From Picochlorum sp. 'celeri' (lineage: Eukaryota; Chlorophyta; Trebouxiophyceae): a stretch of DNA of 64,000 bases. The stretch's first letter is position 1. Each line of letters starts with the position of its first letter. The notes beneath the pieces are model-generated. The model worked only from the letters and a program-made list of their open reading frames with translations, was not told the origin of the DNA and made no database searches. The position numbers and the translations under genes were made by a program. Positions 1-64,000 of this stretch are shown here, piece by piece. The stretch lies in assembly GCA_010909725.1 (NCBI GenBank), contig JAACMV010000002.1, positions 868,001 through 932,000 on the forward strand, in the 5' to 3' direction.

Positions 1-472
1 ACTCCATAATCTCTGCCATATTCTGAAGCATCGTAAATGGCTGCATAATCCACACGGGAAGAATCACAAGACTCGTAATATCCTTGCCAAGATACTTTTT
101 GTAGTCGGTAAAAGCCTTTTGACGTTGCTGCATTGCAGTAGTATACATATACAATCAGGATGCCACCATCAGGAACAGACAAGCATCGATCGTAGACACA
201 CACGTACATCGCTCATATCCGTTTCAGCCTTGACTGGCTTCCCAGTCGTTGGGTCGATCACATTCAGTTCCTCATAGCCCATAAAACTACACCATCAGCC
301 CACACTGTGATTACATATACATATATATGAATCCATGTGTGTATAGAACGTACCTACTAACGGTCTGTGACGCATAATTCCACGCAGCCGCGCCCATGTT
401 CCATGCGGAAGACAAGAGACCTCCCTGCTCTGCCTCAGGAGCATTATTCGCTGTATTTGTATCATCAACCAT
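1..472 (-). CDS. Oxysterol-binding protein-related protein (ORP), N-terminal part, cut by left window edge
   Basis: ORPs move sterols and phosphoinositides between membranes at contact sites. Three exons can be read on the minus strand: 354-472, 208-286 and 1-127, joined through GTACGT donors and CAG/TAG acceptors that keep one frame. The start is the ATG at 472 (MVDDTNTANN). The last exon reads GKDITSLVILPVWIMQPF, which matches the conserved entry of the OSBP ligand-binding domain (family form: IGKDITS-LPVWIFEP). About 108 residues are visible and the rest lies left of base 1. No PH domain precedes the lipid-binding domain, so this is a short plant/Kes1-type ORP. Family assignment is firm; subfamily and ligand are unknown. 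Confidence 0.85.
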
Positions 473-493
473 TATTAAATGCTATCCAGTGTC

Positions 494-814
494 CTATAGA
501 GCGATTAATTGATGAAAAATTCGCAGTCTGAGTTGACGGATACCGTTGACACACACAGTGGACGGTAACGCAATCCCTGTCTTCGTCGTTTTCGTTTCTA
601 ATCCCAATATGTGACTATAAAAATAACTCTTTGTATCCAATATGGATGAATAATGAATGATACCGGTGCTGTGAATCCATGCGTTACATTCGGCTTCATC
701 TGCTACTCTTCCTGGAGCCAATTCATTCATATTGGGAGCAGCATTCAAGAGACGGAGAAGAAATACAAAGAGCAGAAAAATACAGGGTACATTCGTAAGA
801 ACTTTAAACATCAT
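494..814 (-). CDS. Possible small secreted protein (doubtful ORF)
   Basis: A 106-codon ORF opens with a good signal-peptide-like stretch (MMFKVLTNVPCIFLLFVFLL, then RLLNA). It lies only 27 nt downstream of the bZIP stop on the same strand and 21 nt from the ORP start codon. No family is recognised. It could equally be the 3' untranslated region of the bZIP gene plus the promoter of the ORP gene. Kept only because of the hydrophobic N-terminus. Confidence 0.22.
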   Translation of the reverse strand: MMFKVLTNVPCIFLLFVFLLRLLNAAPNMNELAPGRVADEAECNAWIHSTGIIHYSSILDTKSYFYSHILGLETKTTKTGIALPSTVCVNGIRQLRLRIFHQLIAL

Positions 815-841
815 CTGTGTGTGAGCATCTTTTTCTGCCTC

Positions 842-1513
842 TCAGGTGCTCCTCTTTTTCATGGATATGGCCTGCTGCTGTTGGCTTGTTTGTTCTTGAA
901 CAATGCGCTGCCATGTGATCAAGGTGGTGCAGGCAATTTCCAGCAAATGTTCATTCTGTTTCATCAGTTGCTCACGCTTGGACTCTAACTCTTGGATTGT
1001 TTCCTGCAGTACATAGACGTTGCTGAGGACGTGTCATCGTGCTCGGAGGGAGTCATCCACGTACCTCTCTTCGTTGACGAATCCGTCGGGCACACTCCCT
1101 GTTTGAGTGTCTCCTGCATCACATATAGATGGTAGACAGCCGTATGGAATGATGAGATGGAATCCAGTATATTGAAATGTCACTATTTTGATGACGTACC
1201 TGAGCTCTCGTCGATGCGATCGTGGCGACAGTGTGGTTCCTTTGCCCTGCATTGCCACAAGGCCATTGTCCATGAGATCCTCCCCAGCAGAGTAATAGGC
1301 ATCGCTGTCATGAGGATTGCCGTCCTCTGGTAGTTTCAAAGCATCCTTTTCTTCTTCTTCTGAATCATCACTGACATCATCAAAATCTGTGTATTTGACT
1401 CGTTTCCCTCGGAGGCGGTATTTGTTGGACTCTTCAGAGGTATCAGGGTTTCCAGCGTGGCGGTGGGATGGAGGGTTTCGAATGACTCCATCAGCCTCGA
1501 TATCTCCTTGCAT
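842..1513 (-). CDS. bZIP transcription factor (three exons)
   Basis: Joining 1200-1513, 1065-1113 and 842-1003 (introns of 86 and 61 nt, GTACGT donors, GCAG acceptors) gives a 174-residue protein. The 49-nt middle exon carries the basic region NRECARRIRQRR, with the diagnostic N-x7-R spacing. The zipper continues in the last exon with Leu at exactly the expected +10, +17 and +24 positions after that Arg. An acidic, Ser-rich stretch (residues 45-65, SDDSEEEE) precedes the DNA-binding region and could be an activation or CK2-phosphorylation segment. The upstream frame reaches 1576 but starts with TTG, so the ATG at 1513 is preferred. Glu and Gln fill the spaces around the zipper. Target genes are unknown. 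Confidence 0.88.
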
Positions 1514-1898
1514 TAGTCTACTATCTATCTTATTAATTTTATTGCTTTGTTTTGTATCCAAACGCGCCTGAATCAAGAGTTCAGGAGAAGGTTTGGGTTG
1601 TTGGAAATTTCAAAATGTGGGACTCGGAAACTTGGGCGATTCCATTCGCTTGCTGCTCGTTTCCCCTCAATTCATACCATATGTATGTAATTAGGTACGA
1701 AAGATTTGGACTTGCGGTATTGAATGTGCATTGGCAGGTATGAGGGTAGAACGACATGGGTGGGTTTTTAAATTCTTTATTTTCGGCATTGATAGTATGC
1801 CCACAGGGCTGATGGTGCTAGCACTCTGTGTAGACTCGTCTCCATCAATGTACTCCTTTTGTATTACATACGAGACATAAAATTCTCATCTGATGACA
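1514..1898. other. Spacer between bZIP (5' side) and SEC14 gene (3' side)
   Basis: About 385 bases that should hold the bZIP promoter and the 3' end of the SEC14-like gene, both read leftward. A 63-codon plus-strand ORF here has no recognisable features. I see no convincing gene or repeat. Confidence 0.5.
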
Positions 1899-4274
1899 TC
1901 ATGTAAAGCATAGAAGAATCAGACGAGCACACAGGAGCAACGCTGTCAAATAATACTCCACATATTCCATAAATTTCTTCTCCAAGGGTTCTTCTATTTC
2001 CTTGACATTGACCAGTGTCTTTGCCCACGAGACAGATGATTGCCTGGGCAGTGGATGGCTGCTAAGAGATCGACGGGGTGATTGTTGTTGACCAATGTCG
2101 GTATCAGAATTGTCTCGGCGAAGGCTTGGCTTTGCAGGACTAGCCTGCTTCTGTGACATGCATGGCATTGACTGCCTACTTCCTCGCAGGGGGAGCTCAA
2201 TCAGGCCACCTTTGATGGCATCCCTCGGTGATTCTATGCTGCAGAAACTCGTCTCTCTACTAAATCCTATATCTGAGTACAGAGTTGGGCTTATTGCTGT
2301 CTTGCTCGTGAGCTGTTTTGGAGTTTGCCAGAGGAAGGCAAGAATAAAATCCAGTCCACTCCATGGGTACATGCTCAGGTGGGATGCAAGGTCAAGAGAG
2401 TCAATCGAACTTGCCATGCTAAATAACCTTCCTCGCTGGTATAATGGTGTCGGCTGCAAAGCATGGCTATCAATCTTGGGATCAGACGTTTCTGGCGAGT
2501 CTTCTTCTTGCCTGAGACCTTGTCCAACATGTGGGGTATGGTACTGTTCTTCCTCGCCCTCTGTTGCCTTTGATGCTTCCGCATCTTCGTCCTCTGATTC
2601 CTGAGGATTACTTGTAGCCATACTTGGATCACTCATTCGAGATGATAGGCCTGCAGCAAATGAGCGGGATTTCTGTAGGCTTGCAAGAGTGACTGGCAGA
2701 GCATCATCAGAACTTGTTGTTTGAACAACCTTCTTCCTTGTTGTGGCATCTATTGAGGAAAGCACGGACGAGAGGATCATTCTTGACGTCAGAGACACAT
2801 CTACGATGAATGCCTTCTCGAGCCTCTCCGGATAATGGGTTGCCATGAATGCTGTGACTGATTTTGCTAATGAAGTGATTTGCCTTGAATTGGAAATAGC
2901 ATCCCATGTAGTGATTTCTCTACAATCCACAACAACCACAACTCTACCGTACGCACTATCCTTTGCAACTTTAGTCTCAATCCCTTTCTCCATCTGAGAC
3001 TTGATCGCTTCAGCGAATTTCGTCAATTGCTCTCCTCTTGTGCACAATTGAAGAGCTCTGCCCAAGCGCACCACAAGAACAGGATTTCCATTTGAATCTA
3101 CACCACGCCACGAAACAAGCCGCTCCCATCGTTTCAATCGCTCCTCTGAAAGTCTCTCGAAACTTGCCAAAGCATCGACAGTCTGTATGACTCGCCGAAT
3201 CGATTTCTCTACAACGGCTGCTCTCTCATCTGCATCCTCAGTCCCCAAGATACCACATGCTGCAGCAAACCTGAAGAATTCCTCCCCATCAAACCTCTCG
3301 GGCAATGAAATATCACAAGAATCCAAAATTCGTTTCATTTCTTTCACTTCGGGGTTGTATACAAGCGAAAACTCCTTCGTGCTCTCAGGATCCCTGCCTA
3401 ACTCTGCCCTCTCTGAGGACTTTAACTTTCTCATATCCACGTGAGATCGAATCCTATCTTCTATATCCCGTCTTCTCCGCATGACCCACTTGGTAGCTTC
3501 AAATAAAACTATAGACTTGGCCATCTCATCCACCTGTTCCATGACAACTCCCTGATGAGCCACTGAAAGCAACATACCAATGGAGAACAATCCTCCAGTT
3601 AGTCCCTCCACGATGCGAATCGGCAGCGGATGAATCTTCTTCTCTACAATAGCTAACAAAACAGCCCGTGTTATAACTGGAACGGTTAAAAAGGGGTTGT
3701 TCGAAAACAACATGCCAGCAATTCTGGACAAGAATCCTCCCCCACCCCCACTGTGTGACTGGCCATCCTCTTCTTCCTCTCCCTCCCCATTCTTTGCTTT
3801 CTCTCTCTCCTTGGCAACAGTACCATCCGCTTTAATATCTAAAGATTCTATTCCAGGGAGCAAATGCGTCCTCACTTGCTCAAAGTGTGGTTCCACATCT
3901 GAATCACTATCAGAGTAGGCCACCACCCTCACTTTTGCTGCCTTCCCCTCCTCATCACCATCGTCTTCCTTCCTCAACTGCCCTAATATCCCACCCAAAC
4001 CTTTCTTCTCCTTGCCCTCCTCATTTTGCTCTTTCCCAGCATCCTTTTTCTGGTCCAGCTTGTCGTTCTGCTGCTGACTATACCGTTTCACAGCCCTGCA
4101 CACAAACCCGAACACCCATGAACGTCCTACTCTTGGATTAAGACATCCAATTAAAAACGATACGGCGCTATCGCAGCGGCCCAGATGCCACGAGAAAGCA
4201 CCTCAAAGCCGTTCAGTCTTGGAACTCTACACGTACAATGTGTTCCCGGCATCATCCCCTCTACCACCATCCAT
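1899..4274 (-). CDS. SEC14-like (CRAL-TRIO) lipid-transfer protein with C-terminal membrane anchor
   Basis: SEC14/CRAL-TRIO proteins bind phosphatidylinositol or other hydrophobic ligands. The CRAL-TRIO core lies at about residues 340-480 and includes the family-typical HYPERLEKAFIVDV strand. An acidic, low-complexity N-terminus, a hydrophobic patch (residues 145-180) and a long Ser-rich linker flank it. The last 25 residues (YYLTALLLCARLILLCF) look like a tail anchor. The long reading frame lacks a good ATG: its apparent start at 4115 is a GTG. A 38-nt first exon (4237-4274, ATG at 4274, donor GTACGT) splices to the acceptor at 4096 and keeps the frame, giving MDGGRGDDAGNTL-AVKRYS. Total about 744 residues. 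Ligand unknown. Confidence 0.8.
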
Positions 4275-4552
4275 GCTATCAATCTATTCTAAAAACCGAT
4301 GACAATGTCCTCAAGCCATACGCGTGTGAAAAAAGAATCCTTGCAAAACTCTCACTACCACCAGTTCCCACACGCCAGTCTCTCTGGACACACCACACTG
4401 CTCTGTCTATCTCCCTCTCCCTCTCTCTCTAAAAGGTTTCAATTTCAACTCTACAGAGTTTGTCCATGCTCGGCGAGGACGTCAGTCTATGAGCGTGTAA
4501 GGCAATTACACAACGACGCCTTCCTTGTTTAAGGAGATTAGATACCCTGCTC

Positions 4553-5470
4553 ATGGCCAAGGGTGGCCATTGCCACACCCATTTCTCTACAAAGAATTCC
4601 AACCATTCTTCAAGAACCATGTCATTTGCTAGCTGTTCACGCATGCAGACAGCCTCGTGCTGCTCAACCTCGTCGTGTGGTGCTGGAGGTGGAGCAGCCA
4701 GATACTACGACAATCACCACAGACACAGCCAAAGAGTAGCATTTATTGGTAAAAATATCATTACTGTGTCGTATATGGGAAGAGCCAGTACAGGGAGGAG
4801 AGACCCAGTGACCAGACTGGTGACATGCATGGCGCACCCGAGACGAATGGCGCGAGTGTCGAAGCAGATTGAGAGGGAAATAGGTGCATTGTTCGTTTCT
4901 GATAAGGTTGTTCAAGAAGCAATTTGTCCAGAGAGGAAGCGTGGGATTGATGACGGTTTGTCGGCGTTGGCGTCGGTGACGGAGGTGGAAGTGTCCAATG
5001 ACTTGCAAGTCGCCAAGGTCTACCTCTCCATCTATAGCGATGCGGCGGGGAAAGCGATGGCGTTGCGTGGGTTACAGAGATTGGAAGGATATGTTCGAAA
5101 GCATATTGGGAGACAGATACGACTCAGACTGACCCCTGAGATTAGGTTTATTCTGGATGACTCTATTGAACGGAGTGAGCGGGTGCTGAGCTTGTTGAAG
5201 CAGGTTGAGAGGATCAAGTCTGGGAATGAACCCCCTCCTCCCTTGGTGTTGCCCTATGATGAGGAAGAAGATGATATTATTCTTCACCAAGAAGCGCCTA
5301 TTTCTGGGGTTGACTTGGGATTTTATGATGATGATGAGCAAGAGGCTGTGGAAGACCAAGGTGATGTGTCCCTGTCTGATTCTGATGTGCAAGAAATGCT
5401 CATGTTTTTCAAACAGGATGCTTCAGAACGAACATCTTCTCGGAATAAAAAATATAGAAAGAAGAATTAG
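4553..5470 (+). CDS. rbfA: Ribosome-binding factor A (RbfA), organelle-targeted
   Basis: RbfA binds the small ribosomal subunit near the 16S rRNA 5' helix and helps its maturation. Residues ~99-210 match the bacterial family: ARVSKQIEREIGALFVSDKV at the start, VTEVEVSNDLQVAKVYLSIY in the middle, RHIGRQIRLRLTPEI-type end (here KHIGRQIRLRLTPEIRFILD) followed by the S-R-LL helix. About 95 extra N-terminal residues rich in Ser, Arg, Cys and His look like a plastid or mitochondrial transit peptide; the acidic C-terminal 80 residues are extra. The ATG at 4553 is used, with an alternative at 4619. It converges with the HU-like gene. Plastid location is likely but inferred. Confidence 0.88.
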   Translation: MAKGGHCHTHFSTKNSNHSSRTMSFASCSRMQTASCCSTSSCGAGGGAARYYDNHHRHSQRVAFIGKNIITVSYMGRASTGRRDPVTRLVTCMAHPRRMARVSKQIEREIGALFVSDKVVQEAICPERKRGIDDGLSALASVTEVEVSNDLQVAKVYLSIYSDAAGKAMALRGLQRLEGYVRKHIGRQIRLRLTPEIRFILDDSIERSERVLSLLKQVERIKSGNEPPPPLVLPYDEEEDDIILHQEAPISGVDLGFYDDDEQEAVEDQGDVSLSDSDVQEMLMFFKQDASERTSSRNKKYRKKN

Positions 5471-5555
5471 ATATACCTGAGAGCAGTGGGGAAATTTTTG
5501 CCCAAGATGTGTACTGTACAGCACGCATTCGTTCATTCATTTGCTTGTTCATGTA

Positions 5556-5990
5556 TTATTCTTCTATATCAGTCGTAGATTGCATTTTCTGCTCTTGATA
5601 CCGCCCCTTCACCGCCGTTTTGAATCCCTGTGATGCTTTGAATGAAACAGATGCGGTTTCTGGGATGAACATGGCCTCCCCTGTTGCAGGGTTCCTGCCC
5701 TGTCGAGCACGCCGAACAGTTCTCTCGAATGATCCAAACCCAGTCACGGATACTTTATCTCCATTACTAACAGCCGCCATGATGGAATCAAACATGGAAT
5801 CCACAACGATTTTCGACGTTTCCTTTGTCAGCTGACACTTTTGAGAGACTATATTGACCAAATCCTGCTTTCCTAAATCAGCCCGAACTGATACCTGAGA
5901 ATATCTTCTAATTATTACTCGACCCATCCGTCCCATCTTTGAATGAAACAACACCCTGTGTGGGCGAATTCGAGAGACAAGACTGGTCAT
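5556..5990 (-). CDS. HU/IHF-family DNA-binding protein, probably organellar nucleoid protein
   Basis: HU proteins are small dimeric DNA-bending proteins that compact bacterial and plastid nucleoids. The mature part follows the HU pattern: LGKQDLVNIVSQKCQLTK, then VDSMFDSIMAAVSNGDKVSVTGFGSFE, then RQGRNPATGEAMFIP (the DNA-intercalating beta-arm motif GRNPATG) and KASQGFKTAVKGR. The ATG at 5990 is chosen because it leaves a basic, acid-free leader typical of an organelle transit peptide and a 91-nt spacer to the BTB-Kelch stop; the frame extends to 6101 but that would leave almost no promoter. A short C-terminal tail follows the HU fold. Nuclear location implies transfer from the endosymbiont. 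Confidence 0.9.
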   Translation of the reverse strand: MTSLVSRIRPHRVLFHSKMGRMGRVIIRRYSQVSVRADLGKQDLVNIVSQKCQLTKETSKIVVDSMFDSIMAAVSNGDKVSVTGFGSFERTVRRARQGRNPATGEAMFIPETASVSFKASQGFKTAVKGRYQEQKMQSTTDIEE

Positions 5991-6081
5991 GGAAATTGTC
6001 TTTTCTTTTTTTGAATGCTTTTCCGTATTCTTTACACAAGACGTTTTCGCAACAACAATATATAAGAATCGATATGTATTA

Positions 6082-8049
6082 TTAAAAAGAAGCGAGAGCA
6101 AGGTTGGCTCTTGGGATATTCATTGATGAATAGCATTGGTTCCAGCTATTTGTTCGGATGGAATACCAAAACATTCGATTCGTTTCAGATCCATCATACC
6201 CTACTCTCCCCCCGGCAATGAATGTAGACTCATTGTTCAACACGCATGATGCTGCACTGCTGATTGTCTCTGGAAGAGATTCGAATTGTCTCCATTTCCC
6301 TGCACGAGGATCATACGCTTCTACTGTACATAGCCTTGTTCTATTACCATCCAAGCCTCCAATCACAATGATGTTTCCCCTGATTGTCGTCACAGTAGCA
6401 TATTTCCTCGGTACAGACATCCGTGCGCTCGATACAAACCATGCATCTCGTTCTGGTTCGTACCATTCCATGGTATCATGTGTCTGGCGAAGGCTCTGTC
6501 CTCCAATACACCAGATTCTTCCGTATACAGCGCATGCATCCAGCGAAGCTCGATAATGATTCATTGGGGCAAGTTTCTTCCAAGTACCCGTTGAAGATTC
6601 AAAGCATTCGTTCAAATTCCCTGGATGTCTATCCTTTCCTTGAGTGGCTCGTCCACCCAACACAAACACATCATTTCCAAGAGAGACGCACGCAGAGTTG
6701 ACTCTTGGAGTGTATGCAGAATCATTCTGATGTACATGCCATTGGCTTTCTTCTGGCATATACTGCAGGAGAGACGCGCCAGCAAACTTGCCTGCAATGT
6801 ATATTTGGCCATTGGCACATTTACATGCATGCCCAAAAGAGCATTCAAGAGGCATATCTGGGCCTCGTGACCATGTTTCTGATACAACATCATAAATCTC
6901 AGTTGATCGTAATGACTGCCATGCATTGCAAATGCCGCCAGATGCAATCAATTGGGTCTCCCCCCAATATTCACGATGAATCTGGCCATTTTCATCTTCA
7001 TGCATTCCATACACACGTTTGTACGAGTATGTCATGCTAGGATCAGACGATGACACAAGAGACCCTTGAATATACTGTCGAACGTGTTCAATGAGTTCAT
7101 CTTGGACGAGCGGCTCTTTTCCTTCTTCCTGCGTCTTCAGGTCTTTCAGCAATTGACATGCCATGTCAAGCTCATCAGAGTAAAACACAATTTCACTCCG
7201 ATCAAGTAAGTACACAACATCATCTTTTTTATCCATGGAATCTCTTGCCCAGAGAATTGCAGCAGACAACGCATCTGCTTCTCTGTACAGGCAGGATGAT
7301 CCAGCCCGAACTGACAAGGCATCCAGCATGAAATCCCTTGACAACACACACAACGACCTCGCCCCTTCTACTGATCTCAATAAACTGCCCAAATTATCCT
7401 TTAAAAACATTTTAGCGGCAATATATACATCGACGCAGTCATATCGCTCCGCCAACAGGAGAATGTCAATGACATTCCCTACATGCATCTTGGCTCGCAG
7501 ATAGTCAGATGACACCTCCATAACAGTCTGAACTGATAAATACGACGCCGCCCCAAGAAGCTTTGGAACTTTGGTAGATGCATCCTTCTGAATAATGTTC
7601 TCCTCCAAAAACGCACACCGCGCCGCACTCGTATCAGGCAGCCTACTGTACACAATCTTTAAAAGCATGTGCAGGGTTGCTCCATCCACATGTTCAACAT
7701 GCACACAAGACCGTGCATTCTCAATCATATTGGAGCTCGCCCCTGCAAACATGGCTCTAAAATATGGACTATGCGCTGCCAAAACCACCTTGTGTGCCGA
7801 GATGCACGTCCCATCACTCGTAAGCAGGTCTACATCCACCAGAGACTGACTCTCAAAGAGGTCCATAAACCCCAAAGATTCATCATGCCGCTCAGACACA
7901 GTATGGCAGGGTTCTCCACATTTCATAACATCTTCTGAATATGTCATGGTATCCGTTGCAGAAGCCATGCGCTGTTCTCCCTCCAGCGGTGCCATAGATT
8001 CCCGTGGAAGAAAATCACGAGACGACACCGAACCAAACCTTTGCTCCAT
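6082..8049 (-). CDS. BTB-BACK-Kelch protein, likely CUL3 ubiquitin-ligase adaptor
   Basis: The 655-residue protein has a BTB domain at ~65-165 (VDVDLLTSDGTCISAHKVVL, HSPYFRAMFAG), a BACK region at ~175-290 (ERYDCVDVYIAAKMFLKDNL) and Kelch repeats at ~365-655, each with the paired Gly motif and spaced Tyr/Trp (YIAGKFAG, FVLGGRATQGK, WCIGGQSL, IVIGGLDGN, FIAGGRVG). Such proteins bind CUL3 through BTB-BACK and present substrates through the Kelch propeller. Full three-part BTB-BACK-Kelch proteins are common in animals and much rarer in plants, where F-box Kelch proteins prevail. The start at 8049 has a TATA motif 24 bases upstream. Substrate unknown. Confidence 0.88.
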   Translation of the reverse strand: MEQRFGSVSSRDFLPRESMAPLEGEQRMASATDTMTYSEDVMKCGEPCHTVSERHDESLGFMDLFESQSLVDVDLLTSDGTCISAHKVVLAAHSPYFRAMFAGASSNMIENARSCVHVEHVDGATLHMLLKIVYSRLPDTSAARCAFLEENIIQKDASTKVPKLLGAASYLSVQTVMEVSSDYLRAKMHVGNVIDILLLAERYDCVDVYIAAKMFLKDNLGSLLRSVEGARSLCVLSRDFMLDALSVRAGSSCLYREADALSAAILWARDSMDKKDDVVYLLDRSEIVFYSDELDMACQLLKDLKTQEEGKEPLVQDELIEHVRQYIQGSLVSSSDPSMTYSYKRVYGMHEDENGQIHREYWGETQLIASGGICNAWQSLRSTEIYDVVSETWSRGPDMPLECSFGHACKCANGQIYIAGKFAGASLLQYMPEESQWHVHQNDSAYTPRVNSACVSLGNDVFVLGGRATQGKDRHPGNLNECFESSTGTWKKLAPMNHYRASLDACAVYGRIWCIGGQSLRQTHDTMEWYEPERDAWFVSSARMSVPRKYATVTTIRGNIIVIGGLDGNRTRLCTVEAYDPRAGKWRQFESLPETISSAASCVLNNESTFIAGGRVGYDGSETNRMFWYSIRTNSWNQCYSSMNIPRANLALASF

Positions 8050-8072
8050 CCCTACACTGCTCCTATGGAATT

Positions 8073-8080
8073 TATTTATA
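8073..8080 (-). promoter_or_regulatory. TATA box of BTB-Kelch gene
   Basis: TATAAATA on the minus strand, 24 bases before the start codon at 8049. This position implies a very short 5' leader or a start codon close to the transcription start. Confidence 0.5.
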
Positions 8081-8652
8081 CATCTCTATCTTAAAAATAA
8101 CAGAGTTTGTTGTAAAGAAGATGGATGGATGGATGAGTCCAACCCATTTCAAATTCTCCAACACAGATCAACGCATTCAACACTGCCCGCCCGAGTAGCA
8201 CCAAGGCGCCCTCCATCCATCTCTCTCTCTCTAGAGAGGTGGATCTCCCATGCAGTCCAGGTATCTATACGACATCAGGGATCTTCTTCTTTATTGGTTG
8301 TTGGCAATGCTGATGAATGCATCAGCCTTGCTATTCCCTCTTCTTCTTCTTCTTTCTCGTCTTCTCTGGGGAGGCTGTTGATGGGTCAACTATGATAATA
8401 ATATCCTCGGAGTTTCCAAGAATGCCGCTCCGAGAATATGATTCCGAGAATACCACTGATATCTTCTTCTTTGATGTCATTGTCTAGGGTATGGCCTCAT
8501 ACATGCTTTCAAAACTCTTGGAATCTTGTACATTGTGAGTACAGGGTACCCACACGGTCTCAGCATGTGGGTTCATGCACAGAGAAGAGAAACACGTTTA
8601 CAGCTTGGAAGAAACCGTACTTTGTTAGGCTGGGTCGCCATCATATACAACA
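8081..8652. other. Divergent spacer with splice-site-like signals, possible small unresolved gene
   Basis: About 570 bases between the BTB-Kelch and phosphoesterase starts. It holds a TTC/TCT pyrimidine tract (8331-8365) and three copies of a CTCGGA/TCCGAGAATA-like motif (8403-8455). On the plus strand a strong acceptor (TCATTGTCTAG, ending 8488) is followed by a short open stretch and a GTGAGT donor near 8536, then a CACAG acceptor near 8581. This could be a small spliced gene or upstream exons, but several frames look equally plausible and I could not resolve one. Confidence 0.3.
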
Positions 8653-9921
8653 ATGCGTGTGATTTTGTTCTTGTTGTGCATGCTGTATGTAGCAAGGTGT
8701 CATACGATGCGTTTCCGGGATGATGGGTCTTTTACGCTTGTGGTGTTTTCTGACTTGCATTATGGGGAAGGTGCTGACCTGGATGCAAAGAATGATGCAT
8801 TGCAAAAGGCTGTATTGGATTCGGAACGGCCTGATTTGATTATATATTTGGGGGATCTTGTCAGTGGATGGCGCGGAGGATCGGATGGGTGGATGGAGGG
8901 GATGATGGAGAGGATTCTTGCATACCCAAATTCCCAAGGATACTCGCATGCCATGTTGTTGGGGAATCATGATGATGAAGCGGATTTATCGAGGCGAGAA
9001 ATTTTGAATATGGATGTATTGCTGAGTGGAGATTTGTCGTTTACTCGGAGCGGGCCCTTTGGTATTACGGGAGCAAGCAATTACCACGTGGATGTGCTTT
9101 CCAGCACAGGAGATGGCTCTGTGATGAGCAGACTATGGTTCTTTGACAGCATGAATAGGGGGTGTGAGGGGAATGGCGCGTCATGGGGATGTGTCGGAAA
9201 GGATACTGTAGAATGGATGGATAGAATATCGCGTGAGTTGGATCCAGTGGATCAGTCTGTTGCATTTCTCCACATCCCACTGCCAGAGCACCGGTTGGCC
9301 TGGGGTGATCGCCGAACTGTTGGAGTACGGCAAGAAGACTCTGCGTGCCCAGTTGTCAACACAGGACTCGCGAAACAGCTTTTGAAATCCAATATATCAA
9401 TGGTTGTGAGCGGACATGACCACCAAAACGACTTTTTGGGTAATATATACCTCAGTGCTGAAGCCATACAGACCCAAATTAATAATAGCAGCTCTACAGG
9501 TGATTTCCAACCAGGTGCAGGATCTCCCGGGTATGGAGATGTACCGATGATGATGGCATACTCACGTAAAAGCGGATATGGATCATATGGGCCGGGAGAT
9601 ATCACTCGAGGAGCTCGTGTCATTAGATTATGGGATGAGAATGCCCCAGCGTCGATACAGAAGGAGAGCAGAATGGCGTCTGGCATCTACCCCTTCTTGT
9701 CATGGGGATATCCTCCCCAGTACCTTCACAATGGCCCTATTCGGTTAATGGAGACGTGGATAACGAATGCTGTCGGAAACAGAGAAGTGCAAACAAGGCC
9801 ATATCAAAAGTACCAGGTTCAACCCGAGTGCTACAATGCAGCACCTGGAAAGGAAGTATGGATTGGTCTGAGCATCCTTGTGTACTGTCTATGCATGCAT
9901 GCTGAGACATTTAGGTTTTGA
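8653..9921 (+). CDS. Secreted metallophosphoesterase, purple acid phosphatase 29/DCR2-like
   Basis: Calcineurin-like phosphoesterases use a two-metal centre to hydrolyse phosphate esters. All metal-binding motifs are visible in order: FSDLHYG (D-x-H), YLGDLVSGW (GD), GNHDDE, FLHIPLPEH and SGHDHQND (GHDH). This arrangement and the order match plant PAP28/29 and yeast Dcr2. An N-terminal signal peptide (MRVILFLLCMLYVARC) and Asn-glycosylation sites (NIS, NNS) indicate the secretory pathway; a short hydrophobic stretch close to the C-terminus (IGLSILVYCLCM) could be a membrane or GPI signal. A role in phosphate scavenging is inference. The ATG at 8653 is the only start that gives the signal peptide. 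Confidence 0.87.
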   Translation: MRVILFLLCMLYVARCHTMRFRDDGSFTLVVFSDLHYGEGADLDAKNDALQKAVLDSERPDLIIYLGDLVSGWRGGSDGWMEGMMERILAYPNSQGYSHAMLLGNHDDEADLSRREILNMDVLLSGDLSFTRSGPFGITGASNYHVDVLSSTGDGSVMSRLWFFDSMNRGCEGNGASWGCVGKDTVEWMDRISRELDPVDQSVAFLHIPLPEHRLAWGDRRTVGVRQEDSACPVVNTGLAKQLLKSNISMVVSGHDHQNDFLGNIYLSAEAIQTQINNSSSTGDFQPGAGSPGYGDVPMMMAYSRKSGYGSYGPGDITRGARVIRLWDENAPASIQKESRMASGIYPFLSWGYPPQYLHNGPIRLMETWITNAVGNREVQTRPYQKYQVQPECYNAAPGKEVWIGLSILVYCLCMHAETFRF

Positions 9922-9958
9922 ATATTTTTACATTTAATACAGATTCTGAATCGATCCG

Positions 9959-11290
9959 ATGGTGTCTCAGGACGTTGAAGAAAACATGCCACATGGCATG
10001 CCCGAGACTAATGTCGATGGATCGACACAACCAGAGGAAAAACCTCACCAGGGCTCTGAGGATGACAAAAATAAGGATGAGAATACTGAGAAAAATCTGA
10101 AAAAGAAGAGAAAGGTGGCCCTATTTTTATCATATGTGGGTCATGGGTATCAAGGAATGCAGCGTAATCCTGGTTGTAAGACGATTGAGGATGATTTGTT
10201 CGAAGCATTGCATAAATCTGGAGCAATATCAGATGCCAACGCGGACGATTCAGGGTTTCAGAAGATACATTGGGCTAGAGCGGCAAGGACTGATAAGGGA
10301 GTGTCAGCCATGTGTCAGGTGGTTTCTTTGATGATGATCCCGTATCCTGATGATCTTATTGAGAGAATAAACAGCAACCTGCCTGATGTGATACATGTAT
10401 TAGGGTATCAGAGGGTGGTGAGGGGTTTTGATGCGAGGAAAACATGTGATCAACGGCGCTATGAGTATATTTTCCCTGCATGGGTGTTTGATCCATCTGT
10501 GCAATCTGTGAGTCAAGGTGGCGAGCCATCTGTAGCTGATGAGAAGGATGAATCTCTCACAAATAGTAAACGACGTCGTGTTTTGACGGAGAGGGATCCT
10601 AATTTTGTGTTTGATGAGGCGAGTGCTGCAAAGATGACATCCATTTTACAGCAATTTGAAGGGACGCATAATTTTCACAACTATACGGTGAAAATGGATC
10701 CTAATTCACCGCAAGCAAAACGATTCATGCTGAAGTTTGAATGCAACGGTACATTTGAGATTGATGGTGAGCCGTGGGTGAGAATGACTGTGTTGGGTCA
10801 GTCGTTTATCCTGCATCAGATTAGGAAAATGGTCGGGATGGCGATCGCAGAATATAAAGGAATAGCTCCAGAGGGAAGTTTGAAATATGCATTGAAAGCG
10901 AGGCAGCGTATTGTTGTTCCAATGGCCCCAGACCTTGGTTTGTTTTTGGATGAGTGCATATTCAAAGCATACAATGACAGGTGGAAAGATCTGCATGGGC
11001 CGCTCTCATTCGATGTATATCGGGATGAAGTTGAAAAGTTTAAAATGGCAAAGTTGTACCCTAGTCTAGCACGCCGTGATAGAGAAGAGAACGTGAATGC
11101 ATCGTGGTTGCAAGGAATACACGAGGATGCATTTAAATTTAGCACATGGAAATCTGGCAAACCCACGGGCGCATTAGTTGGATCGAAAAAGAGAAAGAGT
11201 GAACAAACGCAATCTGAGAAGGGTTTGAATAAAAAGATGCAAGCTCCTCCCAGTCTTATGGCGCATTTGTCTGCAGAATATTCTGATTGA
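9959..11290 (+). CDS. PUS1: tRNA/RNA pseudouridine synthase, TruA family (Pus1-like)
   Basis: TruA-family enzymes isomerise uridine to pseudouridine, mostly in tRNA. The first half carries FLSYVGHGYQGMQRNPGCKTIEDDLFEAL and the catalytic-Asp motif WARAARTDKGVSAM (the RTDxGVHA equivalent). The second half has FEGTHNFHNYTV and FILHQIRKMVGMAI, both diagnostic of eukaryotic Pus1/Pus2 (GTHNFHNYT is the Pus1 signature). A Lys/Glu-rich N-terminus (KKKRKV-like, residues ~45-52) and a Lys-rich C-terminal tail are probable nuclear localisation signals. An insertion at residues ~185-205 splits the domain. Single exon, 443 residues, starting 38 bases after the phosphoesterase stop on the same strand. Confidence 0.92.
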   Translation: MVSQDVEENMPHGMPETNVDGSTQPEEKPHQGSEDDKNKDENTEKNLKKKRKVALFLSYVGHGYQGMQRNPGCKTIEDDLFEALHKSGAISDANADDSGFQKIHWARAARTDKGVSAMCQVVSLMMIPYPDDLIERINSNLPDVIHVLGYQRVVRGFDARKTCDQRRYEYIFPAWVFDPSVQSVSQGGEPSVADEKDESLTNSKRRRVLTERDPNFVFDEASAAKMTSILQQFEGTHNFHNYTVKMDPNSPQAKRFMLKFECNGTFEIDGEPWVRMTVLGQSFILHQIRKMVGMAIAEYKGIAPEGSLKYALKARQRIVVPMAPDLGLFLDECIFKAYNDRWKDLHGPLSFDVYRDEVEKFKMAKLYPSLARRDREENVNASWLQGIHEDAFKFSTWKSGKPTGALVGSKKRKSEQTQSEKGLNKKMQAPPSLMAHLSAEYSD

Positions 11291-11383
11291 ATGCTTGAAT
11301 CTTCTTCTTCTTTTTGTTGTTCTTGTTGACAAATCTATTCATGTATCACATCCTCGTGTACATTGTTCCGATGTCTTTCTTTT

Positions 11384-12730
11384 CTAACATTCTATAGAAT
11401 ACCACAAGCGGTGCAATAGTATCGACTCTGCTGTTCTAGAGTCATCTAGAGATGGAATGTGACAAAAACGTATTGCATCAGTAGCGTGTGCATGTTCACT
11501 CAAATCCTCTATGCAAAGATGGGGTTCCGCTTTGACAGCATTCAAGAATTTTTCTAGGGTTGTGTCTGATCGCCGTCTAGTGGACAAGTACACATATGAT
11601 GGATTTGTACGCTCATCACCATGGCGAAGCTGATGCATGTACTCCAATATTTCAGCAATCAACGGAACAATGGTGGGTATTATTTCTGGATCGTACAAAA
11701 CATCTGCCCCAAGCACACACAATGGTGCACTTGTGTTCGTATGATTGTTCAATGCTTCCTGCACCATGTCATCTTGTACCAACGAATGCCAACCATGTTC
11801 CCATTGAAAACACTTCATCATAACAGGACGACACGTATGCTCCTGCTGCTCATATCCATGACAGGACCCAATTTTGATACCATTCCTCTTCATATTGGAT
11901 GCACAGTTTTGCAATGTCTCTTCATTCCCATCTGTTGCCAGGACTGGACTATTCCCACACAGCCTGGACAATACGATGGTTACCATCCCACACCCACATC
12001 CAATCTCCATGCACACCCTATTTTGAAAGATTTCTGGATGACTCATAACATATTCCGCCATAAAATACCCAGCATCCCATTCAAAACAGCCCGTGCTCCC
12101 TTCAAACATGTTCACATGTGACCAAATTTCAATATCATCACAACATTCTTTCCCACAATCATTCATTCCTGTATATGTATATCGTTTTCGTAACCAACTA
12201 CGACATTCCATTCCGCCCATATCCTCTCTCCTTTGCTGCATGTTCAAATCAACCAATGCATTCCCAACAACATCAGCAACCACAGCAGAGCCATCCCGTT
12301 CAATCTCCTTCATCAGCGCATGAAGCAACCTCTTCCAGTAGACTATATCACCTTGACCCAACGTCTCCTCACTCCATTCTTCATCCCTCAGACACGTCGT
12401 AATGAACCATTCCTGGACCTCCTCAGTCAACCCCAACTGGGTCACCAGGTCCCGAACCACAAGAGTCGTAGGCTGTTTCGATCGACACAGACACTGAATT
12501 TTCCACTTGATATCATCAATAGTGTGGTCATTCGTAGCTTTGGGGGGCGCTGGGATGCCAGTGGAATCGTCCAAACTCTCAGAGTTGTTCTCACTACTGG
12601 TCGTCATGGTCAAAGCAACGACCACACCCAAACTAATAGCATTCTGGAAGAGTATCAATTGAAAATTAATGCCATATCGCTGTGTCGTAGGCCAAGCAGA
12701 AGGAATTGGAAGAGTATGAGATGCCCGCAT
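11384..12730 (-). CDS. FAM86/EEF2KMT-type protein-lysine methyltransferase
   Basis: This seven-beta-strand SAM-dependent methyltransferase resembles FAM86A, which trimethylates a lysine of elongation factor 2. Visible motifs: a FAM86-like N-terminal helical region (residues ~75-155), then WSHVNMFEGSTGCFEWDAGYFMAEYV, motif I MEIGCGCGMVTIVLSR, the acidic loop ATDGNEE, the catalytic-loop motif VLGADVLYDPEII (xLGADVxYD in this family) and YLSTRRR. The frame opens with ATG at 12730, preceded by no obvious signal; an internal ATG at 12607 (MTTSSENN) may be the real start because the first 41 residues are hydrophobic and unlike the family. Substrate inferred from family only. Confidence 0.82.
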   Translation of the reverse strand: MRASHTLPIPSAWPTTQRYGINFQLILFQNAISLGVVVALTMTTSSENNSESLDDSTGIPAPPKATNDHTIDDIKWKIQCLCRSKQPTTLVVRDLVTQLGLTEEVQEWFITTCLRDEEWSEETLGQGDIVYWKRLLHALMKEIERDGSAVVADVVGNALVDLNMQQRREDMGGMECRSWLRKRYTYTGMNDCGKECCDDIEIWSHVNMFEGSTGCFEWDAGYFMAEYVMSHPEIFQNRVCMEIGCGCGMVTIVLSRLCGNSPVLATDGNEETLQNCASNMKRNGIKIGSCHGYEQQEHTCRPVMMKCFQWEHGWHSLVQDDMVQEALNNHTNTSAPLCVLGADVLYDPEIIPTIVPLIAEILEYMHQLRHGDERTNPSYVYLSTRRRSDTTLEKFLNAVKAEPHLCIEDLSEHAHATDAIRFCHIPSLDDSRTAESILLHRLWYSIEC

Positions 12731-12856
12731 AATACCCTACACATCGATCATTAGGGTTTTTATATCTAATTAGGGTTACAGAAGACCTCAAGCGCTCGCA
12801 TGTAGAAGAAAACTGCATCAAACCACTAATTCTCCACAGATCTACTAGATCTACCA

Positions 12857-12864
12857 TATAAAAT
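12857..12864 (+). promoter_or_regulatory. TATA box of CYP97 gene
   Basis: TATAAAAT, 36 bases before the chosen ATG at 12901. Its position supports that start over the TTG-initiated frame extension at 12871. Confidence 0.45.
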
Positions 12865-12900
12865 ACATAATTGATCAAGTATATATGGTACATTGTTCAT

Positions 12901-14826
12901 ATGGCGTGCCACGGAGTGAGGTGTGAGTGTCGACTCAAAACGGAAGCGTTCACGTCGACGTCTCTGAGAACCTCAAGACCGATGCAACATCGATTGTTGT
13001 CACATAGAGATGCATTAAACGGTAGATTAGATACATCTACAAATGTATTATCAGCAATGCGAGGTTCTTTGAACTCTCGTTCGGGAATGCTCTCCCACGG
13101 CCACGGAATTACCCGTCAGGGAGTATCTCGAGCTGTCGATTGCGGTGCATTTGGGAAGAAGAAGAGTGAAGGATCTTTGGATGACCGCATTGCATCTGGA
13201 GAATTCGATGACTCTGGTTCTACAAAGGAAAAGATGACAAGACCTCTTCGAAAGGCCCTGGCCAAGGATCCGCTGGGAGTAGGGCGTGCATTGTCCTTCT
13301 GGTTAGCCAAATTAGGAATCCAGTGGAGGAGGATTGCTGCTGAAAGGATGCCTACTGCAACTGGCGATATTCGAGAGATTGTGGGCCAGCCTGTATTCAT
13401 ACCATTGTATTCATTGTTCAGGATTTACGGCAAGGTGTTTCGATTGAGTTTCGGGCCAAAGTCTTTCGTTATTGTATCAGATTCTGAAGTTGCAAAGTAT
13501 GTGCTGCTGACGAATGCAAATAATTATTCAAAGGGATTGTTGTCTGAGATTTTAGACTTTGTCATGGGGACTGGACTGATTCCTGCCGATGGGGAGATTT
13601 GGAAGGTTCGCAGGAGAGCTATATTGCCTGCGTTGCATAAAAAGTACATTGATGCGATGATTACAATGTTTGGTGAGAGTGCTCTGCACGGGTCCGAGGT
13701 GATGAAGAAGTATGCAGAGAAGGGGGAGGCTGTGGAGATGGAAAATTTCTTTTCCCGCTTAGCGTTGGATATAATCGGAAAGGCAGTGTTTAATTACGAG
13801 TTTGATTCGTTGACAAATGATGATCCTGTGATTAAAGCAGTGTACACAGTTTTGAGAGAGGCAGAATACAGGTCTACATATCCCATCCCATATTGGAATG
13901 TTCCTCCTTTGAAAGCAATTGTGCCACGGCAGAGGGAGTGTGATGAGGCGTTGAATATTGTGACGAATACATTGAATGATTTGATTGCAAAGTGCAAAAA
14001 GATGGTGGAGGAGAATGATGAGGAATTTGTTGAAGAGTTTCTGAGCAAAGCTGATCCATCTATTTTGCACTTTTTAATTGCATCTGGAGATCAGATAACA
14101 TCAAAGCAGTTGAGGGATGATCTGATGACTTTACTTATTGCGGGGCACGAGACGACTGCTGCAGTGCTCACCTGGACAATGCATTGCATTGTGGGTGATC
14201 CTGATGTGACTAGAAGGCTTCAAGAGGAAGCGGATGAGGTGTTGGGTGATAGGCTTCCAACGTTGGAGGATTTGAAGAATTTGAAGTTCACTACACGAGT
14301 GATCAATGAAGCAATGAGACTCTATCCTCAGCCACCTGTACTGATCAGGCGTGCCCTTGATGACGATGTACTTGGTGGATACAAGGTTGAGAAGGGAAGC
14401 GACTTGTTTATTTCAGTTTGGAATCTGCATAGAAACCCAGCATACTGGACAAATCCAGATAAATTCGACCCTGATAGATTCCCAATCGATGGGCCAATGC
14501 CGAATGAAGTGACTGAAGACTATCGATATCTTCCTTTCGGTGGAGGTAAGAGAAAATGCATTGGAGACCAGTTTGCTCTGTTTGAATCTGTTGCATCCTT
14601 GGCAGTATTGATGAGAAGATTTGATTTCTCCCGACCAGAGAATGCTCCAGAGGTAGGAATGACCACTGGTGCGACCATTCATACAACGAATGGTTTATAT
14701 TTAAAACCAACGCCACGAACTATTGGGGCGTCGTCAGAGGATGTGTCTTCACCTCCCAATTCTGTTCCAATGGCCATGGCATTCACAGAGGAGAATGAAT
14801 CATCACGTAGGGTTGACAGGCTGTAA
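12901..14826 (+). CDS. CYP97A: Cytochrome P450 CYP97A-type carotenoid beta-ring hydroxylase
   Basis: CYP97A (LUT5) enzymes hydroxylate the beta-ring of alpha-carotene on the way to lutein, in the plastid. The match to CYP97A is long: YSKGLLSEILDFVMGTGLIP, SRLALDIIGKAVFNYEFDSL, SILHFLIASGDQ, the I-helix LIAGHETTAAVLTW, the K-helix EAMRLYPQPPVLIRR, and the heme loop FGGGKRKCIGDQFA with Cys ligand. MTTGATIHTTNGL follows the heme loop, as in plant members. About 120 residues precede the P450 fold, enough for a transit peptide. The frame begins at a TTG at 12871; the first ATG at 12901 is chosen. Single exon, unlike plant orthologues that have many introns. CYP97B or CYP97C is less likely. Confidence 0.9.
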   Translation: MACHGVRCECRLKTEAFTSTSLRTSRPMQHRLLSHRDALNGRLDTSTNVLSAMRGSLNSRSGMLSHGHGITRQGVSRAVDCGAFGKKKSEGSLDDRIASGEFDDSGSTKEKMTRPLRKALAKDPLGVGRALSFWLAKLGIQWRRIAAERMPTATGDIREIVGQPVFIPLYSLFRIYGKVFRLSFGPKSFVIVSDSEVAKYVLLTNANNYSKGLLSEILDFVMGTGLIPADGEIWKVRRRAILPALHKKYIDAMITMFGESALHGSEVMKKYAEKGEAVEMENFFSRLALDIIGKAVFNYEFDSLTNDDPVIKAVYTVLREAEYRSTYPIPYWNVPPLKAIVPRQRECDEALNIVTNTLNDLIAKCKKMVEENDEEFVEEFLSKADPSILHFLIASGDQITSKQLRDDLMTLLIAGHETTAAVLTWTMHCIVGDPDVTRRLQEEADEVLGDRLPTLEDLKNLKFTTRVINEAMRLYPQPPVLIRRALDDDVLGGYKVEKGSDLFISVWNLHRNPAYWTNPDKFDPDRFPIDGPMPNEVTEDYRYLPFGGGKRKCIGDQFALFESVASLAVLMRRFDFSRPENAPEVGMTTGATIHTTNGLYLKPTPRTIGASSEDVSSPPNSVPMAMAFTEENESSRRVDRL

Positions 14827-14886
14827 ATGTCTTGCATGTTGTGATTTCATACAATTTTCATAGTAATATCATATCGTATATAGATA

Positions 14887-16710
14887 TTAGCGCCTTTTCT
14901 CCTTTTCTTGCTTCAGAGAATCATCAATCATGACTTCTGCCATGACTGCCATGGCAAGCAGAGCATTTGGTGTCAATTTTCCTGCAATCAGAGGGCTCTT
15001 TAACTCGGATATAGCAGCATTCCCTATATGTTGAATTGATAGCATTAGATTCAGCATTTCTGGCGATACATCGTCGACCCACCCAACCCGAGTAAACTCT
15101 GGTGTCCAAACCCATGCAGGAAGTGAGCCCTTGGTACAAAAGCTGCACCCAGAATCCTTACACTTGTTGCACATAGGCCTCTCTGCCATCATTATGGCAG
15201 CTGTAGCTTGCATAAACGGACATAATTTCAGATTTGGCGCATGCCATCCTCTACAATACGGGCACTGTTGGCTCTTGAATGTTGATGGACGCATCCAAAT
15301 TGGCGAACGCTCTTGGGCAAACAAAATGTCAGAGCCTTCTCTCCTTGCAGTATCTATAGATTGCAGCATGTTATAATATCCTCCATCATCTCTCTGTCGT
15401 TCTCGAATAGGATATTCGTACTTTACAAACGAATCATCCTCAAGAATTTCATCACGCACAGCCTTGGCCTCTTTAGCCATGACACTTTCCAGTCTGAGAT
15501 TCATTTGCCTGTGCCCTGCTTCTGTCCTCTTCTTTATAAAGTCCCTCTTTTTAATCGTGGGGAAAGGAATCATCCATTGAAAATCACCTGGATTTCTATC
15601 GTATGTTGTCTCCTCTTTGACGTCGTCATGATCAGGAGTGTCCTCCTCAACAACTCTAGGAACCACCTTGTCTTTGGAACGAGGCTCCAGTTCCGGCACA
15701 GGGTATTTACCTTCCAACTCCTTCATTATCGCAGTAGCAACATCCTTCTCGTTTTTCGACTTCGCGTAGCGATACGCTTTCCTATACGCCATAGACTCGA
15801 GCCCCTCTATCGACATCTGCACATGCTCTCTGGTCCGATACCCCAATTCTCTGCCTGTCAGAGACCTGACGCAGGCCATTCCCGACCAAGGCTGCTTACA
15901 CGCAGGGCACACCCCACAAGGTATCGTGTGAAATTTATACAATGGATTCTTATCGTACATCCTTTTGCGCTCCTCAGCAAACTGCTTCTGTTGCGCAATT
16001 CTCCGGAAATGCAAGCTGCTGACTTCTGTGTGACGACTTTGATTAGATTTTGCAACACTTTGCACCATCTCCTTCCCTTGCTGAACAAGAGATACTAAGT
16101 AGTGACTCAAATCCACTCCATACCGCTGGAAATATACATTTGGGTCGTAGTTTGAAAGCGGAAAATTCAAATGCTCCTCTGCATCACCCCTCCCCAAGAT
16201 GGAAATAAGAGCCTTGTCAGCTGCTCGTGCCGCACTCTCCGCTGTCGGATATTTTGCCCCAAATTTGACAAAAGCCTTTTTATTTTTCATCCGATGAACA
16301 GAATATTTAGGAATGAGCACCTCCCATCTATCCCACTGTGGGTGTTTCTGTATTCGATCATAGTGCTCCTCATGATTGTCAACAGGCCTTCCTGTGCCCT
16401 GGTCAGCAGGTTCCATTCCACGTCCATTAGGATTTGAACTTGCGTCTATAGTATGTTGACTCGCTCCATCCGATGTACTCGCCAACATGTGCGACACTTG
16501 CCTGGCATCCAGTTCTTCTTGTTCTTCTTCATTGTGATCATCATGCCTCTTTTGTCTCTTTCGCTGCCCCTCCGTCTTCCCAGGATCCTCATCAATAGTT
16601 TCCTTCTCAAGAGCAGTATCAGCACCAGCGCTGCTATTTAACTCGGATATATCGAGCGGCTGCTCATGTGAAGTTTCATGCCTGCTCCTGCTCCTCGTCC
16701 GTGGGGGCAT
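14887..16710 (-). CDS. AP2-like domain protein with several Cys/His clusters (putative DNA-binding)
   Basis: The 607-residue protein has a Lys/Arg-rich, acidic N-terminus (RKRQKRHDDH near residue 52, a likely nuclear localisation signal). Residues ~128-190 resemble an AP2/ERF domain: WEVLIPKY, KAFVKFGAKYPTAESAARAA, then LNFPLSNYDP, with the helix Ala pattern and NFP end of plant AP2 domains. A CxxCxxC cluster (CGVCPACKQPWSGMAC, ~265) recalls a CXXC zinc finger, and two more clusters (CPYCRGWH near 495, CNKCKDSGCSFC near 520) could bind zinc. I know no family with this exact combination. Role in transcription or RNA/DNA binding is inferred. It converges with CYP97A, 60 bases apart. Confidence 0.68.
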   Translation of the reverse strand: MPPRTRSRSRHETSHEQPLDISELNSSAGADTALEKETIDEDPGKTEGQRKRQKRHDDHNEEEQEELDARQVSHMLASTSDGASQHTIDASSNPNGRGMEPADQGTGRPVDNHEEHYDRIQKHPQWDRWEVLIPKYSVHRMKNKKAFVKFGAKYPTAESAARAADKALISILGRGDAEEHLNFPLSNYDPNVYFQRYGVDLSHYLVSLVQQGKEMVQSVAKSNQSRHTEVSSLHFRRIAQQKQFAEERKRMYDKNPLYKFHTIPCGVCPACKQPWSGMACVRSLTGRELGYRTREHVQMSIEGLESMAYRKAYRYAKSKNEKDVATAIMKELEGKYPVPELEPRSKDKVVPRVVEEDTPDHDDVKEETTYDRNPGDFQWMIPFPTIKKRDFIKKRTEAGHRQMNLRLESVMAKEAKAVRDEILEDDSFVKYEYPIRERQRDDGGYYNMLQSIDTARREGSDILFAQERSPIWMRPSTFKSQQCPYCRGWHAPNLKLCPFMQATAAIMMAERPMCNKCKDSGCSFCTKGSLPAWVWTPEFTRVGWVDDVSPEMLNLMLSIQHIGNAAISELKSPLIAGKLTPNALLAMAVMAEVMIDDSLKQEKEKRR

Positions 16711-17067
16711 TCTCTATTCCCTACTCTTTCAGAGACCCATAGCAGGCATTTTTTCCTTCAAGTGTAAAATATAGTGCATGAAGAACTGCATGCATGGGTC
16801 TGTGTGTCTGTTCATATGTTTTTCTGATTTTGAAAAGAATGGCGATACTAGAGAAGAGATCTCTTGAGATCTCGACGTTTGTGTTCAAATTCGATTCAAG
16901 GAATCCTATTTGAACGAAGAGAATTTTTTGTCATCTGCGATACAAACAAGGTTTAATCCGCCATAACCTCATTAAGAAATGCTATTATGATACCAAAATG
17001 TAAATAGTAGGTATGGAGAGAGGCTATATAAACGTGGTATGATGATTGCGGTCAGAAAGGTTTTCTC
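16711..17067. other. Divergent promoter between the AP2-like gene and RAD51C
   Basis: About 357 bases with no gene. A repeat of GAGATCTC (16855-16875) is seen, and a TATA box for RAD51C near the right end. Confidence 0.5.
17025..17032 (+). promoter_or_regulatory. TATA box of RAD51C
   Basis: TATATAAA lies 35 bases upstream of the RAD51C ATG at 17068, matching the TATA-to-ATG spacing of other genes in the window. Confidence 0.5.
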
Positions 17068-18215
17068 ATGAACGACCAGTTGCGGACAGGGGCGGTCGAT
17101 GTCGACGTTGTTCTGCATTGCTTGCCTCCTAGCATTCGAGATAAACTCAAGGATGCAGGATTTCGTTCAGATTCCGATTTGGTGGGTATTCAGCCACTGG
17201 AACTTGCATCGGGTGCGTTGGATATTATTACATGGTGGTGTTTGAAACAGGGCATTTCTGACGAGTAATGATGGTGCGTACAGAGGCAAACATGACACAT
17301 GAAGACGCTCTTTTAGTATTGAAATCACTCTCGACGAGCGATTCAGATGCCCTGCGGACTGCACAATCCGCGAGAGATATTTATGAACGGGAACAGAGGA
17401 GCAAGTGTATTGTCACCTTTAGTATGGATCTGGACCGAGTGCTTGGAGGTGGGATACGAACAGGGCAGATGACGGAGTTTTGTGGCGCTCCAGGGATTGG
17501 TAAAACTCAGATAGGGATGCAGTTGGCTGTGAATGTGCAAGTGCCGCTGTCGTTTAATGGACTGGAGGGTGAGGCTGTGTACATTGATACAGAAGGTAGC
17601 TTTGCTCCACAGCGATGCTTGGCCATGGCCACTGCCTTTTGTAAGCATTTAGAGAAGGTAGCTGTTGCTAGAGATGATGCAGTGCGGATATCGGATGCGC
17701 AGAAATTGGATCCTCACGGTATCTTGGAGAGGATTCATTACTTTCGTGTCAGGGATTCAACAGAACAATTGGCTGTGGTGGAGACACTGCAATCATTCAT
17801 TGCGAGCCACCCAAAGGTCAAGGTCATCATCATAGACTCAATAGCGTTTCATTTTAGGCAGGATTTTGATGATATGAGTCTTCGAACTCGCCGGCTATCT
17901 CAGATGGCGCAAACACTGATGAGCATTGCATATACTCATGATATTGCCATTGTCTTGATGAATCACGTAACAACCAAGATTTTGGGAGAGGGTAAAAGCA
18001 GGATTGTGCCTGCTCTAGGGGACTCGTGGGCTCATGCGGCTACTAATAGATTAATTTGTTACTGGAAGGATAGGAAACGGTATGCATTTTTATTCAAATC
18101 TCCTCATCTGCCTGCAGCAGCGGCAGAATTTCGGATCAGTAAAGATGGCGTGAGGACAGCAAAGACCTCCCAGCCAGGGACAAAGCGCCCATATGAAGAG
18201 TCAAAACAATCCTAA
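17068..18215 (+). CDS. RAD51C: RAD51C, RecA-family recombination mediator (two exons)
   Basis: RAD51C works in the BCDX2 and CX3 paralog complexes in homologous recombination. The ATPase core shows Walker A GAPGIGKTQ, the EAVYIDTEGSF strand, YYFRVRD-type segment (HYFRVRDSTE), Walker B VIIIDSIAFHFR and ALGDSWAHAATNRL, all close to human RAD51C. The N-terminal helix-hairpin region (LPPSIRDKLKDAGF, IQPLELAS) sits in a separate frame that stops at a TAATG overlap. Removing a 71-nt intron (17213-17283, donor GTGCGT, acceptor ACAG) fuses ELAS-EANMTHEDALLVL, which aligns with the human hairpin. Exons are 17068-17212 and 17284-18215, 358 residues in all. A basic C-terminal tail (TKRPYEESK) may be the nuclear signal. 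Confidence 0.92.
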
Positions 18216-18218
18216 GAT

Positions 18219-19808
18219 TTATGCATTGTGCCACCAGGGATGACCAGCTTGAAATGTGACGGGCTCTGACGAGCCAAAGATGCTCCCGTCGTGGGCATAC
18301 AACTGATAGGCTTGCAGTGCTATAGCACCTTCTGGTTCCTCTGCGAGCCGACGTCCATGTTCATCTCTCACATATTGGCATTCATCATCAATTTTAGATT
18401 CTGCATCCTCATCTGGCTGTCGTGCATATGATAACAAACCCTGGCGGACAGATTCAGATGTCAGAGGAGCATAGAGAGAATCACGAATGATTGGAAATCC
18501 AGCAGATGACAATTGCGCTCTAATCTGATGCGTTCTACCAGTAAGTAATTCAATATCAAGCTCATATATAACATGCGTATCTGGACAGAGATACCCACGA
18601 ATTCCGTCCAACTCGTTCGCTCCATGAACAATCATTCGACACTCGACAGATTGCAGCACCTTTCCAGTATCCCGCATCGGCACAGGCCCCATCACTCCAT
18701 CGTCGACAATCAATGTCAAGTACGGCAAATCTTTCAACTTGAAATTCATAATGGCTCGATGCGTCATGTCACCCAAAATATCACGAATACGAGCATGATG
18801 GTTGTCCTTGGGGACCAAGACAGCAGCCCTATACCACTTTTGAATCCTTCCATTCATCGACGCATTGAACCGTCCTACAAATTTTGAGTTTTTTCCTATA
18901 ATCACTAATCCTTCAGTAGGGTGATCAATTCTAGTTGTTACGAAAAGCGACTCCATGGCGATCCGTGCTGCATCTACATGCGATGCCCCCAAGGCTCCAC
19001 ACGCTGTTCCACTGAGAACATTTTCCACGGCATTATCCACCGTCGGCGGCACAGGCAGCCCCCCTGGCTTATCCATCACAATATAATCATCTCCTTGTGC
19101 AACAACCCTCGATGCCCAATCAACCTCATAAAACAGATTGAATCTCTTTGGCACCAAGTGGACCCTCACATAGGAAAACAGAGGCACAACATAATCAGCA
19201 TCCATTACACGCCTCACTTTTGACAACGTCTGCCGTTCTCGATGATCCATTCTATCAAATTCCCCACTCTCCTTGATATACGCAAGCGCCTCCTCCCTGT
19301 AGCTTGATATACAATCTCTCACCTTTGGATCAATGGATGGAGGTGTTGCTGGAGCTATTCGAGACATATGAACTGCACCGAAATACAACAACCTCTCAAC
19401 CACATCCTCCGGAAGAGACAAGAAATCCCTGATAATCTCCGACAGTCGCATCGTCTCGTGACGATTCTGTACAATAAGGTGTTCCACCCAGGCAGGAGCT
19501 AGACCCAGTCGCTTCCTCCTCATCCTCCACGATGACTCATTCTCTAAAGTACGATCATGCTGCGACAAAATACATCTCAAATCTTCAACACGAGGACCAT
19601 TCGCATCCTCAGAGAATGGCATCCCATCAACTGAAGAATTCTTCGCCATGCGCATGTCCCCACCCCAAAACTGCTTGAGCGGATCCCCACCAGCCTCCGC
19701 CTGAGACACCGACAGCCTTAAAACCCCTTTTGAATATTTATAAACCCTATGCCGAACGCAATCGAGAGAAACGATGGACAATGCTGTATGCGTCTGTCTA
19801 CCCAACAT
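18219..19808 (-). CDS. RluA-family RNA pseudouridine synthase
   Basis: RluA-type enzymes make pseudouridine in rRNA or tRNA. The catalytic-Asp motif reads TTRIDHPTEGLVIIGK (family HRLDxxTSGL), preceded by YIVMDKPGGLPV and followed by the RNA-binding LLTGRTHQIRAQLSSAGFPIIRDSLY. A ~130-residue N-terminal part resembles the S4-like leader of plant plastid RluA enzymes (WVEHLIVQNR...VERLLYFGAVHMS). It lies 3 bases from the RAD51C stop on the opposite strand. The ATG at 19808 gives an Arg/Ser-rich leader that could be an organelle transit peptide, but a TATAAATA at 19735-19742 lies inside it, so the true start may be the ATG at 19655. Target site unknown. Confidence 0.85.
   Translation of the reverse strand: MLGRQTHTALSIVSLDCVRHRVYKYSKGVLRLSVSQAEAGGDPLKQFWGGDMRMAKNSSVDGMPFSEDANGPRVEDLRCILSQHDRTLENESSWRMRRKRLGLAPAWVEHLIVQNRHETMRLSEIIRDFLSLPEDVVERLLYFGAVHMSRIAPATPPSIDPKVRDCISSYREEALAYIKESGEFDRMDHRERQTLSKVRRVMDADYVVPLFSYVRVHLVPKRFNLFYEVDWASRVVAQGDDYIVMDKPGGLPVPPTVDNAVENVLSGTACGALGASHVDAARIAMESLFVTTRIDHPTEGLVIIGKNSKFVGRFNASMNGRIQKWYRAAVLVPKDNHHARIRDILGDMTHRAIMNFKLKDLPYLTLIVDDGVMGPVPMRDTGKVLQSVECRMIVHGANELDGIRGYLCPDTHVIYELDIELLTGRTHQIRAQLSSAGFPIIRDSLYAPLTSESVRQGLLSYARQPDEDAESKIDDECQYVRDEHGRRLAEEPEGAIALQAYQLYAHDGSIFGSSEPVTFQAGHPWWHNA
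19735..19742 (-). promoter_or_regulatory. Possible TATA box inside the 5' part of the RluA reading frame
   Basis: TATAAATA on the minus strand, 80 bases before the internal ATG at 19655. If functional, the RluA protein lacks its first 51 codons. Confidence 0.3.
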
Positions 19809-19955
19809 GCTCCCTCCACAACATGCCTACTTCAACACGTTGTTACATTGCATGACGTATACAATACGTGATACAACCAATATCAGAAGTATTATTACTA
19901 CTACTACCAAACTATTGAAACAGTCAACTTATAAATACGAGAGCAAGGATCACAT

Positions 19956-20455
19956 CTACTGCCAAGCCCCAACAGGCTGTGCTGGGGGCATCCATCGAGT
20001 TTTATACATTCCTTCCTCTCCTGAATCTCCCAACACCGCAGCCTGCTTCTTCTGCAACACTTGATACTCTTTCAACCATCTTCTATCCTCTTCTGCCTGT
20101 AAGAATGGAATCAATGCCTTTCTTGCTCTGACAATTTCATCCTTCTCCTCCCGTCGGGCATGATTACCCTGACCGACTCTATAGAACCCATACGCCATGA
20201 CAACAGCTCCAACAGCAAACAATGTCACTCCTGTTGGCCCTGTACTGGGAATTCGTCGAGCGTATCGGATGGATGGAAAACCTCCTGGGGGTGGGCCATC
20301 TTGAGAGACTGGCAAGTCCTTAATGGACTGCAAACATACCATGTGGATTTTTAATTGTTAGTAAGTACATTACTGGAGGTGTATCGATCCATCAGTGTGA
20401 AAATAACTGTGCGTACCTTCATCCCTGGAGCTCCCCGTCGGACAAACTCGGACAT
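19956..20455 (-). CDS. NDUFA13: Mitochondrial complex I subunit NDUFA13 (GRIM-19), two exons
   Basis: NDUFA13 is a single-span accessory subunit of respiratory complex I in the inner mitochondrial membrane. Exon 1 (20417-20455) encodes MSEFVRRGAPGMK; an 89-nt intron (donor GTACGC, branch-point-like TACTAAC, acceptor GCAG) leads to exon 2 (19956-20327). The sequence QDGPPPGGFPSIRYARRIPS is the family's conserved entry, followed by the membrane span TGVTLFAVGAVVMAYGFY, the charged helix (RREEKDEIVRARKALIPFLQ, EEDRRWLKEY) and YKTRWMPP near the end. 136 residues, the usual length. Assignment is secure. Confidence 0.93.
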
Positions 20456-20911
20456 ATTTGGGTCGGTTTTGATTCAGTTCAATGGTATCTTCTTCTTCTA
20501 TTGCTACTATTGCTACTGAATGAACCAACAACAGTTTTGATTCGAAAAAAGATGATGGAGTTTTTTGGAATGACAAGGAACATCTAGAGAAAGAAGAAGT
20601 ATTTGTCCCATGGAGGGACTACGTTGATGGGAGAATGAGCGTGGGATAGACAGTCTGTTCTCGCGCATCTATGATACCAACCACTGGACTGCAATGAACT
20701 CGGTTCTGTTGCACATTTCCAAATTAAAAAAACCTATAGAAGGACATCGTGAGAAATAGGAACCGATTGTCATCGTTTCTCAGAAGTGAACCATGCATTT
20801 CATGCACGTATTCGAGCGTACATAAGCATTGGGAGGATTTTCTTGCTGTGTTATCCTTTAATTGCGTATAAAAGTGTCATAGGAAAAGGATCTGTGGTAT
20901 AGGAGCGCATT
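20456..20911. other. Divergent promoter between NDUFA13 and RRP45
   Basis: About 456 bases with no gene that I can support. No clear TATA box, repeat or RNA gene is visible. Confidence 0.5.
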
Positions 20912-22407
20912 ATGGCGAACAACTTGGAGAAGGAGTTTGTTTTAGAGGTATGTCTAAAGAGTTCTTATTCATGAGTGTGGTAGCATCATCATTGCTACTA
21001 TGGGTACTAGTAGTGATATGGATCTATGAATCTGTCTTGTAGGGGTTGAAGCTGAGGCATAGGACTGATGGAAGGGGTCTGTTTGCGTGTCGACCGTTGG
21101 AGTTTGAGGTGTGTGTGTGTATTGATGGTGAATGAGAATTTCTAAAAGGGATGCTTGGCTTTGTATTGTGGAGAAGAAACACAACAAAGATACCCTAAAG
21201 ATTTTTTTCTTCAATACTGTATGTGTGAGTCTATATATATATATATATGCATATGTATGTGTAGTTTGGGACGAAAGATGCATACTGTATTGCACGACTC
21301 GGAGGGAGTGTAGCATATGCCTCTGTGATTGCCGAGTTGGATCAACCCATGGGAGGACGGCCGAGTGAGGGGACCATCAAGTTTAATGTTGATATCGCGA
21401 GGGCACAGTATAGTACATTATTTAAGAATAAAGATCCAGTTCGAGTGAACCATTATATGATTGAGCTCGGGAGGTTTATTGAGAGGAGTTTCCGAGAGTC
21501 AAAGGCTATAGACCTTGAATCGCTGTGTGTACAGGCTGGGAGGCGTGTGTGGCATCTTCAAGTGGATTTAAAAATATTGAATGATGATGGAAACATACCT
21601 GATGTGTTAGGATATGCTGCTCTGGGCGTGCTGAGGGTGTATAGACGGCCTGATGTGTCGATAGATTCGAGTGTGCCTGGGGGCCTGGTGGTGCACTCGT
21701 TGGACGACAGGGAAGGGGTTCCGTTGACGTTGCATCATTTTCCAGTGTGTTTAACATTTGCATCTTTTGATGAGGGGGACGTGATTGTGGTGGACCCGTC
21801 ATCCTTGGAGGAATCTACCTGTGATGGTCGATTGACAATCTCTGTCACGCCACAAGGGGAGTTGTGTGCTGTACAAAAAGCACAGGGGTATGGTATGTCA
21901 CAGACAGATGTAATGCAATGTATTCAAGCGGGTATTGAACTCGCAGAGAGCAGTTGTCGGGTATTGGAAAAGGCTTTGAAAGCTCATGCTGTTGCACGAG
22001 TTGCATCAAGGGTTCGGCGCACTGCAGGCCAGGACTCTCCCAAGAGGGTTGGGTTCTCGTCTGGAAGTGGACCTGCTCCTATGAATATAGAATCATTAGA
22101 TCCAAGTGTGAGGGATGCTATGCATGCAGCAGACGAGCCTATTGAGGATGAGGATGATGAGGATGATGATGACAACGAACAAGATGATGCTGGAGGAAAG
22201 AGGATAACCATGGACACTGCTGAGGCAGTTTGTCCTGGTGATGATAGTCATGCAGATGGATCAAAAAAGCAAGTTGTAGATGAGCCTAGACAGAGGAAAT
22301 ACATAAAGAATTCATCCGGAAAGAATGTAGATATTTACAAAGAAACATCTGACATGGTGCCAGAGCAGGATGATGCCACGCAACTGAAAGATGCATTCTT
22401 ACGATGA
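20912..22407 (+). CDS. RRP45: Exosome core subunit RRP45 (EXOSC9), three exons
   Basis: RRP45 is one of six RNase PH-like subunits of the eukaryotic exosome ring (3'-5' RNA decay and rRNA processing). Exons: 20912-20947 (MANNLEKEFVLE), 21043-21108 (GLKLRHRTDGRG, the conserved RxDGR motif) and 21265-22407. The second junction joins ..LEFE to FGTKDAYCIARLGG, restoring the first beta-strands. Family landmarks follow: GRFIERSFRESKAIDLESLC, VWHLQVDLKILNDDGNIPD, RRPDVSI and PLTLHHFPVCLTFA. The C-terminus is acidic (EDEDDEDDDDNE) as in EXOSC9. 414 residues. The second intron (156 nt) holds GT and TA microsatellites. Confidence 0.93.
21109..21249. repeat. GT and TA microsatellites in RRP45 intron 2
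   Basis: (GT)6 directly at the donor site, 21109-21120, and (TA)9 at 21232-21249 close to the acceptor. Both lie inside the intron and so do not affect the protein unless the donor slips by two bases. Confidence 0.7.
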
Positions 22408-22702
22408 TGATGTAACCAACTCTTTCCAATAGAATCTCAATCAATATTAAGATTTAAAACTACAGATAATGGCTGCTGCGTCGCCCATAATGACGAGATG
22501 ATGGTGTGCCACGTGGAGAGATATCTGACATGTATATGCCCGATTACGCTACGCGTAAAGGCATTGCGTCGCGGCATTACGCATGGTAGACTGATCGATT
22601 TAAGATTGCGTCATACGCGTTTACAATCCACAAACTAATACATTTGCCAGAATAATTGTAAAAAGATAGGGCCTTTTCTTCTGTTCTCTTATTGCCACTT
22701 GT
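22408..22702. other. Upstream region of a secreted-protein gene with two ACGCGT motifs
   Basis: About 295 bases between RRP45 and the secreted protein. Two ACGCGT hexamers (22551-22556 and 22614-22619) sit 90-150 bases before the start codon, along with a CCACGTGG (22508-22515) palindromic E/G-box. No TATA box is clear. Confidence 0.45.
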
Positions 22703-23565
22703 ATGCCATCGATGTCTGCGACACGTTCGGGGTGGGGTGCCACAACAGCAGCTCTGGTTCTGCTCTTTGCTGTGTCTACATGCCATGGAGGTTTTACTGC
22801 ACCATGCTCTCAGGGCTGGGTAAAAACCGAAAGGAAATTGGATCCAAACGAACCATCGGATCTGAGTGAATGTCAGGCGCTGCTGCTGGGGGATCTCCCA
22901 ACAAATAACATTTTGCTTGGAGGGAAAGGTGTGACACACTGAACCACATTGCCCTGCGTCTCAAATCCCCTATCCTTTGATATCACACATGATACTTTAT
23001 CTGCGCAGGCGATTCATCCTTATTCAATGACATTGAACTTGGCGATGGTCAGGATGGTTGCACAGATTCAACAGAATGCATGGAGACCTGCCAGGCCCTG
23101 TGCTGCCTGATTCCCAACTGCAACTATGCCCTGATTAATCGCGATCAGGACAAAAAGTGCGAGGTAGACTGTTCAATCTACAAGGAAACTGTCACCGAAT
23201 GGAAGTGCAGAATGTACTTTTCTGGGACAGACAAAAAGTCTGATGATAACTCCTTCTGCGACCCTGCTGGGCAAAAAGAGGCAACATGTGAGAAACTCGC
23301 CGCGTCTGGCCTTGGTTTGACCCAACAAGAGTTCAAGGACATGCAATCAGCATACTATGCGCCGCTATCAGAATGCGGCGCCAGGCGCAAGCTGCTTGCA
23401 ACGTCAGGGTCCATCACAAATCCTGACGATGTGAAGAAGAGTTTGAAAAAGTTCAGGAGATCTACAAAGTCAATCCGGGATGGTTTCAGAAAAGCTCGCA
23501 AAGAAGCGGGAGGCAAAAAGAACCTGATGAAAAACATGTGCGACACCATGTCATGTTCAGCATAG
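22703..23565 (+). CDS. Secreted Cys-rich protein with PAN/Apple-like pattern (two exons)
   Basis: Exon 1 (22703-22928) carries a signal peptide (TTAALVLLFAVSTCHGGF) and one Cys region; an 80-nt intron (GTGTGA donor, CGCAG acceptor) leads to exon 2 (23009-23565). The junction GGK-GDSSLFND keeps the frame. The middle (CTDSTECMETCQALCCLIPN, then CNYALINRDQDKKCEVDC) resembles the Cys spacing of PAN/Apple adhesive domains, which bind proteins or sugars. The C-terminal third is very basic (KKSLKKFRRSTKSIRDGFRK) and may be cleaved or bind acidic polymers. 260 residues. No specific family is recognised; the PAN comparison rests on Cys spacing only. Confidence 0.65.
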
Positions 23566-23981
23566 GTGTTTGCTGTTTACTGTTTCAGCAACATGATGCA
23601 CACCCAGGCATCCTTCCTCCAATTGAGAAGATACACATTGCGTGATGCGGTGTTTGAATATATGCTTGAATATATGTTCTTCGTTTTAAACTTGCCCAGG
23701 CCAAACAGTTCTATGTGTGTGCTGCATACAGCCCACATGTGGACACACAGCCTTATCACAACGTCGACGTGCATGACGTCATGCATGCCGCGGCATATCA
23801 TATGGCGCCTTGCGTATTCGTGCCACACGATTGATGTGTCTCGAAACACATCCAATTGAATAAAAGATCATCTCTTTCATGATGAAACAGCACCATACTG
23901 CATAAACCCTTGACGAATCGTCTGTGTCGAGCGTTCGAGAGAGTATCAAATACACGACAACGTCGTGTTCGCTATAGTGCC
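23566..23981. other. Spacer between two secreted Cys-rich protein genes
   Basis: About 416 bases: 3' end of the first gene and promoter of the second. It contains a run of overlapping ACGTCGACGT/GACGTCATG and GCCGCGGC palindromic motifs (23761-23792), which resemble CRE-type TGACGTCA bZIP sites. No ORF here is convincing. Confidence 0.4.
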
Positions 23982-24708
23982 ATGTACTCGGGAGGCTGCA
24001 TCCATTATATTCTGATCTCATTATGTATAGCACATCTTGCGCATCGTGCCTTGGCCACCGACTGTTATGATGGCGGAGATGGTTCCGTAGAGTTCTGCTG
24101 CTATGACTTGAATGGAGTATGCATCACGACATGCGACATTGGATATGGCCTTTTACTAAACGATACAAAATGTGGTAAGTGCAAGGATCCAAAATGCGGC
24201 GAATGCAACGGCAATGTCAACAAGTGCAACCGATACTACATAAATATTGAAAACTGTGCTATAAAGGATCATCCTGATACATGCTTTGATTGCGAGCTTG
24301 GATACAGACTCAGTAATGATAGAAAGCGGTGCATAAAGTGCCCTGTCCGTAACTGCGATGTATGCAATAGCACCTCTTGCCAGGAGTGTAGTGTTGGGTA
24401 TGGGCTTGTACAAGAAAAGTGTCAGAAATGCTCTCAGGACACCTGCGCTAGATGTGATGGTAATGTCTCCAAATGTCCACGGCATGAATGTCAAAGTACC
24501 AAGTACGATAAAGATGGAAACTATCGTTTCTATGGCTCCAAAGATGGAATATGCACCATGTGTCCTGTGGGGGTATTCTCTTGCTTCGACGATGGCTTTT
24601 CCTGCCAGTCAGGATACAAACTCGTCGGCAGTGATACGTGCAAGAAATTAACGTCTTCATCATCATCTTTTGCAGCAGATGCGTTGAACTCGACGACTGG
24701 GCCATCAC

Positions 24709-24747
<39 letters not shown>

Positions 24748-24797
24748 TAATAACCATGAGTTGGCTTGCCATACTTCTATCCCACATGACATCATGA
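23982..24797 (+). CDS. Secreted Cys-rich furin-like-repeat surface protein, possibly GPI-anchored
   Basis: The frame extends upstream only with a TTG, so the ATG at 23982 is used; it gives a signal peptide (HYILISLCIAHLAHRALA). The body is a chain of CxxCxxxxC repeats (CGKCKDPKCGECNGNVNKC, CIKCPVRNCDVCNSTSCQEC, CQKCSQDTCARCDGNVSKC), like furin-like or VSP-type extracellular repeats of protists. The unit KCGECNGNVNKC / TCARCDGNVSKC occurs twice, so an internal duplication is likely. A poly-Ser stalk coded by a CAT/TCA microsatellite leads to a short hydrophobic end (LITMSWLAILL), as in GPI-anchored proteins. 271 residues. Surface adhesion or feeding roles are guesses. Confidence 0.68.
24712..24747 (+). 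repeat. (CAT)12 microsatellite encoding poly-Ser
   Basis: Twelve CAT/TCA units inside the Ser stalk of the Cys-rich protein. Length changes stay in frame and would vary the stalk length. Confidence 0.85.
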
Positions 24798-25048
24798 TGA
24801 TGACATCATCATGTCGAACAAAATAATAATAATTATTACAGCAATGTAAAAGAAAGAACAGAAAAAAATAATCACAACGTATCAGACTGATCAACATCTC
24901 ATCGTATCATCCCGGTAAAGCATCAGCAGCAAGTCTTGAGACTCCAGAAAAAATTCTATAATACAGGTAAAAAAATAGGCGCGACGCATGCCACATCGCA
25001 AATCAATCGTATCATTGTACTAGAACAACACACGGGTATCATCAATAT

Positions 25049-26021
25049 CTACAACAACGTCTCATCGTCCGCCAGGGCAGCAGCCACCCCAGCCAAGGCA
25101 TCCAGTGCAGATCTGCCTCCCCCACTTGCATCATCCTTGCACTCACTCTCCTCCACATCCTGTTCACACACAATCGCATCCCTTTTCATACGCGTTGGTC
25201 GATGATATCGGCTCGTCTTCCGCACCTGCTCACACGACTCTGAACTCTTTGTCTGCTTCTGAGAAGGTGATGGAGATGACGGTTTAAACACAGTACAGGA
25301 AGCTTTAATCCTCCCTGGAAGCACCTTTAACATCGGAATCGCTTTCCTTTCATCATACGACTTTAATTCAGGAATCTCAGGCAGAGGAATCCCCAACGCC
25401 ATACCATTCGAATCTATCGGAGGTATCGACACCCGAGGCCTCAACACCTGGTACTGCTGGGGCGAGTCTTCGATTTTGACCCACTTCGACAGACCACCAT
25501 CGCCATGCATGTATTCAGACACATCCTTTTTCGTATCAGACACAGAACCGGACCCACCACACCGATCCCCCTCTCCCTGACACTCTCCTGACCCAGACGC
25601 GCCATTGAACAAGGATATCCCCGACGCAATCGCATTCTGCTCCACCACCGTAAACTTGGACCTTCTCTTTGTATTCCCAGACAACCGTAAAAAGTGCTTC
25701 TGCGCATGACTGGCCACTTGGGTCGGCGTTCTCGTAGGAACATAATACCTACTGATTTGCTTCCATTGACCCTACATCCAAGACACACACACCCGCGTCA
25801 TTTACCCACAACCCTAATGCCAATATCATCAACATATACTTTATAATCACAGCACGCATCCTCGGTATCAGTAAAAGCAGGTTTCGGATCCGTCGAAAGG
25901 ATGCAACCAAGCCAGTCAACAATCGCACCTTTCCAAACACTTGAAGACCCTTTAAGAAAGCCAAATGCTCTGACTCATCCCATGAAACCCCTACATTCGA
26001 ATGAGAAGTATTCGTCGTCAT
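25049..26021 (-). CDS. Single-repeat MYB transcription factor, SHAQKYF class (two exons)
   Basis: Plant SHAQKYF MYBs bind the I-box/evening-element type DNA; the class includes circadian regulators. Exon 1 (25929-26021, ATG at 26021) encodes the first two Trp-type helices (VSWDESEHLAFLKGLQVFGK). A 157-nt intron (GTGCGA donor, TAG acceptor) interrupts the domain; exon 2 (25049-25771) resumes with GQWKQISRYYVPTRTPTQVA and SHAQKHFLRL, the class signature with His in place of Tyr. The joined domain is complete. The rest is low in known motifs; the C-terminal tail is basic then Ala-rich (LDALAGVAAALADD). 271 residues. The apparent start at 26039 is a TTG and is rejected. Confidence 0.9.
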
Positions 26022-26200
26022 GGAATCCCTATTCCGCAATGCACAGAGCTGAACCCGAGTAAAATTCGCAATTCACCACAACCCCATTGAATACTACGAC
26101 AATTCAATGAATTCATTCATTCAATCATGATGGTATTCTCTTATCCGAAATTATTTTTTTATTTTATTGTACTACTACTCCTGGTTCTCTAGAATATGCT

Positions 26201-26754
26201 TCAGCAGCATATGGCCATGCATGCATTCACCCCATTGGTATCAAAAAAATACCCTAGGTTCAATTGAATTGCTTGCAAGCATGACAGAATGATGGCGAAC
26301 CAACAGATAAAGAAACCCCACCCTCCCCTACAACGACCTATAACAAGTACATACCTTTCTTTATTTTGGGTACTCTCATGATGCTTCCAGATGCGAGGAC
26401 TGATGCAAGAACTCTGGTTGTCTTCTTTTCTTGACTCTTCTTGTTTTCTTCCATCTGGGCCCGTTTCCCGCATTCCATACACTCTGGGGTACAGATAGAG
26501 TGCTTTGACATGGTAGTATTATATGTATTCACGCGTTCATGTACATAACGCGAGGGCTTTTGGCACATGATTGATGGTATGCCCTCCTCATAGGGTGGGC
26601 TGCTGTTGAAGCACCCTGTTACAATGCTGGCGGGTTTGACTGATGTATAGATCTAGTATATCAAATACTAGCAGGCATATGCATGCACAAAATATATAAG
26701 CCTGTGGATGGAATGTACCTGTGCCCAAGACCACCAGTTTCTTGCCACCAGGTT
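26201..26754 (-). CDS. Unresolved multi-exon gene with CxxxCxxC motif (5' end not found)
   Basis: Exons 26719-26754 and 26355-26639 join through a 79-nt GTACAT...CAG intron, keeping one frame (GGKKLVVLGTG-VKPASIVTGC). The second has about 94 codons including SICTPECMECGKRAQ and a Lys-rich run (KKSQEKKTT), and ends at a GTATGT donor. The frame can resume near 26250 or 26270 and stops at 26201. No ATG-containing first exon was identified upstream to 27107. No family is recognised; the Cys trio could bind zinc. Composition looks coding but the model is tentative. Confidence 0.35.
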
Positions 26755-27107
26755 CTTGTTACTGGCTCGCTCAAAAACCCACTCAATCAAATACCGTCTA
26801 TATATAGCGCTGACTCTATATAATAAAAATAATCATGTACATGTAAAAAAATGTGCCATGAAAAGGGCATTGTTCGATCCCTACTATGGTTGGTGTGTGG
26901 CGATGGTGTGTCTGCCAGTAATGAGAGGCCAGGAATGCCCTCGCGAATCTGGTTTGAACCAGATCTGCTTCATCGATGAGGGCGCCACAGATTCATCATT
27001 CCATGACGACGTAGTATGATACGGCAACGTAATACTAGTACCAACCAATAGAAGGATGTTACGAAAAATCCATATATTCTGATGGACTGATGGAGAGGTT
27101 GTGGTAG

Positions 27108-27473
27108 ATGCTTGGTGGACTTGTCGGTGTGAGGGGCACTGCACTCGTACGCGAGGGCAGGTCTGCCGACCATTATCTACCCAGATCACATGGATGTGTC
27201 AAGAGGGTACAGTCATTATCATCATCATCATCATCATCAGCGGTGATGTGTCGCTCTGCTGCTCGGCAGGGGTCTTTAGAGGAGGAACAGAAACCTCTTG
27301 CCCAGTCTTCATCATCTTCTTCTTCTTCTTCAAAGCTGATGTGGGCATTGCTGAAGAATCCTGTCGCATTCTTTGGTGGTTGTTTCGTAGGTATTATGGA
27401 GTTGGATGTGACGCAAGATCCGTTGAAGGGATGGATTCAAGAGAGGGTTGAAGACATGCGAGAAGGGAGATGA
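27108..27473 (+). CDS. UPF0426-like plastid protein with poly-Ser leader
   Basis: Residues ~78-115 (LLKNPVAFFGGCFVG, then IMELDVTQDPLKGWI) resemble the short conserved core of the plant plastid UPF0426 family (At1g28150 type: hydrophobic GGxFxG stretch followed by LDxxxDPLKxW). The hydrophobic GG stretch could touch membranes. The preceding 75 residues hold two poly-Ser runs coded by TCA and TCT/TTC microsatellites (27217-27240, 27306-27331) and may be a transit peptide. The ATG at 27108 is used; later Met codons or an upstream exon are possible. 121 residues. Function of the family is unknown. Confidence 0.55.
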   Translation: MLGGLVGVRGTALVREGRSADHYLPRSHGCVKRVQSLSSSSSSSAVMCRSAARQGSLEEEQKPLAQSSSSSSSSSKLMWALLKNPVAFFGGCFVGIMELDVTQDPLKGWIQERVEDMREGR

Positions 27474-27508
27474 GGGTTTTTTTACTGTGAATTGAACATG
27501 ACGTATTA

Positions 27509-28438
27509 CTATTTGGGTGTAAAAGGTTTGCACGTTGTCCAGTAAATCATGGGTGATGCTTTTGTCGATCTAAATAGACTAGCAACGTCGACTGCATCTT
27601 TCGGTGAATCATTAGCTTTTGGTGCTGGATGGTTGGCAATGGTGAACACCACCTCCTTGTTCTCTTCCTTGTTGTTCTCTTCCTCAGGAGCAGCAGCAGG
27701 CTCGTCCTCTGGATCTTCCTCTGTTCTTTCGATGGCAAAGTCAGGATTTCCTCCTCCTTTTCGAATTGATCGTTCCGCGTCGCATACCGACACGAAGGAG
27801 GCTTCTAATGTTTTTGTGCTGTTTGCTGGCCATGTAATGCCCCAGAGATTCTGACGGGCCTTTTCAGCCTCGGCCTTGGTGCCATAGACAACATACGCTC
27901 TGTCTTTAATCATTGGCATCCACATAGCCATAACTTTACCGGACTCTTCCAACAATGCTCGAGCAGCTTGGAGGGTAAAGGGCCTCTGGAAACCAATCAC
28001 AAGCAAGGCTCTGGATCCAGGTGTGGTGCTTTCTGGAACACTACCTGTGGTCGTCTTTGCTTTCTTCACATCTTCCGAATCCTCAGGGGCAGATGATGAT
28101 TTTCTCTTCTTGTCGTTCAAATCGCTCATCGCGTGCTTGAATATTTGACCCGCGACCTTTCCTTCGTCTAGCTCCTTCTTGTCCTCTTCTTGTTGTTTTT
28201 TTCCTTCTTCTTCTTCATGTTGTTGTGGTGGTGGTGGTTCAACAACTGGTTCCTCCGGGGCGGCCGTGGTTTCTATTTCCTTCGCATCCTCAGTCGCTGC
28301 CTCATCGCCACCCGTCTTGTTGGCATTCTCGTATTCTTCCAAACGTGCTATGAGTTCTGCCTTTTTCCCAGTCTGAGAAAGACCCCGCGACTTGAGCTCC
28401 TGCTTCAGCTCTGCAACCTTTAACGAACTCCAGTCCAT
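27509..28438 (-). CDS. ACIN1: Acinus-like SAP-RRM protein of the ASAP/PSAP complex
   Basis: Acinus joins RNPS1/SR45 and SAP18 in a complex that accompanies the exon junction complex and affects splicing. The SAP domain is at residues ~2-36 (WSSLKVAELKQELKSRGLSQ, then KAELIARL). A Glu/Lys-rich linker leads to an RRM-like fold at ~142-225 (ALLVIGFQRPFTLQAARALL, ...DRAYVVYGTKAEAEKARQN). The C-terminus has the RSB motif (VASLFRSTKASPMIYW), the hallmark that binds the RNPS1/SAP18 partners (family LFRKTKAxPxIYW). 309 residues, much shorter than animal Acinus but like plant and protist forms. Single exon. It shares a 235-base divergent promoter with the eS31 gene. Confidence 0.88.
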   Translation of the reverse strand: MDWSSLKVAELKQELKSRGLSQTGKKAELIARLEEYENANKTGGDEAATEDAKEIETTAAPEEPVVEPPPPQQHEEEEGKKQQEEDKKELDEGKVAGQIFKHAMSDLNDKKRKSSSAPEDSEDVKKAKTTTGSVPESTTPGSRALLVIGFQRPFTLQAARALLEESGKVMAMWMPMIKDRAYVVYGTKAEAEKARQNLWGITWPANSTKTLEASFVSVCDAERSIRKGGGNPDFAIERTEEDPEDEPAAAPEEENNKEENKEVVFTIANHPAPKANDSPKDAVDVASLFRSTKASPMIYWTTCKPFTPK

Positions 28439-28529
28439 GATTATAGTATTATTTTCTTGTACATCAATGTTGATGCGAGATACTCATACAGGAAAGACTC
28501 GTCGATGTTCTCGTTTCGAATTGAGACAC

Positions 28530-28556
28530 ACTATTTCGGGAATTTCCCGAAATAGT
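28530..28556. promoter_or_regulatory. 27-bp perfect palindrome in the Acinus/eS31 divergent promoter
   Basis: Half-site ACTATTTCGGGAA, one central T, then its exact reverse complement. It lies 91 bases from the Acinus ATG and 117 bases from the eS31 ATG, and 55 bases before the eS31 TATA box. Such symmetry suggests a dimeric transcription-factor site acting on one or both genes; a transcribed hairpin is the alternative. Confidence 0.6.
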
Positions 28557-28611
28557 ATGGCCTGCCGCCTTCGCTCAGGCTTTTTTGCCTGCCTGCTGTC
28601 ACCCTCGATTC

Positions 28612-28617
28612 TATAAA
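28612..28617 (+). promoter_or_regulatory. TATA box of the eS31 fusion gene
   Basis: TATAAA 56 bases upstream of the ATG at 28674, between a pyrimidine-rich stretch and the presumed transcription start. Confidence 0.45.
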
Positions 28618-28673
28618 CTATAATCGACGTGAGGAAGGCACACTATTGCTGAGCGCCGTTTACTACTATAACC

Positions 28674-29385
28674 ATGCAGATTTTCGTAAGAACTGGTGCG
28701 TCTATATCAATCAATCAATAGAGAGTCTCGTGGAGGGAATGCTTTGGCTGCTGGCTGCCGACTTCAACCCAGTCTCAACCATTGGCAGTATATGGCTACT
28801 GCGTGTATTCTTACTATAACACATGTACCAAAATACTTGCGTATACTCGCCAATACTGTGAGAAGAGACGACGAGAGCAAGACTAGCAGAGTGACCCAAT
28901 GCAGTTGAATACAATAATACACGTGAGACTCATCTCGTCCTTACTTTATGTTTGTAGATCGTACCCAGGTCTTGAACCTCGGAGCCGATGCCGTCGTTGC
29001 CGATGTGAAGGCTGCCATCGCCGCCCGCCAGGGAGTTGATGTTGCTGAGCAGTGCGTGCTCTTCGGAGGACGTCAGCTTGAGGATGACGCTAGCCTCGCC
29101 GCTTGCGGTGTCTCTGACGACTCTCAGCTCTATGTCTCTTTGAGATTGTTGGGAGGAGGTAAGAAGCGTAAGAAGAAGACATACACCACCCCAAAGAAGC
29201 AGAAGCACGTGCACAAGAAGGTTGCTCTCCGTGTTCTCAAGCTCTACAAGGTGGATGACTCTGGCAAGGTGCAGCGTCTCCGCAAGGTCTGCCCAACCTG
29301 CGGACCAGGAATCTTCATGGCCACACACTTCAACCGTGTGTACTGTGGAAAGTGCCACTTGACCTATGTGTATGATGAGAAATAA
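28674..29385 (+). CDS. RPS27A: Ubiquitin-like/ribosomal protein eS31 (S27a) fusion with strongly divergent ubiquitin part (two exons)
   Basis: Exon 1 (28674-28695) encodes MQIFVRT and a 262-nt intron, the longest here, leads to exon 2 (28958-29385). The C-terminal part is a canonical eS31: [20 protein letters not shown] and a zinc-finger [22 protein letters not shown]. The N-terminal 75 residues fold like ubiquitin ([33 protein letters not shown]) but nearly all ubiquitin lysines are gone (K6R, K48R, K63 absent; K27 kept) and the end reads LRLLGGG rather than LRLRGG. It recalls the FUBI-type divergent fusions. It probably serves as a cleavable chaperone for ribosome assembly rather than as a ubiquitin source. 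149 residues. Confidence 0.93.
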
Positions 29386-29515
29386 GCAGCATGCTTTTCT
29401 CCTCTGCTACCACAGTGTTATTATTATTATTATTGACGTTATTCAGACGTATAATGTAATGAATAATTAATCGAATTTGTACCAAGACGAGAATATCCAT
29501 CTGAGACACAACACA

Positions 29516-30441
29516 ATGTCCATGGTTGAAGCATTGAGCCAGGCCGATATTCTGGCCTGTGGAATGATTGTTGCTGCAATCATCACCCTTCCTGTGTTAA
29601 TCTATGGGCCAACTGCTCCATATGGGAGGTATGTAGTTGTTGGCTCGATCGTGAGAGCTTGTTGCAGTAAACTGAACTACTGTGGTCTTTCGTGTGCCTG
29701 CAGGTATTCCACGACAGGGTGGGGTGTGTTGATCCCGAATAAAATCGCTTGGTTTGTACGTGATTAAATTCTTATACACCATGTATTTAATGACACAGGG
29801 TGACCGATGCCATGCAGACACAAGAATTGTGGTCCCTTGCTATACCAGCTCTCTGGCTAGCTTTTTTTTCCACTCCTGACCAATTGAAGAGGCTTCAAGT
29901 TCCAGCAAATGGGCTCTTAATGATCATTTTCATGACACATTACATATACAGAGATGTTATCTATCCTTTCAGGCTGCGTGGTGGTAAACCAACCCCATTC
30001 ATTGTGTGGCTCTCTGCTTTTGTCTTCTGTGTCTATAATGGATACATGCAGACAAAGTATCTCCTGGATCAAGCCCCGATGGATGCTGTAATCGGCCCGA
30101 AATGGATCTTTGGCTTTTGCCTTTGGGTGTCGGGATGGCTGATTAATTTACAGTCGGACAACATTCTCATTTCACTGCGACGCAAGAGTGACAAGAAAGG
30201 TGTCTATAGAATACCCAAAGGGGGCATGTTTGAATACGTATCTGCGGCAAATTACTTTGGTGAGATTCTTGAATGGACTGGGTATGCCATCGCATCTAGT
30301 TCTCTCCCAGGAATCGCATTTGCGGTGTTCACTTTTGCAAATCTTGCTCCACGTGGATGGAAGCATCATGCCTGGTACAATGACTACTTCAAGACATACC
30401 ACCGTCTCAAGCGAAAGGCTGTGATTCCATTTTTAATTTAA
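29516..30441 (+). CDS. 3-oxo-5-alpha-steroid 4-dehydrogenase (SRD5A/DET2 family), three exons
   Basis: These membrane reductases use NADPH to reduce the delta-4 double bond of 3-oxo-steroids. Exons 29516-29628, 29704-29751 and 29799-30441 join as PYGR-YSTTGWGVLIPNKIAW-VTDAMQ, the conserved N-terminal order of the family (PYG...GWG..I....AW...E.P). Later landmarks: THYIYRDVIYPFRLRGGKP, DKKGVYRIPKGGMFEYVSAA (the P-x-GG-F-x-x-V NADPH motif), NYFGEILEWTGYA, and the C-terminal PRGWKHHAWYNDYFKTYHRL. About six hydrophobic spans. 267 residues, the normal length. Substrate (plant-like brassinosteroid precursor or other sterol) cannot be told. Confidence 0.92.
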
Positions 30442-30585
30442 AACAACAGTAGAACTAAGAATATTGAATATTTCAATCCAGTGCTCGACCACAAAAAGAA
30501 ACACAAAAGCCGCATGCATGGCATGGACTGCTGATTCGATTCACATCACACGTGTGCGAGATATCTGAGACAGTATTCACTGGAT

Positions 30586-31719
30586 ATGGGTAATAGTAAA
30601 GCAAATCAGGGTCCAAGCACAAAAATAGTGCAGCCCAAGACCAAGGCAGGACGGCGTGCACTGGAGAAGAGAGCACCAAAGTTGGTATGTGTTTCAGAAT
30701 GCACTGGTGACGATTATTGCCATGAATGCGCTCATCGTTGGCATACATGCAGGTTGAAGAGCCTCGGCAAGCACTTATACTGTCTGGTCACAAGACGAAT
30801 CAGGTGATTAAGGATTTCTTAGTTGATGTTCAAAAACTCAAGGCTGTGCGTTCCTGATGGTTATCCTTTGAGACCAAGACTGGTCGGGAGAATGCTCATA
30901 CGACTAACGACTGTTAATTTACTATATACATACATGCAGAATGAATGTTTGAAATACACGCAACGGAAGCACGAGATTCTTCCATTTGAATCAGGAGGTG
31001 AGGTGGAACTTGAAAACTTTTCCTCCAAATCTGACTGCAGTCTCTTCATCCTAGGAAATCACACCAAAAAGAGACCAAACAATATTATTCTGGGTAGAAT
31101 GTATGATTATAAACTATACGATATGATGGAGTTCGGAGTGACAGGGTACAAGGGTATTCAGGAATTTGATGCCTCCACCATACCCCAGTTGGGGAACAAG
31201 CCAGCCTTCATCTTTGTTGGCCAGGAATTTACGACCCATTCTGTCCTCAAACAAGCCAAATCGCTTCTGTTGGATTTTTTTAGAGGAAGGCAAATCGAAC
31301 AGATCAACTTGAAAGGTCTCGATAGGGTGATATTTGTATCTCACACCCCAATCAAAGCTGGAGACGAGTCAGCCCCAACAATCATCTTTAGACAATACGC
31401 AGTCAAGTACAAAAAGTCTGGAACTCGAGTTCCAAAAACTGTATTGAAGGAAATGGGTCCGCACTTTGATCTGGTCGTCCGCCGCAGGCGTGAGGCTCCA
31501 CTTGATGTAGAAAAGGAAGCCATGAAACAGCCCAAGCTGGCACCCAAAAAGGTCAAGAATGTTGGTTCAGATTCTTTGGATGGAAAGGTGGGTAAGATTT
31601 ATGTACCACGACAGGATCTTGATTCGATAGCGTTGAACAAGATGAAGGGTGCCAAGAGAGAAAGGCGCGAGGCAGCCGCTGAAAGGAAGAACAAGTCATC
31701 CAAAATGGCAGACTCGTGA
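30586..31719 (+). CDS. RPF2: Ribosome biogenesis protein RPF2 (Brix domain), three exons
   Basis: RPF2 pairs with RRS1 to bring 5S RNP into pre-60S particles in the nucleolus. Exons: 30586-30684, 30753-30845 and 30940-31719. Spliced text reads KRAPKL-VEEPRQALILSGHKTNQVIKDFL-...KLKA-NECLKYTQRKHEILPFE. The Brix core includes SLFILGNHTKKRPNNIILGR, YDYKLYDMMEFGV, DRVIFVSHTP and FRQYAVKYKKSGTRVPKTVL, with a basic C-terminal tail (KMKGAKRERREAAAERK). Introns of 68 and 94 nt use GTATGT and GTGCGT donors; a CTAAC branch motif is visible in the second. 323 residues, typical length. Confidence 0.93.
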
Positions 31720-31860
31720 TCCCAAGCAAAGCGCTACTGGCAATGGCATGTTTGACCATGTTTGACCATTCACACCCAATCTGTTCACATTATTATTTAA
31801 CCAAATCACTTCTCGAGAATTGAACTCGGCCTACACTGAGAGATAGACTGACCACTTCCG

Positions 31861-34065
31861 ATGGGATCACCAACATACGTCGTAGAAGTTGCTCCCGCCA
31901 AGCCAGCTGAGAATGGGAAGCCAGCTGTTGGACCTGAATACAGGTACGTTTATTATTTAGGGATACTTGGCCGTCTCGGAGGATGAATAGTGCTTGGTTG
32001 GGGTCATTGTGGGAGGGTTTGATCCGAAGAGTCCAAGATCTGTTATACAAGACATCTATCTGCACTGAAAGGATTGATGTGTGATCATATATGACTATGT
32101 AGGTCAAAACTGGCGAAAGATGGGCCACCTATGATGGAAGAATGCACATCCTTGTACGACATGTTTCAGCAGTCTGTCAAAAAGTATGGAGATAATCCAT
32201 GCTTGGGAGCGAGGACTGGGAAGAATGGGGAGTATGAGTGGTTGACATACAAGCAGGTGGATGAGAAGGTGGCATATTTGGGGAGTGCTATGGCTTCGAT
32301 TGGCTTGGGTCCTCATGGACGGGTTGGTGTGTATGGGGCGAATAGTCCAGAGTGGATGATGGCAATGCAGGCCTGCAATCGCATGAATTTGTACTGTGTA
32401 CCTCTGTATGATACATTGGGAGAGAATGCGATTGATTACATTGTTGCTCATTCGGGTGCGTGCTGTATTATTATATTGTATATTGATGTGTGAATTGGCA
32501 TGACATTACATTGCCTTTTTCTCCCTGCAGAGTCCTCCTTGCTGTTTTCTCAGTCCTCGAAATTGAGCATGCTGGCCAAGGCTCTTCCTGCTGTGACTCC
32601 TCAGGTTACGACTGTTGTATATTGGGGTGGAGAGGATGCACAGGTCACTGAGGAGATTAAAGAAATGGGTGTTGCTGTGTACAGCTTTGATGAGTTCTTG
32701 AATCTTGGTAAGGAAAAGCCAGCGGATGCTAGGCCACCAAAGCCTGAGGATTTGTGTACAATCATGTATACAAGTGGTACAACGGGTGATCCAAAGGGTG
32801 TGGAGCTGACGCATATTTCAGTCATGTCTACTGTGAAATCAATGGTGACATTCTTGGCTGAATACAGCAGAGGCTTTGATCTTCATGATGAGGTGTATCT
32901 GTCCTATTTACCTCTCGCTCATATTTTTGATAGAGCTTCAGAAGAGATGATTTTGTACAACGGTGGCTCCATTGGATATTGGAGGGGTGACATCAAAGGT
33001 TTGGTGGACGATATTGCTGCTCTCAAGCCAACCTTGTTTTGCGGAGTGCCAAGAGTGTTTGATCGTATTTACAGTGGTGCCTTGGAAAAGATCACCTCGT
33101 CATTTGTGAAGAAACTTTTATACAATTGGGGTTATAACAGAAAACTCCATGCACTGGATGCTGGGTATCCATTTGACAAAGCTTCTCCATTCTTTGATGC
33201 AATCATGTTTAAGAAGATAAAAGCAAAGCTTGGTGGCAGAGTCAGACTCATTGTATCAGGTGGTGCACCTCTTTCACGCCATGTGGAAGACTTTTTGAGG
33301 GTAACAATGTGCTGTGTGGTTGTTCAAGGGTACGGACTGACAGAAACGTGTGCCGCATCATGCATTGCCACACCTCAAGTACCTTCTCAGGTGGGCACTG
33401 TCGGTCCACCTCAACCTTGCATTTCTGTTCGATTGGAGGCCGTGCCAGATATGGAGTGTGATCCAATGGCCAACCCACCACGAGGAGAGTTGTGCATCAA
33501 AGGCCCATCTGTGTTCAGTGGATACTACAAGGATGAGGCAAAGACTCGAGAGGTTCTCGAGTCTGATGGTTGGTTCCACACTGGAGATATTGCAGAGATT
33601 ACACCTGAAGGTGCAGTCAAAATCGTTGATCGTAAAAAGTCCATCTTCAAACTTGCTCAAGGAGAGTATGTTGCTGTCGAAAAGATTGAAGGTTGCTGCA
33701 AGAAGAATCCATTTGTGGAACAAATCTGGGTCTACGGAAATTCACTTGAAAGTTGCTTGGTGGCCATTGTTGTCCCAAAGGAAAACCATGTCCACGAGTG
33801 GGCCAAGCACCATGGGCACAAGAGTGCGTCATTCGAGGACATGTGCAAGTCAGACGACTTGCAGCAGGCAATCCTGAAATCCCTGACGACTACAGCAAAA
33901 GAGGAAAAATTGAAAGGATTTGAAATCCCGAAAGCAGTCTTCATTGAAAGTGAGCTTTTCTCTGTTGAAAATGATTTGCTCACGCCAACATTCAAATCAA
34001 AGAGGCCTCAGCTTCAGAAAAAGTATCAGAGCATCATTGATGACATGTATGCTAAACTCAAGTAG
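31861..34065 (+). CDS. Long-chain acyl-CoA synthetase (ACSL), three exons
   Basis: ACSLs activate fatty acids with ATP and CoA for lipid synthesis or oxidation. Exons 31861-31943, 32103-32455 and 32531-34065 join as GPEYR-SKLAKDG and AHS-ESSLLFSQSSKLS, both matching the family. AMP-binding motif TSGTTGDPKGVELTH, the fatty-acid linker region AHIFDRASEEM, VQGYGLTETCAA, GWFHTGDIAEI and DRKKSIFKLAQGEYVAVEKI are all intact. The N-terminus (MGSPTYVVEVAPAKPAENGK) resembles plant LACS proteins and shows no clear transit peptide or PTS1. 656 residues, typical. Isoform and location (ER, peroxisome, plastid) are not decidable. Confidence 0.94.
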
Positions 34066-34262
34066 ATGTTCAGCCTTTTTCCATTCCATTAAAAAATTGA
34101 GGATCCAAGTAGCTTTTTATGACACATATGTAATTCTGATGTTTACAGAGTTCTTAGAAAATTAAGAAACAATACAATCAGATGAGGCACCGAGTGAACC
34201 GAACAATACCGAAAGAAAGCATGGTTCACGTGTCACTGGAGTAAGCAAGCAGCAAACTCAAC

Positions 34263-34646
34263 TTACAACAAGAGTGGAACACACTCTCCCTCTGAGTCAG
34301 TGGTGTATCCGCTCTTGCATCTGTTGCAGAATGTCCACAACTGGGAGCACGTGTTGCAGTTCTTGTCTGCGCACTTGGCGCAGTTTCCAAAGTAATCAAG
34401 TCCCTTTCCCCTGCCACACTGATCCTGATTCTGCTGGATGCACTGCTGCTTGTTGCTGGACAGCTTGTATCCATCATCGCACTGTTCACACGTCCACCTG
34501 GAAACTTTTCCATTCTTGTAAGTGGCCCTTGCGGATGCGCAGCAGGTGATGATGTTCTTGTTGTGTTGGCATGGGACTGCTGCAACAGCGGATAACACAG
34601 CCATCAGGCAGGCGAGAGCCAAGATAATTCGTCCGGAGAAAGCCAT
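34263..34646 (-). CDS. Small secreted Cys-rich protein
   Basis: The reading frame extends upstream with TTG, so the ATG at 34646 (MAFSGRIILALACLMAVLSA) is chosen; it gives a textbook signal peptide cut near AVAA-VPC. The mature ~105 residues hold about 16 Cys in furin-like spacing: ITCCASA, WTCEQCDDGYKLSSNKQQC, CGRGKGLDYFGNCAKCADKNC, TCSQLWTFCNRCKSGY. The DGYKLSSNKQQC unit resembles the LGYRLSNDRKRC unit of the protein at 24 kb, so the two may belong to one family. The sequence ends in VPLLL with no anchor, implying secretion. 127 residues. Function unknown. Confidence 0.66.
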   Translation of the reverse strand: MAFSGRIILALACLMAVLSAVAAVPCQHNKNIITCCASARATYKNGKVSRWTCEQCDDGYKLSSNKQQCIQQNQDQCGRGKGLDYFGNCAKCADKNCNTCSQLWTFCNRCKSGYTTDSEGECVPLLL

Positions 34647-35024
34647 GTTCAGAATACTGCCCAAATGGAACAACTGCATGGTAAAATAATTCAATCAATC
34701 GTATTGAAACTGTTCGATGCGAAACCGGAAGAGTATGGTCATGGAAACACTCGACGCGGCGACGGAACGCGGCCCACACAAAGCTACCACAAAAGAGCCC
34801 CGTACCTTCAGATAAGTAAGCGATTGGACAAAAAGTTTGTAGCTTTTCAATCAAAAGTTCAAATATGTAAGCAATAGATTTAAATCTGAGTGCCTCTCCA
34901 CGGGTTGTGGGATGTGATGAAATATTCTGGAATATCCTTAAGGGGGCGCCGGCGCCACGTATTTCCTTGTTGTCATCTGTAATGTAATGCGGATACTATG
35001 TTGTACAATACATTATATATTTAT
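34647..35024. other. Spacer upstream of the small Cys-rich protein
   Basis: About 378 bases. A GC-rich palindrome, GGCGCCGGCGCC (34946-34957), stands out from the AT-rich surroundings. No ORF is convincing. Confidence 0.4.
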
Positions 35025-36965
35025 TCATTGGTTTGACAAGGATGCCCGGAAATCTCTTAATAAGTTTGCCTCGGGCTTTTCCAACCCTAGCATGTGCATC
35101 TTCTGCACTTCATCATTGAATTCTTTCAACAATGGTACTTTTGAATTCCACAATCTGGTCCCCATGGCTTGTTGGCGAATATTTGCCACAGCCATAAGCT
35201 TTAACATACTAGTCGCAAACCATCCAGAGTATGGGGGTGCAGCGATCGAAAGAATGCCAAAAACAAGCTCACGGGAAAGCTCTGAAGCAGCATTCCTTGC
35301 CCATGGTATTGCCCAGGAGAGCACATCGCCAATATACGTTGTCTTGCAAAGATCCACCATGATTTTCACCAACCCTATTGCAGTGTCAATGCTCTGGGAT
35401 GCATTGCCGGCAGTCTGCAATGCATTCTTCACAAGGTGAAATACATCCCCTCGCATGCTTGATTGCATTTTGTTGATTGCCATCAATAGTACTAAAAATG
35501 GGGGCTCTTTATGGATATGATATGCAGAATTCCAGTAGTCTGGAGAGAGAATCCTTTTGCGTAGCAACATTAAAATTCCGCTGGCGCAGCAGGAGGCATG
35601 CTCCAGGGACATTTCTGTTGCTGATCTCTCCTCTTCTGTCAAGAAAACATCATCCGTGGCTTTATGCGCCATTTCAATAGATGTAGAGATCGCCTTTTTC
35701 GTATCTACAAATGTTTTCTGCGAATCAAACGATTCGCAATCGTCACGTCCACCCACGGCGACGGCAAGAATATACGCATGTGCTTCTAGTGCTTCACCAT
35801 GTAATCTTTTGGATGGATTAAACAAACTCCTCAGCAGCACCTCCACCATCATCGGGTGATGCAGCAATTTCACACTTGGAATGCAATCGCTCCCTCTCGA
35901 CTTGTACTGCCTGTATAATTTGATCACATCTGAGGATGGTGCAACATGACCTCCTGAGGCTGTTGCCAGAATATCTGCAATCAGAGTAGATGCTGCAAAA
36001 GATGCATCATCCGGAGGAGAGAAAAATCGAGACATTTTACAAGCAATACCATCTTTGCTTGCCATCTCCAAATCCTCACGCAACCTTTTGAATCTACATG
36101 ACCATGGCTGTGACACTGCTTCAAGCTGTGTCAAGACCTGTCGAACATGCAAGTATCCAGTCACATTAGAGAAAGCTCCATGTTGAATGAGCCTGCTCAA
36201 CTCCTTTAATCTCTCTGCATCATTTGTTGAAGCAATTGCTCTCAACCGCACCATCAATATGCGATGAAATACTCCAAAATAACTGGACAAATCAACTCCC
36301 TGACTTGCAACCTCTTCATCCCTTCCAGGCTGCATGAGGATCTTTTGCACGGCAAATGTCAGCAAAAGACAATTCTGATGTCTAAAAGACAAATCATATA
36401 TCAGGCTCCGGCCATCAGCGTCCTCGATCAAAGAATTGAGCCACATTGGTGCCCCACTTCCACCAGAACTAAAAATCCCAGAAAAAATGGACGGTTTGAA
36501 CTTTTCCAAAGCCAGCTGCCTCAAATACGCAGCCTCATCAAACTGTTGCTTCACAGGTTTTGCTATTGATGGTTCATCATCCTTATTCGCAGCATACCCA
36601 GCCCCCTCCTCCTCCTGATCCTCCTCCTCCTCAACAAAGCGCAACCAACTGCACAACAACGACCCCATCTGTGCATAGCCGACATACCCATCACTCAAAT
36701 ACTCGACCGCCTGGGAAGCATTTCCATTCTGCCGAAGATACTCTCCAAGCGTAGACAATACCCCTGGCTCTAGAACAGCATCAGTTTTCCTAAGAGCAAC
36801 TTCTAATTCGTTCAGCACACGTGCAGCCGAGTCATTCCCGGCACCATCTCCACTAGTAGTTGGATTCGTATCCTGACCATTATTATTCTGTCGATCAGGG
36901 ACCGAGCTACGATCACTCTCCTCCGAAAACACTGGCATGTCGCCAGCAGATATGGACCCTGACAT
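35025..36965 (-). CDS. NELFCD: Negative elongation factor subunit NELF-C/D (TH1 family)
   Basis: NELF-C/D is part of the complex that holds RNA polymerase II in promoter-proximal pausing in animals. The helical TH1 pattern is recognisable: LEPGVLSTLGEYLRQNGNAS, AVEYLSDGYVGYAQMGSLL (human: [35 protein letters not shown]...), MWLNSLIEDADGRSLIYDLS, NCLLLTFAVQKIL, VEVLLRSLFNPSKRL, HAYILAVAV and IAPPYSGWFATSML near the end. An N-terminal Ser/Asp-rich tail precedes it. The apparent frame start at 37004 is a TTG; the ATG at 36965 is chosen. About 646 residues versus ~580 in animals. No other NELF subunit is seen in the window. Confidence 0.8.
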   Translation of the reverse strand: MSGSISAGDMPVFSEESDRSSVPDRQNNNGQDTNPTTSGDGAGNDSAARVLNELEVALRKTDAVLEPGVLSTLGEYLRQNGNASQAVEYLSDGYVGYAQMGSLLCSWLRFVEEEEDQEEEGAGYAANKDDEPSIAKPVKQQFDEAAYLRQLALEKFKPSIFSGIFSSGGSGAPMWLNSLIEDADGRSLIYDLSFRHQNCLLLTFAVQKILMQPGRDEEVASQGVDLSSYFGVFHRILMVRLRAIASTNDAERLKELSRLIQHGAFSNVTGYLHVRQVLTQLEAVSQPWSCRFKRLREDLEMASKDGIACKMSRFFSPPDDASFAASTLIADILATASGGHVAPSSDVIKLYRQYKSRGSDCIPSVKLLHHPMMVEVLLRSLFNPSKRLHGEALEAHAYILAVAVGGRDDCESFDSQKTFVDTKKAISTSIEMAHKATDDVFLTEEERSATEMSLEHASCCASGILMLLRKRILSPDYWNSAYHIHKEPPFLVLLMAINKMQSSMRGDVFHLVKNALQTAGNASQSIDTAIGLVKIMVDLCKTTYIGDVLSWAIPWARNAASELSRELVFGILSIAAPPYSGWFATSMLKLMAVANIRQQAMGTRLWNSKVPLLKEFNDEVQKMHMLGLEKPEANLLRDFRASLSNQ

Positions 36966-37199
36966 TTCTCCACTATCCCTCCTTCTACTGGGCAGAAATG
37001 ACAAAATACATGAATGATTTTATTATTATGCTTGAGATGTGGATGCTCCACGCAGCTAATGCGACCTTGTGTGTTCAAAATCCTTTGAGCCTAGGTGTTC
37101 TAATCAAGGAATATTTGTATCCCACATAGAGTTCCTCCGAAAGCATGTTCATCCTGATTTATATACATTTTTACACTGGTATGTCCACTGAATGCACTC

Positions 37200-40185
37200 A
37201 TGGGCAGGGAATTGAATGCTGAGCGAGCATATAAGCTTCAACTGCTCGAGAGTTTGGTAGAGCAGCGCAGGCGAGATGGTTCTCGTTCGAGGCAGCCACG
37301 TCGTCAGATTATTGGACTGACGGATAGTGAAGAGGAAGAGGACGATGTGGAACGGGAGACGGTGCGTGGATCGAGTGAGGCTGCGCAACTGCCTGTCAGT
37401 TCAGGACAAGGAGAGCGGGCTGGTGCTTCTTCGTGCGGCGATGATCTTGTACACGGGCTCGAGAATCTTAGTCTTACAAAGAAGGAGACACATGCGCCGT
37501 CCATAAGACAGGATACTGCCCGCCGGGGTGACATGTGCCAAGAAGAATGTTTGAAAATGGGGAATGAGTGTGATTTGTTGCCTGATCACATTACTGGTCG
37601 ATTTTTTCCTCATCAAAAAGTTGGATTTCAATGGCTTATTGGTCTGTACAAGGTGTCTTCGGGGGGAATTTTAGCTGATGATATGGGGCTGGGGAAGACA
37701 TTCCAAGTGTCAGCATTCATCACTGCTCTGTTGAGGAATCGATTGGCGTCACGTGTGCTCGTATTGGCGCCAAAAACGCTGATTCAGGCGTGGAAGAAGG
37801 AATTTGATATATGTGGTATATCTGATAGGACAATCGAGTACGAAGGGGATGCAAAGAGGAAAAAGCACAAGATGGAGTTGATGGTGAACAATGGTGGGGT
37901 TATGATTGCAACATACGGGATGGTGCAGCATAATGTTGAGCAGTTGAGGGGTGAGGATTGTAGTTCATATGATGAAGATGATGGTCCATTGTGGGACGTT
38001 GTTATTATGGATGAGGGGCATAAGTTGAAGAATAGAAAGGCTCAGTTGAGAATGAAGATTGATTCTTTGCCAGCAAAGATGAGACTGGTCATCACTGGTA
38101 CGCCGATTCAAAATAATTTGATGGAGCTGCATTCTCTTTTTCAATTAGTCTGCCCAGAATTGCTTGGATCTACGCGAGAATTCAAAGAAATGTTTGAGAA
38201 ACCTATTGAAAAGGGTGCTGATAAGCATGCTTCCCGGAGAGAATTGGAGGAAGCTGCAATTGTGTCAGAGTCTCTACGGAAAACGTATGCACCTTACATG
38301 TTAAGACGAACGAAAGAAGAGGTCTTTGGTAAAGCATCGGGTAAAGCGGGATCATTGTCAAGGAAGAAGGACATTGTTGTGTGGTTGACACTCACAGAAA
38401 ACCAAAGAAAGTTGTACAAGGCATTCCTGGAGTCGGAATCTGTCGCAGCGGTGTTGAATAAGACGTCTTCGGCGTTAGCGTCTCTCACAGTTTTGAAAAA
38501 GATTTGCGATCATCCAGCCTTACTGTCTGAAAATGCTCAGGATGCCATCTTAGAATCCCAAAATCAGGGGTTGAATTTTAGTGATTTAGAGACAACAGTG
38601 AGCGTCAAAAAGTCCTTTGATGCCATGAGACAGAGCTTTGAGTGGAAGAGCGTTTTGCAGGATATGCATGCATCAGCCTCTGAGGCATCATGCAAAAGTA
38701 TTTTTGTCATGAATCTGCTTCGTCGCTTGGTGGCCCAGAATCATAGAACCTTGATTTTCAGTCAGTCGAAAGTCATGCTTGATATTTTGGAAACAGCAAT
38801 TAAAGATCAAAGATGGAGATTTTGTCGAATCGATGGATCTATTGTCTCTGCTGAGGAAAGGCAAATGCGGGTTGATACTTTTCAAAACGAATCCATCCCA
38901 GTGTTCCTGCTCACTTCTCAGGTTGGGGGGCTGGGCCTGACCTTGACCGCAGCAGATAGAGTCATGTACGGTTGTTTGATATTTTGGCACTGAATACTGA
39001 TAAGAGATTCGATTGTTGTTTCTGATCTTGTCCATACATTGTGTCTGTAGAATTGTGGATCCTTCTTGGAATCCCTCTGTTGATTCACAATCAGTTGATA
39101 GAGCCTACAGGATTGGCCAGACCAAAGATGTGCTTGTGTATCGACTGATTAGCTGTGGAACCGTAGAAGACAAGATTTATAGAAAACAGGTTTTCAAGGG
39201 AGCCTTATTTCGAGCTGGAACTGAGTCAGGAGAACAAAGCAGGTATTTCTCCGTCTCAGATTTGAAGGACCTCTTTAGTCTGGATCAACAAGAAGCAAGA
39301 CATAGTAGTACACAAAAGCATCTAGAAAAGCTCCATGGTCACCAAAGACAGCTATCCGCGGAGATGAAAGAAGAAATAGATAGCCTTAAAGAGATGGGCC
39401 AGTTTGTTGGTGTGTCAGATCATGATTTGTTATACTCTGAGAAGGCATCCGTCCCATCTGAGATTTTATCAAAAGCTGAAGTTTTTCAATCACAGACACC
39501 TCCTGTCAAGGCTAAGAATGTAAAGACTGGTGGGACGTCTCGCCCCTCCAAAGCCTGGACTGGAGATGGAGATATTTCCTCCATGTTTGAGAAAGCACTC
39601 TCTCTGACAAATAATTCATATGATTCTCACCGTATCGCCTTTGAACAGCCTACTGAAAGGTCAAAAATCCTTGCTGATTTAGAAAAACAACAGAAACTCT
39701 TGGAAAATTCCACTCTTTTGGCTTCCCTGAGTGATCGTGGCGCAAAGATTCAACGCAAAATGGAAGAACTAGAAGAAAAGCTCAAAAGAGTTGATGACAG
39801 TGCATCCATGATTGGGGCACCCGATAATTCATCCCCGCAAGTATATCAATCAAAGATTGCTTCACAAATTGAGACTCCGCAGATGCTTGGACGTGTGAAG
39901 GAGGAGGTGAACCAGGCAAAGCCATTGGAGCAGCATGAGATTGACCTAGGACCCAGGACATTCCAGACGAGCGTGAGCAAGGAGAGGGAAATACGATTGA
40001 AGAATGCAGTGAAACGCAACAAAAAGGAACTGTACAATAAAGCCAAGGAACTTGAGAAACTCATCAATGAGGGTGGGCAAGGACGAAGTGAGTTGAAGAA
40101 AGAAGTCGAAGCCTTGCTCCAACGCTTTGTTAACAGCAAGCAAGAACTCCAGCAAGAACTTCTCCAAGCAAACCATCATCAATGA
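37200..40185 (+). CDS. ERCC6L: SNF2-family helicase ERCC6L/PICH (plant CHR24 type), two exons
   Basis: ERCC6L/PICH-type translocases act on stretched DNA at mitosis or in repair. Motifs: I DDMGLGKTFQ, Ia LVLAPKTLI, II IMDEGHKLKN, III ITGTPIQNN, then LTVLKKICDHPALL, V TSQVGGLGLTLTAADRV and VI VDRAYRIGQTKDV, followed by KIYRKQVFKGALF, RYFSVSDLKDLFSL and FVGVSDHDLLYSE, which are specific to ERCC6L and CHR24. The first exon (37200-38965) seems to stop inside motif V; an 85-nt intron (GTACGG to GTAG) and exon 2 (39051-40185) restore RVIIVDPSWNPS. A charged coiled coil closes the 966-residue protein. N-terminus holds an acidic EEEEDDVE stretch. Confidence 0.93.
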
Positions 40186-40367
40186 TATCATCTTACACAT
40201 ACGCCAACTGTATTTATGAAAACACATGAAACAAGAAAAAGAAACATGGAAAAAGTGATATATATATACTACACACATATGCTGGTCTCCTTGGAAATGA
40301 CCAAAAATGTCGACAAAATTGTACAAGACGACATGCATCTCTATCAAAGGCTCAAAATCATTCTCTT

Positions 40368-41390
40368 TTACGAGTCTACAAGGTCAGAAGAAGGCTCATT
40401 CTTACGCCGAAATGCTCTCAATTCATCCCTCAACCTTGCTGCTTCCTCAAAGCGTTGGTCCTCAAGCGCTGTCTCGATAGCAATCACAAGAGAAAGGGAT
40501 CTATCAGATGCCAAGAGTTTATCAATGACATCTCGGAGCTTCGTGGCATCTTCAAAGCGCTCCTCTGCAATTGCCAACTGCAGCTGCAACTTGTGCATCA
40601 TAGTTGGGTCATTATACAATAAAATCTCCTCCTTGCACGACCTGATGATCTCATTATGCTGTTTCAGTAACGCTCTATCTGTTTCAGAGCCATGCAAGGT
40701 AAATGGACTACCACCTTGCTTTTCATGGCTCTGCCCAGGGTGAGCCATTTTGGCAGCCACATCCTTGTTCACATAAATCGGCACATGAAATCGTGCGGCC
40801 ATATTAATCGCATCCGAGGGCCGCGAATCAACATCAAATTCGTCTTCTTCAGTGTCACCCTCGCCACTCAACAGGTGAATTCTTGCATGGTAAATATTCC
40901 CAACGAGCGCCGTAATCCTCACCTTGGTCACTCGATATCCCATGATATCTATCAAATTTTTCAACAAATCATGTGTTCCAGGGCGAGGCAGATTTCTCTT
41001 GTGAATTTCTTTAATCAATGCACCACATTCATACTCCCCAATATACACTGGAAGAATACTGTTCTGTCCATCTTTCAACTTTAGAAAAATCACATTCCCT
41101 TGGCCCTCTGCTGTCCTCACTTCACTGATCTCTGCCTCATGGTACATACTAATATCGAATTGAGAACCATCTCCTCCAGCCTTGGCCTTGAAACAATCAT
41201 GTGTACTATGGCGCCGCCCCACATACAGCCGCTTTGGATGTCCATCCCACCACCTCCACGCATCCTGACCCTTCTTGACCATCACAGCAGTCATCACCCT
41301 CCTTGTGTCTTTCAGGCACACCGTAGGACATTTTCCTACCAACGTAAGCTTTGTTGTACTGAAAGCAACAGAGCAACAACACGTCATCAT
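40368..41390 (-). CDS. Bifunctional nuclease domain (DUF151/BBD) protein with UVR motifs, plastid-type
   Basis: DUF151 proteins have reported DNase/RNase activity; plant BBD proteins combine this domain with UVR motifs. The domain covers ~90-220: ISEVRTAEGQGNVIFLKLKD, LPVYIGEYECGALI, PRPGTHDLLKNLIDIMGYRV, FDVDSRPSDAINMAARFHVP and IYVNKDVAAKM. Two UVR-like helical motifs follow (LQLAIAEERFEDATKLRDVI and ETALEDQRFEEAARLRDEL). The first ~80 residues are basic and Thr/Ser-rich, suitable as a plastid transit peptide. The frame start at 41399 is a TTG; ATG at 41390 is chosen. 340 residues. Activity is inferred from family. Confidence 0.88.
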   Translation of the reverse strand: MMTCCCSVAFSTTKLTLVGKCPTVCLKDTRRVMTAVMVKKGQDAWRWWDGHPKRLYVGRRHSTHDCFKAKAGGDGSQFDISMYHEAEISEVRTAEGQGNVIFLKLKDGQNSILPVYIGEYECGALIKEIHKRNLPRPGTHDLLKNLIDIMGYRVTKVRITALVGNIYHARIHLLSGEGDTEEDEFDVDSRPSDAINMAARFHVPIYVNKDVAAKMAHPGQSHEKQGGSPFTLHGSETDRALLKQHNEIIRSCKEEILLYNDPTMMHKLQLQLAIAEERFEDATKLRDVIDKLLASDRSLSLVIAIETALEDQRFEEAARLRDELRAFRRKNEPSSDLVDS

Positions 41391-41615
41391 ATCTGTCAAA
41401 TCAAACTACCGCCGTTGGGAGAAGAGCAAATAATATTAAGTGTTCTAGCCCTTGCACAAATCTTCCACAAACCCAGGGTTTTGATGTATCCTACAGAGAC
41501 ATATATCTACATTACATTTCACCATGTTGCACCATATGCCCCAGCAAGTTCCCAACACGACAGAGTGTCGGAGGTGTCGGAATTCCAACTACTGACCCTG
41601 TCGACCCTACCATAC

Positions 41616-42038
41616 ATGCTTTCTCTGACCCATTATGTATACCCAAGAAGCCATACTCAGTATAAGGCTTTAGTAGTAGGTCAGAGAAATGCGAGATACA
41701 GAAAAGTCGGCAAGGGTATGGTGACAGCCAGTCTGGGACTCTTGGATCCACAAGAAACACGATACTTTGTTGCAGTAGAGGTCATGGTGCGACATACCTA
41801 TATAATATGTAATCTATAACTCTTGTCTATGTGAATTAATGGGTCAAATGACTATGAATGAATTTTTTCACGTCAGCATGGAATCGCAAGATGTGTTGTT
41901 GTTAAATTCCTCGGGACGGAATTAAAAATATTATTATTCCAGCAAGAAATGCTCTACTTATATACACTACTGTTGACATCAAGATTAGTAGTATTTATAT
42001 TTGATATAAGATCCCAGGTTCTGAATGGTTTGCCGTGA
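41616..42038 (+). CDS. Small unknown protein, two exons (tentative)
   Basis: Exon 1 (41616-41786) reads MLSLTHYVYPRSHTQYKALV, then RYRKVGKGMVTASLGLLDPQ and ETRYFVAVEVM, and ends at a GTGCGA donor like that of the MYB gene. Joined to 41877 (acceptor CGTCAG, 90-nt intron) it continues HGIARCVVVKFLGTELKILL to a stop at 42038, giving 110 residues. The frame keeps only with the intron removed. No family is recognised. Without splicing exon 1 runs on to 41819. It lies in the divergent space between the DUF151 and NEMP genes. Confidence 0.38.
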
Positions 42039-42171
42039 ATCTTGGAGGATGCCGGGTTTTTTGGTGGTTGGCCTGTGACAGCAGTGCATGTTCTTCCTGC
42101 TTTTTCCCATGTAGCTGAATTGATTGATGAAACAAGGAATAGTTTTTTTTTTGATGATGAGATGTTCCAGA

Positions 42172-43692
42172 ATGCCTGTTTGGGTGGTTGTATTACTCGT
42201 GTCAACGACAATTCTGACGCTGCAAGCCCAGGTACAAGGTTGTTCCAGCAGCAAAGATGCTCACAATCTTCTTCTAGTTACAGTAGTAGAGGATGATCAT
42301 CCGGCGTTGAATCGGGTATTTGGTGCTCTGGTTTTGAAGATGGCAAGGTCATTCTCTCCTCGATATGCACGGGTGGCGTGTTATAGGCAACCAGGGCATG
42401 TTGTGGAGTCTCGGGTGTATCTTGGTTCGTCAGAAGAGCAGGTGCTGGATAGATTTGACCGTGGTTCGTACGAATGGTGTGGAATGGGATATATGATGAA
42501 TAAAACGATGCGGCATGGTAGGAGAACGGCTCGTCGTGGAAGCACAGATGATGAAGGAAGCAGCATGGGCTTATTCTGTGAGGCTCGTATTCCTGTTGTG
42601 TGCAGTCAGTATGTTGTAGGAGTGGATGTGTTGAATGGTCGTCGAAGCCTTCTAGATGGGTATGGATTAAAGCGGATGAAATTATTGGATAGGAATCAGG
42701 AAGGTGGGGACCAATGGCAGATTCGTGTTCAACGCCATGGAGGTGATGATGGTTCATTGTTCCAGGAAGAGTATCGCAACACGTGTATTGTGGAGGATGT
42801 GAAGCGGTTTTCTATATATAGATTAGGAGTATGGGTTTTTGGTGTATGTATTGTGTCATTTGCACCCATACTGAGCAAATCGACGTCTTTCAGGCTCACT
42901 GGAGGATCCCTGGCGTTTGTCATACTGTCTGGTGTATTTCTCTTGTACATTGTGTGGAAGAATGTTCCTCAGAAAAAGGCCATCCTGTCATCATTCGTGC
43001 TTTTCGGTAGTGCTTTGATTGGATGTATCAAGTTCTTTGGGATGAATATATCGTCGATATTGAGTAACCCACTGTACTCTTCCCTACTAGCGGCATACTT
43101 GGTTGCTAGTGGTCTTGTGGGTGCAGCAATCACATATTATTTCAATGATGAGTCGAATGAGAAGTTGAGCACGCTGTTGAGGGTAGCATTGCAAATGTTT
43201 GGGGTGTTTATTATGTATATGAGCACGACTTCTCCTGAGGCTGCTGTGCTGTTGATTTGCTTGTGGATGGTGTACCAGAGTGGTGTGATGCCAAGGATTT
43301 GGAAGCATCGGGTAGGCAGGGGGCTGACACTGCGTGCTTCTCAGGATGTCGTCGATACTCCTGCTGAAGAAAATGGAGAATCTCCTCTTCACCCCTCAGG
43401 TATTGCCGCGAGGACTCCAGAGCCGTGGGATGGAAAATCCCCTGGCCGTTCAGAGACACCAGGTACTCCTACAGTTTTCCGTGTGTCCACAGTCACTCTT
43501 CCTCCAACGCCCGAGGATTTCACAGATCAACAAAATTTGCACGAGTTAGTACAGCGAGGTAAAATTCTGAATGTGGAAACGGATAGGGCAATAGCAATCG
43601 GAAAGGGAACATATAATACGTTGTTCATGAAAGGGTATGAGGTTGATTTTGAAAAGGGAACCATTACCCCTCCAGATAAAAAGACAAGATAG
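42172..43692 (+). CDS. NEMP-family nuclear envelope membrane protein (TMEM194/PNET2-like)
   Basis: NEMP proteins sit in the inner nuclear membrane and interact with lamina or chromatin. Signal peptide (MPVWVVVLLVSTTILTLQAQ), a ~170-residue luminal part with Cys and Asn-glycosylation sites, then about five membrane spans: RLGVWVFGVCIVSFAPILS, LAFVILSGVFLLYIVW, KAILSSFVLFGSALI, LLAAYLVASGLVGAAITYYF and MFGVFIMYMST. This order, and the nucleoplasmic C-terminal tail with TP-rich phosphosites (RTPEPW, SETPGTP), match the NEMP/PNET2 family. The start is placed at the ATG at 42172 because it gives the signal peptide; Met codons exist at 42127 and 42154. 506 residues. Confidence 0.8.
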   Translation: MPVWVVVLLVSTTILTLQAQVQGCSSSKDAHNLLLVTVVEDDHPALNRVFGALVLKMARSFSPRYARVACYRQPGHVVESRVYLGSSEEQVLDRFDRGSYEWCGMGYMMNKTMRHGRRTARRGSTDDEGSSMGLFCEARIPVVCSQYVVGVDVLNGRRSLLDGYGLKRMKLLDRNQEGGDQWQIRVQRHGGDDGSLFQEEYRNTCIVEDVKRFSIYRLGVWVFGVCIVSFAPILSKSTSFRLTGGSLAFVILSGVFLLYIVWKNVPQKKAILSSFVLFGSALIGCIKFFGMNISSILSNPLYSSLLAAYLVASGLVGAAITYYFNDESNEKLSTLLRVALQMFGVFIMYMSTTSPEAAVLLICLWMVYQSGVMPRIWKHRVGRGLTLRASQDVVDTPAEENGESPLHPSGIAARTPEPWDGKSPGRSETPGTPTVFRVSTVTLPPTPEDFTDQQNLHELVQRGKILNVETDRAIAIGKGTYNTLFMKGYEVDFEKGTITPPDKKTR

Positions 43693-43755
43693 AAAGATTA
43701 CATGAATACTGATGAAATATACATTTGTTAGTTTTATTCTTCTGGCAATAAAATG

Positions 43756-46700
43756 TCAATCAATAAGAATCTCTGTTGATTTTACTCTCTTGAGTTGGGA
43801 GCGGTATGAGGCATTCAAACGGGTCACTTTCTTCTCTAATGCATGCGCTTCAGAAAATTGCTTTTTCATCTTAAGAGTGTTTGCTAGCTCTTGAAGGGAT
43901 GCTACGTGCTTGCTATCAATGGCAATAGCTTTCCGCAACAGCCTTTCAGACTCGTCCAGATCTCCAAGCAATCTTTCAAGTCTGCCCAGTGATGAAAGTG
44001 CCCTTCTACTCTTGGGTTTCAACTCCAATACCTTTCGATACAAAAGTCTGGCGTCACTATTAAGTCCATTTTCTTCTTCTAGCTTTGCCCAACCATGCAA
44101 TGCAGCCCTGCACGTTGGGTGGGCATCAATGCACTGCTTGAACAGATCCCTGGCTTTGTTGATATACCCGGCATTTGATTCTGCAACTGCCCATGCTTGA
44201 AGAATGTACTGGTTTGACTCCTCCAGCGAACACGCAGCCTGAAAGAGTTTCCTAGCATACTCCAGGTTATTCAAAGAAGCCTCCATCTTCCCCCAAGCTT
44301 GCAACGCTGGCAAATAACGCTTGTCAGCCCTGACTGCAGCTTTGAACAGTTTTCGAGCCTCTTGGTATGCCCCTGTCTCTGCCTTCACCTTTCCAGCAAG
44401 TGTCAGTATGTATGGATTGCTCTGATCCACCTCCAACGCTTCCGAGCACAGTCTTGCAGCGACAACGAGATCATTTAATTTCCATTCCCGGGTTGCCCAA
44501 GAGCACAAGAGCTTTCCCAGGCGCATATTGCTCTCTTTCACATCAGAGAGCTTCTTCAAAGATCTCACACCCTTCTGGAATAAAATTCTCGCTGGACCAT
44601 CGTTGCGCATATCAAACTCAAGCAGTGCCCAAGATGTAAACACCCGAGCTAGTGATCTCCTTCTCTCATCTGGATCCTCAACCAATTCAAATTGCTCTAT
44701 AGCAGCTCTTAAAAACACTCTCACTGTCGCAGCATTGCTGTATTGGATCTTTCGACGAGCTCTCTGGCGCTCAATACCAGCAAGTTGAGCCCAGATTGAT
44801 CCATCGTCTGGATTTCGCATTGCCTCGCCAAGAAGCAACATGTATCCAGCTTGATACTCCCCTTGTTGGACAAGTTTCCGGAAGAAACTGCTCACGTCAC
44901 GACCATGTCTCATTTTTGGCGCGAACACTCCTAATGTAGCAGCTTCTGCTTCCAGAGATTCTGCCAACAAAAGAGCATCCTTTGTGGCAGGACATGCTGT
45001 TGGGGGAGAATCATTGGCATCGACTTTGAATGCAATACCAGGCTCTGCCAAGCAAATGACATCCCCTGGAAATAAGTGAACCTCTTTGAATGGTTGAATT
45101 TTTGACCTGTTGACCCAAACTCCATTGGTCGATCCCATATCCATGATGACACACTTTGAAATGCCATTCACCCTGTCCCGAATGACTTCAAAACGAGCAT
45201 GCTTCCCAGAAACAGTAGGGATGTCGATAATATAGTCGTTGTCCTTATTATGGACGGCACCAAATATCACCGGACCATGGCGAGGAAGCGTAATCTGATT
45301 CTTTGGGACTTTCTTGCCAGCACAGTTCTCGACAGTTATGGCTGACAGTCCTTCAAGAGACCACGTTGCTTCAATCTTTTCTGTCCCAGCTTTACCAAAT
45401 AATCTTCGGAAGCCATGCATCGCATTATCAAATGATGACGCATAATTCGGTTCAGATGGGGTCGCCTGGACGTTCTCCTCGCGTGTGGATGGGGGATCTG
45501 CAGGCACTGCTGGAGGTGGGCCAATCTCTGGCTGCACTCTTGCGTCAAATGATTCGTGTTCTTGATCAATTGTTATGACCGTTGAACGACCATATCCACT
45601 TCCATTCCTCACTGTGCTTTCATTTCTCTTCGTACCAGGTTCATCTCCCAAGTCTTCAAAGCTGCTGCCACTGGACAGATGATCCTCACCATCTCTGAAC
45701 ACACGGGTCCTATATCTCCCTCCAGATCTCCCAGAAATACTGTCCCTCCCCCAGACATGAAGTGCATTATCCTGTGATCTATTAGATATAATCGGGCCTT
45801 TAGAGTTTTCCTCAAGGTCAGAAGAGGTCACTTGTGTCAGAGACTGCGCATATGTCTCATCCATTTGGGCAATAGCAGAAGAAAGCCCCATTAACTTTTG
45901 AAACTCCATGAACTCTTCGAGCGAGATCACTCCATCACTATTTGTATCGAATTTTTTCAACAATTCTTCGGCGCCCATGACACTTGTATCTCCCAGCTCT
46001 TCCATAACCTCGTGCAACTCACTCAAAGACACCTCTCCATCACCATTCAGGTCAATTGATCTAAACAACGCTTCTCCAACGTTTGAATACTGTTCTTCGT
46101 CAGAAGAAGTAGATAACCAAGAGGTTATTTGATCCAAGTTCTTCCCCTGTATTTCCTGCAGATTCTGTGCTTGTGCAACAGACAGTCCACCCTTGTATGC
46201 ACCATGTGCAGCATCTCCTTTCTCCGCCATATGGTGCATCTGTTCCGTACGAATTTGCAGCTCTACCATTGTAACTTCATCTTGCACACCATCAGCCATG
46301 ACAACAGTTCTATGCAGGCTTGAGTACCCATTTGGTTTTGGAGATGCAATGTAATCTTTCGATCGCGACTCAATCACAGGCCACATTTCTGCAGCAACTC
46401 GTTCTACAATATAGCATCCTTCTATAGCAGCACGTTCACTATCTTCAAGATCATCTCGAGGCAAGACAATGGCACGGAGTCCCAACACATCAAACACCTC
46501 CTCTCTCTTCCTTCCACCTTGACTCAAATCACCCAAACGTAACAACTTCTTCAGCGTGCTAATGGCAGACTTTGTCCGTGATTCTACCTGAATACCACCA
46601 GCAACCTCGGAAAACTTGGGGTACGATGCCACTGCAGTCTCTAGATTTTTCCTTGCTGATTCCAGTATCGCATCATGTTGAGACACATATGTATTCAACC

Positions 46701-47691
46701 AATCCAACGTCTTTTTATACGAGGAAGGAAACAACAGCTCTAAACTAAGATTCTCTAGCGCCAAACTCTCTCTTTTAATACCCAAAGCATGCCCCAGTGG
46801 AGCATACACTTGCAACGCTTCCAATGCCAAACAATGATACAATGCCTGCGACGCCCCAGCACCTCTTCGCTGTATCTCCTCCAGCGTCATCAGTCGATTT
46901 ATAACCTCAATACCGGTAGCATTAATATCATAAAACGCCAGACACATGTCTCTAATCGCAGCAGCCGCATCATCATCATACACATCAATCCGCTGTGGCA
47001 GCTTGGACACTTTCACCACATCCTGACTCATCTGAGCCACATTTTTTCCCACTTTATCACTAATCATCTTGAACGGAAACACATTCGCAGAACCATACAC
47101 GGTAGAGACAATGGCCGCAGCTATAACATCACAGGTAACCCAGGTATCCTTGCCAGAGCATGGCAGTTCTGCCAACCTCACAGCCAACGCGACACCTCGA
47201 GACAGAAAATGAGGCGCCATTTCAGAGCTTCCCAGACATACTCGCATCGCTTGCGCCACAACATTTGGATCTCCTGGCAAACTCTGCAACCCAGCTGACA
47301 AACTCTCCCACAGCCCCATCAGATGCAATAACGACGACTGATGTTGCCCTACATCGTGCCCATGCCTGAGAATATCTCTATCAGAATATATATCGATAAT
47401 CTGCTCATCATCGCTCGCCGACGAGTCTCTGTACTGCACTCTTCCAACTCTGGGAATATCTCTGCTGCTACTTGGACGCAAAGTACGGGACAAATACAGC
47501 CCTAATCCCGGATGAAAATCATGCACATTACCATATGACGCTATCCGAGTGCCCATGTGATTCCTACCATCCCGAACGCCCACACGTGGGCGTTGCGATA
47601 TTCTGTGGCAGTCAGAGCAACTTGGAACCTCCCGTCCCCTCGAACGAGCAGACTCTTTACTCGGAAGACCACAATACCACTGACTCGACAT
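43756..47691 (-). CDS. CRSH: RelA/SpoT-like (p)ppGpp synthetase with EF-hands, FHA domain and HAT/TPR repeats (giant CRSH fusion)
   Basis: One unbroken 1311-codon frame. Residues ~150-260 are the HD hydrolase region with the catalytic HD replaced (IAAAIVSTVYGSA where family has LLHDVVEDT). Residues ~370-500 are an intact synthetase: VFDVLGLRAIV, KDYIASPKPNGYSSLHR, VELQIRTEQMHHMAEKGDAA. Two EF-hands follow: DLNGDGEVSLSE (547-558) and DTNSDGVISLEE (582-593), so synthesis should be Ca2+-regulated as in plant CRSH. An FHA domain (~805-890; SGKHARFE, MGSTNGVWVN) and about eight HAT/TPR-type repeats (~960-1290, e.g. ARKLFQAACSLEE, DLFKQCIDAHP) complete it. Plant CRSH proteins end after the EF-hands. 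Plastid role is inferred; no transit peptide is obvious. Confidence 0.88.
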   Translation of the reverse strand: MSSQWYCGLPSKESARSRGREVPSCSDCHRISQRPRVGVRDGRNHMGTRIASYGNVHDFHPGLGLYLSRTLRPSSSRDIPRVGRVQYRDSSASDDEQIIDIYSDRDILRHGHDVGQHQSSLLHLMGLWESLSAGLQSLPGDPNVVAQAMRVCLGSSEMAPHFLSRGVALAVRLAELPCSGKDTWVTCDVIAAAIVSTVYGSANVFPFKMISDKVGKNVAQMSQDVVKVSKLPQRIDVYDDDAAAAIRDMCLAFYDINATGIEVINRLMTLEEIQRRGAGASQALYHCLALEALQVYAPLGHALGIKRESLALENLSLELLFPSSYKKTLDWLNTYVSQHDAILESARKNLETAVASYPKFSEVAGGIQVESRTKSAISTLKKLLRLGDLSQGGRKREEVFDVLGLRAIVLPRDDLEDSERAAIEGCYIVERVAAEMWPVIESRSKDYIASPKPNGYSSLHRTVVMADGVQDEVTMVELQIRTEQMHHMAEKGDAAHGAYKGGLSVAQAQNLQEIQGKNLDQITSWLSTSSDEEQYSNVGEALFRSIDLNGDGEVSLSELHEVMEELGDTSVMGAEELLKKFDTNSDGVISLEEFMEFQKLMGLSSAIAQMDETYAQSLTQVTSSDLEENSKGPIISNRSQDNALHVWGRDSISGRSGGRYRTRVFRDGEDHLSSGSSFEDLGDEPGTKRNESTVRNGSGYGRSTVITIDQEHESFDARVQPEIGPPPAVPADPPSTREENVQATPSEPNYASSFDNAMHGFRRLFGKAGTEKIEATWSLEGLSAITVENCAGKKVPKNQITLPRHGPVIFGAVHNKDNDYIIDIPTVSGKHARFEVIRDRVNGISKCVIMDMGSTNGVWVNRSKIQPFKEVHLFPGDVICLAEPGIAFKVDANDSPPTACPATKDALLLAESLEAEAATLGVFAPKMRHGRDVSSFFRKLVQQGEYQAGYMLLLGEAMRNPDDGSIWAQLAGIERQRARRKIQYSNAATVRVFLRAAIEQFELVEDPDERRRSLARVFTSWALLEFDMRNDGPARILFQKGVRSLKKLSDVKESNMRLGKLLCSWATREWKLNDLVVAARLCSEALEVDQSNPYILTLAGKVKAETGAYQEARKLFKAAVRADKRYLPALQAWGKMEASLNNLEYARKLFQAACSLEESNQYILQAWAVAESNAGYINKARDLFKQCIDAHPTCRAALHGWAKLEEENGLNSDARLLYRKVLELKPKSRRALSSLGRLERLLGDLDESERLLRKAIAIDSKHVASLQELANTLKMKKQFSEAHALEKKVTRLNASYRSQLKRVKSTEILID

Positions 47692-48045
47692 GTGGGTGTT
47701 TCTAAAGACTCTAGTATGTGTATTTCAACAGTCCTCCCACACCCAGCAGAAAAAAGCAAACTCAACCACAGCAGTGGTATACCAGACAGTATCACTCAAA
47801 AATACAGAGCATTCTACCCTAGGATGAAATATTTGAATTGTATATGTGTTTACATGGATTTGGATGGGAGAATCGTCCAAGAGTCTGCGGCCTCGTCGTG
47901 AGGCTGAGGCCCGGATTCTTCGTTATTTAAACACATTCAAGACGGCCTCAGTCTTCACATGGAATCCGGCTCTCTTTGTCAAAAACTATTCTATTGTACT
48001 TTTAGATGAATAATAAAGCACAGAACCTGGTATAGGACTGATATC
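47692..48045. other. Divergent promoter between the CRSH fusion and RPN7
   Basis: About 354 bases. A TGAGGCC (47905-47911) and a GGCCTCA (47944-47950) form an inverted pair, with a further GGCCTC at 47889. No RPN4/PACE-type proteasome element or TATA box is clear. Confidence 0.4.
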
Positions 48046-49370
48046 ATGGGTGTAGAACAGCACACACGGGATGATCAACAGGAATTGAAGGATGAGGTCG
48101 ATTTTAAGATTGTTTTGGCCCGCCAGGTGGGTTGCTGTTTGATTATTTTGTACATATGTGTCACTAGTAGTAGTTGGCCAGCGAGACAAGCCTGCATTCT
48201 GTTGTCAGTTGGATGAAAACTGATCGTGACATTGAGTGTTTGCAGATTTTTGACTATGATTTGCGTCGTCAGGAGTCCGCGTTCACAGATGAGGAGGAAT
48301 CAAAATGTCGGGCTGATATAGTCGAGAAGCTGAAGGAGCGCGAGATGGGGCCTGTGTATGAGCGTGTGTGTGCTCAGCTTGGTTGGGATGTGGATGACAT
48401 GGTGCTTTCGAGTATGAAAGAGGTGAATGAGAAGAAGATTCGGGAGCTTGATGATGCTATTACGAATGCCAAAGAGAATGAAGGGGAGATGGAGGTGAGG
48501 GATGCGATGGTGAGCAAGGCTGACTATTATGCTCAGGTGGGAGACCAGAGCAAGGCTGGGGAGGCGTTTGAAGAGGCGGTTGGCAAGACTGCTGGGGCTG
48601 GTCCCAAGTTGGATTTGTCGTTTTCTCTATTGAGACTTCACTTGTCGTTGAGGGATTGGGTAGCGTATAAAAAGGAGCTGGAAAAGGCGTGGGATTTGTG
48701 TTCCAAAGGGGGAGACTGGGAGAGGAAGAATAAGCTCAAGGTGTATGAGGCTCTTTATTTGATGGCAACGAGGCAGTTTGAGGGGGCTGCAGAGTTGTTT
48801 TTAAACTCTATTGCAACGTTTACAGCGACAGAGCTGATGAGTTATGAATCGTGTGTGTTCTATACCGTAGTGTTAGCTGTTGTGTCTCTGGACAGGCCAG
48901 CATTGTTGGCCAAGGTTGTGGAGAATCCTGAAATCCTGGCAGCCATTGATGCTGTTCCGCATTTGAGAGAGCTGCTCACGTCGCTCTATCAATGTCAATA
49001 TGCACTGTTCTTCAAATCATTGGTGGAAATATCAGATGTCATTAAAGCCGATATGTTGCTGCATCCTCATTATAGATATTACCTCAAAGAGGCCAGGGTT
49101 GTTGTGTACTCGCAATATCTTCAGAGTTACAAATCTGTCAAGATGACGGGTATGGCGTCAGCTTTTGGTGTGTCTGTCGATTTCATAGATGATGAGCTAT
49201 CGAATCTGATTGTCGAAGGGCGATTGCCAGCAAAATTAGACAGGGTGGATGGCGTGATTTATACCACCCGTCCAGATCCAAAGAATGCTGCATACCAGCA
49301 GACAATTCGCCAAGGGGATCACCTCCTGAACAAGCTGCAGAAATTATCTAAACTTACAGATGTAGAATGA
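48046..49370 (+). CDS. RPN7: 26S proteasome lid subunit RPN7 (PSMD6), two exons
   Basis: RPN7 is a PCI-domain subunit of the proteasome 19S lid. Exon 1 (48046-48126) encodes MGVEQHTRDDQQELKDEV and DFKIVLARQ; exon 2 (48246-49370) resumes at IFDYDLRRQES after a 119-nt intron. The apparent start of the long frame at 48174 is a TTG inside that intron. Family landmarks: GPVYERVCAQLGWDVDD, RDAMVSKADYYAQVGD, GGDWERKNKLKVYEALY, AAELFLNSIATFT, YALFFKSLVE, HPHYRYYLKEARVVVYSQYL and FGVSVDFIDDELS (PCI). 401 residues, close to human PSMD6 (389). Only 6 bases separate it from the RAD51D end. Confidence 0.94.
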
Positions 49371-49376
49371 TGTAAT

Positions 49377-50315
49377 TCAATAAATATCAAAATCGACGCA
49401 TGCGCCCGACGGCATGTTGGTACTCTGATGGAGGAATGCCCGTCTCGCTCTGCTACTTCCCTGGTGGTGGTGGGACGTGTCATCTTGATGCATCACCAGC
49501 TGCAACCGGACATGCGGCTGACCCACCCACGTTTCCCCCAGTGCCGCTCTCTTCATATAAAAAGCATCGTCTTCGCTAGAGAGATGACCCGACGGCTGTC
49601 CATACTCCCCCCCGATGGTGTAATTCGTCACAAGTACTGCCACATGATGCTCTGCAGCAATCCTTTTTAAATGCATGGCCATGCGACTGAGAACATCATG
49701 CCCAGCGTCGTAGGCCACCCCACCAAGCATGGGTGCTACAAGACTCCCTAAACAGTCTATAATAATCATGGATGGCGTCGACGTCTTCAAGGCTTGCTGC
49801 AACTCATGCAACAAATCATCCATCCGATGCACATTCAACACAGTGACGCAGTCAAGAGCATCTTCAGCCCGCCGGAACGCTGTATTTGACACATTCCCTA
49901 TAATACTCACCAACCTAGAAGCTCTAAAAGAATTACCAGTATCGATATAGATGACGCGTTCCCCTCTACTGGCCGTCACAGCAGCTGCTGTGTGGCACAA
50001 TTGAGTCTTGCCAGTCCCAGCATCCCCAAACACCTCCATCAAATGACCTTCGAGCAACCCACCCTGCAGCATCTCATCAATCTTTGTACACCCAAGGGGA
50101 AGACACCTAGAATTCTCCATGCTACGTATCAAGTCCTTCCCATTCATCCTGAGAGCAGCTCGAGCCTGGACCGAATGCAGTGCCTCCTCCAGGGTCCCCC
50201 TCTGAGACTCGTCATTCAAAATCCATTCAGGCACATCCTCATCCCCTCGAGCCGTCACTAATAAAGAAACTAATTTTCTGTGTGATATATCATGCACCGC
50301 TGTATCATCAGGCAT
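49377..50315 (-). CDS. RAD51D: RAD51D-like RecA-family recombination protein
   Basis: RAD51D belongs to the BCDX2 complex of RAD51 paralogs. Visible: LPLGCTKIDEMLQGGLLEGH, Walker A GDAGTGKTQLC, YIDTGNSFRASRL, Walker B SMIIIDCLGSLVAPMLGG (the PLLGG after Walker B is a RAD51D trait), VLVTNYTIGG and ALGETWVGQPHVRL. The N-terminal ~90 residues are shorter than the animal form but helical. The frame opens with GTG at 50351; the ATG at 50315 (MPDDTAVHDIS) is chosen. XRCC3 or XRCC2 are less likely because of the APMLGG motif. 312 residues. RAD51C lies in the same window at 17 kb. Confidence 0.83.
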   Translation of the reverse strand: MPDDTAVHDISHRKLVSLLVTARGDEDVPEWILNDESQRGTLEEALHSVQARAALRMNGKDLIRSMENSRCLPLGCTKIDEMLQGGLLEGHLMEVFGDAGTGKTQLCHTAAAVTASRGERVIYIDTGNSFRASRLVSIIGNVSNTAFRRAEDALDCVTVLNVHRMDDLLHELQQALKTSTPSMIIIDCLGSLVAPMLGGVAYDAGHDVLSRMAMHLKRIAAEHHVAVLVTNYTIGGEYGQPSGHLSSEDDAFYMKRAALGETWVGQPHVRLQLVMHQDDTSHHHQGSSRARRAFLHQSTNMPSGACVDFDIY

Positions 50316-50437
50316 CCTGCGATTACTTCCGTTGTCTACCCAACACAACACATGACGTTACAAATCGGTCTCTATACCGCTATTCTCGTGGGTTTTACAT
50401 CAGAAACATAGTCACGATATCGAATATGGGCAAATTT

Positions 50438-51495
50438 TTATGCCCTCCAGGCCAACAAGAGCACGACAAGCAACGCAATCACGTGCAACAGGATGGAAGG
50501 ACTTGATCTCAAGACCATGGAGGGTGGTGCCTCTGGCGACATGCCTGGAGGCATGGCTGGTACACTCTTTGCAAGAGGTGGGCATGAAATAGACGCAAGA
50601 AGATCAGAACTCTCCAAAGGCTGTCCATACTTGTACTGTTGCCAGGCATTACCATTTGCATCCTTGAGAATCATGAGCCAGCAATCATCTCCAATGATGT
50701 AGGCATAATGTGTCTGGGACTTGGTCAGCACCTCGGAGCCAAGCGTCCATCCAGCAGGGTATTCTGTAGTCTCCACAAGCTCCTGCCATTCTTCTGCAGA
50801 GGTTGCATTCCGAGTAGCAGACTGCAATGCATACATGTTTCCAAAGGTATCTGTCAGGGTGTACATGGTCACATTACCCTCACCACCTGGTGGACCATAC
50901 GTGTACTGACTGCATTGATTTGTCAAAATCATGGTGATGTTGCCAGGGGTGGGTATGGTTTCCACCTCTCCTGAACTCTCCACTGGATAGGATTGCTTGC
51001 AGTACAGGTCCCCGAAATTGAACCACGTGGCGCCAAACATGTCAAAGTATTCCAGGCAGTTTTCAGTGCAGGTGATTGGAACCGTCAATGATCTGTTCCA
51101 GCACTTGGTATCGTACGCCTGTATAATATATATAGAGCGATATGAAAAAAGGCACAGGTATACCATGGAACCAAAAAACCATGTTAAAATTTTCAGCATA
51201 CCTCTGCCCCGAACACCGTCCCATCCTGGACCGTCCATGGAAACAGATCCATGTCGTTCGATGGTAAATCACCGATGGAATACCCCGGCGTTGGAAACGC
51301 ACCCAGTTGGGTGTAATTCAACGCATTGGTAAGCTCCACAGTGGCCCCCCCACTTGTTGGGTTCTCTGGATCGGTATAGTTGAAATTCTGAAACATTTCC
51401 GTGAAATTCGTACATGGTTCCAAATTCACAAGTCCCAGTACCTCTCCTTTGAAAGGATATCCATCCAAATATGTGGAACTGGCAGAATCACCCAT
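50438..51495 (-). CDS. Secreted glycoprotein, possibly GPI-anchored (5' end unresolved)
   Basis: Exon A (51202-51495 or longer) and exon B (50438-51118) join as DGTVFGAE-AYDTKCWNRSL across an 83-nt intron (GTATGC, ACAG). The protein has many Asn-glycosylation sites (NFT, NYT, NRS, NIT, NVT, NAT), spaced Cys (CWNR, CTENC, CKQS, CSQY, DDCW) and a C-terminal hydrophobic end (SILLHVIALLVVLLLAW), as in GPI-anchored or single-span proteins. A signal peptide is expected, but the open frame upstream has no ATG; the acceptor TACCACACAG just before the ATG at 51495 suggests a further 5' exon. At least 324 residues. No family recognised. Confidence 0.62.
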
Positions 51496-52085
51496 GTCTG
51501 TGTGGTAAGAGAGTGGCAGTTGAGTAAGAATAGAGCAACACACAGCGGCAGCGTGCGAGTATCCAAGCACGTGTGATCCAAAAAGACTTGTGTGAACAAT
51601 AAAGATTTCGCACGTATGACGAATACATGAAGATCGGTCGCCTTTATTGAGATTAGACGGGGCAACACCATGATGAGACCCGGCAGGAGTAGCGTAATGC
51701 GATGGAGGCGCCCAAAATAATGGCGCCCCCCCGCGGTGGAATCTCGTGAATGGATTCCTTCCTTGGGTCTTGGAGAGAGACAGTGGCCTACACCCGCATT
51801 AAAAATAGAGATTTGTTTACAGTCATAGACTGCGTTATACCTACTAGATAATTCCTTAATAGTGAAACTCTGACGAGAACTGGACCTGAGGATAGACACA
51901 CACAAGGAATTTCTGCAGACAAATCTTTGCAGAAAAGAAGAAGAAGGAACGAATACGTGAGGACCAACGATTACTAGATCAGAGAAGACATGGAGATTCA
52001 TCTGAGATACTGTGACAAAGAGATATTCATCTAATAATCCAAGTACCACCCAAACCTGTTTGGTTAGAACACAAAATAGACAAGA
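51496..52085. other. Divergent spacer containing a 246-codon minus-strand frame and paired GGCGCC motifs
   Basis: About 590 bases. A long minus-strand frame (51426-52166) crosses it but overlaps both neighbouring genes in other frames; it contains a hydrophobic stretch (LPLCVALFLLNCHSL) that may be part of the missing signal-peptide exon of the glycoprotein gene. Two GGCGCC copies (51708-51713 and 51722-51727) flank an AT stretch, giving a TTTTGGGCGC (E2F-like) sequence on the minus strand. Confidence 0.35.
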
Positions 52086-52682
52086 ATGGGCAACTGTGTG
52101 AGTATGGCCCCTCAGGGTATTCCAGAATGCCAGCGTTGTGGGAAGCGAGGTGATACGGAATGGCATCTCATGGAATCTCGAGATAAAAAGGTGTTATGGT
52201 GCACCGAAAGAATAGAATCATATACGCTGCTGTGTGCCTCATGTCGGCATGCATTGGTGGAAGAGGCATCTCGTTTTCAAAAGGAACGTCACTATTATTC
52301 CAAAGCCAAGACTGAATTGTATCCAAAACAACAGCACAAGGAACGATTGAAGAGATTAAAATCTGATGAGAAGTGGGAAGGGACGGCAAGTTTCTATGCA
52401 TCGTATAGGCCCTCGTCTGCTATTGCTCACCTGGTGAATACAGATGGGTCTGCTGGAGGTCGTCGGGGGACAGGGTTTCCTTTGGGAGAGTCCAATGGGC
52501 ATTCGAGCGATGTGTCGAATGGAAATGAAAGTTCATTTGATTCTTTGCATAATGAATTGGAAGTGTCGATCGTGGAGGAAGAGTCCCTAGGGGATATTCA
52601 ATTGGTTGAAAAAGGTGATGAAGGCAGGCTATCAGGAGTCGTAGAGGAAGAAGAAGAAGAGGAGCGGAATGGAGTCACTTGA
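52086..52682 (+). CDS. N-myristoylated Cys-containing protein of unknown function
   Basis: The start MGNCVS is a near-perfect N-myristoylation site with an adjacent Cys for palmitoylation, so the protein should be membrane-tethered. Four Cys (CQRCGK..., WC, CASC) at residues ~15-55 are spaced as CxxC-x20-C-x11-CxxC, like a small zinc ribbon. A Lys-rich helix (KQQHKERLKRLKSDEKW) and an acidic Ser/Glu-rich C-terminus (VVEEEEEEERNG) follow. 198 residues, single exon. No family is recognised; a signalling or membrane adaptor role is only suggested by the lipid site. Confidence 0.6.
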   Translation: MGNCVSMAPQGIPECQRCGKRGDTEWHLMESRDKKVLWCTERIESYTLLCASCRHALVEEASRFQKERHYYSKAKTELYPKQQHKERLKRLKSDEKWEGTASFYASYRPSSAIAHLVNTDGSAGGRRGTGFPLGESNGHSSDVSNGNESSFDSLHNELEVSIVEEESLGDIQLVEKGDEGRLSGVVEEEEEEERNGVT

Positions 52683-52719
52683 GACCAATAATAGTCAATA
52701 TATTTATGTAATACGTTTC

Positions 52720-53123
52720 ATGCTGAATTGTAGTACCAAAACCAAGCTCCTGAGTGGGCGTGGGTTGCATTCGAACCGAGCCCGTGTCATGGGACATGCA
52801 AGCAGAAAACCTCGAGGTATGGTGGTTGCAGATGCTGCATTGTTGATGCAATGAATTACTGTAATTACAATGGATGTGTAGATGTGCAACGGGATGAGCG
52901 TGATTCTGCTGGGCCTCCTGCTTGGAAACAATATGCCAGGAAGGACAAGGCTCTGGGGAAGCAGGCAGAGGCGACGTTAGAGATGATTTGGTCCAAGACA
53001 GAGTGGTTGACAGAGGAGCATATACAGGGGATGTGGGATAATCATCGGGTGCGGAGGGATGTGGTGATTGATTGGTTTATGAAGAAGAGGCGTACCAGTA
53101 GGAAGCAGCAGGGTGGACCTTGA
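52720..53123 (+). CDS. Small homeobox-like protein resembling plant OCP3, probably organelle-targeted (two exons)
   Basis: Exon 1 (52720-52816) and exon 2 (52882-53123) join as SRKPR-DVQRDERDSAGPP after removing a 65-nt intron (GTATGG, GTAG). The exon 1 leader (MLNCSTKTKLLSGRGLHSNR) is basic and acid-free, a good transit peptide. The C-terminal half (MIWSKTEWLTEEHIQGMWDN, HRVRRDVVIDWFMKKRR) resembles the homeobox-like helix pair of Arabidopsis OCP3 (family: KTEWPSxxxIxxMWxLHxxPRxxVxxWF), a protein imported into plastids and linked to RNA editing. 112 residues. The unspliced frame from 52851 lacks the leader. Confidence 0.62.
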
Positions 53124-53201
53124 TACGTGTTGGTGTGTTTTCACGAGCCGATACATATATGAATGAAATGATATACATGTAAAGGATATTTCTTCTATCA
53201 T

Positions 53202-56200
53202 TTAACTGGTTGGTATCCAGATTTTCTTCTTTTCCTGGGATGTGGGTCTCTGTGCAGGATGGAGGGGCTTTGGCTTGGAAGTATTTTCCAATGGCTCCAT
53301 GTCCTCCTTCTCGTTGGTGGTCACAGAGGTGATGGTTGCTGTTCCATCGGGTTCTTCATCTTGTGTTTGCAGGTTGATGGCGCGGGCAACTGATGTGATA
53401 CTGTCGAATGATGCTGAAGGAGATGCTGGGCTCTTGCTGCTGCGTCTAAGCATTGATTTGATGGTTTGAATCGGCGACTTTTTGCTCTGCGATCGCTTCA
53501 AGGGTGTTTTTTCTCTGGAAATGATGAGAGCCAAGTAGTCTGAGATCATTTCCGCTTTGCTCTTGGACCCAGGTTTCCATACATCACCGGTGACAAGATG
53601 AATACCGGAAAGGTGCTGCTCCAAATCTTTCCTTGTCAGCTTGAAGACTGGCGACTCTCCTCTATCTGCACGGGCTTTATTCATATGACCCAGCACTGCG
53701 ATTTCTCCTGGTAGGAGTTCTTTTGAGTTGTTCGTACTGGAGGAGGAAAGTTCAGACGTCGTAGCACCTTCATCAGCAGATATGATGTTGACAGAGTCCA
53801 GTTCGTGCAAGACATGTTTGACCTCCATGTCATCAGATGGTGCGGCTCGTGGAACGGACCCTGGTGTTTGGTGAATTTGAGTCTTTTGCAAAGTCTCAAT
53901 CTGCATTAATTGCTCCAATCTTTCTGCTTCTGCCACCTCTAGTTTCAGCTTGAGCATTTCAACCTCCTCGACAAGATCATTCATTGCTGACTGAGATTCA
54001 TAGGCCTGTGTTTTGTACTTGCTTGCTGTCTTGAACAATTCCACCAAGGACGTCTGTGCATCCTCCACAGCCTCAATGGATTCCCAACGTTTTGGATCGG
54101 CAGCACCCTCTCCTCTCTCTTCCTCTGCTGTTCTCATCTGCATCAATGACAGCTGCAACTCTTGAATTTGCTGTCCATGCCGCTCAGACTGTTCTAGCAA
54201 CGCCTTTTTCTTTTCTTCAAGCTGTTTCGCATCCTTGTTTCCACCAGGGGATAATCCCCACCATCTGGGATTTTTCAAAGCTGCTATCTTTCGTTCAACC
54301 TTTCGCAGTTCTCTTGCCACTTCGGTGCGAGATGCCTTCTCTCCTTCCAGAACTTTTTGCAGTTCTATAGAAGAGCAACATGCATCCAATTCACTTTCTA
54401 TCCATTCGTTCACTTCTTCAGGCTGCTTGAATCGCATCTGAGCTGATTCAGGTCTGGAGTCTGCGCTTCTGGTCCGGCTAGATAATTTGCCCTGTCGCCG
54501 CCCTGCAAGGTTGGCCAGTCTCTTTCTAGCTGCTGCAGCTTCTTCAATCTTTCTACGAAGATACGCTTGCTGCCTGCTACTCTGAGCCTCCATTTTCAGG
54601 AGTCGTACAGCAGCCGTTTGATTCTCTTTCTTCAGTTTTTGAACCTCTCTATCACGTTGCTTCTTCCATTGTACATATTCCTTTCCAGCTTTGTCAGCTT
54701 GCTTCTGCAACATGGCTTTATGGACTTTGATATTTTGTATTTCTCCTTCCAAGTCCTTTACTTTTTGAGCAGCTCTCCTTTGAGTGGCTTCCAGACTACG
54801 TATCTTAATTTCCTTCTTCTCTGCGGCTTTGACTTTCAAGTCGAGATCTCTCAGTTTACTCTTGTACATTCTCTCAAGCCTCGCCCGTTCTTCTGCTGAT
54901 GCTGATTTCAGATCTTTGATCTTTTGGAGCAATGACTTTCTTTCCTTAGCCAACGAATCTCTTTCCTTTTCGATTTCTTGCAAATGGCTCTGGAAGGCCA
55001 CTTGCATGGAAGCATGGCTGGTCACTTTCCGTATGGCAGCTTCTTTTGCCTCCAAATCATACTGAAGTTTTTCCATTTCAGCAGTCATTGAGTCAAGCTT
55101 ACTTCTACGGTGCAAGTCTTCATCTTCGTGTATGAATGGCTCTGCGTCGCCTGGGGAAAATGAGACCTCATCAATATCACTGTGGCCATGTGTCACCGGC
55201 GAATTTGGGGAGGATGGACTCCCGGCACTCGCGACTCGTAACCTTCTATTCTCTTCCTCAAGGTTTTGCATTTTCTTCAAGAGATTGGATTCAATAGAAT
55301 TTGCTTCTACGGATGCTCCAATTTTCGTAATTGTCTCAGAAGCCTTGTCCTCTCCAAGATGCACTGATAAAGCCTGGGCCATTTTATCCCTTTGCATACT
55401 TGCAATCAATGCTTCTTCCGCTTGTTCTTGCAAATCTTTCTTTAAAGCTTCATTATTCTTTCTTGCAACCCGAAGTTCCATTGTCAACCTCGCCAACTGG
55501 GCCCTTGTTGACTCTAGCTCTGCCTCCAAATCTTCTTTATCATGCTCTTCCAACAGCTTCTCAGACGGAGAAATGCCGAGTCGCTTTCGCAAATCTGCAT
55601 TTTCAGATCTCGCTAACGCGAGCTGTTGGCGAAGAGCAGATATCTGGGCTGCCACCGGATCTCTGTTGACCACAGGCTTGTTCTTAATAGCTCTTGCTCT
55701 GCTTGCATACCTCAATGTATTCAAACTCTCTTCCAAGTTGACATCTGCTGGCGATACACATGCAATCATAAGGGTTCTACTATTTCCCCCCAGCGAGTCT
55801 TGAAGCATCCGTGTAAGCTTGGAGTCCCTGTATGGAACATGCTGCTTGTTCTCAGACAGAGCATTGATAACATTACCCAGAGCCAACAAGCCTTTATTGA
55901 TCTTAATCCCCTCTTGAAGCCTTTGACCTTCGCTTTTTGTTCTTTTCACTCTCTCACTCCCAGCCAAATCTACCAAATGCATTTTGGCACACAAGTATGA
56001 ATCATCCACAGCATCATCTTCATCTTCACTCTCTGTGTCCTCCCCAGTCTCCTCCGTGGATTCCTTACTTTCTTCATGATTGAGCACACTGGTTGCATTA
56101 TCAATATTTCTCTGTTCAACTGTTATTGTGAATATCGCATGGGACCTTGAGGATCTTTGGTTCATCCCTGTTGCTCCAGTCGCTCGAAGACAGGTTCCTC

Positions 56201-56870
56201 TCTCCAGAACAGCAATCATCTCCGCCTCGTTCTTCACCTCAATTTCCTGTGCTCCTGCCAGCATGATACCTCCTCCTGGAAGTTCCCGTATATGCACCGC
56301 AGATGCATGCGTTGAACGTACACTGATCAAATCTTTGATTTCTTCCTTGTGAATCTCCACAAACCCAACCTTGACTGTATATTCCTTCGTCTCTTTCGAT
56401 CTCCTGATGCGATCAAATATCGAAGACATTGCTTTTGGTATCACACCCTGCTCTTCTACTGCACACGTCTGCGGAAATGCACTCCCCATGGTGTATGTCT
56501 TCCCAGACCCTGTCTGGCCATATGCAAATACCGTTGCATTATATCCAGCAAAGAGGCCATCTACCAAAGGAGATACGCAATCTTCATATAATAAAGATGA
56601 ATCTTGCCCTACATCGCCGCCATACACGTGATCATACGTAAAACTGTGGGGTCCAGTCGTCACCTGCGGACAAGAGGCACGGTAAGACGCATGGTAGACG
56701 CTCATCCACGCCGCATCTGAAGAACCGCATACCTGTGAACTCCCATGAGAGGTAACATGAATGCATTCTGCGCATCCTTGATCCAATTCCTGCTCAATCA
56801 GAGGTCGGATATGGAGAGCCACTGCTACCGACTCTGAAGAGCTGCTTTCAGTGGAATCCTTACGGACCAT
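53202..56870 (-). CDS. Kinesin-4 family motor protein (KIF4/FRA1 type)
   Basis: Kinesin-4 motors suppress microtubule dynamics and move along spindle or cortical microtubules. The motor domain covers ~15-400: FAYGQTGSGKTYTMG (P-loop), NQRSSRSHAIFTIT (switch I), HLVDLAGSERVKRTKSEGQR (switch II) and the neck NTLRYASRARAIKNKPVVNR, typical of kinesin-4. An acidic insert (~265-290, ESEDEDDAVDD) lies before switch II. Long coiled coils fill ~420-960, with a tail at ~1090-1140 (VFKLTRKDLEQHLSGIHLVT). 1222 residues, single exon, no obvious zinc-binding tail Cys as in KIF4A. KIF4 versus other kinesin-4 forms is not decided. Confidence 0.9.
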   Translation of the reverse strand: MVRKDSTESSSSESVAVALHIRPLIEQELDQGCAECIHVTSHGSSQVCGSSDAAWMSVYHASYRASCPQVTTGPHSFTYDHVYGGDVGQDSSLLYEDCVSPLVDGLFAGYNATVFAYGQTGSGKTYTMGSAFPQTCAVEEQGVIPKAMSSIFDRIRRSKETKEYTVKVGFVEIHKEEIKDLISVRSTHASAVHIRELPGGGIMLAGAQEIEVKNEAEMIAVLERGTCLRATGATGMNQRSSRSHAIFTITVEQRNIDNATSVLNHEESKESTEETGEDTESEDEDDAVDDSYLCAKMHLVDLAGSERVKRTKSEGQRLQEGIKINKGLLALGNVINALSENKQHVPYRDSKLTRMLQDSLGGNSRTLMIACVSPADVNLEESLNTLRYASRARAIKNKPVVNRDPVAAQISALRQQLALARSENADLRKRLGISPSEKLLEEHDKEDLEAELESTRAQLARLTMELRVARKNNEALKKDLQEQAEEALIASMQRDKMAQALSVHLGEDKASETITKIGASVEANSIESNLLKKMQNLEEENRRLRVASAGSPSSPNSPVTHGHSDIDEVSFSPGDAEPFIHEDEDLHRRSKLDSMTAEMEKLQYDLEAKEAAIRKVTSHASMQVAFQSHLQEIEKERDSLAKERKSLLQKIKDLKSASAEERARLERMYKSKLRDLDLKVKAAEKKEIKIRSLEATQRRAAQKVKDLEGEIQNIKVHKAMLQKQADKAGKEYVQWKKQRDREVQKLKKENQTAAVRLLKMEAQSSRQQAYLRRKIEEAAAARKRLANLAGRRQGKLSSRTRSADSRPESAQMRFKQPEEVNEWIESELDACCSSIELQKVLEGEKASRTEVARELRKVERKIAALKNPRWWGLSPGGNKDAKQLEEKKKALLEQSERHGQQIQELQLSLMQMRTAEEERGEGAADPKRWESIEAVEDAQTSLVELFKTASKYKTQAYESQSAMNDLVEEVEMLKLKLEVAEAERLEQLMQIETLQKTQIHQTPGSVPRAAPSDDMEVKHVLHELDSVNIISADEGATTSELSSSSTNNSKELLPGEIAVLGHMNKARADRGESPVFKLTRKDLEQHLSGIHLVTGDVWKPGSKSKAEMISDYLALIISREKTPLKRSQSKKSPIQTIKSMLRRSSKSPASPSASFDSITSVARAINLQTQDEEPDGTATITSVTTNEKEDMEPLENTSKPKPLHPAQRPTSQEKKKIWIPTS

Positions 56871-57010
56871 GATTCATACTATACACTCCAAAATACATAC
56901 AAAACGCTTGAAAAGTTGTGAATTTTGCAATCTCAGACGGATATATCGAAGGAAAACCTGACCAATCGAATTCTCGGGCAGTAACGACCAGTCTGGCGTT
57001 GCGACAAAAT

Positions 57011-57260
57011 ATGGACAAATATCAGGTATTATGGTATGATCAGCCTCGACTTATCAAGAAAATTAGCAATTTTAATATTTAATCGGTGACAGAGAGCTTA
57101 TTATTCAACGAATGGCCGTGGCCAAATTGTCGAGTGTCCCAGGCAGATGGTCGCACCCTTGAAGGAATCTCAGAGTAGATCTGCTACTTTGGGGAGATCT
57201 CATCGTGGAGATCACTGGGCTGCCGATCAGAGGCACTCTCGTCTGCACGAGTTTATGTGA
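57011..57260 (+). CDS. Small unknown 60-residue protein, two exons
   Basis: Exon 1 (57011-57025) is MDKYQ, ending at a GTATTA donor; a 67-nt intron ends GGTGACAG; exon 2 (57093-57260) reads RAYYSTNGRGQIVECPRQMV, then APLKESQSRSATLGRSHRGD and stops at 57260. The joined frame is open only after splicing, and it fills most of the gap between kinesin and BRM genes. Basic and Ser-rich, with no membrane span or signal. No family is recognised. Length is short, so coding status needs expression support. Confidence 0.42.
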
Positions 57261-57283
57261 TACAATACAACGAAGAGTCTTTG

Positions 57284-60200
57284 TTACATCGCAGACACGG
57301 TACTACCGTTGGTTGGCTTTTGGATGGCTTCATCTCCATTGTTGGCAGTGTCATCATCATCAATTCTGAGATTGCCTTCGAGTACTTCTTCCTCTTCATC
57401 ATTCCCAATTGTCACATCGTCGTCGTCATCATCTTTACCGCTTTTATTTGTCGTCATGGTGACTGTCGGTGCGATATCCATGGTTGATGCCTCTGCCATT
57501 TCGGAGTCTTCCAGTGCAAGCCGTTTTGAAGCTGGGATTTTGAGGGCAAGTTTGGCAGACTTTCTCTTTCCCAAATCTGTGGGAGCCTGGTCCCTTTCCG
57601 TCTTCAGCGGGTGATGATGGTGAATCACCGTTCCTGTTAATGCTGCGATTTCAGACTGAATATCGACAGCGTGCTTGGCATTGTCCACAGCAGCCTCTCT
57701 CAAATCTTTCTCTCCGTATTTGATCCAACTTGGTAATTCTTCAGCTTGGGTTCTTTCCATCCAGTTCATCTCTGGATCCTTGTCCATCTCTCGGAAAATT
57801 TCAAGCTCTTTCTCACCTCGAGCAAGCATTTTATTTATTTCATCGTCTGTTGGAGCCATGTTCGACGCCTTCTTCGACCTTTCAGGATCCTGGAGCATGG
57901 ATTCCAGAGTTTGCCGTCGTTCCTCCATGGATGTCTGCTGGTCAAATCTACCTGCATCGATCACTTCATTTGCCATGGCAATTTTTCTTGTTTGTATCTG
58001 GTTTCGTACAATAGATTCGATACTGTCGCCATAGACAAGCTTCTCCCCATTTGCATCATGAGTGTCTCCACCCATTTGCCGCGTTTCTACATTGTCAGTG
58101 ACTGCTTCCATATGAAACACCTTGACCTCGCGGGTTTGTCCTATGCGATGGGATCGAGCAATTGCTTGCTCTTCATTCTTCGGATTTGGATCAGGGTCGT
58201 AGATAATGACCGTGTCTGATGTTTGAAGATTCAGTCCTCTTCCCGCAGCTCGGATGGAGAGCAAAAAGATGAATGAGTCAGAGTCTGGCTCCTTGAATTT
58301 TCTAATGGCAGATTCGCGGTCTTCTAAATGCGTTGAACCATCTATTCGAAGATACTTCATCGTTCCGCCACCCATCTTTTCAGGCAACTGCCTCCACTGA
58401 AGGTAAATTTCCAAAATGTCCAACAGGCGGGTCATGGTTGAGAACAGCAAAACTTTGTGGCCAGTAGCCTTGAGTTTCAGAAGCATCTTGTCCAGGACAA
58501 CAAGCTTACCGCACTGTTTCACTATTTTATTTCCAACCATCCATGTCGAAGGAGTGTAGGATAACATGGGGTGATTGCAGACCTTTCTGAGTTCCATGCA
58601 CTTGTTCTGAAGACTTGCCCATTGATGCCCAGTCCTTGAGTATTGTGACATTGGGTCCAAACGAAGTGTTCCGGTAGCCTTTATCCAAGAATATACTGTA
58701 GACTGGTGCGCTGACATTGGTGTATGAATCGTATACGTCGTCTTCTCGGGAAGCTTGCTTTCAACATCCTCAACCTGTCTGCGGAGCATGAATGGTTCAA
58801 GGATTTGATGCAATCTGTGTACAACAACGACTCTTTTCTCCGTTTCTAGCCAATCATCCCCATTGTTCTTACCATCCTGTCCACCAAACCACTCTGCGAA
58901 TACTCTCGCATCGTCGAACACGTCCGGAAGCAGCAAATTCAGTAATGACCAAAGTTCCTGCAAATCATTTTGGAGTGGTGTTCCTGACAACAAGAGTCTC
59001 CTCATGGCATGAAATTTATCCAAATCTTTTGCCAATTTGCTATCTCTATCCTTCATTCTTTGCGCCTCGTCAATAATGATATACTGCCAATCCACCTTGG
59101 AAAGCTTTGATCTATCCCTCATAATATACTCGTATGTGGTGACGAGAATATTAAACTGCAGAGGCTGCACATCTTGGATATATTTTCGATTTCGTTCGTC
59201 CTTGCTCCCAACATAGTACACACATCGAGCATCTGGAAGCCATTGGGTGAGCTCACTCTTCCAATTCACCATGACCGCATTGGGAACAATGATTAAATGA
59301 GGACCAAAATTTGACTTCTTCTCCATCAGATATGCAATGAGTGCCATGACTTGCACAGTTTTTCCTAGACCCATCTCATCTGCCAAAATCCCATTCAAAT
59401 GATTGTTATACAAGGATATCATCCACTGCAGACCAACGATTTGGTACTCACGCAGCTTTGCACCTGGTGGAGGTTTCAGCAGTTTAGGTTGCTCGGTAAT
59501 CTCCTCACTACTAGAATGTGCCAGATTATAATACCTCGTCTGCGCATCAGCACCACCCAAATTATCAAGAGCTTCACGCAAAGCATCATTTCCTTCAGTC
59601 GCCTCGGCAACAGCATTACGCGCAGCCTCCTGTACCTCCTCTTCTGTCAACCCTTGTCCTCGGGCTTCCTCAATAGCCCTTGTGGCAGCTTTCGATGCCT
59701 CTGCAGTTATCTTCACTGACGCAATACGCCCCGCTAATTTATGCAAATATTCTTCCGTATCCGCCAAAAACTTACAAATAGCTTCATATTTCTCTCCCGC
59801 TGCCTCCAAACCACCCGTCTGCTTTCGAAGCATTTCCTTGTACGCATCAAAGTCATAATCCTTCAGGGCATCCAAACGCATACTCCTATCATCGCCCTTT
59901 TGTTTATTTTGCCTATTCACTCTTGCTAATCTCTCATGGGCTCTCATAATAACCTTATTCCTTGCAAGTCGAAGGTCCCTCACTGTATTACTCACTGCCA
60001 AAATATCACTACGGAAGGATTTGGCATCACGAGCTCTGGAAGCCCCTGCCTCTGCTCGCTGCGTGATTTCATACTTGGCCTGATTAATCCTATGCCTTCT
60101 ATTCGAACTCAGCATCGAACTATAATGCTTCTCACCAAGATTACAAATATACAACCCAGACTCGTCAACCCGTTTCCTCACCATTCTCTGATCCTTCAAC

Positions 60201-60829
60201 GCCTGCAGGCAATAAAACTGCATCAAGGCATCCCCATGCCTCAACGCAGTTGCCCTCGCTATATCACTCGACATCCCCGGGCGTGTATTCGGATCCTTTA
60301 TAATCTTATTCAGCGCCAATATCCGCTCTTTATACTCTGCTTGCATACTATTCTGATACTCATTCTTCATCACAAAAATCGGATGTTGACCCATCCCCTT
60401 GTCAGTCGTGTACGGAGTAACCCCCGTCACCTGCACATTCTGAGCCCGCAACAACCCATGAGGCTGAATAATATAAGGCTTTGCATCCTCTTCAGTATAC
60501 CCTTTTCCTTTCGATTCTTTCTTATGCTTCATATAATCCTTGAGCTTCTCAATCACACGCCCCCTGTAACTAAAAATCTCTGACGTCACATTCTTCACCT
60601 CGCCATCCTCCTCACCAAGCGGCCTTGGTTTGAGCATTGCCATGATATCATCATGAAGCTTGGCAGGAAATTTCACTTTGGTATTCAACGCTTCAAAAAA
60701 CTTAAAGGCAGCAACCTGATTCCGAAGAACAACCTGCTGTGACTCTGTAAACAAGACCTTGCCTGTCTCTTCCACAATAATGCCATCATCTTCGCCCGAG
60801 GACGCCACTCCTTCTTCTTCTTGATCCAT
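57284..60829 (-). CDS. BRM/STH1-type SWI/SNF chromatin-remodelling ATPase
   Basis: This is the catalytic ATPase of a SWI/SNF (BAF/RSC-like) complex. Order: QLQ-like region (VLFTESQQVVLRNQVAAFKF, ~25-45), HSA-type basic helices (~265-330, RLARVNRQNKQKGDDRSMRL), SNF2 core with LREYQIVGLQWM, DEMGLGKTVQ (I), IIIDEAQRMKDRD (II, with DEAQ rather than DEAH), LSGTPLQNDLQELW (III), VLLFSTMTRLLDILE (IV), LSIRAAGRGLNLQ (V) and QAIARSHRIGQTREVKV (VI), then a SnAC-like region (EREMD-type FREMDKDPEMNW). 1181 residues, single exon. No bromodomain is visible at the C-terminus, unlike animal BRM but like some plant forms (SYD/MINU). Confidence 0.93.
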   Translation of the reverse strand: MDQEEEGVASSGEDDGIIVEETGKVLFTESQQVVLRNQVAAFKFFEALNTKVKFPAKLHDDIMAMLKPRPLGEEDGEVKNVTSEIFSYRGRVIEKLKDYMKHKKESKGKGYTEEDAKPYIIQPHGLLRAQNVQVTGVTPYTTDKGMGQHPIFVMKNEYQNSMQAEYKERILALNKIIKDPNTRPGMSSDIARATALRHGDALMQFYCLQALKDQRMVRKRVDESGLYICNLGEKHYSSMLSSNRRHRINQAKYEITQRAEAGASRARDAKSFRSDILAVSNTVRDLRLARNKVIMRAHERLARVNRQNKQKGDDRSMRLDALKDYDFDAYKEMLRKQTGGLEAAGEKYEAICKFLADTEEYLHKLAGRIASVKITAEASKAATRAIEEARGQGLTEEEVQEAARNAVAEATEGNDALREALDNLGGADAQTRYYNLAHSSSEEITEQPKLLKPPPGAKLREYQIVGLQWMISLYNNHLNGILADEMGLGKTVQVMALIAYLMEKKSNFGPHLIIVPNAVMVNWKSELTQWLPDARCVYYVGSKDERNRKYIQDVQPLQFNILVTTYEYIMRDRSKLSKVDWQYIIIDEAQRMKDRDSKLAKDLDKFHAMRRLLLSGTPLQNDLQELWSLLNLLLPDVFDDARVFAEWFGGQDGKNNGDDWLETEKRVVVVHRLHQILEPFMLRRQVEDVESKLPEKTTYTIHTPMSAHQSTVYSWIKATGTLRLDPMSQYSRTGHQWASLQNKCMELRKVCNHPMLSYTPSTWMVGNKIVKQCGKLVVLDKMLLKLKATGHKVLLFSTMTRLLDILEIYLQWRQLPEKMGGGTMKYLRIDGSTHLEDRESAIRKFKEPDSDSFIFLLSIRAAGRGLNLQTSDTVIIYDPDPNPKNEEQAIARSHRIGQTREVKVFHMEAVTDNVETRQMGGDTHDANGEKLVYGDSIESIVRNQIQTRKIAMANEVIDAGRFDQQTSMEERRQTLESMLQDPERSKKASNMAPTDDEINKMLARGEKELEIFREMDKDPEMNWMERTQAEELPSWIKYGEKDLREAAVDNAKHAVDIQSEIAALTGTVIHHHHPLKTERDQAPTDLGKRKSAKLALKIPASKRLALEDSEMAEASTMDIAPTVTMTTNKSGKDDDDDDVTIGNDEEEEVLEGNLRIDDDDTANNGDEAIQKPTNGSTVSAM

Positions 60830-60984
60830 AGTAGTCTCGTAATAATAAATACGCGGGCGTTACCAGCCGATTGGGCTATGAACAGTACAGGTTGGATACC
60901 CCCCTCGTCCACTCTCCCTCTCTATTCTTGAGGTTTTCAATCCCTTGATATTGAGAACTAGATATGTCAAATAAATAACTAGAA

Positions 60985-61336
60985 ATGAGCCTTGAAACCG
61001 TCCAACACACGCCAGCCTCGACTCAAGAAGAACGTCGTCAATTCACCTGGGCAAAACGACCAGACTCATCCCCTGTACCTGCACACATGACATTATCCCA
61101 TTCAAACTACGCATATATCGCCCATCTAGAACAACAATGCGATACGTATGCCACATTCGTAGACACACATGGCATTGCTCGTAGGACCATCAGACCACGC
61201 ACATCAGACATACACCGTCTTGCTGGACTGTCTCATGAGGACTCTTCGGAATGAGAGGGTGAAAATTAGCAGGATTAAGTGGAATCTCATTGGAGTGGTC
61301 TATCATGCAGATGGTGTGAGAGTCCCACGTGCATGA
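60985..61336 (+). CDS. Small unknown protein, two exons (tentative)
   Basis: Exon 1 (60985-61074) reads MSLETVQHTPASTQEERRQF and TWAKRPDSSP, followed by a GTACCT donor. Splicing to 61163 (acceptor CGTAG, 88-nt intron) opens THMALLVGPSDHAHQTYTVL, then MRTLRNERVKISRIKWNLIG and stops at 61336. Without splicing the exon 1 frame also stays open to 61254, so both models exist. A further short intron could extend it to about 61441 (RPINAFIRWVKSIQIRIRI frame). No family is recognised. It is divergent from the BRM gene. Confidence 0.4.
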
Positions 61337-61660
61337 CCTCCCGATGCGCAGAGGGTGCAACGTCCCATCAATGCCTTCATCCGATGGGTCAAGAGCATTC
61401 AGATACGCATACGAATCGCCATGCAGCAGTGCATCTTGTAGCCTCTTGTTCTGCTATTCAGGAGGCTATGAAAAATCACTGACGGATGGCACGTGTATGC
61501 ACGGAATCCTCTTTGCTTCCATCCATCCCTCGTTGGGTGACATGGCTTTCAATTGGAATGGGAATGTCAACGGGCAGTCATGAATTGAAAACTCATCCAT
61601 GGGGGTTTTAATCATCATTAAAGTATATATGTATTGAGAAAGAAAAACACAGAGACTGCT
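61337..61660. other. Spacer before the MBD4-type gene
   Basis: About 324 bases with short open stretches that may hold a terminal exon of the preceding small gene (to ~61441) and the promoter of the MBD4-like gene. Nothing firm is seen. Confidence 0.35.
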
Positions 61661-62428
61661 ATGATTACGAGGTCCATGGACCTGTGCCCAAAGGGTGGCA
61701 AGGAACGTTTGAAAATTGAGGCCAGAGACAAGAGGATTCGTCGAGCTCGTGAGCAGTCTGTATATCAGCAGGAATGTATGCTGGCTAAAAAGCGTGCTCA
61801 GAGGTCTGTAGAGGTCACGGAGGGGCATGGTGGGGTGGTGAAGAAGCGGAAGCGGAAGAAGAGCAATGGAGGAGAGGGGACAGAGCAGCAGAATGGTTCC
61901 TCCTCAAGGAAGAGATTGGATGATGTTCAGACGAAAAAGGCAAAGGTTGGTGATTCATGGGTTCCTCCTGTTAGCCCATATGGGTTGTTGGAGGAGGAGT
62001 TGTACAAAGATCCATGGAAGTTGCTGGTGTCTTGCATGTTGTTGAACAAGACAACAGCTGTCCAGGTTAGAAGCATTGTATACACGTTGTTCGAGCTATA
62101 TCCTACGCCAGAGAGACTGTGTGATGCAAATATTGATGATTTGGAGCGCATGTTGATGCCTCTTGGGTTATTTCGGAAGAGAGCACAGTCCATCCAGAGG
62201 TTTTCACAGGAATACTTGACCAAGGACTGGAGGGATGATCCTACTCTTCTGTATGGTATTGGAAAGTATGCAAAGGACGCGTATGACATTTTCTGCCTTG
62301 GCAGATGGCGAGAGGTGACTCCCGATGATAAAGATTTACGATTGTATGTGGAGTTTTTGGAGAGGACGGATGGACTGGGTGTGGGGTTTGATAGGTATGA
62401 TGATGATCCCATGGACGAGAGTAGTTGA
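61661..62428 (+). CDS. MBD4: MBD4-type HhH-GPD DNA glycosylase
   Basis: MBD4-family glycosylases remove thymine or uracil from G mismatches arising by 5-methylcytosine or cytosine deamination. The domain spans ~115-235: SPYGLLEEELYKDPWKLLVS, CMLLNKTTAVQVRSIVYTLF, LMPLGLFRKRAQSIQRFSQE, then GIGKYAKDAYDIFCLGRW, which carries the helix-hairpin-helix and the catalytic Asp (human GIGKYGNDSYRIFC). The N-terminal ~105 residues are basic (KKRKRKKSNGG, a nuclear signal); no methyl-CpG-binding domain is present, as in plant MBD4L. The frame opens with TTG at 61634, so the ATG at 61661 is used. About 255 residues. Confidence 0.9.
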   Translation: MITRSMDLCPKGGKERLKIEARDKRIRRAREQSVYQQECMLAKKRAQRSVEVTEGHGGVVKKRKRKKSNGGEGTEQQNGSSSRKRLDDVQTKKAKVGDSWVPPVSPYGLLEEELYKDPWKLLVSCMLLNKTTAVQVRSIVYTLFELYPTPERLCDANIDDLERMLMPLGLFRKRAQSIQRFSQEYLTKDWRDDPTLLYGIGKYAKDAYDIFCLGRWREVTPDDKDLRLYVEFLERTDGLGVGFDRYDDDPMDESS

Positions 62429-62681
62429 TGGGGTGAAGGAACCTGTGCATGCGGGACCCATGGTACTCGTGATATCAGTATGGAAACCTGCGTCACGTGG
62501 CATGGAATGGATTAAAATAATTTTTAATTTCTATTGTGTGCCAAGGATCGGGGTATACGTGGCCATCCCGGGGTGTTGGTTGTGCGACGGTTGACGAGAG
62601 ATTGCGCTCTGTTTCCTTGGGATTGAGGTGCTAGAGACTATAGATTTCATACAGTTATAGAATTTATACTTGGTAAAAAAC

Positions 62682-64000
62682 ATGAATCTGAACTCGAGGG
62701 TTCAAGGTGTCAAGTCTGACTCCATGGTACGTGCAAGGCAGTCTGTTGGTTGGTCAATGGGTTTGCCATTGGCTTCAACGACACACGCATTTGTTGTGTA
62801 TCAACGACTCTCTTTGGTGATATGCAGATGTCGTATTGGAAGTGTGCCCTGAATGATTTCAAGGTGAATCAGCAGGATATTGTCAAGGTGAAGAAGGGTG
62901 CCATGGACCTTGCAAAAGAGTTTGAGAAGATGCTCAAAATGTACGAGAAGCAAGAGCTTTCGAACATTGAGCTTCGAGAAAAATTGAAACGGGTAAGACA
63001 AGAGAAAGAGATGAAGGAGAAGCAAGTCAAGTTGGCTAATCGGACGATTGAAAGGCTTAGTGTGAAGCAGGGAGCAACGGAAGCAGAGGATGCTGTCAAG
63101 GATGCGCAGATTCGTAGAATGGAGAGACGGCTTGCTGCTTTGAAATCATCGGCAGATTTGAAGCAAATGTGTGACGATCTAGAGGTGAGGGTTCGAAGTT
63201 TGGAACAGGATGTTCGAATTCAGGAGCAAAAGGCAGATGATGCAGAGAAAAAGGCACGCGATGCAGAAAGGGAAGTTGCGCTGTTGCAGAGAGGAATACA
63301 GGTTGCTGCCGAGCAGATGACAAAATCGTCTGGGGGTGATGTGTCATCTTCCATGTTGCTTGCTGTGGCAAAAGGGCAGGAGGAGGCAGTGTCATTGTCG
63401 AAAAAGTTGGCAGATTCACAAGAAAAGTTGGAGGATATGTCCAAGGCTTTAGTATCTGCTCGCAAGCATTTGACATCACAGCATGAGGCTTTGATGCGAT
63501 GGAAAGAGTGGGAAGCGGCAGAGGCAAAGAGTAGATTAAGTTTGCAGCAAGAGTTGGATGATGCACGGGCAAAGTTGAAACAGATGGCTGATGAGTCCTC
63601 AAAATTCAATGCAGCATATGCGGATGTAAAAAGGGAGGCGAGCGAGACAAAGTCGGCATTAGAAATGGAAAAGACACTTAGAATAGATCTCGAGAAGAGG
63701 ATGCAGGAGGTGTTGGAGAAACAACAACAACATGGTGCTCGTCTGTTGAACAGAAAGAGTAGCCAGGCATCACCTCCTGTTCCCATGGTGGAGCATCGTC
63801 AGAGTCCAGGAACGCCACCAGATACCATTGAGCATATTGAACGTGAAATGAGAAACTGGAATGAGCACCTCGGTCTAGACAAGAAAACCATGGATACCTC
63901 TAGTAATGTTCACCACAGCTCTCATCACGAGTGCCTGGCCTCGAATGACAAGGGAGACACCCCGGCAGATGTAAAGCCGCCATCACGGGCCATTAGCTTG
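62682..64000 (+). CDS. Long coiled-coil protein, N-terminal part (two exons; cut by right edge)
   Basis: Exon 1 (62682-62726, MNLNSRVQGVKSDSM) ends at a GTACGT donor; exon 2 starts at 62828 after a 101-nt intron and runs open to base 64000 with no stop. The visible 406 residues are almost entirely heptad coiled coil (LAKEFEKMLKMYEKQELSNI, ERRLAALKSSADLKQMCDDL, KKLADSQEKLEDMSKALVSA), followed by a Ser/Pro-rich segment and an Asn/His-rich start of a new part. No motor or membrane feature is seen. A structural role at cytoskeleton, centriole or vesicle is possible but unproven. The start MNLNSRV is the first ATG after the splice context. Confidence 0.68.

Follow-up and report, generated by a model that had tools for sequence, protein, structure and literature searches.

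Within the window (the whole 64,000-nucleotide stretch of Picochlorum sp. 'celeri' DNA that was analysed), positions 43756..47691 of the reverse strand hold a single frame of 1311 codons without internal stops, which reads as an RSH4/CRSH protein with an FHA-HAT extension. The first-pass annotation had described this locus as a fusion in one continuous frame of a (p)ppGpp synthetase with a degenerate HD domain, two EF-hands, an FHA domain and an array of helical repeats. The four-part fusion in one frame is confirmed: the allele on contig C22 (L009), which belongs to the second haplotype, is also an intact frame of 1311 codons. On the full protein, judged against curated cut-offs, HD_4, RelA_SpoT, EF-hand, FHA and TPR families of Pfam all score above threshold, in line with the domains named at that earlier stage, while every match of an NCBIfam profile to the window protein falls under its curated cut-off. 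The pentamer TGTAA, the polyadenylation signal of green algae, was searched throughout 43756-47691 and does not occur there; one copy, a candidate poly(A) signal, lies 53 nt 3′ of the stop codon (43698..43702, reverse strand).

Conservation was read from an alignment of 38 rows comprising the window protein and its database matches up to P0045 with at least 950 aa, minus P0036; P0017, P0018, P0019, P0021, P0032 and P0033 were left out for length, and several of the 38 rows are closely related, meaning that counts over them are not independent. The fusion, its conservation and the residues discussed below are direct observations. All features lie on the reverse strand. The N-terminal 110 aa (47362..47691) are basic (pI 9.56) and little conserved, residues 1-115 having a median identity of 0.17 to the window protein in the aligned rows; they form a candidate plastid transit peptide, a character judged by charge as sole criterion: among 13 rows inspected, 10 carry a net positive charge over their first 60 aa. 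In the HD (hydrolase) domain (46777..47130; HD_4 at residues 188-305, 40.7 bits), the HDxxED positions are occupied by S196, T197, G200 and S201, and the H-D pair is kept in none of the 38 rows, so that the degeneracy proposed for this domain holds. The two EF-hands, covered by Pfam at residues 541-598 (EF-hand_7 at 542-597, 47.2 bits), have canonical loops in the window protein, as expected from the earlier description; loop 1, DLNGDGEVSLSE (46018..46053), is canonical in 38/38 rows and loop 2, DTNSDGVISLEE (45913..45948), in 27/38. The EF part is strongly acidic (pI 4.05), the RSH part less so (pI 5.62). A variable acidic linker (residues 611-757; 45421..45861) leads from the EF-hands to the FHA domain, with a pI of 4.60 and, over residues 611-755, a median identity of 0.17.

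The helical-repeat array (residues 930-1296; 43804..44904) is assigned to the HAT type on the combined basis of Pfam, a structural model, a sequence signature and its pI. Several Pfam TPR families exceed their cut-offs, with the best stretches at 1073-1292, and HAT_Syf1 reaches 31.0 against a cut-off of 27 when the C-terminal 401 aa are scanned alone, and 26.2 on the full protein. TPR models outscore HAT models on this tail. The closest relative of the array in its own genome is L027 (E 2.5e-17, 44% over 112 aa; 27% over ∼320 aa on a longer stretch), which we take to be an HCF107/MBB1-like protein. L027 resembles the tail in its W-x3-E...A-R repeats and basic charge but differs from the window protein in having no RSH, EF or FHA domain listed. 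It too is matched better by TPR_16 than by HAT models, and therefore the Pfam ranking of TPR against HAT does not decide between the two. In the AlphaFold model of the FHA-HAT part (mean pLDDT 93.6, pTM 0.88), the array is a run of helices matching TPR superhelices, and HAT and TPR are not told apart by the structure search (VIA-align rows spanned model residues 161-532, with the FHA part outside).

The signature W-x3-E-x8/9-A-R occurs five times in the window protein, at distances of 34-68 aa, five times in L027, and five, six and six times in P0065, P0066 and P0068, the three proteins scanned of seven HAT-like matches (P0065-P0071); a scan of L028 found none. Among 20 generic TPR matches it is absent from 16 and present at most twice in the other four, and shuffled window tails give a mean of 0.007. 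At least three signatures are found in 26/38 fusion rows, and none in Ulva. The tail (residues 930-1311) has a pI of 9.65, and tail pI exceeds 9 in 32/38 fusion rows compared with 1/20 whole TPR control proteins. The claim of a HAT-type array resembling plastid RNA-maturation proteins is thus upheld by a signature held in common with the HCF107-like L027. Chloroplast mRNAs are reported to be stabilised by the HAT proteins NAC2, MAC1 and MBB1 (PMC8635915), and by resemblance the window array may bind RNA. It could instead serve as a protein-protein scaffold that, together with the FHA domain, anchors the synthetase to a protein complex of the plastid, without binding RNA. This is a possible, if tentative, alternative: the top structural matches are protein-binding TPRs, the HAT signature is missing in Ulva and TPR models lead on the tail, but that ranking is undermined by the same preference in the HCF107-like protein of the same genome, and the signature and the basic charge are both shared with HCF107-like proteins. 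RNA binding remains the preferred, conditional role of the array.

The FHA domain (residues 796-893; 45013..45306), whose presence had been correctly called, is recognised by Pfam at 816-881 (48.1 bits against a cut-off of 20.7, from profile position 7 onwards). It is modelled with its strands present and a pLDDT of about 90, and comparison with PDB sequences yields weak matches only (best E 1.1e-4). According to the first-pass annotation this domain would recognise phosphothreonine, which makes of it a canonical reader coupling kinase signalling to ppGpp. Such a role would suit a domain that stands above the Pfam cut-off, that is conserved like the synthetase (median identity to the window protein over the 38 rows 0.54 vs 0.56) and that keeps Ser828, His831 and Asn856 in 36/38, 37/38 and 35/38 rows. 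The phosphothreonine-contacting arginine expected after the conserved glycine is, however, Ala812 in the window protein, and the column contains 32 Ala, 5 Gly and 1 Met, with Arg in 0/38 rows; two Trebouxia rows have also lost the Ser and the Asn. The 26 FHA matches of the genome correspond by pairs to 13 loci, and of the 12 others (one haplotype each), nine have G-R, a tenth keeps Arg at the start of an open stretch, one has Lys and one Ser, the three lowest-scoring being weak FHA matches. This arginine is described as critical, its replacement ending FHA-dependent interactions (PMC11326605). Given its absence from all rows of a domain as conserved as the synthetase, phosphothreonine reading is doubtful and the coupling to kinase signalling improbable. 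A precedent is offered by Afadin, whose FHA domain similarly lacks the basic residues for phosphothreonine and binds its partner without phosphate (PMC9355967); Afadin is an animal protein with a PDZ domain as partner, hence a precedent and not a relative. Conservation, loss of the arginine and this precedent together suggest that the domain has been retained for a role outside canonical phosphopeptide binding, probably a phosphate-independent contact.

The RelA_SpoT (p)ppGpp synthetase domain (46189..46581; residues 371-501, 83.2 bits against a cut-off of 27) had been considered intact, a description that stands for ten residues (R372, K374, S378, D401, R406, K445, D446, Y456, E477 and Q479), present in 38/38 rows, and that has to be qualified at one position. 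The residue preceding R372, equivalent to G240 of RelSeq according to the alignment and to PMC6881373, is Ser371 in the window protein. Over the 38 rows this column holds Gly in 17, Ser in 8, Ala in 5, Thr in 4, Cys in 2, Asn in 1 and Trp in 1. The loss of this glycine, reported as essential in bacterial RSHs, has been used to infer inactivity (PMC6881373), and on that ground Ser371 might inactivate the synthetase and leave a Ca2+-regulated scaffold only. We find this hard to accept in view of the ten other residues kept in every row, of the 17 rows that still have Gly, and of the diatom RSH4a (Ala) and RSH4b (Ser), described as active synthetases despite the change (PMC6881373). Since these diatom enzymes tolerate Ala or Ser, activity of the window synthetase is likely but not certain. 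The predicted structure of the RSH-EF part (mean pLDDT 82.1, pTM 0.70) matches Rel enzymes, the best being 6s2t, and is uninformative on a Ca2+ switch. Land-plant CRSH is activated by Ca2+ (PMC10107265), and Ca2+-dependent (p)ppGpp synthesis by the window protein is assumed by analogy with its family. RelA_SpoT gives eight matches in the genome, that is, four pairs; the three further RSH genes each have the hydrolase H-D pair, one with the whole HDxxED (by eye), and could supply hydrolysis.

By its sequence, the window protein is an RSH4/CRSH enzyme, the identity first proposed for its core: it combines the lost HD, the synthetase and the EF pair, and groups with land-plant CRSH, not with other RSHs, in a tree where 58 RSH4-like rows split from five bacterial and two own RSH rows (SH-aLRT 99), a tree drawn without plant RSH1, RSH2/3 and the third own RSH, and with long branches flagged. 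A land-plant RSH4/CRSH (P0096, Arabidopsis lyrata cluster) has the same degenerate HD, synthetase and two C-terminal EF-hands, with 35% identity over 89% of window residues 101-621; it differs in ending at the EF-hands, at 583 aa, without FHA domain or repeats. The land-plant CRSH rows found in that search (range about 286-911 aa) stop after the EF-hands.

The architecture recurs in other algae, as the first-pass annotation suggested could be looked for. Precomputed Pfam lists combine RelA, EF, FHA and TPR families in 32 of 57 database matches, counted manually (E ≤ 0.001; 721-2294 aa; scoring confined to the 7994 candidates with the most words in common), and all four parts are found in Nannochloris, Chlorella vulgaris (P0031), Micractinium, Parachlorella, Coccomyxa, Myrmecia and Ulva, the Ulva row being named by way of a JGI code; no land plant is listed among these 57 matches. 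RelA and TPR are listed without FHA for two Trebouxia rows and P0039, and the EF family is missing from the lists of P0037 and P0041, P0037 agreeing with the Tetraselmis record P0122 in their common N-terminal part (by eye). The tail is missing from a Haematococcus row (P0093) and from a related transcript (P0085); neither has an EF family listed, though one EF-like loop is visible by eye in P0085. An intact second haplotype and the same join in many species point to a conserved gene and not an artefact. The idea of two adjacent genes that were misassembled into one or whose boundary was overlooked, prompted by M758 ahead of the FHA domain and by a Picochlorum renovo gene model (P0060, 358 aa) spanning the repeat part only, from M927, is scarcely credible and was rejected, as the join is the same in both haplotypes and across species, the frame contains no TGTAA, and P0060 looks faulty, being short of about one repeat with out-of-frame residues (by eye).

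Three apparent RSH-only forms near the window protein were set aside as looking like broken gene calls: P0036, whose RSH is nearly identical to that of P0011 and whose FHA region is out of frame (by eye), and P0081 and P0019, for each of which the longest contig is given as 7147 nt. The fusion label changes six times on the tree with broken gene calls and four times without, in a second tree built minus these three and 12 rows thinned for closeness; P0120, placed among algae, is counted there in the second tree. Constraining all 36 algal rows together is not rejected (p-AU 0.704), nor is the constraint of 34 algal rows, minus P0085 and P0093 (p-AU 0.122). The deepest fusion row, P0045, sits on a long branch. 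These trees allow a single early chlorophyte origin with later losses.

The extension was unfamiliar to the first-pass annotation. It is in part already known: TPRs on green-algal RSH4 are named in PMC6881373 with reference to Ito 2017, and the RSH4 of Chlorella variabilis is given a 'forkhead domain' there. These are proteins of the same family with the same kind of extension, and the window gene is accordingly a further example of a known RSH4 extension. In the portion of PMC6881373 available, the additions are treated singly, with no mention of FHA plus repeats as a conserved unit, of the lost arginine or of the HAT character. Literature searches, whose scope lay outside Ito 2017 and supplements, found no paper describing RSH-EF-FHA-repeats as one unit; within the literature covered, the unit as a whole, the loss of the FHA arginine and the HAT character are not described. 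A review restricts RSH4 to land plants (PMC5633626), and PMC10107265 is at odds with itself, EF-hand RSHs being missing in algae in one place and allowed in some green algae in another; the sequences examined here side with their occurrence in some green algae.

Taken together, we favour, with a probability of about 50% for the reading as a whole, the view that this is one true nuclear gene whose product is a ppGpp synthetase of the plastid, gated by Ca2+ and tethered to RNA or ribonucleoprotein. An RSH4/CRSH-type synthetase without hydrolase activity would be switched on by Ca2+ at its EF-hands, as in land-plant CRSH, both activity and gating being extrapolated from the family. Its FHA-HAT tail would act as a targeting module, in which a HAT superhelix, basic and of HCF107/MBB1 type, would keep the synthetase bound to RNA or ribonucleoprotein in the plastid, a plausible link, and the Arg-less FHA would offer a contact surface independent of phosphate. 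Assuming a plastid location, the alarmone would be produced locally, beside the plastid gene-expression machinery. A bolder version, which we consider rather unlikely, anchors the synthetase on specific plastid transcripts: the HAT tail would recognise RNA, Ca2+ would fire local ppGpp synthesis and the Arg-less FHA would couple without phosphate, in an architecture dating from early chlorophytes and lost in a Haematococcus-like lineage. If true, ppGpp would be a local signal on chosen plastid genes and not a diffuse one. How gene expression in chloroplasts is influenced by ppGpp is an open question, and the plant plastid RNA polymerase is reported to be without both ppGpp-binding sites of the E. 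coli enzyme (PMC10107265). A conserved covalent association of a putatively Ca2+-switched synthetase with an HCF107-type array would point to RNA or ribonucleoprotein as a site of synthesis, which becomes testable in a fast-growing alga.

The Picochlorum celeri assembly is described as a phased diploid of 27.43 Mbp in two sets of 15 scaffolds, with 46% G+C (PMC7225527); the genome searched here amounts to 27,412,692 bases in 30 contigs, and G+C in the window is 43-48%. The two alleles of the gene differ at 40 nt, distributed over codon positions 1/2/3 as 8/6/26, with dN 0.0046, dS 0.030 and dN/dS of ∼0.16. Among the six segments tested, the linker (611-760, eight differences) is the only one where dN (0.020) exceeds dS (0.010).

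Among six segments of the RSH gene compared between the two haplotypes (the window allele and the allele on contig C22), dN exceeds dS only in the variable acidic linker between the EF-hands and the FHA domain (residues 611-760; window:45412-45861, minus strand), which carries eight differences. In the two Trebouxia protein matches (P0042 and P0043), the conserved Ser and Asn of the FHA region are also gone, while the repeat array is retained.

Two other RSH genes, adjoining and co-oriented, are found in the same genome on the minus strand of contig C6, at about 256-262 kb (locus L010:1410-3950 and 4331-6898). Inspection of the first by eye revealed ISRKSLYS at the position of the GR.K...S motif of active RSHs, a replacement suggesting that this protein may be hydrolase-only, as plant RSH1 is.

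In the window, a NEMP-family gene (42124-43692, plus strand) and the RSH gene converge, their 3' ends facing each other with 63 nt separating the two frames. Further genes around the locus include those of the RPN7 proteasome subunit (48174-49370, plus strand) and of a Rad51-type ATPase (49377-50351, minus strand), which adjoin each other. The protein encoded at 40368-41399 (minus strand) carries two UVR motifs alongside a bifunctional-nuclease domain.
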